From positions 1-30,371 of the IMG/VR virus record IMGVR_UViG_3300005582_000063: a DNA stretch of 30,371 nucleotides; one strand, written 5' to 3'. This DNA is from a virus. Numbering within the stretch: position 1 is the stretch's first letter; every line of letters starts with the position of its first letter. Positions 1 through 30,371 of this stretch are shown here, piece after piece. The position numbers and the translations under genes are program-made. Under the pieces are notes generated by a model. It did no database searches and was not told the origin of the DNA. It worked only from the letters and a program-made list of their open reading frames with translations.

Positions 1-2
1 AC

Positions 3-1175
3 ACAGCTGGCAGCCCAATGGACAACATGAAAGATGTTGCCCAAGCGTTCGAAAAGCGTATCCACGCTCTACGTCGCGTTAATGGTGGAGATGGAGAACA
101 ACATATTGTTGCATCTATCGCTACCCAATACCCAGAAGATCGCACCCTTACTCAGGATGCAGAATCAAACTGGGCAAAAGTCCAAGCCGTAACAGGCCCA
201 GAAGCACTTGTTGCATCTGGTGGACACTCAACCCCATTCGAAGTTAAGTACGACATCTTCGGTATTGGAACAACAGCTCGTCCACTTCGTGATGCGCTAC
301 CTAAGTTCCAAGCTGATCGTGGCGGTATTCGCTTCGTAACACCACCAGTTCTTAGCTCATACGCTAACGCTGTTGGTATTTGGACCGCAGCAAACGACTC
401 AGCAGAAACACCAAACCCAGCTGCAAAGCTTAGTTTGACTGTAACCGCTGCAGGAGAAAACACTGTTGCAACCGATGCTGTAACTCTACAGTTGCAGTTC
501 GGTAACTTGATGACTCGTGCTTATCCAGAACTAATCGCTCGCCACAATGAGCTTGGTTTGATTCAGCACGCTCGTGAAGCAGAAGGACAAATTTTGACTC
601 GCCTAACCGCTTTGTCAACAGCTGTAACTTCAACTTCACTAATCGGTGTAGCTCGTGACTTCCTAGTACAACTAGGTCGTGCAGCAGCTAACTACCGTGG
701 TCGTCATCGCCTAGAGGCAGATGCTCCACTTCGCGTCATTGCTCCAGCATGGATCAAGGATGCAATGGTGGCAGATCTTGCTATCGCAGCACCTGGTGAC
801 AACACCCTTAATGCCGCTGCAGAGATCGATGGTTACATCGCTTCTCGCAACATCAACATCACCTACCACATCGATGATTTCACCGATTCACAAGGTGCAG
901 CTGCAATGAACGAGTTCGCAGACACATTCGTCTGGTACATGTTCGCAGAAGGAACATTCTTGTTCCTTGATGGCGGAACCTTGGATCTCGGAGTTATCCG
1001 TGATTCCACCCTTGTTGGAACCAACGACTACAAGATGTTCGTTGAAACCTTCGAAGGCGTTGCAAAGGTTGGCGTTGAGTCACTCAAGGTCACATCAACC
1101 ATCTCTGTTAACGGTGTAGCAGCAGCTCTCCGTGATACAACAGGTGGCGCAACAGCTGCGGCAATCGAATACTAA
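3..1175 (+). CDS. Major capsid protein (hexamer-type), 5' end outside window
   Basis: Main shell subunit of the phage head. The frame is open to the first base of the window and the first ATG (18) has no ribosome binding site before it, so the true start lies upstream and the N-terminus is missing. About 390 residues are visible. The stretch with RGGIRFVTPP, the LQFGNL/HAREAE region and the YRGRHRLEADAPLRVIAPAW region resemble actinophage HK97-fold capsid proteins that are often paired with a second capsid-like gene. All 15 Phe codons are TTC, as expected for a very highly expressed gene in this AT-rich genome. The next gene follows after 70 nt and also looks capsid-related. The capsid assignment is strong; the hexamer label is inference from the pairing and the codon bias. 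Confidence 0.85.
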   Translation, partial: TAGSPMDNMKDVAQAFEKRIHALRRVNGGDGEQHIVASIATQYPEDRTLTQDAESNWAKVQAVTGPEALVASGGHSTPFEVKYDIFGIGTTARPLRDALPKFQADRGGIRFVTPPVLSSYANAVGIWTAANDSAETPNPAAKLSLTVTAAGENTVATDAVTLQLQFGNLMTRAYPELIARHNELGLIQHAREAEGQILTRLTALSTAVTSTSLIGVARDFLVQLGRAAANYRGRHRLEADAPLRVIAPAWIKDAMVADLAIAAPGDNTLNAAAEIDGYIASRNINITYHIDDFTDSQGAAAMNEFADTFVWYMFAEGTFLFLDGGTLDLGVIRDSTLVGTNDYKMFVETFEGVAKVGVESLKVTSTISVNGVAAALRDTTGGATAAAIEY

Positions 1176-1203
1176 AATTCGTTAGCCAAAGTAATTAAGT
1201 CAG

Positions 1204-1320
1204 AACCCGAGCAGACACTTAGAAAGAAACAGGAGATAACTAGAAATGGCGTTTAGAGGAATCTATCCAGCACCAGATTTGGTTCATGCACCTTGCGGAC
1301 TTCTAAGTGTCGCTCGGGTT
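1204..1320 (+). promoter_or_regulatory. 20-bp long-range RNA stem enclosing a ribosome binding site and start codon
   Basis: Bases 1204-1224 (start aacccgagc) pair with 1301-1320 (end gctcgggtt). There are 20 Watson-Crick pairs and one bulged A at 1213. The 76-nt loop (1225-1300) holds the AGGAG at 1231-1235 and the ATG at 1246. The left arm is intergenic; the right arm lies in codons for GLLSVARV of the downstream protein. Such a stem could limit ribosome loading or be an RNase III processing site. The pairing is seen directly; the function is inferred. Confidence 0.7.
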
Positions 1321-2124
1321 ATGACGCACACAGCAGCGAATTACGATGAGCGTTGGGTTCGTGGCTTTAGTTACGAATTTGATTCACAACCAGAAGTAGA
1401 AGTATTTACAGTAAATGATGCAGCTGCTAGTGCAGTTGTAGGAACATCAAATCTTCCTCAGTTTAAAGAATACGATCCTTTCTTTATTCAAGTAACAGAT
1501 ACCCGTTCATATTTTGGTATTAATGGTGAGGATCGTTTTGCAATTACTAGAAAGCAGTTAGAAGCAGCAACACAAAAGGCAATCGAGCTTGAACTTTGGG
1601 AAGGTAAAGCTGCAATTGCTGAAACAAACGGGAATGACTTTTTAAGGGAAACAGGAGTAGCAACCGTTGTAAATAGCGGTGCATTAGCTCCAGCAACAGC
1701 ACTTATGCTGTTAGAACAAGCGATTTCTTCATCACCAGCAGGAACAAACGGAGTCATTCATATGACCCGTGATGTTGCGTCGATCTTAGGATCACGTCTC
1801 ATCTATTCACCAGCTGATGGAGGAAAAACAGGTAAGGCAATGACACGCTTAGGTACAGAAGTAGTCATTGGTTCTGGTTACACAGGTGCTGGTCGTCTTA
1901 GCGACGCCAACACCACTGCGTCTGCTTCAAATAAGTGGATGTTTGCAACTGGTCCTGTTGACGTACACCTAAGCAAAATTGAGATTGTGAACGAAAATCT
2001 CGGTCAAGGTGCAACTGTAAGTACAAACACTAATGACTTAACAGTCAAAGCAGTTCGTGCAGCAGCGGTATACTTTGATCCAAGCATTTTCTACACAATT
2101 CGTCTAGCACTACCAACAACCTAG
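1246..2124 (+). CDS. Capsid-like protein, probable pentamer/minor capsid subunit
   Basis: A 292-residue protein directly downstream of the major capsid gene. It starts at ATG 1246, ten bases after AGGAG. The N-terminal GLLSVARV and RWVRGF segments, the central VIHMTRDVAS, and the LGTEVVIGSGYTGAG...FATGPVDVHLSKIEIV region near residues 200-250 resemble the second capsid-type protein of some actinophages, called major capsid pentamer protein in phage annotation practice. Of its 13 Phe codons, 11 are TTT and 2 TTC, the opposite of the preceding gene, which fits a lower-copy protein. Its start region sits inside a 20-bp RNA stem. A head decoration or other minor capsid role is the alternative. 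Presence in the virion is likely; the exact position in the shell is inference. Confidence 0.6.
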   Translation: MAFRGIYPAPDLVHAPCGLLSVARVMTHTAANYDERWVRGFSYEFDSQPEVEVFTVNDAAASAVVGTSNLPQFKEYDPFFIQVTDTRSYFGINGEDRFAITRKQLEAATQKAIELELWEGKAAIAETNGNDFLRETGVATVVNSGALAPATALMLLEQAISSSPAGTNGVIHMTRDVASILGSRLIYSPADGGKTGKAMTRLGTEVVIGSGYTGAGRLSDANTTASASNKWMFATGPVDVHLSKIEIVNENLGQGATVSTNTNDLTVKAVRAAAVYFDPSIFYTIRLALPTT

Positions 2125-2151
2125 TAGAAATAAACAAAGGAGAACACTGGA

Positions 2152-3198
2152 ATGGCCACTCAGGACTATGCGGCTAGCGTCCAAGGTGTGGCGATCCGAG
2201 TCACCAGACTGGACGCCGCTGGAACCCTGCTCAATGGTGCAGGAGACAGCTACACAACCTCGGCGTTCCTCCGCACATCTTTCACCCCAGAATATGAAGA
2301 GGGTGACGAAATCGTTGAGAAGTCAGCAGACGGCACTGTATGCGTATCATACAAAGCCCCTGACACACTTAAGCGAATCACAATGGAACTCGCAATTTGC
2401 GAACCAGATACAGAACTTTCACAACTAATCTCTGGCGGTTTGTTGCTACGCAAGAACTTCGGTTCTTTCGCATCACCAAGCAATAAGTCAGTAGGTTGGG
2501 CCGCACCTTCCGTCGGCGATGATCCTTCAGGCAACGGCGTTGCCCTTGAAGTTTGGTCATTTGCTGTTGCAGATGGTCGTCGTGCCGCAACTAACCCATA
2601 CTTCCACTGGGTATTCCCATACGCAAAGCTTCGCCAAAGCGGAGACCGTGTAATTGAAAACGGAATGCTTGCAACCACATTTGAAGGTTACGGACTCGGA
2701 AACGTAACATTCGGTTCTGGTCTAGATGGTCGTTGGGAGTATCCAGTAGCTTCTGAGCGTTCATACTCATATGCACGCACAGACTGGGCACCTTCAGGTC
2801 TTAAAGGCTTCTATCGTTGGTTTAACAACTCCACAAAGGTTGTAAACAACAAAGCCTTAACATCTAACATTGCAACTCTTACTACAAGCACAGCACATGG
2901 CTATGAAGTAGGACAGAGCGTAACTGTGAGCGGTGTAGATTCTACATTCAACGGTACTTTCACAATTAGCGCTGTTCCAAGCACAACTACATTCCGCTAT
3001 GCCAAGACCGCTGGCGATGTTGCATCAGCAGCAGTAAGCCCAGTCGGTTCAGTACTTCGTAACCGTGGATACCTTGCAGTGACAGATTTTACCTCACAAG
3101 GGTCAACATCTTCATACAACGTTCCAGGTAACGAAGATTACAACGCAGATCTACCAGTTGACTTCATCATTGCGTCAACAGAGGATCCAAGCGCTTAA
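2152..3198 (+). CDS. Major tail protein (tail tube subunit) with inserted beta repeat
   Basis: A 348-residue tail tube subunit, preceded by AAAGGAG. The N-terminal part (about 1-200) has the look of an actinophage major tail protein: a charged EEGDEIVEKSADG loop, TLKRITMELAICEPDTEL, and NPYFHWVFPYAKLRQSGDRVIENG. Residues about 236-285 form one copy of the repeat seen in two downstream tail proteins (TLTTSTAHGYEVGQ, then FNGTFTISAVPSTTTFRYAK). It is probably a surface domain displayed along the tail. The C-terminus (DYNADLPVDFIIAST) resumes the tube-like sequence. Phe codons are 12 TTC to 4 TTT, consistent with high expression. A terminator-like hairpin follows 11 bases after the stop codon. 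Confidence 0.8.
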   Translation: MATQDYAASVQGVAIRVTRLDAAGTLLNGAGDSYTTSAFLRTSFTPEYEEGDEIVEKSADGTVCVSYKAPDTLKRITMELAICEPDTELSQLISGGLLLRKNFGSFASPSNKSVGWAAPSVGDDPSGNGVALEVWSFAVADGRRAATNPYFHWVFPYAKLRQSGDRVIENGMLATTFEGYGLGNVTFGSGLDGRWEYPVASERSYSYARTDWAPSGLKGFYRWFNNSTKVVNNKALTSNIATLTTSTAHGYEVGQSVTVSGVDSTFNGTFTISAVPSTTTFRYAKTAGDVASAAVSPVGSVLRNRGYLAVTDFTSQGSTSSYNVPGNEDYNADLPVDFIIASTEDPSA

Positions 3199-3209
3199 TT
3201 AATTTAGGA

Positions 3210-3259
3210 AAGGCGGGCATCGAGCCGATGGTTTTCAAACTACGGTTTGTGCCCGCCTT
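3210..3259 (+). terminator. Terminator-like hairpin after the tail tube gene
   Basis: A perfect 10-bp GC-rich stem, aaggcgggca (3210-3219) with tgcccgcctt (3250-3259). The 30-nt loop can form a weak inner helix. Only a short T-rich run (cttctta) follows, and the loop is long for a classical intrinsic terminator, so it may work partially or stabilise the upstream mRNA. The position, right after the highly expressed capsid and tube genes and before the neck genes, fits a step-down in expression. Confidence 0.6.
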
Positions 3260-3283
3260 CTTACTTAGAGACGAGGTGAAAGT

Positions 3284-4423
3284 ATGAGCAATCTTTGGGT
3301 AACACCAGAAGAGTTAGGCACATACACCAATTCTGATTACGCTTACGAAGCTTGTAAATCAGCCTCTTATCTTCTTTGGGGAATGTCTGGTCGCAAATAC
3401 AGCGGATTAACAACAGTAACAGAGCGTTATGTTTCTTCGTATGATCCATACCTACGCTCAGGTGGCTCAAGTCTTACCTATACACCAGTTTTAGTTGATG
3501 GAAACATTGTAAACATTGCTTCTGGTGGTTTTAATCGTTATGCAGACGATGACTTTCAAGGTGATGGAACATCAGCAAACTCTCGTGTCCGTCTTCGTGG
3601 TCGCAAGGTAGTTAAAGTACATACACTTCGTGATCTTGATGGAAATATTATTGAACCAAATAAGTATTATTTATCAGACCACTCAACAGTCCTTGGCGTG
3701 CCAGGAGCTGGCTGGTCCCCTTCTCAAGTAGAAGTTACATATACATACGGAACTCCACCTCCTACAGCTGGTCGTGCCGCTGCTCGTGTGCTCGCTACAG
3801 AGCTTGTAAAGCTTTATGAAGATGACGATACTTGCGCTCTTCCACAGAGAGTTACATCTATCTCTCGCCAAGGCGTCTCATACACATTACTTGATAATCA
3901 AGACTTTATTGACGAACTTAAGACTGGCATCTATGCCATTGATCTTTTTCTAAAAACAGTTAACCCTGATAAAGCCCGTGCTCGTGCTCGTGTCTTTAGC
4001 CCAGATCAGCCTCGTGCTCGTCGTATTACTGGTGCTTCTCCTCTGTATCCACTTAGTGCCTTTGATCTTTATGTAACTGCAGATGGAACATCTAATCTTT
4101 ATTATTTCTCAGAGATTAATGCAGACTTTCTTGATGGAAGCAATGCTTGGGTCATTCAAATAGATTTCTCTGACATCAATAGCAACACTACATCGACTAT
4201 TGCCAATGCTGGCACTATTGATAGAGTAGAAAATACAATAAGAGTAAGTGCAACATACAAGCAAGTATTAGATGTAATAGGACCTCGTGACCCAGGAATT
4301 ATGGATATGTATGCAGTACGTCCAAGCCTTGCAAATCCAGCAGTCAACGAGATTGTTCCGCTAGTTTCAGGTAATATTATTATGCAGCTCGGCGAACGAA
4401 CGATTCCAATTTATACTGTGTAA
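3284..4423 (+). CDS. Head-to-tail adaptor with extra C-terminal domain
   Basis: A 379-residue neck protein with a clear ribosome binding site (GAGGTGAAAGT) before ATG 3284. The first 60 residues (LWVTPEELGTYTNSDYAYEACK, then LLWGMSGRKYSG and a VTERYV motif) match the pattern of actinophage head-to-tail adaptor proteins of the gp6/gp15-like connector class. AARVLATELVKLYEDDDTCALPQRVTSI near 170-200 is also typical. From about residue 245 there is a further beta-rich stretch of about 130 residues (ADGTSNLYYFSEINADFLDG and onward to IPIYTV) that I do not recognise and that makes the protein clearly longer than usual adaptors. Position between tail tube and smaller neck genes supports the assignment. 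Confidence 0.7.
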   Translation: MSNLWVTPEELGTYTNSDYAYEACKSASYLLWGMSGRKYSGLTTVTERYVSSYDPYLRSGGSSLTYTPVLVDGNIVNIASGGFNRYADDDFQGDGTSANSRVRLRGRKVVKVHTLRDLDGNIIEPNKYYLSDHSTVLGVPGAGWSPSQVEVTYTYGTPPPTAGRAAARVLATELVKLYEDDDTCALPQRVTSISRQGVSYTLLDNQDFIDELKTGIYAIDLFLKTVNPDKARARARVFSPDQPRARRITGASPLYPLSAFDLYVTADGTSNLYYFSEINADFLDGSNAWVIQIDFSDINSNTTSTIANAGTIDRVENTIRVSATYKQVLDVIGPRDPGIMDMYAVRPSLANPAVNEIVPLVSGNIIMQLGERTIPIYTV

Positions 4424-4451
4424 CTAGAAATACTAAAAGACAAGAGGACAT

Positions 4452-4961
4452 ATGGGCTTAGATGTAAACACCGCAGCAGTATCTGCAGACGCTAAAAATC
4501 TAGCTAACTTAATGCAGTCTGTTTTAGATCAAGTAATTGTTCAATACACCTCATATAACATGCCTCTTCCTGGACGTCGCTATTGGACCTTAGGATCTCC
4601 TGCAGTTGATTGCGAGCAAGTTACTGTATCTATGTTGCAAATGTACTTAGGATCTCCAGGAGATGAAGCTACAGCTCCTCGTAGATGTAATGACCCTCGT
4701 TCTGTAACTTTACTTGTTCAAGTAGCTCGTGAAGTTCCTACAGTAGGACAAAATGGAAGAGCACCTTCAGGGGATGCAATTCAAGATGGTGCAGAAATTT
4801 CTGCATATGACGCATGGATTCTGTTAGATAGCGCTGCTGAATTAGACCGTTGGGAGACCAATGGTGGATTCGGTTTAGGTGTTATTGCAACAGTAGAAAC
4901 TAACTCTCCAGAGGGTGGGTTTCAAGTAGTAACTATGACTCTAACGTTGGCGGTTCCATAA
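4452..4961 (+). CDS. Head-tail completion (neck/stopper-type) protein
   Basis: A 169-residue protein starting at ATG 4452 after AAGAGGACAT. It has helical N-terminal residues (DAKNLANLMQSVLDQVIVQY), a central VDCEQVTVSMLQMYLGSPGDE, then LLVQVAREVPTV and DAWILLDSAAELDRW, ending in a beta-rich segment. This layout is common in the actinophage gene between the adaptor and the HK97 gp10-like protein, usually annotated as head-to-tail stopper or connector. The stop codon overlaps the next start by one base (TAATG), so the two are translationally coupled. The family call rests on pattern and gene order, not on a decisive motif; a tail terminator is possible. Confidence 0.5.
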   Translation: MGLDVNTAAVSADAKNLANLMQSVLDQVIVQYTSYNMPLPGRRYWTLGSPAVDCEQVTVSMLQMYLGSPGDEATAPRRCNDPRSVTLLVQVAREVPTVGQNGRAPSGDAIQDGAEISAYDAWILLDSAAELDRWETNGGFGLGVIATVETNSPEGGFQVVTMTLTLAVP

Positions 4962-5344
4962 TGGCTAGAGTTAAGTTCTACGAATCGGTTTTAGATAACT
5001 TCCTTAATAATCCAAATGGAGAAGTAGGGCAGTTTCTAAAAGGTAAAGGAAATGAAATTCTTACACTTGCCAAAGCAAAGGTGGGAGTAAGAACTGGAAG
5101 ACTCCGCAACTCTCTTCATATGAGACATATGAGAGATCCAAGGGGGCAATATATCTGGGTCGGATCGACTTTAGATTATGCATTAGCTCATCATGAAGGA
5201 ACTGCACCACGCACAATAACTCCAAAAAGTGGAAAAATGCTTCGCTTTGTTTCACGAGGACAAGTTGTGTACGCACATTCAGTGCAGCATCCAGGAACAA
5301 AAGCTAATCGTTATCTAAGTGAAGCTCTTAAAGCCAAGATATAA
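4961..5344 (+). CDS. HK97 gp10-like neck/tail-completion protein
   Basis: A 127-residue basic protein. The core VGVRTGRLRNSLHMRHMRD, followed by IWVGSTLDYALAHHEGTAPRTI, LRFVSRGQVVYAHSVQHPGTKANRYL and a C-terminal helix, is the characteristic layout of HK97 gp10-like neck proteins: TGxLRxSL, YAxxxHxGT, then HPGTKxxxYL. Members act at the head-tail joint or as tail terminators. It begins by one-base overlap with the upstream stop and is followed 28 nt later by the tail assembly chaperone. Length is normal for the family. Confidence 0.75.
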   Translation: MARVKFYESVLDNFLNNPNGEVGQFLKGKGNEILTLAKAKVGVRTGRLRNSLHMRHMRDPRGQYIWVGSTLDYALAHHEGTAPRTITPKSGKMLRFVSRGQVVYAHSVQHPGTKANRYLSEALKAKI

Positions 5345-5372
5345 TTATCACAACGACAGATAAGGAAAACTG

Positions 5373-5723
5373 ATGACAGCACGATTTAAAGATTTTGGAG
5401 CTGGTGGAGAACAAAACACCGAACCAATCTCGTTTAAGCTTCATGGTGAAGACTTTAATTGCGTAAAAAACCTACAAGGTAACGCTCTTCTAAGTCTTGT
5501 TGCAAAGGCTGGTAGTGGAAACGCTACAGACGCAGCAGACACCATTAAAGATATCTTTTCAAAAGCTCTTTTGCCAGAAAGCTATGAGCGATTTGCAAAG
5601 CTTATTGATGATAAGGAAAAGATTGTAACTGTAGAAACTCTAGGCGAAATTACCGCTTGGCTAGTAGAACAGTATTCAGGCCGCCCTATGCAGGGGCCAG
5701 AGCAATCGCAGAGTGGGCAGTAG
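5373..5723 (+). CDS. Tail assembly chaperone, short form (gpG-like)
   Basis: A 116-residue protein with ribosome binding site AAGGAAAAC before ATG 5373. It has an N-terminal ISFKLHGEDFNCVKNLQGNALLSLVAKAG segment and a helical remainder ending at a TAG inside the next reading frame. It lies immediately before the tape measure and its 3' end is overlapped by an open -1 frame, which is the standard arrangement of the siphovirus gpG/gpGT pair. These proteins chaperone the tape measure during tail assembly and are not in the virion. The assignment rests mainly on gene order and the frameshift arrangement. Confidence 0.8.
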   Translation: MTARFKDFGAGGEQNTEPISFKLHGEDFNCVKNLQGNALLSLVAKAGSGNATDAADTIKDIFSKALLPESYERFAKLIDDKEKIVTVETLGEITAWLVEQYSGRPMQGPEQSQSGQ

Positions 5724-5733
5724 ACCTCTGGCC
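5684..5733 (+). promoter_or_regulatory. Candidate -1 frameshift site with stimulatory hairpin
   Basis: The -1 frame is open from about 5615, while the zero frame ends at TAG 5721-5723. Two runs permit clean one-tRNA slippage: CCCT at 5684-5687 (CCU to CCC) and GGGG at 5693-5696 (GGG to GGG). A perfect 8-bp stem, ggccagag 5695-5702 with ctctggcc 5726-5733, starts 7 nt after the first candidate, which is the usual spacing. The second candidate overlaps the stem base. No canonical XXXYYYZ heptamer is seen. Confidence 0.6.
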
Positions 5734-6091
5734 TTATATAAATGGTAAAGCTTTAACTACTGGATTGAGATTGGAGAGTATGGATATGTCAGACATGTTA
5801 GATGTCCTTCATTACTATATGGAAACCGATTTTAATATGTCAAGTGCAGAGCAAGGCGAAGCCCGTGACAAAGTTAGAAGCATTATCTATAAAAGTCTAT
5901 ATAACAAAGAATATAGATTTAAACCTAACAGTAATAATTACTCTCAGACATCAGCAGATGGCTTTGAGCAGAATGTTTCTGTTTTTGACCCTGAAAAGGG
6001 ACCAACGAAGTCTTATATCCCACCAACGGACTTCAACCCAGACTCCGAAAAACCTTTCGGAGATGTATTAGATGCACCATTAGGTAGCTAG
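5696..6091 (+). CDS. Tail assembly chaperone, -1 frameshift extension (gpGT-like)
   Basis: This is the C-terminal part of the long chaperone form, reached by -1 ribosomal frameshifting near 5687-5696. The joined product from ATG 5373 would be about 239 residues. The segment begins ARAIAEWAVDLWPYINGKAL and is followed by MDMSDMLDVLHYYMETDF, a charged helical part, and a Pro/Asp-rich tail that ends at 6091, eleven bases before the tape measure. There is no convincing ribosome binding site or ATG at the start of the frame; the earliest in-frame candidate is a TTG at 5657. Expression by frameshift is therefore preferred over independent initiation. Low-level gpGT is known in phage lambda to bind the tape measure. 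Confidence 0.75.
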   Translation, partial: ARAIAEWAVDLWPYINGKALTTGLRLESMDMSDMLDVLHYYMETDFNMSSAEQGEARDKVRSIIYKSLYNKEYRFKPNSNNYSQTSADGFEQNVSVFDPEKGPTKSYIPPTDFNPDSEKPFGDVLDAPLGS

Positions 6092-6102
6092 GAGGTGATG
6101 GC

Positions 6103-9100
6103 ATGGCAGTTGTAGGTGAAGCATCGGTAATTGTTCGTGCCATCACCACTGGCGTAAAAAACGATATTCAACGTGCATTTGATGGCGTTGATAGAGTTGG
6201 AGAACGTGCTGGAGCAGACGCTGGTGCAAGTTTTAGTAGAGGTTTTAGCAAAAACAATAACATAGGCGCATTGTTCGGTAAATCTTTATCGCAGAGAGAT
6301 ATAAATGTTTTTACTGAAGCAAGACAAAAGTTTTTAGCACTTGCAAGAGTTGGATACACACTAGGAGCAGCTATTACTGCCTTAGGCGGTGTATTAGGTT
6401 CTCTTATCGGTGGTCTAGGTGTTTTAATTTCAATAACTGGTGCCGCAACTCCAGCTTTATTAGGTCTGTCAGGAGCATTTTTAGCTGTAGCTGCTTCTGC
6501 TGCAGTTCTTAGAGCTGCTTTTGGTGGAGTAGGTGAAGCTATATCTGCTGGAGCTAAAGTTGGAGCCAATGCTGCTCAAGATGCAGACAGACTTGCGGCA
6601 GCTAATGAAAGATTAGCAGATGCTTATTACAATTTAGATGACACGGTAAGACAAAACAATAAAAGAAAAGCAGATGCTGTTGAAGCGGAATCTGATGCAG
6701 CTATTGCTGTAGCAGATGCAGCTATTGCTGTTGAAAGAGCTGAAAGATCTTATCAAGACGCTGTAAAAAATACACAAAAAGCACTTGAAGATGTTACACA
6801 AGCTCGTGAAGATGCTAAAGAGGCAATTCAACAACTTAGATTTGAGCTTGAAGGCGGAGTAATTTCTGAGAAGAAAGCTCGTCTTGAGTTTGAGAAGGCT
6901 CGTGATTCTCTACAGCGTGTTCAGGATCTTCCACCTAACTCTCGTGCTCGTCGTGAAGCAGAGTTGGCATTTGCAGAAGCAGACCTTAATCTTCGCCGTG
7001 CTATTGATAAAAATAATGATCTTCGCAAGTCAACAGCAAAAGCAAATCGTGAAGGTGTAGATGGTAATAAGGCAGTAATTGCTGCACAAGATAAATTAGC
7101 AGATGCTAAAAGAGCAGAAAATGATGCTCAGATAGATGCTGCACGTTCAACTATTTCATACAGAGAAGCCCTAGAAGATCTTAAAGCTGCACAAGATGCG
7201 CTAATTAAAAATGGAGAAGTAGATCGTCAAAATCTTCGTGCGTTAGAGCTTGCTAACAGAGAAGTTGAAGCTGCACTTAAAGCTCAGGCAGCAGCTATGA
7301 AAGGAAGTGGTTTTGACGCCTATCAAGCCGCTTTAGATAAACTTTCCCCAGCTGCTCAAGATTTTGTTAAATATATACTAAGTCTTAAAGACTCTTTTGA
7401 AGAACTTCGCAAAAAACTTCAAGAAGCTTTTTTTCCTAAATTTACAGAAGCTGTAAAACTCCTTTACGATACATATTTTGCAAAAGGCGCTCCAGCTAAC
7501 TTAGAAGAAGCGCTTATAAGTCTTGCTGCAAAGCTTGGAGAGCTTTCTAAGTTATTTGCAGATACATTTAGTCAACCAGGTAAAGCTGCAGAAGTAAAAG
7601 CAATATTTGAATCTTTTACCCCCATAGTTGATGCTTTAGGTAAGGCGTTTATAGCTCTGTCTTCCGCTTTCGTTGCTCTTCAAGCTGCATTTATACCTTA
7701 CACGATAGAGTTTGCTGAATTTCTTAAAAAGAAAGCAGAAGCTTTTGATAAAACTGTAGCTCTTAAAAAAGAAACTGGTGAGCTTAATACCATATTTGAA
7801 ACAGCTACAGGTATAGTAAAAAGGTTAGGAGAAGGTTTTGGTAATGCCTTCAGCGCTTTCGGTACTATTATTTCTGCAACCGTTGCTCCTGGCGGAGCAG
7901 CCGACACTTTCTTAAAATGGTTTACAGATGTAACAAAAGGTTGGGAAGACACAACTAAAAAATTAAATGAGGAAGGTGCTTTAGCTCCATTCCTTACAGC
8001 TCTTACAGAGAATGCTACAAAAGTATTAGAAATTCTTGGGTTAATAACTTTAGGTCTTATAAAAATTGCAGCTACAGAAGGCTATGGAATGTTTTTAGAT
8101 GATTTAAAATCATCTGTAATTGAATTTAATAAGTTAGGTGAAAGCATAGCTAATGATGCATTACCTGCTTTAGGTAATTTTATTCTTGCATTTTCTAAAC
8201 TTACAGTAATAGTTGCTGACTCTGGTGCCATTAGAATTTTCTTTGAAACTTTAGCTACTATTTTAAATGGTCTAGTTGCAATACTTGATAATGAATTTGG
8301 AAGGGCAGTTCTTGCTGTAACTGGATCTATTCTTGCGTTTTCTGCAGCTGCAGGATTAGCTTCTAAAGCTGCAATTTTTTATGGAAATGCATTAAAAGGA
8401 GCGGTCCTTAGCTCATTAGCTCTTGGTCAAAATGCAGCTTTATTGTTAGGTAAGTTCCCTTTACTTACAGGAGCCTCTAATACTTTAGGAGTTGCGACTG
8501 CAAGATTAACTGCAATTTTTGCAGCTGGTGGTGCCCCTGTTTATCTTTTGGTTGCTGCAATTGTTGCAATAATAGCAATATTTAAACTTGCATACGATAA
8601 TAGCGAAAGCCTAAGAAACGCTGTAGCTTCTCTGACTGACGGTCTAAAAAATGCATTTAAAAAAGCAATAGATGATGTTAAAGCAGCACTTCAATCAGTG
8701 TTCCCAATTTTTGAAAAATCAGGCACTGTTTTTAGAATTATTGGTGATATTCTCTCTGGAACTTTAATTCCTATCCTTGGTCGCATAGGCGGTATCTTGA
8801 TAGGAACAATTGCTGGAGCATTCCAAAGAGTTATATATTTTGTTGGAGCAGCTAAAGAAGCAATTATGGTGTTTGTAAACTTTTTACAAATATTCTTTAA
8901 ACTCTTTACTGGAGATTTTAAAGGTGCAATCGATGAAGTAAAACAGATGTTTGTTAGCATGTTTAACATTGTTAAAAATTTAGTAAAAGGAATTGCTGCA
9001 CCTTTTGTTGGAGCACTTAACGGAATTATTGATGTGTGGAATGGTATGGCAAGAAACTTTAAAGTTTCTATTCCAAAATGGGTACCTATTATTGGAGGAA

Positions 9101-9396
9101 ATGAATATCAACTAGCGCAAATTCCTAGAATCAATCTAGCTTCTCTTGCAGAAGGTGGAATTGTTATGCCATCCATGGGTGGCACAATTGCTCGAATTGG
9201 CGAAGCTGGTCGTCCAGAGCGTGTAGAGCCTCTTGATCCAGACGGACTATCAAAGCGTGATAAAGCAATGATTGATCGTTTATCTGGTGGAGGAATTCAA
9301 ATAACAGTTAACCCATCTCCAGGAATGGATGAGCGTGAGCTCGCAGCACTTGTTTCCCGTCAACTTGCTTTCCAACTTCGTAAAGGTGCTGCATAA
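6103..9396 (+). CDS. Tape measure protein
   Basis: The 1097-residue protein sets tail length and is ejected through the tail tube. It starts after an excellent AGGAGGTGATGGC. The features are classical: a long hydrophobic glycine/alanine stretch at about 83-147, a charged coiled-coil region at about 155-395 with many ADA/EAE heptads, further hydrophobic helices through 650-1000, and a compact C-terminal end (GGIVMPSMGGTIARIGEAG, then PERVEPLDP and a QITVNPS strand). No Zn-peptidase HExxH or lysozyme domain was recognised. It is by far the longest gene here and lies directly after the chaperone pair. The stop codon overlaps the next start (TAATG). Phe codons are mostly TTT, unlike the capsid gene. 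Confidence 0.95.
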   Translation: MAVVGEASVIVRAITTGVKNDIQRAFDGVDRVGERAGADAGASFSRGFSKNNNIGALFGKSLSQRDINVFTEARQKFLALARVGYTLGAAITALGGVLGSLIGGLGVLISITGAATPALLGLSGAFLAVAASAAVLRAAFGGVGEAISAGAKVGANAAQDADRLAAANERLADAYYNLDDTVRQNNKRKADAVEAESDAAIAVADAAIAVERAERSYQDAVKNTQKALEDVTQAREDAKEAIQQLRFELEGGVISEKKARLEFEKARDSLQRVQDLPPNSRARREAELAFAEADLNLRRAIDKNNDLRKSTAKANREGVDGNKAVIAAQDKLADAKRAENDAQIDAARSTISYREALEDLKAAQDALIKNGEVDRQNLRALELANREVEAALKAQAAAMKGSGFDAYQAALDKLSPAAQDFVKYILSLKDSFEELRKKLQEAFFPKFTEAVKLLYDTYFAKGAPANLEEALISLAAKLGELSKLFADTFSQPGKAAEVKAIFESFTPIVDALGKAFIALSSAFVALQAAFIPYTIEFAEFLKKKAEAFDKTVALKKETGELNTIFETATGIVKRLGEGFGNAFSAFGTIISATVAPGGAADTFLKWFTDVTKGWEDTTKKLNEEGALAPFLTALTENATKVLEILGLITLGLIKIAATEGYGMFLDDLKSSVIEFNKLGESIANDALPALGNFILAFSKLTVIVADSGAIRIFFETLATILNGLVAILDNEFGRAVLAVTGSILAFSAAAGLASKAAIFYGNALKGAVLSSLALGQNAALLLGKFPLLTGASNTLGVATARLTAIFAAGGAPVYLLVAAIVAIIAIFKLAYDNSESLRNAVASLTDGLKNAFKKAIDDVKAALQSVFPIFEKSGTVFRIIGDILSGTLIPILGRIGGILIGTIAGAFQRVIYFVGAAKEAIMVFVNFLQIFFKLFTGDFKGAIDEVKQMFVSMFNIVKNLVKGIAAPFVGALNGIIDVWNGMARNFKVSIPKWVPIIGGNEYQLAQIPRINLASLAEGGIVMPSMGGTIARIGEAGRPERVEPLDPDGLSKRDKAMIDRLSGGGIQITVNPSPGMDERELAALVSRQLAFQLRKGAA

Positions 9397-12032
9397 TGGC
9401 TGAAGTATTTAATCAAAGAGAAGAAAACAGCATTGTAGATCGTGCGTTAACCCCTCTTCCACAGCCTCATCTAACTGGAATGAAGCTCCAAGGCGATATT
9501 GCCTTAGGAGAATTTCTTTTTAACACTATCGACGAGTATGGTGTTGTTTGGGTTGTCACTGATATTGAAGGTTGGTGGCAGCACCCAGAACCAGATATGC
9601 CAGACATCCCTCGTGGCTTCGGTGACGGTTCATACGACATTAAAGGTCGCTACCAAGCAAGAATTATGACTTTGTCTGGAAGCTTCTTAACTCCTAGCCC
9701 ATCGCTAGTAGAAGCAGCTCGTGATCGTCTTATTGCAGCTACAAACCTTGTCTACCGTGGCGCTTGGCTTAAAACAGGCATCGAGTCTGACAACAAGCGT
9801 TCTTCATTTGTAAGACTTAGTGGTGCTCCAAGTATTCAAACAACTACTGCACGAGGTCGCACAGACTTCTCAATCGGTCTAAAAGCTGCAGATCCAATTA
9901 AATATGCGTGGAACGACTCTGATCCAGATGGATATGAAAGAGTTGAAATTCCAGCCACCAACAGAACTACTGGTGCTACTGGAGTAGAGACTATTACCAA
10001 CATTGGAAATGTTGATGTCCCAGCTAATTTTGAAATTTCTGGACCTGTAACTGGACCTGCTCGTGTTTACAATAGAACTACAGACAAGTTGCTATACATT
10101 GTTTCAGGGCTTAGAGGACGTTTAACTTCATCTATTGTAAATAAAGAACTTAGTTTTGATGAAGAGACGCTTGAAGATATTGTTACCCTAACAACTACTA
10201 CTGCTCACGGTTTGCTACAAGGAGATACAGTAGAAATCAGCGGTCTAGCTGAAGCAGACTTAAATGGCGATTTTATTATTACTTCTGTCCCAACAAGTAC
10301 TACATTTAAATATAGTCTTTTCCCTTTGAACAGAGCTATTACAAAATCGGTTGTGGCAAAAAAATTAGTAAGCAATGTTGCTACAGTATTTACAAAAGAA
10401 GCTCACGGTTTTTCTGTAGGAAACTCTGTATTCTTAAAAGATATTGATAGCGTGTTTAGCGGTAGCTACACCCTTACTGCTGTAACAGCTACATCTTTTA
10501 GCTTTGCAAAAGATAGAAGCACTGCTAGAACTGTAACTGGAGCTGTACTAGTTTCTAATATTGCAACTCTTACTACTAGCGAGGCTCATGGTTTTGTTGA
10601 AGGTGAAGATGTAACTATTTCTGGATTAGATCAAAACTACAACGGAACTTTTACAATTACATCTATTCCATCAACTACAACGTTTAGTTACTCTAAAACA
10701 AGAACAGATGCTAGAGGCATCTCCTCACGATCTATGAGTAACGATATTGCAACCATTACTATGAGCTCTACTCATGGTTTTCTTGCTAATGAAGTTGTTG
10801 CCGTGTCTGGCATGGAAAGAACTGCTAATCAAATTGCCCTAGATTTTGAAAACCCGTTTAATGGAACTTTTGTAATTAAATCTCTTCCAACTACCTCATC
10901 TTTTACCTATGATGTTCCTAGACTTTATTCTTCTACAATAACAACAACTTCTAGATCTTCAAATGAAGCCTCTATTACAGTAGCCGAAAGCATTCAAGCT
11001 ACAGTTGGAGACACTATAGTTATTCAAGATGTGGCTAATGCTTCATATAACGGTACATTTACTGTAACCGCCGTTTTAAGTAGTACAACCTATGTCTTTT
11101 CTTCAGCTGGAGCTAATGAAGCTCCTATTGGAGTTACAACTGGAAAAGTTAGCTTACTTTCTATTAGACCTTTCTCTGCTGTAGTTGCTGGTGGCAATTT
11201 TGATATTATTTTTGGCGGTACTCATAACTTTATTGTAGGAGAAAACGTTACTGTAGCTGGTCTAGGGGCTGCATATAATGGAACTTATACTGTTCTAGAT
11301 ACTCCACAATTTAACGTTATTCGTCTTGATGGAACTGGAAAACCTGCAATTGATGCAAGCATAGTTACCCCTCCTATATCTTTAAGAGCAAGAACTGGAA
11401 ACACTGTAACAATTACCACTTCAGTTGCTCATAATCTAACTAGCGGTCAGTATGTACGAGTTGCTGGTCTTGAGGCTGCTTTAAATGGTACTTGGATTGC
11501 AACTGTTACAGGAGCAACTACATTTACCTACACAACTCCAAGCTCAGGAACTATTGCCTCTGGCGCTCCATCGGGAGGGGTAGGTGGAGGTACTGCTTAT
11601 GTATTAGGAGCATCGGTCACACGTTCTCGATCTGTGACAAGCACAGCTGATGTTGGTGAAGCTAGGGTTAGTGGCGGACTTCCATTTGCTGCATATGCTA
11701 GCGGAAGTGCAACTATTAATGGAAACATTGTCAATGCAGATTTAAGCGAAGTAGAAGCTTCTGGAATTGCAGTTAAAAAAGCTAATATACCTTTTACTCC
11801 AGGTCTAGTTGGAGCTTTGGTTGATTTTGGCCCAGATATTCTAGAGGTAGACACTCTTACAAGAGATGTTGCTTTGAATGGAAACTACGAAGGGGCAAGA
11901 GCAAAATTAGATGTATTAACAGAGTTTTTCTTCTTGCAGCCTGGAAATAACGAAATAGAATTTGCCGATGATAAAAACTCTACAAGCACTGGTCTGTTAA
12001 AGGTATTTTATAGGTCTGGCTGGCTAGGTTAA
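9396..12032 (+). CDS. Distal tail (Dit-like) minor tail protein with about seven inserted repeats
   Basis: An 878-residue tail-tip protein, first gene after the tape measure, where siphoviruses encode Dit. Residues 1-240 look like an actinophage Dit-like minor tail protein (VVWVVTDIEGWW, DGSYDIKGRYQARIMTLSGSF, then LKAADPIKYAW). Residues about 810-878 (FGPDILEVDTLTRDVALNGN, then FFFLQPGNNEIEF) look like the end of the same fold. Between them, at about 262-714, lie about seven copies of a 45-60-residue beta repeat (TxAHGxxxGxxVxVSGL...NGTFTI...TTFxY), which resembles the E1 FCCH-type domain reported in many phage tail proteins. The insertion probably forms arms around the tip that bind the cell surface. 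The Dit call is from position and sequence style; receptor binding is inference. Confidence 0.75.
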   Translation: MAEVFNQREENSIVDRALTPLPQPHLTGMKLQGDIALGEFLFNTIDEYGVVWVVTDIEGWWQHPEPDMPDIPRGFGDGSYDIKGRYQARIMTLSGSFLTPSPSLVEAARDRLIAATNLVYRGAWLKTGIESDNKRSSFVRLSGAPSIQTTTARGRTDFSIGLKAADPIKYAWNDSDPDGYERVEIPATNRTTGATGVETITNIGNVDVPANFEISGPVTGPARVYNRTTDKLLYIVSGLRGRLTSSIVNKELSFDEETLEDIVTLTTTTAHGLLQGDTVEISGLAEADLNGDFIITSVPTSTTFKYSLFPLNRAITKSVVAKKLVSNVATVFTKEAHGFSVGNSVFLKDIDSVFSGSYTLTAVTATSFSFAKDRSTARTVTGAVLVSNIATLTTSEAHGFVEGEDVTISGLDQNYNGTFTITSIPSTTTFSYSKTRTDARGISSRSMSNDIATITMSSTHGFLANEVVAVSGMERTANQIALDFENPFNGTFVIKSLPTTSSFTYDVPRLYSSTITTTSRSSNEASITVAESIQATVGDTIVIQDVANASYNGTFTVTAVLSSTTYVFSSAGANEAPIGVTTGKVSLLSIRPFSAVVAGGNFDIIFGGTHNFIVGENVTVAGLGAAYNGTYTVLDTPQFNVIRLDGTGKPAIDASIVTPPISLRARTGNTVTITTSVAHNLTSGQYVRVAGLEAALNGTWIATVTGATTFTYTTPSSGTIASGAPSGGVGGGTAYVLGASVTRSRSVTSTADVGEARVSGGLPFAAYASGSATINGNIVNADLSEVEASGIAVKKANIPFTPGLVGALVDFGPDILEVDTLTRDVALNGNYEGARAKLDVLTEFFFLQPGNNEIEFADDKNSTSTGLLKVFYRSGWLG
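10179..11537 (+). repeat. Array of about seven diverged FCCH-like repeats (protein level)
   Basis: Repeat centres in the encoded protein are near residues 262-315, 327-372, 386-434, 449-506, 523-570, 593-645 and 669-714. The shared marks are (T/S)xAHG or a variant, G(D/E/N)xVxVSG, (F/Y)NGTF(T/I)I, and TTFxY. Copies 3 and 4 are closest to the consensus; copies 5 and 6 have lost the AHG signature in part (ESIQATVGDT, GGTHNFIVGEN). DNA identity between copies is low, so the array is old and not a recent tandem duplication. Confidence 0.8.
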
Positions 12033-12044
12033 AAAAGGATAAAA

Positions 12045-14108
12045 ATGACATCAATCGACACGACACTTACAGATGTTAACTATAGGTATTTCTTAACCGA
12101 CCTTGTTTCTAATGAGGTTTTAGCTGAAGTTCCTTTTTCTGGTGTTAGTTATGAAAGACAGCTTCGTAGAGCTGGATCTTTTTCTGGGACAATACCTGTT
12201 ATCGCTGCTACTAATAAGTTAAATCTTTACGAGTCAACCATGCCTGGTCGAACAGGTCTATATGTAATGCGTAACGATGTCTGCGTATGGGGCGGAATAG
12301 TTTGGGCAAGAACTTACAGTGAAAGCAGTAAGACACTTGATGTTGATGCTTCTGAATTTACTAGCTATTTCTACCACAGACATATTTGGCAGACTCTAGT
12401 TTATGGGTCAGAATTTATTGGAGTTTCATCTTTTTCTATAACAAACGGAACAGCAACAATCGTTACAGAAGAAGCTCATGGATTTAAACAAAATAACTTT
12501 GTAAAGGTAACTTTTACAAACCCTTCTGTAGACGGTACTCATAAAATTGTTGCTGTCCCGTCCCCTACTAGTTTTACTTATGTTGTAACAGGACCTAATG
12601 TTGGGTCCACTTCAATCACTAGCGGTGCTGTAAGAAAGCTCATTGATACTTACGATTTTGTCAGAGATCTTCTTTTTCAAGTTGCTACAGACATTTCAGT
12701 TACTACTGATGCACGTCCAGGATTCTTTGCTAATGACGTTATAGAGCCCGGTAATACTGTAGAAGTATCTGTTATTTCTAAGAAAAGAGATGAAGGAAAA
12801 GTTACTCTAAAAACTTTAGAGGATCACGAATTAGTTCCTGGTCAAGAGTTTGAGCTTGTTGAGGTAGATACTAGCTTTAATGGCTATCACACGGTAGTAG
12901 AAGTTCCAGACACTAAAACGGTTGTGTTTGAGGATAGAGGAGCAAATATAACTTTAACTACCTTGCCCGGTATAAGAAGTTTTTATATAACAAATAAAGC
13001 TCTTACCAACAATGTAGCAACAGTTACCACCCACATTCCTCATGGAGCTGGTATTGGTCAAAGAATAACCTTGTCTGGAGTAGATTCTTTTTTTAGTGAA
13101 AGATTAGATGAAAATTTTGATGGAAACTTTACTATTACAGGTACCACTTCTAACACTATTAGTTACGATCTACCTAATGTTAGAAACATACCTTCAACTA
13201 CAGTGTCTGGAGGATTGCTCACCACAGGAAGTAAATTAGTTTATGGAACTTATGGCCCATACGCAGCTAACTCCGATTTAGGAATAGTTATAGGGACAAA
13301 TGAGACCAGCAATCTTTACCAAGACACGCAATACTTGCGAGGTTACGAGCTTAAAAGCGTTGGAGAGATTCTAGAAGACTATTCAAACAACATCAACGGT
13401 TTTGAGTATCGAATTGATTGCGACTACGATTTAACCACTGCATCGTTTACAAGAACTTTTACTCTTCTTAACATTGAAAACCCTAACCCTCTAGAAGATA
13501 CCTCTAGAGATTTAACAGATGCAGAGCGTCTTGGATATAACCAAGTTGTCTTTGAATATCCAGGAAGTATTTCTACCTTTACAGTGGAAGAGAGTGCAGA
13601 GGATGCTGCAACTCGTTTCTTTGTAGAAGGAAATATTTCTGACTTATCTGACGCAGCTAGCCAGCCATATGCCGCTGCTGCAGACATTTCCCTACTCAAT
13701 AATCCTTTCGGTAAGAGCTGGCCTCTATTAGATCAAGTTGAAGTGGTAAATAACACTGGAGATGAAGATGTTCTTTATCAGTATGCTCAAGAGTATCTTT
13801 ATGAATCAAAACCTCCTATTGGAGAGTTTAAGTTAACCGTCAATGGGTCTTTAACTCCCGTCATTGGAAGCTATAGCCCAGGAGATTGGTGCTCACTTAT
13901 TATTGATGATCCGTTTGTTCTAGCTCGTCTTGCAGATGATCAGGAACCACGAGATGACATTATTGTTAGAAAAATTGCATCATTTAAGGTTTCAGTTCCA
14001 GACAACCCTGCTTTCCCAGAGACTGTAGACCTAGAACTTATTACAGACTGGAAAGTAGATTCTGCTGGAGAACAAGCAGGTCTTACTAGAAACGTAGAAG
14101 GAGACTAG
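12045..14108 (+). CDS. Tail-tip/baseplate minor tail protein (Tal or Gp37-like) with three repeats
   Basis: A 687-residue protein preceded by AAAGGATAAAA. The N-terminus (DLVSNEVLAEVPFSGVSYER, RRAGSFSGTIPV, then GLYVMRNDVCVWGGIVW and SEFTSYFYHRH) is the typical start of the second minor tail protein of actinophages, which forms the hub at the tail tip. The C-terminal half (SVGEILEDYSNNINGFEYRI, FTVEESAEDAATRFF, YSPGDWCSLIIDDPF) also fits. Three copies of the beta repeat are inserted at about residues 134-180, 250-296 and 320-375. No catalytic endopeptidase motif was recognised. It probably sits between the Dit-like protein and the fibres encoded next. Confidence 0.75.
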   Translation: MTSIDTTLTDVNYRYFLTDLVSNEVLAEVPFSGVSYERQLRRAGSFSGTIPVIAATNKLNLYESTMPGRTGLYVMRNDVCVWGGIVWARTYSESSKTLDVDASEFTSYFYHRHIWQTLVYGSEFIGVSSFSITNGTATIVTEEAHGFKQNNFVKVTFTNPSVDGTHKIVAVPSPTSFTYVVTGPNVGSTSITSGAVRKLIDTYDFVRDLLFQVATDISVTTDARPGFFANDVIEPGNTVEVSVISKKRDEGKVTLKTLEDHELVPGQEFELVEVDTSFNGYHTVVEVPDTKTVVFEDRGANITLTTLPGIRSFYITNKALTNNVATVTTHIPHGAGIGQRITLSGVDSFFSERLDENFDGNFTITGTTSNTISYDLPNVRNIPSTTVSGGLLTTGSKLVYGTYGPYAANSDLGIVIGTNETSNLYQDTQYLRGYELKSVGEILEDYSNNINGFEYRIDCDYDLTTASFTRTFTLLNIENPNPLEDTSRDLTDAERLGYNQVVFEYPGSISTFTVEESAEDAATRFFVEGNISDLSDAASQPYAAAADISLLNNPFGKSWPLLDQVEVVNNTGDEDVLYQYAQEYLYESKPPIGEFKLTVNGSLTPVIGSYSPGDWCSLIIDDPFVLARLADDQEPRDDIIVRKIASFKVSVPDNPAFPETVDLELITDWKVDSAGEQAGLTRNVEGD

Positions 14109-14110
14109 CT

Positions 14111-15604
14111 GTGGCCACTCGTCGTAGATCACGCAGGAAGAGTATCTCTGGAAACATTACCGATGTTCAAAAAAGAATTCGGTATTTAGAGACTCGACCT
14201 TCCGCTACTCGTCTTGCATCTAAAGCTGTTGCAACTAGAAACCTTGCTTTAAGGGCAGTAGAAGAGGACATCGTTGCTGATAATGCAATTGTTAGAAGAT
14301 CCATTGCAGCATCTGCTGTAGGTACTGCAGAGATTGAACAGGATTCAATTACAAATGCTCTCATTGCAACTAATGCAGTTAATGCAGACTCAATTGCTCC
14401 TGGCGCAGTTGGAACTGGTGAAATTGCAATTGATGCTGTAACAAACGATAAAATTGCAACCGATGCAGTAAATTCAGATTCAATAGCTCCAGGAGCGGTG
14501 GGAAACACAGAGCTTGCTGGAAACATAACAGATGACAAAATAGCTGGAATGTCTGCTTCTAAACTAATTGGACAAGTTCAAGATAGTCAAATTAATTCAC
14601 TATCTGCTTCTAAAGTAACGGGAACACTTGCAACTTCTAATATTCCTAATTTAGACGCTTCTAAAATTACCTCTGGTATTTTTGACCTTGCAAGAATCCC
14701 AGCAATTACAGCTGACCGAGTCCCTGAGTTAGATGCTTCTAAAATTACATCTGGTGTTTTTGCTACAGCTCGTATTCCAGACTTAGATGCTTCTAAAATT
14801 ACATCTGGTACTCTTGCTACAGCTCGTATTCCAAATCTAAATGCTGATAAATTTACAAGTGGAATTGTAGATCTTGATAGGCTTCCACAGCTTCCTTCAT
14901 CAAAAATAGGAACTGGCGCTATTACTAATACTAAAATAGGTGCAAATACTATAACTTCAGACAAAATAGCTTCATCATCTTATTCAGCAATTGTCTCTGG
15001 CGGATTGACAGTATCATCTCCTTTAAGCAAAAGTGGAAGTCTTATTGGCATAAATGTAGGCTCTGGTTCAACTCAAGTAGCTGGTGGCAATCACGTTCAC
15101 GGTCAAGGTGGATACTCTAACGCTGGTAGCACTGGAGTTGGTTCACATACACACCCTCTCTCTGTTTCTGGAACTGCTAGCGGAGGAGATCATGGAGGCC
15201 ACGGTTCAGGAAATGGTTCACATACACACAGCATTAGTCTTGCGGGTAATACTCAATCGAACGTCTCTACATTAAAACTTAAAAAAGAAATTTCAGATTA
15301 TGGAATCGATCCAAAAAAACTTTTAAACTTACAATTAAAAAGATATAAGTACAAAAATCAAGTCAGATATCTTCAAGATGACTTAAATAGAGAATGGATG
15401 TACGGCTACATAGCAGAAGAAGTTCTTGAAAATGGCGTAGAAGAGATAGTTGGATATGACGAAAATAAAGAACCAGCTAGCCTTCACTACGGTCTTTTGT
15501 CCACTCTTGTGCTAGAACTAGTCAAAGAACAACAAAAAGAAATAGATTTACTAAAAGAAGAGCTACGACAATTAGAAGAGCTTGAGCATGGCAACCCGTC
15601 GTAG
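14111..15604 (+). CDS. Tail fibre protein with S74-like C-terminal chaperone domain
   Basis: A 497-residue fibre. The start is GTG 14111 after AAGGAG. The order is: basic N-terminus (ATRRRSRRKSISGN), probably the tail-attachment end; a region of NAVNADSIAPGAV-type short repeats (about 55-150); LDASKITSG...ARIP repeats every 18-26 residues (about 175-270); a beta-rich part; a His-rich HxH section (HVHGQGGY, SHTHP, SHTHS); and residues 386-497, which resemble the intramolecular chaperone domain of peptidase S74 fibres (STLKLKKEI, RYKYKN, GYIAEEV, then a Leu-rich coiled coil). In known S74 proteins the chaperone trimerises the fibre and cuts itself off at a Ser at its start; Ser386 is a candidate. 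The next gene is a paralogue starting within this one. Confidence 0.8.
   Translation: MATRRRSRRKSISGNITDVQKRIRYLETRPSATRLASKAVATRNLALRAVEEDIVADNAIVRRSIAASAVGTAEIEQDSITNALIATNAVNADSIAPGAVGTGEIAIDAVTNDKIATDAVNSDSIAPGAVGNTELAGNITDDKIAGMSASKLIGQVQDSQINSLSASKVTGTLATSNIPNLDASKITSGIFDLARIPAITADRVPELDASKITSGVFATARIPDLDASKITSGTLATARIPNLNADKFTSGIVDLDRLPQLPSSKIGTGAITNTKIGANTITSDKIASSSYSAIVSGGLTVSSPLSKSGSLIGINVGSGSTQVAGGNHVHGQGGYSNAGSTGVGSHTHPLSVSGTASGGDHGGHGSGNGSHTHSISLAGNTQSNVSTLKLKKEISDYGIDPKKLLNLQLKRYKYKNQVRYLQDDLNREWMYGYIAEEVLENGVEEIVGYDENKEPASLHYGLLSTLVLELVKEQQKEIDLLKEELRQLEELEHGNPS
14651..14809 (+). repeat. DNA-level direct repeats coding for DASKITSG
   Basis: The 27-nt units at 14651-14677, 14729-14755 and 14783-14809 all encode LDASKITSG. 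The last two are identical, 54 nt apart, and the first differs at two positions. The flanking gctacagctcgtattcca is also repeated. They are in-frame units of the fibre shaft and a plausible site for slippage or recombination that changes fibre length. The neighbouring paralogue has diverged copies of the same unit. Confidence 0.8.
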
Positions 15605-17165
15605 ATCACGCAGGAAGACTATTTCTGGAAATCTTACAGATATCCAAAAAAGAATTAGATACCTAGAAACAAGACCCTCTGCTTCACGTCTTGCCTCTAA
15701 AGCTGTTTCTACTCGTAATCTTGCATTAAGAGCTGTAGAAGAAGATTTAGTTGCCGATAATGCCATAGTTAGAAGGTCTATTGCCAACGCTGCAGTCGGC
15801 ACAGCTCAAATAGAGCAAGACTCTATTACGAACAATCTTATTGCCACCAACGCCGTTAACTCTGACTCTATTGCTCCTGAAGCAGTAGGAACTCCTGAGC
15901 TAGCTAATGATTCAATAACAAATGATCAAATTGCAACAGATGCTGTGAATAGCGATTCTATTTTAATCGGTTCTGTAGGAGGAACAGAGCTGGCAGGAGG
16001 TATTGCGGATAGCAAAATATCTGGAATGTCTTCTTCAAAGTTAATTGGTGATGTTGAAGATAGCCAAATCAACTCTCTTTCTGCTTCTAAAGTAAGTGAT
16101 GTTTTAGATACAGATAATATTCCTGACTTAGCTACTTCTAAAGTGACATCTGGTGTTTTTTCTATTGATAGGGTTCCAGAGATAACGGCTGATAGAATGC
16201 CAAATTTAGATGCTTCTAAAATAACAGCTGGTATTTTTGATACAACAAATATTCCTAATTTAGATGCTTCTAAGATAACAACTGGTACTTTTTCTACAGA
16301 TGAAATTCCAAATTTAAGTACACAAAAATTAGCAAGTGGAGTTTTAAGCGTTGATAGAATGCCTGTATTTCCAGAATCAGAAATATCTACAGGTGCCGTA
16401 AATAGTTCAGATAAATTTGGTCCAGGTGCAGTTACTAATGACAAGATAAGCACTATAAACTCTGTTCGTGGAACCATTGTTAATGGTGGACTATCTGTTA
16501 CTTATCCTATAACTAAATCGGTACAACCTGGCCCTCAACCAGGAGCTGGTTTAACTTTTTTGAGTGTAGTTGTTAACGCACAAGGATTTAATGTTGCACA
16601 AGGCTCTCATGTGCACGGTCAAAACGGTTACTCTAATGTTGGTAGCACTGGAGTTGGCTCCCACACTCACCCTATTTCCATACCATCATTTATAGCTGGA
16701 GTCACTGGAGATTCTAGTTCACACACTAGAACAAGCGGGGGTGCGGCTGGTGCTGCAGCACACGGAAGCGGTACCCATTTTCACACCCGTCCAGCATTTA
16801 ATGGAACAGCTGGCTCAAATACATCAACGCTAAAACTTAAAAAAGAGATATCTATCTATGAAGTTCCAAACATAAAAAACCTTTTAAATTTACAATTAAA
16901 AAGATATAAATATAAAAATCAAGTTAGACATTTGCAGGAAAGTCTTAATCGAGAGTGGATGTATGGCTATATTGCTGAAGAGGTAGAAGATCTTGGTTTC
17001 AAAGAGTTAGTTGGGTATGATGAAAAAGGAGAGCCAGCATCTTTAAATTACGATCTTCTCTCTACATTAATCCTAGAACTCGTCAAGGTGCAGAAAACTG
17101 AGATAGACTTAATCAAAGAAAAGATTAAGAGACAAAGGAGAAAATATGATAAATTATCAAGCTAA
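15588..17165 (+). CDS. Second tail fibre protein, paralogue of the preceding gene
   Basis: I choose ATG 15588 (MATRRRSRRKTISG), 525 residues, because it aligns with the start of the preceding fibre. A TTG lies two codons upstream. The gene begins 17 nt inside its neighbour. The first about 75 residues and the last 113 (413-525: STLKLKKEI, KYKNQVRHLQ, REWMYGYIAEEV) are strongly conserved with the first fibre, while the shaft and the His-rich distal part differ (GSHVHGQNGY, GSHTHPISI, GTHFHTRP). This is the pattern of a duplicated fibre with conserved attachment and chaperone ends and a diverged binding section. The C-terminus ends in a basic coiled coil (KEKIKRQRRKYDK). The gene is translationally coupled to both neighbours. 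Confidence 0.8.
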   Translation: MATRRRSRRKTISGNLTDIQKRIRYLETRPSASRLASKAVSTRNLALRAVEEDLVADNAIVRRSIANAAVGTAQIEQDSITNNLIATNAVNSDSIAPEAVGTPELANDSITNDQIATDAVNSDSILIGSVGGTELAGGIADSKISGMSSSKLIGDVEDSQINSLSASKVSDVLDTDNIPDLATSKVTSGVFSIDRVPEITADRMPNLDASKITAGIFDTTNIPNLDASKITTGTFSTDEIPNLSTQKLASGVLSVDRMPVFPESEISTGAVNSSDKFGPGAVTNDKISTINSVRGTIVNGGLSVTYPITKSVQPGPQPGAGLTFLSVVVNAQGFNVAQGSHVHGQNGYSNVGSTGVGSHTHPISIPSFIAGVTGDSSSHTRTSGGAAGAAAHGSGTHFHTRPAFNGTAGSNTSTLKLKKEISIYEVPNIKNLLNLQLKRYKYKNQVRHLQESLNREWMYGYIAEEVEDLGFKELVGYDEKGEPASLNYDLLSTLILELVKVQKTEIDLIKEKIKRQRRKYDKLSS

Positions 17166-17565
17166 CTATGAAGCGGGGGTAAGACCTGCTATCAAAAAAG
17201 TCTTTACTGCAACATCTGGTGAAGAGTTTGCCATGGCTATAAATTTTGAAAACACTGAAGATAAAGAAGCCGTTTCAGCAGAATTAATATATACACATAT
17301 GAATAACTGCATACAGTATATTCAAGACAAATCTGAAACATTAAGACTTATTGCGTTAGATGAACCCGTTGGTTCTGAAGCTTGGCCAGCTATTGGTTGG
17401 TTTGAGCTTTTATGGGCAAACAATGAAATTAATCTTTGGTGGAACTACATTTACTTTAAAGAGGAACAAACAAACGCATCTATGGTTATTGATCCTCATA
17501 CACACGATGGTTCTGAGGATCACACACACGATGAAGAAACAGGAGCCGAAATTCCAAATGCATGA
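17146..17565 (+). CDS. Small acidic tail-associated protein of unknown function with HTHD motifs
   Basis: A 139-residue protein with AAAGGAG before ATG 17146. The start lies 20 nt inside the second fibre gene, so it is coupled to it. The central part is helical (EAVSAELIYTHMNNCIQYIQ) and rich in Trp (EAWPAIGWFELLWANNEINLWW). The C-terminus carries two HTHD motifs (DPHTHDGSEDHTHDEE), like the HxH sections of the two fibres. I do not recognise a family. Its place and the His motifs suggest a tail fibre accessory or chaperone, which is inference. Confidence 0.55.
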   Translation: MINYQANYEAGVRPAIKKVFTATSGEEFAMAINFENTEDKEAVSAELIYTHMNNCIQYIQDKSETLRLIALDEPVGSEAWPAIGWFELLWANNEINLWWNYIYFKEEQTNASMVIDPHTHDGSEDHTHDEETGAEIPNA

Positions 17566-18028
17566 AGTTAAAGATGGCTCAAGAACCCTTCAGTTTAACG
17601 GGCGTCTCTTAGGAGAATCTTCCTCGTGGCGTCGTGGCGCAACACGCTGGATTGAGTTTAAGCTTTACAAAACCGAAAATGGGTCGTATATTCTTTCTAG
17701 AATAGGTGTATCCATAGTTTTTCACTCCCCAATCTGCTCTCTCGTTAAAAGATATGGGCTAAAGGAAGGGTCAGTAGATGAGCTTAGAGATGATTCCATC
17801 CCGTGTGAAGAGTGCAACCCTGCCTACAACATGCCTATTGTTTTCCCTGAAACAGACAGAAATTGGGCTCAGGTAAGCGAGGATCCAGAGCCAGTATTGG
17901 ATGCCCTTTACAAATATGACTCTGGTGGTGCAAGATATCTTACTAACGTAGCGCAAAGGTTACTTGAAAGAGCAGCCCTGAATGACGAAAAAATAGATTC
18001 TATCTATAGAATCGAGATGATTCCTTAA
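17558..18028 (+). CDS. Conserved-looking protein with possible H-C-C-C zinc site, function unknown
   Basis: I choose ATG 17558 (MHEVKDGSRTLQFNG), 156 residues, because the compact beta-rich domain begins there. The in-frame ATG at 17531 is an alternative, and AGGAG at 17540-17544 is rather far upstream of 17558. The N-terminal half (LQFNGRLLGESSS, RWIEFKLYKTENGSYILSRIG) is beta-rich. HSPIC followed about 25 residues later by CEEC could bind one metal ion. The C-terminal half is helical. I know no function. It overlaps the previous stop and precedes the polymerase by 14 nt, so it marks the junction of the tail and replication modules. Confidence 0.6.
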   Translation: MHEVKDGSRTLQFNGRLLGESSSWRRGATRWIEFKLYKTENGSYILSRIGVSIVFHSPICSLVKRYGLKEGSVDELRDDSIPCEECNPAYNMPIVFPETDRNWAQVSEDPEPVLDALYKYDSGGARYLTNVAQRLLERAALNDEKIDSIYRIEMIP

Positions 18029-18042
18029 GAAGTTAGGAAAGA

Positions 18043-19881
18043 ATGAGCGACAAAGAAGTGACGAACGGACTAGGCGACGTAAAACTAAACCTTGTAGATT
18101 CTGTTGAAAAAGCGCAGGAATTTATTTCATGGCTTAGTGAAAGACGACCTTATAACGCTATTGCAATTGACACCGAAACTGGTGAACTGCCTGGCGGTAA
18201 ACGAGAAGATGCACTATCTCCTTGGCATGGAAAATTACGTCTTGTTCAAGTTGGAGATGGTTTAACTGGTTGGTCTATTCCTTGGGACGAATGGTCTGGT
18301 GTTTTTTACGAAGCAATGGATAAGTTTGATGGACCTGTTGTTTGTCACAACATTGCATTCGAAGCTCGATGGTTTGATATTCAATCTCGATGGAAGATTC
18401 CATGGGAGCGTTCACATGACACAATGATCATGGCTCACATTATTAATCCTCTTGGCTCTGGTGCTTTAAAACCTCTTTCTGCTCTTTATGTTGACGGCAA
18501 AGCTGTTGCAATGCAAGAAAGTCTTGACCAAGGGCTTATCGAGAATGGTTGGACTTGGGGAACTGTTCCAACTAATTACGAGCCTTACTGGGTTTACGGT
18601 GCGCTAGATACAGTTTTAACTATGCGCTTATGGGAACAGTTTTATCAAAAGTGCGGTCCACAAGGTCCTTACAATCGTGCTTACGAGCTAGAAATGGCTA
18701 CACGCAAGATTGTTACTCGCATGGAGCTTAATGGTGCTCGTATCGATCTTGACTATTCAAAGAAAAAATTTGATGAACTTATTCAGTACTCAGACTCTGT
18801 AAAGAGTTGGGCATCGAACGCTTATGGTGGAGTAAGCATTACTAGCAATGTTCAACTAGTTCGTTTGCTAGAAAGCTTAGGTGCAGATATCACCGAAACA
18901 ACTCCATCAGGAGCAAAGTCTGCCAGCAAGGACCAGCTTCAACTTCTTATCATCAATGGAAATAACGATGTTAAGAATCTTGCTGAGAATGTGCTTAAGC
19001 AAAGAAAAGCAGACAAACTAGCCAATACTTACTTTTCTAACTTTATGGAAAAGTCTATTGACGGAATTGTTCATCCTTCTGTAAAGACTCTAGGTGCTCG
19101 TACATCTCGTATGTCAATTACAGATCCAGCTTTACAAACTCTTCCTAAGGGAGATGACACTGTTCGTACAGCTTTTATTCCTAGAGAAGAAGGAAATGTA
19201 ATTATTACTTCCGACTTAGATCAGGTTGAGTTCCGTATGTTTGCATCTTTATCTGAAGATGAAAATCTTATTTCGCTATTTCACAAGGCAGATGCAACTG
19301 GCTCAGATCCTTTTACCGAGATTGGTCGTCAGGTTTATCAAGAACCAGATATGCAAAAGTCTGACAAGCGACGTAACCTAATCAAGGGAGTTGTTTATGG
19401 AAGACTTTACGGAGCAGGGGTGGCAAAGCAAGCGCTAACTGCTGGAGTACCAGAGGCTCAGATGCGTTCTGTATCTGATTCTTTTGATGCTAACTATCCA
19501 GGAATGGCTGTATTCCAAAGGCAGATTGATCACATAGGCCAAACTCGTTTGCGTAATGAAGGTCAAGGATATGTACACACTTGGACTGGTCGCCGTATTC
19601 CTTGCGATGAAGATCGCACATATACTCTTGTTAATTATTTAATTCAAGGTGGAGCTGCTGAGGTATTTAAATCAAATCTTGTAAAGCTTGACCAAGCAGA
19701 TCTGACCGACTACCTTATTGTTCCAGTACACGATGAAATTGTTCTTGAAGCTCCACGCAAAGATGCTGAAGAGATTAAACAGCTGGTTCGTCAATGTATG
19801 ACAACTACCGAAGGTTGGGCAGTACCCCTAACTGCTGATGTTGACGGTCCTCTAGAGAATTGGGGTCAGAAGTACCGATGA
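18043..19881 (+). CDS. polA: DNA polymerase I (family A) with 3'-5' exonuclease domain
   Basis: The 612-residue replicative polymerase; AGGAAAGA precedes ATG 18043. Exonuclease motifs: IDTETG with D43 and E45; HNIAFEARW (102-110), where Glu107 stands at the usual catalytic Asp; and YGALD with Y185 and D189. Polymerase motifs: A, SDLDQVEFR with D391 and E396; B, RNLIKGVVYGRLYG with R444, K448, Tyr452 and Y456; C, VHDE at 562-565. There is no 5' nuclease domain, as usual in phage enzymes. Tyr452 aligns with Phe762 of E. coli Pol I and Tyr526 of T7 polymerase. The stop codon overlaps the resolvase start (ATGA). The assignment is secure. Confidence 0.97.
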   Translation: MSDKEVTNGLGDVKLNLVDSVEKAQEFISWLSERRPYNAIAIDTETGELPGGKREDALSPWHGKLRLVQVGDGLTGWSIPWDEWSGVFYEAMDKFDGPVVCHNIAFEARWFDIQSRWKIPWERSHDTMIMAHIINPLGSGALKPLSALYVDGKAVAMQESLDQGLIENGWTWGTVPTNYEPYWVYGALDTVLTMRLWEQFYQKCGPQGPYNRAYELEMATRKIVTRMELNGARIDLDYSKKKFDELIQYSDSVKSWASNAYGGVSITSNVQLVRLLESLGADITETTPSGAKSASKDQLQLLIINGNNDVKNLAENVLKQRKADKLANTYFSNFMEKSIDGIVHPSVKTLGARTSRMSITDPALQTLPKGDDTVRTAFIPREEGNVIITSDLDQVEFRMFASLSEDENLISLFHKADATGSDPFTEIGRQVYQEPDMQKSDKRRNLIKGVVYGRLYGAGVAKQALTAGVPEAQMRSVSDSFDANYPGMAVFQRQIDHIGQTRLRNEGQGYVHTWTGRRIPCDEDRTYTLVNYLIQGGAAEVFKSNLVKLDQADLTDYLIVPVHDEIVLEAPRKDAEEIKQLVRQCMTTTEGWAVPLTADVDGPLENWGQKYR

Positions 19882-20342
19882 AATATGTTCTTTCTATTGA
19901 TCCAGGCAAAGCAAGTGGAGTAGCTTTATTGTCTTGGGACGGCACGGATGAAAATCCAAATATTTTGTTATCAAAAGAAGTACAACCAGAAGAGTTTGCT
20001 ATTCCAGTAGAGACACTACTTAACTCCTATAGAAACGAAGACTCGCTTTCAGTAGTGTGTGAAAGGTTTACTATCAATGCCCAAACTGTTCGTAACTCTC
20101 AGGCTCCCTACAGCCTTGAGCAGATTGGCGTTCTTAAACATCTATGTCGTACAAACATGTATGACCCAGAACGCATAATCTTTCAGTCCCCAGCAGATGC
20201 TAAGGCCATGTTCCCAAACGAGGCTCTAAAGAAGGTAGGGGCTTGGCATGTAGGGGGAGAAGGGCACGCAAATGACGCAATCCGACACGCCTTATTGAGA
20301 TTGGTTAAAACTGGCTGGAAGCCAAGAGTTCTGCTAGACTAA
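19878..20342 (+). CDS. RuvC-like Holliday junction resolvase
   Basis: A 154-residue RNase H-fold nuclease. I choose ATG 19878, which overlaps the polymerase stop (ATGA); a TTG 18 nt upstream is in frame but less likely. Expected acidic residues are present: Asp in LSIDPGKASGVALL (start of the fold), Glu in VVCERFTI, and the C-terminal GHANDAIRHAL, which carries the HxxD-type end of RuvC-like enzymes. Cutting of branched DNA before packaging or during recombination is the known role of phage homologues. Length is normal. The gene ends at the first base of a 47-bp imperfect palindrome. Confidence 0.8.
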   Translation: MKYVLSIDPGKASGVALLSWDGTDENPNILLSKEVQPEEFAIPVETLLNSYRNEDSLSVVCERFTINAQTVRNSQAPYSLEQIGVLKHLCRTNMYDPERIIFQSPADAKAMFPNEALKKVGAWHVGGEGHANDAIRHALLRLVKTGWKPRVLLD

Positions 20343-20388
20343 TATGCGGTAAGATAAACTTCTTTAAAAAAGTTTTACAACCGCATAT
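20342..20388. repeat. 47-bp imperfect palindrome between resolvase and helicase genes
   Basis: The outer arms atatgcggt (20342-20350) and accgcatat (20380-20388) pair perfectly over 9 bp. Inner arms aaactt (20356-20361) and aagttt (20370-20375) add 6 bp, separated from the outer stem by an asymmetric internal loop. No T-run follows on either strand, so this is not a typical intrinsic terminator. It could be an RNA processing element, an operator, or an origin-associated cruciform. Confidence 0.6.
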
Positions 20389-20416
20389 GACATAATGACA
20401 GGGAAAAGAGGATAAG

Positions 20417-22216
20417 TTGTCCGTAATAGCCGAAGTAGATGCTGATAAAAAGCATATCCTTCTAACTACCGACTGGCGCTTTAAAGAGCTCTGTAAGAGC
20501 CTTCCAGGAGCCTCCTGGAGCCCCAAGGATCAGGTTTGGAGAGCTCCCCTTAGTTGGACAACCTGTCTTGCTCTACGCTCTACATTCCGTGATGGATTAA
20601 CTATTGGACCCAACCTCAATGAGTGGGCTACAAATGAATTAAACACCCGTATTGGCCCATCAAACGCCCTCAGAGAGCTTGAGAGCGCAGATGGAGACGA
20701 AGACCTATTCCCGCATCAAAGAGCAGGAGTTCAGTTCCTTAAAACGGCTCGTAGGGCTTTGTTGGCTGATGAGCCCGGACTAGGAAAAACAGCACAAGCC
20801 ATTCGTGCTCTTAAGGCTATTCAAGACTCTGGAGAAGAAGTCTTTCCAGCCTTAATTGTCTGCCCTAACACTTTAAAGAAGAACTGGGCTCGTGAGTTTG
20901 CAAGATGGTGGCCGGGAGTTAAGACTCAGGTTATTAAGGGAACAGCCAGTCAGCGTAAAAAGCAATTCGAGTCTGGTGCTGATGTTTATATTATTAATTG
21001 GGAGTCGCTACGCTCTCATTCACGTCTTTCTGGTTATGGATCTATTGCTTTAGTTCACTGCAAGGCTTGTGGTGGTCTTAATGAATCTGTCACAGAAACA
21101 CGTTGCGAAGTACACCCTAGAGAACTTAACAAGATTGATTTTAAAGCTGTAGTAGCCGATGAGATACATCGCTCTAAAGATCCTAAGTCAAAGCAAAGTC
21201 GTGCTCTTTGGTCAGCGACTGGTAATGCTCAAATTCGTTTTGCTTTAACTGGTACTCCAATTGCTAACAATGTTGTGGACCTTTGGTCTATTCTTCATTG
21301 GCTATCTCCTCAGGACTGGCCAAGCAAAACAAAGTGGATTGATCGAATGATTGACATCATGCTCAATGCATTTGGTGGAATGATGGTTATTGGTGTCAAA
21401 CCAATGATGCAGGATGAATTTTATAAATCTGTAAACCCTGTAATGCGTCGTATGCTTAAAAAGGTTGTACTTCCACACCTACCTCCAGTATTGAATGAGC
21501 GTAGAGATGTTGAAATGTCACCTAAGCAGAAAAAAGCTTATGAGCAGATGCGTGACACAATGATTGCAGAACTTGAATCTGGAGATGCTCTTACAGCTCC
21601 AAGTATTTTGACTCAAACAACTCGATTACTTCAGTTTGCAAGTTCTTACGCAGATATGGTTATTGACGAATCTACTGGTGAAATGAAAGCCATTTTGTCA
21701 GAGCCATCCTGTAAGGTCGATGCTCTTATGGATGATATTAGTAATGGCGACTTCGGCGATGACTCTGTAGCTGTTTGTGCAGTCTCTAGACAGCTTATTG
21801 AACTTTTAAGTGCTGCAATGACTAAAGCAAAGATCCCTCATGGACTTATTACTGGTGCTCAAAATGAAGATGAGCGCCAAAAAGCAGTAGATGATTTCCA
21901 AGAAGGTCGTATCAAATGGATTCTTTTTACTGCACAGGCTGGCGGTGTAGGTATTACCTTGACTGCAGCTCGTCGCTTAGTTATGCTTCAAAGGCCGTGG
22001 TCACTTGTTGATCATAAGCAAGCTTTAGATCGTGTGCATCGTATTGGAAGCGAGATTCACGATTCAATTTTAATTATGGACTATGTAACTGAGGGGACTT
22101 TAGAAGAACGAGTTCTTCAAGTTCTAGAGACAAAGTCTGACAACTTCGAACAAATTGTTCGAGATAAAGATCAACTGATGAAGTTGCTTAAAGACGATAA
22201 GGCAGGGTTACTATGA
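20417..22216 (+). CDS. SNF2-family (SF2) DNA helicase/translocase
   Basis: A 599-residue ATPase. The start is TTG 20417, supported by GAGGA five bases upstream; no in-frame ATG lies nearby. N-terminal residues 20-55 (FKELCKSLPGASWSPKDQVW) resemble the HARP-like domain of SMARCAL1-type annealing helicases. Walker A is ADEPGLGKT (117-125), the Walker B box DEIH (248-251), motif III ALTGTPIANN (276-285), motif V AGGVGITLTAA (508-518) and motif VI QALDRVHRIGS (535-545). An insertion before the DEIH box has C215, C218, C230 and H233, a likely zinc site. It probably remodels forks or recombination intermediates together with its neighbours. The stop overlaps the nuclease start (ATGA). Confidence 0.92.
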   Translation: MSVIAEVDADKKHILLTTDWRFKELCKSLPGASWSPKDQVWRAPLSWTTCLALRSTFRDGLTIGPNLNEWATNELNTRIGPSNALRELESADGDEDLFPHQRAGVQFLKTARRALLADEPGLGKTAQAIRALKAIQDSGEEVFPALIVCPNTLKKNWAREFARWWPGVKTQVIKGTASQRKKQFESGADVYIINWESLRSHSRLSGYGSIALVHCKACGGLNESVTETRCEVHPRELNKIDFKAVVADEIHRSKDPKSKQSRALWSATGNAQIRFALTGTPIANNVVDLWSILHWLSPQDWPSKTKWIDRMIDIMLNAFGGMMVIGVKPMMQDEFYKSVNPVMRRMLKKVVLPHLPPVLNERRDVEMSPKQKKAYEQMRDTMIAELESGDALTAPSILTQTTRLLQFASSYADMVIDESTGEMKAILSEPSCKVDALMDDISNGDFGDDSVAVCAVSRQLIELLSAAMTKAKIPHGLITGAQNEDERQKAVDDFQEGRIKWILFTAQAGGVGITLTAARRLVMLQRPWSLVDHKQALDRVHRIGSEIHDSILIMDYVTEGTLEERVLQVLETKSDNFEQIVRDKDQLMKLLKDDKAGLL

Positions 22217-23142
22217 GCGATGTTATAAGACTTTCTAACTCAGAACTCCAAACATTTAAAGATTGTAGACGTAAGTGGTGGCTTACCTACTACCGACGTT
22301 TGCAACCTAAATATAAAGACATGACTGGAGCTCTTGCATTCGGTAGCCGTATTCACGCAGCGTTAGATGCTCACTATGCAGAAGGTCGTCCTCTTATTAC
22401 TGCTCACGCAGAACTAGTTGAGGCAGATCGTCAGTTACTACTTGCAGATTTTCAAGATACTCATCAGCTTGAACAAGAAGCTGAAATGGGTCGCATCATG
22501 CTCGAAGGTTATGAGCAATGGGTGGAAGAAAATGGAATTGATGCTGAACTAGAAGTTATTTCTACAGAAGAGCAGATTATTGCTCCACTATTTAATGGTG
22601 AAGTAGAGCTTCAAGGAAAGCTTGATATGCGTGTTCGTCGCAAAGCTGACGGAGTTCGTATGTTCCGTGACTTTAAAACTGTTGGTGGCTCTCTTAGCGA
22701 CTTTGCAAACCTTGCTCCTATGAACGAGCAGGTTCTTACCTACATGCTTCTTGAATCTACAAAGAAAGATGAAGCAGAGCGCTCAGAAGGTGGCATCTTT
22801 ACAATGCTAAAGAAAGTAAAGCGCACAGCAAATGCTCGTCCACCTTTTTATGATCAAATTGAAGTTCGACATAACATCTTTACAATGCGTTCTTTTTGGA
22901 ATCGCATTCACGGAACTATTGCTGATCTGATGAATGTAAGAAAAGCTCTTGACACAGGAGCAGAACCATCATATGTTGCATACCCACGACCAACTCGTGA
23001 TTGCAAATGGAAGTGTCAATTTTTCGCTATATGCCCGATGTTCGACGACGGAAGCGCTGCCGAGCAAGCACTTAGCGATTCATATGAGGTCGCAGACCCA
23101 TATGCGTACTACGAATCAACCGAGAAAAAAGGAAGCGAGTGA
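22213..23142 (+). CDS. Cas4/RecB-like PD-(D/E)XK exonuclease with Fe-S cysteines
   Basis: A 309-residue nuclease. It has SNSELQTFKDCRRKWWL at the start, GSRIHAALDAHY (His48), LQGKLDMRV with Asp138, FRDFKTVG with Asp153 and Lys155, and QVLTY (Gln173, Tyr177): the RecB-type nuclease motifs I, II, III and QxxxY. C18 together with C264, C268 and C274 (DCKWKCQFFAIC) forms the four-Cys set that holds a [4Fe-4S] cluster in Cas4 and AddB. It is coupled by ATGA to the helicase. There is no CRISPR array or cas1/cas2 here, so a role in phage replication or end-resection recombination is far more likely than adaptation. Confidence 0.88.
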   Translation: MSDVIRLSNSELQTFKDCRRKWWLTYYRRLQPKYKDMTGALAFGSRIHAALDAHYAEGRPLITAHAELVEADRQLLLADFQDTHQLEQEAEMGRIMLEGYEQWVEENGIDAELEVISTEEQIIAPLFNGEVELQGKLDMRVRRKADGVRMFRDFKTVGGSLSDFANLAPMNEQVLTYMLLESTKKDEAERSEGGIFTMLKKVKRTANARPPFYDQIEVRHNIFTMRSFWNRIHGTIADLMNVRKALDTGAEPSYVAYPRPTRDCKWKCQFFAICPMFDDGSAAEQALSDSYEVADPYAYYESTEKKGSE

Positions 23143-23144
23143 CG

Positions 23145-23927
23145 ATGAGCGAAATTCAACGCTCTCTTACTGTAATGGTGTACGGAGAGAGCAAGGTTGG
23201 TAAATCAAGTCTTGCTGTCACCGCACCTTACCCAAGACTCATGCTTGACGTTGAAGGCGGTCACAGGTTCTTGCCTATCGTCGTTAAGTATTGGGATCCA
23301 CTGCGTGAGGAACCACCTCTAGCAGATGGGACATGGGACACTGTTGTAGTTACAGTTCGTGATTACGACACTGTTCTAAAAACATACCAATGGCTTCAAC
23401 TTGGAAAGCATCATTTCAAGAGTCTCATTATTGACTCTGTATCTGAGCTTCAAGTGAAGTGCTTGGAAAACATTGCTGGTGTTAATCAAATGACACAGCA
23501 GCAATGGGGAGAGTTGCTACGTCACATGGGTGGTCTCTTACGAGATCTTCGTGACTTAACAATGCATCCAACCAATCCGTTAGAAGCGGTAGTTCTAACT
23601 GCAATGGCTCGTATTGATAAGGATGGTCGTTATCGTCCATACTTACAAGGACAGCTAGCAATTCAGGCTCCATACTTCTACGACATTCTGGGAGCAATTA
23701 CCGTTGAAGAACGGATGAATCCAGATCCAACTCAACCTCCATACAAAGTTCGTCGTATGTATGTTGAGCGAACAAATCAATACGAAGCTGGCGAGCGTGT
23801 CCAAGGACGCCTCGGCAAAGTCGTAGAACAACAAGACATGTCAATTGAGCGAATGCTCGACATTGTTTTTGGACCAAAACAAGCAGCGGCAGCTGAAACA
23901 ACTACAAAGAAAGAAGGCACTCAGTGA
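23145..23927 (+). CDS. Sak4-like RecA-fold ATPase (single-strand annealing/recombination)
   Basis: I choose ATG 23145 (MSEIQRSLTVMVYGES), 260 residues. A GTG six bases upstream is in frame and possible; GGAAG at 23131-23135 serves either. Walker A is GESKVGKSS (14-22), and the Walker B-like strand SLIIDSVSEL carries Asp97. LMLDVEGGH after the first helix and QWGELLRHMGGLLRDLRDL fit the phage AAA/RecA-like group that includes Sak4, a recombinase acting with a phage ssDNA-binding protein, which is indeed encoded next. The C-terminal about 20 residues are a charged Ala/Lys-rich tail. The stop overlaps the next start as GTGA. Confidence 0.8.
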   Translation: MSEIQRSLTVMVYGESKVGKSSLAVTAPYPRLMLDVEGGHRFLPIVVKYWDPLREEPPLADGTWDTVVVTVRDYDTVLKTYQWLQLGKHHFKSLIIDSVSELQVKCLENIAGVNQMTQQQWGELLRHMGGLLRDLRDLTMHPTNPLEAVVLTAMARIDKDGRYRPYLQGQLAIQAPYFYDILGAITVEERMNPDPTQPPYKVRRMYVERTNQYEAGERVQGRLGKVVEQQDMSIERMLDIVFGPKQAAAAETTTKKEGTQ

Positions 23928-24466
23928 GTTCACGCAATTGGGCAGACCTCATTAAAGACGCTGGTGATTCGGGTAATTACGAACCGCTACCAGACGGCGA
24001 TTACGATCTCGTAGTCGTTGAAGCCACTGCGACAACATCGCAATCTGGCAAAACCATGTTCAAAGTAAAGGCGCAGGTTGAGGGCGGAGCTCACAATAAG
24101 CGTCTTGTATGGGACAACTTAGTTGTCTCACCAGATTCACCAGCAGCGCTGGGAATCCTATTTAAGAAGTTCCATGCCATGGGAATTGGTCGTGGATACT
24201 TCGATAACAACCCAACCAATGCTCAAATTGAGCAAGCACTTATGGGTCGTCGATTCCGTGCACAGATTGGTAGCCGTCTATATAACGGCGCTAAAAAGAA
24301 CGAAATCAAGAATTACTATCCAAGTGCACAGACAGTTGCTGCAATGAATGGCGAGACAGCCGCTCCTGCTCCTACAACTGCTGCTGCACCTGCTCCAGCT
24401 CCTGCACCAGCGCCAGCTCCTGCTGCCGCTCCTGCTCCTGCTGCAGCTCCAGCATCACCGTTCTAA
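23924..24466 (+). CDS. Phage ssDNA-binding protein (DUF669-like) with Pro-Ala tail
   Basis: A 180-residue protein that starts at GTG 23924, overlapping the ATPase stop. The body (1-142) contains YEPLPDGDYDLVVVEATAT, SGKTMFKVKAQVEGG and NKRLVWDNLVVSPDS, the OB-like pattern of DUF669-type phage proteins that occur beside Sak4-like ATPases. Residues about 145-178 are almost only Ala and Pro, and the protein ends in SPF. The last two residues match the conserved Pro-Phe tip of bacterial SSB, but the acidic residues before it are absent. Its likely job is to coat ssDNA and load the upstream ATPase. It is the last gene of the operon; a strong terminator follows. Confidence 0.75.
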   Translation: MSSRNWADLIKDAGDSGNYEPLPDGDYDLVVVEATATTSQSGKTMFKVKAQVEGGAHNKRLVWDNLVVSPDSPAALGILFKKFHAMGIGRGYFDNNPTNAQIEQALMGRRFRAQIGSRLYNGAKKNEIKNYYPSAQTVAAMNGETAAPAPTTAAAPAPAPAPAPAPAAAPAPAAAPASPF

Positions 24467-24482
24467 AGCTGGTTTTGCTAGG

Positions 24483-24516
24483 TTGCTACCCAACGATTTT
24501 TGTTGGGTAGCAATTT
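24483..24516 (+). terminator. Intrinsic terminator of the replication operon
   Basis: A perfect 12-bp stem, ttgctacccaac (24483-24494) with gttgggtagcaa (24502-24513), a 7-nt loop (gattttt), and TTT directly after the stem. It starts 16 nt after the ssDNA-binding protein stop. The T-run is short, but the stem is strong. Transcription of the glycosyltransferase gene at 24539 would then need read-through or its own promoter. Confidence 0.85.
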
Positions 24517-24538
24517 AGTAATCCAAGAGAGAGAAGAA

Positions 24539-25567
24539 ATGAAAATACTAGTTACTGGGTGCACAGCATCACAGTCGTCACATAACGCAATAAGTCGTTA
24601 TCCGACCTTTACTGGTCTTATTCATGATGCTTTTGTTGAATTAGGACATGAAGTTTTTCTTACAAAACCACATTTGTCATACTCAAAAGAGTTTTTAGAT
24701 CGTTTTGATTTAATATTTGTCGGTCTAGCTTCTCCATCAAACCTATCTGCTCACTACTCATACGGAGCTTTTGCTTTGGCTAATAAGGCAAGAGAGCTTG
24801 GAAAGCTTCGTTTAATCATTGATATGCCAGAGCCACAGAAGATTAGAACAACTATTAGGGACTTTAATACGGGAACAGATAGTTTTTATAAAGATTTTTA
24901 CTCTAAAAGAATTCAGTTTAGCGAAGCTTCTATCCCAGAAAATAAAAAACAGATTTTAAGCTTTGTGGATTATTTACACAATGAGAAATGGGAGCAGACG
25001 TTCGTTCCTAGTATGCCTTGGTTCTCAAAAAATATTATTACAAAAAATATTCCAAATTTAGATGAAGACAGTATTGTATCTTTATGTTATGACAGAGTTC
25101 TTATAGATCAAGCGGAAGATAGGTTTTCTGAATCTAAAAAGACATACTGGTGTGCAGATAATTACAAGTCTGCATGGACAAAGAAAGTGTCAAAAAGTTT
25201 GACTCTACCTGTTCAATCAACAAGAAATAATAACTACAGTACAAATGAGATGGTTGTATCAAAGATCAGTGGAGCAGTAGGAACTTTGATTAGTACCTAT
25301 CAAGGAGGAGATCCTTGGTGGTCTGTTGCGATATCTCAATCACTCATAGCAGGGGTCCCTGTTGTTACTGAATGGCGTCATACCGCCGAGCTAGGAGCAG
25401 AATGGGCGTATTTACCGTCAACAATAGAGGAAATGAGCCCAGCCGAAAGAACAATGGTGGCTCAGAGTCAAAAAGATTTTTACAGAGAGGCAGTGCCGTC
25501 ATACGCAGACTCTCTGGAAAAAACAGCGAGAGCTCTGGACAACCAGAGCCAGTTGTCGTTAGTCTAG
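24539..25567 (+). CDS. Putative GT-B-fold glycosyltransferase
   Basis: I choose ATG 24539 (MKILVTGCTASQ) after GAGAGAGAAG, 342 residues; the open frame extends upstream into the terminator. The N-terminal half looks like a Rossmann domain: MKILVTGC, then LIHDAFVELGHEVFLTKPH, FDLIFVGLASPS and LRLIIDMPEP. The C-terminal half has GGDPWWSVAISQSLIAGVPVV, resembling the donor-binding region of GT-B enzymes, where a Glu or Asp precedes a small-residue helix and G(V/T)PVV. Substrate unknown: phage DNA bases, the virion or the host envelope are all possible. No base hydroxymethylase is in the window. The family call is tentative. It begins a new unit after a terminator. Confidence 0.5.
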   Translation: MKILVTGCTASQSSHNAISRYPTFTGLIHDAFVELGHEVFLTKPHLSYSKEFLDRFDLIFVGLASPSNLSAHYSYGAFALANKARELGKLRLIIDMPEPQKIRTTIRDFNTGTDSFYKDFYSKRIQFSEASIPENKKQILSFVDYLHNEKWEQTFVPSMPWFSKNIITKNIPNLDEDSIVSLCYDRVLIDQAEDRFSESKKTYWCADNYKSAWTKKVSKSLTLPVQSTRNNNYSTNEMVVSKISGAVGTLISTYQGGDPWWSVAISQSLIAGVPVVTEWRHTAELGAEWAYLPSTIEEMSPAERTMVAQSQKDFYREAVPSYADSLEKTARALDNQSQLSLV

Positions 25568-25593
25568 GCAAAACTGTACGAAAGGACAGCAAA

Positions 25594-26034
25594 ATGGCCA
25601 AAGTAGATATGCCGTGGGTCAAAGAACAATTGACCAACAATCGCACAAAGCGAGTTGTTGGAGATCATGTTCTTGCCCTACTAGAAAAGTGGGAGGGTTT
25701 GAAAAACACAGATCCAGATCCACAAAAGAACGAAGCAAACCTAAGTCAGATTGTTGAGCTATTCAGCAAGCTAGCTTTGGGCCATGCAATCATTGTAGAA
25801 AATAAAAATGAGCATTGGGTTCCAGCGCAAGCGGGTCAAATTGTTATTGCCGATGAAGTTCGAGTCAAGTGGAATGCATTTGACGGTGAAATGGGCAAAC
25901 TACACAATGGTCGTCGTGGAAAAGTAGTAAGCATCCGATATGGTGACATTATCGTTAAGACAACAGATGGCAAAGAGCCTGTCTTAGAAGGATTTCACTA
26001 CACACCTCAACAATTGGAAAAGCGGGTTCCATAG
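25594..26034 (+). CDS. Small protein with SH3/KOW-like C-terminal half, function unknown
   Basis: I choose ATG 25594 after AAAGGACAGC, 146 residues (MAKVDMPWVKEQLTNN). The N-terminal half is helical (TKRVVGDHVLALLEKWEGL, SQIVELFSKLALGHAII). The C-terminal half is beta-rich: ADEVRVKWNAFDGEMGKLHN, then RRGKVVSIRYGDIIVKTTDG. That V-x-V...G..G.VV-x-I..GDIIV pattern resembles small SH3 or KOW-type barrels that bind nucleic acid or protein. No catalytic motif is seen. The last base of its stop codon is the first base of the next gene's GTG. The nucleic-acid-binding idea is only inference. Confidence 0.6.
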   Translation: MAKVDMPWVKEQLTNNRTKRVVGDHVLALLEKWEGLKNTDPDPQKNEANLSQIVELFSKLALGHAIIVENKNEHWVPAQAGQIVIADEVRVKWNAFDGEMGKLHNGRRGKVVSIRYGDIIVKTTDGKEPVLEGFHYTPQQLEKRVP

Positions 26035-26246
26035 TGAACTCTGCTATTTTTAAATTTAAAGTTGATGGTAGCGATTATCAAAATATACAAGAAAAAGCTA
26101 AAAAAGAACTAGCTGAATTTATAAATGTTGAGGTTGAAGATCTTGGCAAATATGTTGCATATGAGTTAGAGATAGAGCCTAGCTTAAAAGCATCTAGTAC
26201 TTATTCATATACTGCTCTAGTGACTGCGAGGTTAAAGAATGTCTGA
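26034..26246 (+). CDS. Small protein of unknown function
   Basis: 70 residues, starting at GTG 26034 that shares its G with the upstream stop codon. One amphipathic helix (NIQEKAKKELAEFINVEVED) is followed by two beta strands (YVAYELEIEPS, SYTALVTARLK), so a small alpha-beta fold is likely. It overlaps the next start by 8 nt. The tight coupling on both sides supports a real gene. I do not recognise a family. Confidence 0.55.
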   Translation: MNSAIFKFKVDGSDYQNIQEKAKKELAEFINVEVEDLGKYVAYELEIEPSLKASSTYSYTALVTARLKNV

Positions 26247-26589
26247 GAATATAAACAACACTGTTCCCCCTGTTAATGAATATATGAAACAGACATCTGA
26301 CAACCCATATCGAGTAGAAGCTCTTAGAGAAGCTGCTCGGATCACTACGCAGGATAGAAATGCTAACTATGGCGGACCAGAAGAAAACTTTACAAGAACT
26401 GCAAAAATCTGGTCTGTCATTCTTGGACAAGAAATTACTAATGAGCAGGTTGCAATGATGATGGTTGGCCTAAAAATGGCACGCTTTGCTCATGGATCTG
26501 GCTTCCAACCTGATACATGGATAGATATTGCTGGATACGCAGGATGTGGTTATGAAGTAGGAAAGATAGCGTCAGAACAAAACAACTAG
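26239..26589 (+). CDS. DUF6378-like phage protein
   Basis: A 116-residue helical protein with GAGGTTAAAGA before ATG 26239. ALREAARITTQDRNANYGGP, ENFTRTAKIWSVILG, then QVAMMMVGLKMARFAHG and DTWIDIAGYAGCG form the pattern of a widespread phage family (DUF6378). The layout of short helices with a late DxxxDIAGY motif is reminiscent of MazG-type all-alpha enzymes, but the metal-binding ExxED set is not evident. The function is unknown; a nucleotide-related role is a guess. It is followed by the first Wbl gene. Confidence 0.65.
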   Translation: MSENINNTVPPVNEYMKQTSDNPYRVEALREAARITTQDRNANYGGPEENFTRTAKIWSVILGQEITNEQVAMMMVGLKMARFAHGSGFQPDTWIDIAGYAGCGYEVGKIASEQNN

Positions 26590-26605
26590 TTTCTTGGAGG
26601 GGAAC

Positions 26606-26896
26606 ATGTCTGAGCTTGTACCACCTTGGCAATATACACAACCTCTCTGCGCTGAGATAGGCGCAGAGTTGTTTTATATGGAAGATAAAGATGAAGAAGT
26701 TGTAGGACAAAGACTTAGCGGATACGTTGAAGCAAAGAAAATATGTATGTCGTGCTCTCATCTAAAAGAGTGCGGTGAGTGGGCTATTAGAAATGAAAAG
26801 TACGGATTTTGGGGCGGATATTCTCCAGTTGAAAGAAAACAAATCCGTGGTAAATTAAATATAATACTTGAAGAAAATCTCCCCTCTGCTTCATAA
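26606..26896 (+). CDS. WhiB-like (Wbl) transcription regulator
   Basis: I choose ATG 26606 after TTGGAGGGGAAC, 96 residues. It carries the four cysteines of the Wbl Fe-S cluster (PLC at about residue 15, then CMSCSHLKEC, a CxxCxxxxxC), and the Wbl turn GFWGGYSP followed by a basic stretch (ERKQIRGK) for DNA contact. Wbl proteins bind sigma factor region 4 or DNA and occur only in Actinobacteria and their phages; the phage copy may redirect host transcription. A strong hairpin followed by T-rich sequence lies inside the gene at 26645-26668. Confidence 0.92.
   Translation: MSELVPPWQYTQPLCAEIGAELFYMEDKDEEVVGQRLSGYVEAKKICMSCSHLKECGEWAIRNEKYGFWGGYSPVERKQIRGKLNIILEENLPSAS
26645..26668 (+). promoter_or_regulatory. 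Terminator-like hairpin inside the first wbl gene
   Basis: A perfect 8-bp GC-rich stem, ctctgcgc (26645-26652) with gcgcagag (26661-26668), an 8-nt loop, and ttgttttat directly after it. It starts 39 nt downstream of the wbl start codon. It has the form of an intrinsic terminator or attenuator but is entirely coding (CAEIGAEL). The function is inferred. Confidence 0.4.
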
Positions 26897-26934
26897 GAGT
26901 AGACTATTGTCTTAACCTAGTGAAAGTTGGACTT

Positions 26935-27228
26935 ATGGCTGCTGAACCAGTTATCAGTCCTGTACCCGTCTGTGAATCTTGTTGGATGAAAGAACATGCA
27001 CGTTGGGAACCAGAGAGCATGGATAAAAATGGACGGATTTTAATGCGTCTAAAAGGGGTAGATCTACCTAACAAAACAGGTGTAGGCACGGTAGAAGTTT
27101 GCGCTATGTGTGGAGCTGTGACTGTAGCTGGTATATATGAAATGAAGCTCAGCAGTGAAGTCTATTTTTTAGAGCAGCAGACTCCAGACTTTGAAGTTAA
27201 TATTAATCCTGAAGATGAAGAGTTTTAG
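26935..27228 (+). CDS. Small zinc-ribbon-like protein, function unknown
   Basis: I choose ATG 26935 (MAAEPVISPVPV), 97 residues; a GTG 15 bases upstream is in frame with no better ribosome binding site. Two Cys pairs, CESC near residue 13 and CAMCG near residue 56, together with KEHARWEP, suggest a single zinc-ribbon with a long insert (a beta hairpin around GRILMRLKGVDLP). The last 25 residues are acidic (NINPEDEEF). It may bind DNA, RNA or a protein partner. A TAGACT box at 26900-26905 could be a -10 element, which is weak evidence. Confidence 0.55.
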   Translation: MAAEPVISPVPVCESCWMKEHARWEPESMDKNGRILMRLKGVDLPNKTGVGTVEVCAMCGAVTVAGIYEMKLSSEVYFLEQQTPDFEVNINPEDEEF

Positions 27229-27236
27229 GGACAGAT

Positions 27237-27572
27237 ATGAAGACTGATAGACCGGGTGACTTCCTTTGGGAAGAGTGGGACGGCTCTGGATATGATTCTA
27301 CTGTTGACTGCTCAGTAATTTATTACACTTTTGATCACATAGATTTAGATAATGACTTAGTTAGAAGAGCTTTAGCCTCTGCTTTACAAAGAGATGGAGT
27401 AGCTATATCTTTAGGAGATGGATTTAATTTAATAGAAAAATGCACTCCGCAGTACGGATGGACTGGAATAATAGAAGATGAAGAAGATTATGTGGTTTGT
27501 AACGAGTACGGTGAGACAGAGTATGGAGATTTAGTCGACTCTATCCTTCCTGCAACTTGGATAGAAATATAA
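27237..27572 (+). CDS. Small acidic protein of unknown function
   Basis: A 111-residue protein with AGGGACAG before ATG 27237, only eight bases after the preceding stop. It is strongly acidic (EDEEDYVVCNEYGETEYGDLVD) with aromatic residues and few basic ones. RRALASALQRDGVAISLGDGF is the most ordered-looking segment. Such small acidic early proteins can act as DNA mimics or inhibitors of host enzymes, but nothing here proves it. No family was recognised. Confidence 0.55.
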   Translation: MKTDRPGDFLWEEWDGSGYDSTVDCSVIYYTFDHIDLDNDLVRRALASALQRDGVAISLGDGFNLIEKCTPQYGWTGIIEDEEDYVVCNEYGETEYGDLVDSILPATWIEI

Positions 27573-27610
27573 TCTCTAATAATCGTGTTATAACCGATAT
27601 TTTTATAATT

Positions 27611-27629
27611 TATAGTCTAGTATAGTCAT
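27611..27629 (+). promoter_or_regulatory. Possible promoter for a leaderless wbl-zinc ribbon mRNA
   Basis: The AT-rich gap 27573-27629 ends in tatagtctagtatagtc. It contains TATAGT (27611-27616), TAGTAT (27618-27623) and TATAGT (27621-27626), all fitting the actinobacterial -10 form TANNNT. The next start, GTG 27630, has no ribosome binding site but lies 6 nt after TAGTAT, as expected for a leaderless transcript. No good -35 was seen. Confidence 0.4.
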
Positions 27630-28154
27630 GTGTGGAAACCAGCGGAAAACCTTAATTGGCAGTCAGATGCCACCTGTGCAAAGCCTTCTAATAGGTACGC
27701 CTTAGATTGGTTCTTTTCTAAAGACTTTAAAGAAAAGTATGCAGCCAAGAATATGTGCTTTACCTGCCCTGTGCGCTCAGAGTGTCTACAGTGGGCTTTA
27801 GAGCATCGGCAGATTTGGGGTATTTGGGGTGGTAGAGATGAAGTTGATATTCGTAGAGCTTTATCAGTTTCGTATAACGGTGAAGAAACAAGACGTCGCA
27901 GATTTCCTAACTGTCCTTACTGCACAGCTAGACCTTCAAAACTAGAAACTTCTATTGAGCAACTTCCTAATGGAGGACGATGGACAACAGCAAAGGTTGT
28001 TACATGCACAGAATGTGGTTTTGCTTGGAGAAGTCGTACTAGTGCAAATGCGGTTGAAGCTTATAAAGCAGATCGTTTAGAAAAAACTAGTAAAAAAAGT
28101 AAATCTAAAAAATTTTCTTCGTCCAAACTTGTAAACCCTGCTCAAGAACAGTAA
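27630..28154 (+). CDS. WhiB-like protein fused to a C-terminal zinc ribbon
   Basis: A 174-residue protein that starts at GTG 27630. The Wbl domain covers about residues 1-85: DATC (C16), then CFTCPVRSEC (C43, C46, C52) and GIWGG, with basic residues after (DIRRAL). It is followed by a second metal site: CPYC at about 94-97 and CTEC near 125-128, FAWRSRT after it, a four-Cys zinc ribbon not found in simple Wbl proteins. The tail is Lys/Ser-rich (KTSKKSKSKKFSSSK), likely a nucleic-acid contact. It lacks an upstream Shine-Dalgarno motif and is probably leaderless. The last 50 bases overlap the end of a convergent gene on the other strand. Confidence 0.85.
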   Translation: MWKPAENLNWQSDATCAKPSNRYALDWFFSKDFKEKYAAKNMCFTCPVRSECLQWALEHRQIWGIWGGRDEVDIRRALSVSYNGEETRRRRFPNCPYCTARPSKLETSIEQLPNGGRWTTAKVVTCTECGFAWRSRTSANAVEAYKADRLEKTSKKSKSKKFSSSKLVNPAQEQ

Positions 28155-28680
28155 CTTTATTTGCATAAGGAATTAAAAATGCATCAATTCCAGTTTTAGG
28201 CTGATCCATTATAGGTAAAGAAGCTCCCCACTTATAATCATCAAAGGCAAGTATTCCTCCGTTGTTGAGGCAAGAATACCCATCTAACCCATCTCTAAGA
28301 GCCCAGATTGCATGATGATCCGCATCTACATAGACAAACTCATATTTTTTGTCGTTTGACTTAAAAAATTCTTTAGTTGTCATCTTCTTTTTTATTAGCT
28401 GACCTGAGTCAAGAAAAGGTCTTAGTTTTTGATCATAAACTTCTTCTACACTTTTCCAGTTCATTTCCTCATGTGCTTCTTCTTCAGAGCCTTCCCAAGT
28501 GTCAACGTCTGTCAGAGTTGATTCTGGGTGGGTAAGAACGTTGTCAAAAAGCCAAGCAGAAGCATCGCCTGTGTATGCCCCTAACTGAAGAAAATCTACC
28601 TTTACATCTTTATACTTAGGTAAAAATTTGGAAAAGTTATGGATTGCTCCACCCTCAATAAACCAATTGGGATATGTCAT
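28105..28680 (-). CDS. Class I SAM-dependent methyltransferase (Methyltransf_24-like)
   Basis: A 191-residue protein on the minus strand. VDFLQLGAYTGDASAWLFDN is SAM motif I. Further on, LTDVDTWEGSEEEAHEE carries the acidic residue after strand 2. FVYVDADHHAIWALRDGLDG, then LNNGGILAFDDYKW, is the strand 4-5 region typical of small-molecule and sugar methyltransferases of this family rather than DNA methylases (no NPPY or DPPY). It is coupled by ATGA to the upstream GT2 gene, so methylation of the sugar that enzyme transfers is a plausible shared task. Its 3' end overlaps the convergent wbl-zinc ribbon gene by 50 bp. Confidence 0.75.
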   Translation of the reverse strand: MTYPNWFIEGGAIHNFSKFLPKYKDVKVDFLQLGAYTGDASAWLFDNVLTHPESTLTDVDTWEGSEEEAHEEMNWKSVEEVYDQKLRPFLDSGQLIKKKMTTKEFFKSNDKKYEFVYVDADHHAIWALRDGLDGYSCLNNGGILAFDDYKWGASLPIMDQPKTGIDAFLIPYANKVTVLEQGLQVWTKKIF

Positions 28681-29738
28681 GCTTTTTGCTCACAGAACGC
28701 TAAGTTATTAGCAAGTCTTTCCTTGTGCTCTGGAGTGGCAATTTCTAAAGCGTTTCTAGCATGAACAACTGCATCTTGATATCTTCCTAAATTGTAAGCA
28801 GCAATTGCTGCCATATCATGCGGTGTATAGCCCCAAGCCTCTGCCTCGCAGAGATACTCCATAGGCTTAACAGTAATTGCTAGAGCTTGCATTGCTATGT
28901 CATAGCATTCTTCCCACTTACCAATTGAGTAGTAGTGCTGAGCGAGATCAACATAGGCTTCTCTGCGTTCTGGAGCTTCCTTTATTGCCATGGTAAACCA
29001 CAGCTCTGCATCTTCTTTAGATATTTTTCCAATAAAACGCATTGATGCTGAACGCTCTGGTGCCCACCTTGCGGTGTGTAGCTGTAGGTGACGTTTAAAT
29101 TCATTTTTTGCTTCATCAAGTCTGTTGTAAAAATACAGTTCTCTCGCATAATAGAAAGCGTTTCTATCATCATATGGATCTTCTTCAACAGAAATTTTTA
29201 AAAGATCTAGATATTGTCCTCGTGATTTTGTATTATCTGCGTGGTGCTCCATAGTTGCTTGAGTCCAGTACTGAACCTCTTGCATGCGGTCAGGAACTAA
29301 AACTTCATGTACTGGATGCTTCCAACGGTATCCGTGACGAGCATGAATTTTATCTCCACCAAAGGTAAGTCCAGGAGTTCCGTCTTCATTCCAATTCCAA
29401 GTATAGTTATATCTAGGACGAGTTGCTCCTGAGTCAAAAGCTTTTTGAAGCTCTGCTTTCCATCCCGGCAACATGATTTCATCCATATCAAGGGGAATAC
29501 AGTAGTCAATATCAGCTGGAAGTAGTCCTAAAGAAACATTTCTTGCCTGATCAAAGCGCCAAGGTCTTACACAAATAGACACAACATTAATCCCTAAGGC
29601 AAGAGCTTTTTCAACAGTCTTATCTGTTGATCCTGTGTCGGCTATAAGTAGGTAGTCTGCCTCATCTTTTACAGAGTTGTACCAAGTCTCAACAAATTTT
29701 TCTTCATTGAGGGCTATTGTGTAGACTGCTACTTTCAT
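28677..29738 (-). CDS. GT2-family glycosyltransferase with C-terminal TPR region
   Basis: A 353-residue protein on the minus strand; AGAGGAAAATAA precedes the start. The N-terminal GT-A domain shows YTIALNEEKFVETW, LLIADTGSTDKTVE and the metal-binding IPLDMDEIM (D84, D86). RWKHPVHEVL and ATMEHHAD follow, as in bacterial and phage GT2 enzymes acting on surface glycans. Residues about 190-345 are TPR-like helices (REAYVDLAQHYYSIGKWEEC, MAAIAAYNLGRYQDAVVHAR). No signal peptide or membrane segment is seen, so it is cytoplasmic. It starts by ATGA overlap with the upstream Cys-rich gene and ends by ATGA overlap with the methyltransferase. The target glycan is unknown; virion or host envelope are options. 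Confidence 0.88.
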   Translation of the reverse strand: MKVAVYTIALNEEKFVETWYNSVKDEADYLLIADTGSTDKTVEKALALGINVVSICVRPWRFDQARNVSLGLLPADIDYCIPLDMDEIMLPGWKAELQKAFDSGATRPRYNYTWNWNEDGTPGLTFGGDKIHARHGYRWKHPVHEVLVPDRMQEVQYWTQATMEHHADNTKSRGQYLDLLKISVEEDPYDDRNAFYYARELYFYNRLDEAKNEFKRHLQLHTARWAPERSASMRFIGKISKEDAELWFTMAIKEAPERREAYVDLAQHYYSIGKWEECYDIAMQALAITVKPMEYLCEAEAWGYTPHDMAAIAAYNLGRYQDAVVHARNALEIATPEHKERLANNLAFCEQKA

Positions 29739-29974
29739 TTATTTTCCTCTTCCGTGTATGCTTGCCATTTATTTTCAGGACAAAAAGCCCAAACTAGAGC
29801 GCATTTAAGATTCATAAAACACATACATTTTTTACATTGTTTTGTTTTTTTAATAAAAAACTCGCACCCTTTACAGATTTCATAGCGCTCACTGTACACC
29901 TCTTCTGGTACATGTTTTCTATTAGGATTCAAAAGATCCCACGGCATAGCGTTTCTTCTTTTTTTGTCAGTCAT
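29735..29974 (-). CDS. Cys-rich metal-binding protein (DUF6171-like)
   Basis: 79 residues on the minus strand, preceded by AGGGAAAATTT. It has six or more cysteines in RYEICKGCEF, QCKKCMCFMNLKCAL and AFCPENKW, a layout seen in small phage proteins of the DUF6171 type (CxxC, CxxCxCFM, Cys-Pro-x-x-KW). It most likely binds zinc. It is translated together with the GT2 gene (ATGA overlap), and such proteins often sit next to glycosyltransferase or sugar genes in phages, but no function is known to me. Confidence 0.65.
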   Translation of the reverse strand: MTDKKRRNAMPWDLLNPNRKHVPEEVYSERYEICKGCEFFIKKTKQCKKCMCFMNLKCALVWAFCPENKWQAYTEEENK

Positions 29975-29983
29975 AAATTTTCC

Positions 29984-30187
29984 CTATATGTTATTTATAA
30001 TATCTTTAGAGCCACTATATAGGGGAACTGCGTCTTTTAGAGAAACCTCTCTTTTGGTTACATATCCCCCATCTTTATCTAACTTTTCGTCAGCAGCTTC
30101 TCTGTTTTCAGCTAGAACTTGAACAACCATTAGAACCTCGTATGAATAGCATGAGGTTTCTTTAGCGTTTGATACGTCTTTTGTCAT
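29984..30187 (-). CDS. Small protein of unknown function, first gene of the minus-strand block
   Basis: 67 residues with a good AGGAGACTTT directly before the ATG. The middle (YEVLMVVQVLAENREAADEKLDKD) reads as a beta strand and helix as in small phage proteins with a ferredoxin-like fold, and the end is polar. The strong ribosome binding site and its place nine bases upstream of the Cys-rich gene support a real gene. I do not recognise the family. Confidence 0.6.
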   Translation of the reverse strand: MTKDVSNAKETSCYSYEVLMVVQVLAENREAADEKLDKDGGYVTKREVSLKDAVPLYSGSKDIINNI

Positions 30188-30371
30188 AAAGTCTCCTAAG
30201 AAGTCTTTCTACACCAACGGCGATGATCCTACAGGATTAACCCTAACCTATCTCTATAAAAAATGCTAGATGCCTTGGTAGCTCTAGGCAAGTCTTTTAT
30301 CTTTGCGCTATGATACTACTTACTCTATTAGAGCTGCTAGACTACCAGACTACGGCAGATTCGGTGTGGAT
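30188..30371. other. Non-coding start region of the minus-strand block
   Basis: These 184 bases have no convincing open frame. They contain the ribosome binding site of the minus-strand gene and several short inverted repeats: tgcct/aggca around 30272-30291, ctcta/tagag around 30323-30333, and a doubled agactac near 30339-30352. A promoter for the minus-strand genes must lie here or beyond. TAGTAT on the minus strand (30312-30317) is a possible -10, but I cannot fix it. No tRNA cloverleaf could be built. Confidence 0.35.

Follow-up and report, generated by a model that had tools for sequence, protein, structure and literature searches.

A covarying RNA stem encloses the translation start of a second capsid gene in actinobacterial phages and may limit its synthesis

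Large phage heads of the HK97 type need hexamer subunits by the hundred but about 55 subunits at their vertices. How this ratio is set in phages that have separate hexamer and pentamer proteins is, to our knowledge, largely unexplored. At the locus described here a hexamer gene and a probable pentamer gene lie side by side in one operon with a highly expressed tail-tube gene behind them, and a conserved RNA element exactly at the junction of the two capsid genes makes the question testable by reporter. What is this element, and what could it do? We address these questions in a window of 30,371 nucleotides (the whole stretch of DNA analysed, IMG/VR virus record IMGVR_UViG_3300005582_000063) and its relatives. 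The relevant features are as follows.

3..1175, plus strand: major capsid (hexamer) protein gene, whose 5' part lies beyond the window; matches phrog_777 (major head protein) at E 2.1e-73; cultured relatives are annotated major capsid hexamer protein.
1199..1224, plus strand: left arm of the stem, non-coding, 24 nt past the capsid stop codon; contains a bulge (A1213) and a mismatch (G1203), and covaries with the right arm.
1225..1300, plus strand: loop of 76 nt (from the fold) with the gene-2 translation start and weaker inner pairing.
1231..1235, plus strand: gene-2 Shine-Dalgarno (SD) sequence AGGAG, which the minimum-energy fold pairs in part with CCUU 1291-1294; its bases have a mean unpaired probability of 0.34.
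1246..1248, plus strand: gene-2 start codon (ATG), the same start in relatives.
1246..2124, plus strand: gene 2, indicated to encode a second HK97-fold capsid protein of 292 aa, the probable vertex (pentamer) subunit; phrog_779, E 1.4e-22; AlphaFold model; annotated relatives.
1301..1325, plus strand: right arm of the stem, within gene 2, encoding LLSVARVM (codons 19-27); across the family it spans +54 to +79, counted from the start codon.
2152..3198, plus strand: major tail protein gene of the same operon; phrog_792, E 2.4e-21; no such stem at its start and weaker predicted start structure.

An earlier note on this DNA, made from its letters alone, had described pairing between 1204-1224 and 1301-1320, with 20 bp in 21 positions and one bulge. 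That description proved exact: A1204-C1212 pairs with G1312-U1320 over 9 bp and G1214-A1224 with U1301-C1311 over 11 bp, A1213 being the sole bulge across the 21 left-arm positions, and four further pairs (GUCA 1199-1202 with UGAC 1322-1325) extend the base of the stem to 1199/1325 beneath a G1203/A1321 mismatch. The isolated stem has an energy of -33.8 kcal/mol. Folding of 1176-1340, a check proposed in the same note, gives -57.4 kcal/mol (z = -5.8), a value equaled by none of 200 shuffles. The assertion that such a match is not expected by chance also holds, since the site ranks first when helices of this geometry are scored at 2516 placements throughout the window (score 52; next unrelated site 41, median 20); shuffles, placements and the control gene starts described below together rule out chance or base composition as the origin of the stem. 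The SD sequence and the AUG lie, as had been noted, in the loop, where they are enclosed by the long stem and not paired with it; the SD alone is partly paired, through the weaker inner helix with CCUU. The right arm is indeed coding sequence of gene 2. No Rfam family was found at gathering score in the window or in 14 related loci.

The note had also taken the gene at 1246 for a second capsid gene, and its product does fall in PHROG 779. An AlphaFold model of modest confidence (pLDDT 62.8, pTM 0.64) has HK97-fold phage, GTA and encapsulin shells as its top matches in the PDB (best E 2.1e-7; 236 at E <= 0.001). These came from fold comparison, whereas searching PDB chains with a sequence profile from either capsid alignment gave no match. 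The model and the profile match indicate that the product is a second capsid protein with the HK97 fold. In the Mycobacterium phages Freya and RawrgerThat the PHROG 779 gene that follows the hexamer gene carries the annotation "major capsid pentamer protein", and from the annotation of relatives together with the fold we conclude that the gene-2 product is probably the vertex subunit.

Other structures and genes were seen in the window. A very strong hairpin at 3205-3264 (-36 kcal/mol; GGCGGGCA...TGCCCGCC, then TTCTTA) directly follows the major tail protein gene and may close the capsid/tail operon. A 20-nt inverted repeat with a 7-nt loop at 24475-24521 overlaps a possible TTG start at 24500 and may be either a terminator or a hairpin at the start site. 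Minus-strand open frames lie at the right end of the window (28105-30187), including a glycosyltransferase with TPR-like repeats at 28677-29738.

Is the stem a peculiarity of one phage? Relatives were gathered through the gene-2 protein (47 loci), the capsid proteins of the window's and other groups, and cultured phages; most loci are public metagenomic contigs, some of them fragmentary, and start codons were chosen by rule, a few being doubtful (L100, L128). Taken all together, the gene-2 proteins have no conserved stretch on which a profile search could be built. Our first metric, the plain duplex energy of the whole flanks, split gene-2 starts from controls poorly, and a core-helix score was used instead. 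By this measure, 70 of 132 non-redundant capsid/gene-2 junctions score at least 36 (the lowest 38.5, the next value below the threshold 32), and in all 70 the stem encloses the gene-2 SD and start codon. Only 5 of 301 control gene starts in the same loci reach 36; all five have several gaps and three come from the GC-rich Streptomyces phage TurkishDelight. Carriers include the Microbacterium phages Pumpernickel, A3Wally, Cece, Big4 and Zooman, the Arthrobacter phages Racecar, Talia1610 and Atuin, and the Gordonia phages GMA2, Sixama and Mareelih, and the arm letters are unrelated between these three sets. In Gordonia phage Phendrix the helix is shifted inward so that the SD and start codon are themselves paired; it scores below the threshold but was grouped with the stem class in trees. 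Over 55 lineages the stem averages 24 pairs (range 14-34), and its position is fixed relative to the start codon, with the left arm at about -42 to -12 and the right arm at +54 to +79, even in Gordonia phages with an unrelated protein N-terminus. These data reveal a covarying mRNA structure that is missing from Rfam and occurs in cultured phages of Microbacterium, Arthrobacter and Gordonia. We found no report of it in the open-licence literature; an earlier description may exist elsewhere.

Several metagenomic contigs have assembly gaps or ends at the left arm, as if the structure hindered sequencing or assembly: one contig has a 28-base gap there (between L012 and L080), and another ends 25 nt before the ATG (L014). 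At L015, on the same contig as L078, about 110 bases are missing near the gene-2 start, namely the last capsid codons and the entire left arm, and the capsid frame ends 2 nt before the gene-2 ATG. This gap could be an assembly error at the inverted repeat or a natural deletion, and could then serve as a natural test of the stem.

The note had staked the stem on pairing and compensatory change in related phages, and both were found. In 55 lineages differing by more than about 20% over the junction, the median pairing score is 48.5 for a phage's own arms and 21.5 for arms swapped between phages, and own pairing beats swapped pairing in 99-100% of comparisons in which the right arms are about 10-50% identical. 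In a plain MAFFT alignment of 30 sequences, 97.9% of cells in the inner 11 pairs are paired; these pairs have 65 two-sided changes against 19.4 (sd 3.7) in shuffles and at most 7 in versions slid out of register, and a covariation of 0.52 against at most 0.115 when slid. The Arthrobacter-type set behaves similarly, with 92.9% of cells paired over 17 pairs and two-sided changes in 8 of the 17 against 2.2 in shuffles. Shuffles of this type do not take relatedness away, but the slid versions retain it and still fail. The right arm shows no drop in synonymous variation (0.287, versus 0.294 elsewhere): changes in the arms are compensated, not prevented. Protein constraint alone is ruled out, since substitutions in the coding arm are matched by changes in the non-coding left arm. 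The pattern of substitutions identifies the stem as an RNA structure under selection, its letters rewritten and its pairing kept.

Matching arms of any sequence would also arise at the level of DNA if template switching (quasipalindrome correction) kept an inverted repeat alike with no RNA function. We regard this as extremely unlikely. G-U pairs outnumber A-C mismatches 44 to 24 (p = 0.01), a strand-specific bias of the kind expected of RNA; the repeat sits at a fixed position at one gene start and is rare at the 301 others; and its arms are about 76 nt apart. Alternatively, the stem could be an operator at which a phage protein, for example a capsid protein, represses its own translation. 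Autogenous repression is common for phage genes, as T4 examples illustrate (PMC3014915), and here stem and start site occur together. The arm letters, however, are entirely different from one phage group to another, and apart from the coding constraint and the SD the loops have no sequence in common, which makes an operator very unlikely.

Almost all of the junctions without the stem turned out to be structured as well. In these 59 (class B, the stem carriers being class A) a strong GC-rich hairpin lies between the capsid stop codon and gene 2; it is local and leaves the start site outside. The intergenic sequence by itself folds with a median energy of -31.5 kcal/mol in the hairpin class (all <= -24.7) and -4.7 kcal/mol in stem carriers (none <= -12), and stem and local hairpin never occur together at one junction. 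Nearly all stem-less junctions belong to one gene-2 clade. Class changes nine times on the capsid-protein tree and once on the gene-2 tree (first 35 residues excluded), which argues that the element travels with gene 2 while the capsid gene recombines. In two pairs of loci (L036/L097 and L094/L090) a near-identical hexamer protein is joined to pentamer genes of different class; in the first pair the capsid end and a few bases past the stop are shared and divergence begins at the structure. The sequences of both pairs indicate recombination at the capsid stop codon. With more distant actinophages as the root, the hairpin class falls within the stem class, with moderate support at deeper forks. 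A strong local hairpin is present at the junction of these outgroups too, Mycobacterium cluster B among them.

Because the class B hairpin does not cover the start site, a shared purpose of the two forms may instead lie in mRNA decay or termination. The element would then protect the 3' end of the capsid message or stop some transcription, leaving more capsid mRNA than gene-2 mRNA, with the class B hairpin in the same role. The perfect exclusivity of stem and hairpin at the same junction is consistent with this, as are the strong local hairpins of more distant phages. The class A stem, however, does not resemble a terminator (a scan found no intrinsic terminator at the capsid/gene-2 junction, where the loop is 76 nt and there is no U run), and translation of gene 2 would unwind it each time. 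Such a role would also leave both the enclosure of the start site and the high expression of the downstream tail gene unexplained, and we think it unlikely.

What, then, would enclosure do to the start? For stem carriers, the predicted cost of opening positions -18 to +15 is 14.3 kcal/mol in the full structure and 8.8 kcal/mol before the right arm is transcribed; the corresponding values for the hairpin class are 9.2 and 8.1 kcal/mol. The SD is on average 0.33 unpaired with the stem and 0.49 without the right arm. The effect is smaller in the window, where opening costs 11.7 kcal/mol against 10.5 without the right arm and the SD is 0.34 against 0.40 unpaired; here, and in the closest relatives, the stem raises the computed cost by only about 1 kcal/mol. 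In the strict sense, caging of the translation start is modest in the phage for which it was proposed, where an elongation barrier or another effect may matter more, and is clearer in the predictions for the family. A crude initiation estimate that combines SD pairing and opening, with the hexamer start assigned by rule and uncertain, is worst for gene 2 in the stem class (6.1, versus 3.4 for the hexamer and 0.8 for the tail gene). Gene 2 is also worst in the hairpin class (3.6, versus 1.9 and -0.3), mainly from a weaker SD. The capsid gene to gene-2 gap is 70 nt in the window (class A median 57, range 37-76). Termination-reinitiation coupling is a property of adjacent genes that overlap or have a very short gap (PMC10666635), and with a 70-nt gap coupling from the capsid gene is unlikely.

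These estimates lead us to favor, as the better-than-even explanation, that the stem limits translation initiation of the vertex (pentamer) protein, leaving it much scarcer than the upstream hexamer and downstream tail-tube proteins made from the same transcript. Of the roles suggested earlier, lowered translation of the second capsid protein is the best supported, its effect being one that we infer from predicted initiation. We envision that the SD and start codon would be open until about 80 nt of coding sequence had been transcribed, so that one or a few ribosomes could load. The right arm, at codons 19-27, would then pair with the left arm, which lies immediately 5' of the SD. Once closed, the stem, usually extended inward by SD pairing, would raise the cost of opening the start region and would place a helix of more than 20 bp about 13 codons ahead of any newly initiated ribosome, making further initiations rare. 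Against such a brake, the 76-nt loop is large enough that it could in principle admit a 30S subunit.

Two other suggestions of the note fare less well. Timing, if it were by a promoter within the left arm in the style of T4 gene e, has no support: a scan of 1176-1246 for sigma-70-like sites found none, and there is no conserved arm sequence. An RNase III site that separates two mRNAs is possible but improbable. Cleavage of a 20-24 bp helix would split the capsid mRNA from the downstream mRNA and remove the gene-2 start, which would also lower gene 2. The near-perfect double strand of about two helical turns suits this reading, the 20 bp plus 4 of the window reaching the roughly 20 bp expected of such a site, as does the freedom of the arms to vary in sequence around a mean of 24 pairs (14-34). 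One arm is coding, however, so that a cut there would behead gene 2; a plain spacer between genes could be a local hairpin, as in class B; some members have only 17-18 bp; and it is the distance from the start codon that is conserved, also in members with an unrelated N-terminus.

A braking stem in one class and a local hairpin in the other raise a broader and more tentative possibility, which we rate somewhat below an even chance: that RNA at the hexamer/pentamer junction sets the shell subunit ratio across an actinobacterial phage superfamily. It would do so in two interchangeable, mutually exclusive forms, the start-enclosing stem and the local post-stop hairpin. The form would move together with the pentamer gene, the two making up one module able to recombine onto different hexamer genes.

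How does the junction stem compare with known systems? The Mycobacterium cluster B junction (Freya, L265; RawrgerThat, L267) shares with the window the gene order, phrog_777 followed by phrog_779, and a strong junction RNA hairpin; the cluster B hairpin, however, is a local one that leaves the start codon outside. RNase III sites in late mRNAs of the T7 type are local intergenic hairpins with roughly two turns of double-stranded RNA between or near genes. The length of double strand is similar here, but the junction stem encloses a start codon and has one of its arms in coding sequence. In the RNA phage MS2, control of the maturation-protein and lysis starts relies on long-distance pairing that limits a low-copy protein, and ribosomes may load only on nascent RNA. 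MS2 has an RNA genome and the genes concerned are different, whereas the stem described here lies in the late operon of a DNA phage and is conserved purely as structure. Inhibitory structures at translation starts are also known for T4 genes e, soc, 49 and I-TevI, where the SD and/or the AUG is in the helix and a late promoter within its left strand releases the gene (PMC3014915). Like the junction stem, these are phage mRNA helices of upstream sequence with the start region that lower initiation, an effect that is predicted in our case. Unlike them, the junction stem has no sigma-70-like promoter site and no shared arm sequence, encloses the start in a large loop with its right arm at codons 19-27, and is found between two capsid genes in over 50 lineages.
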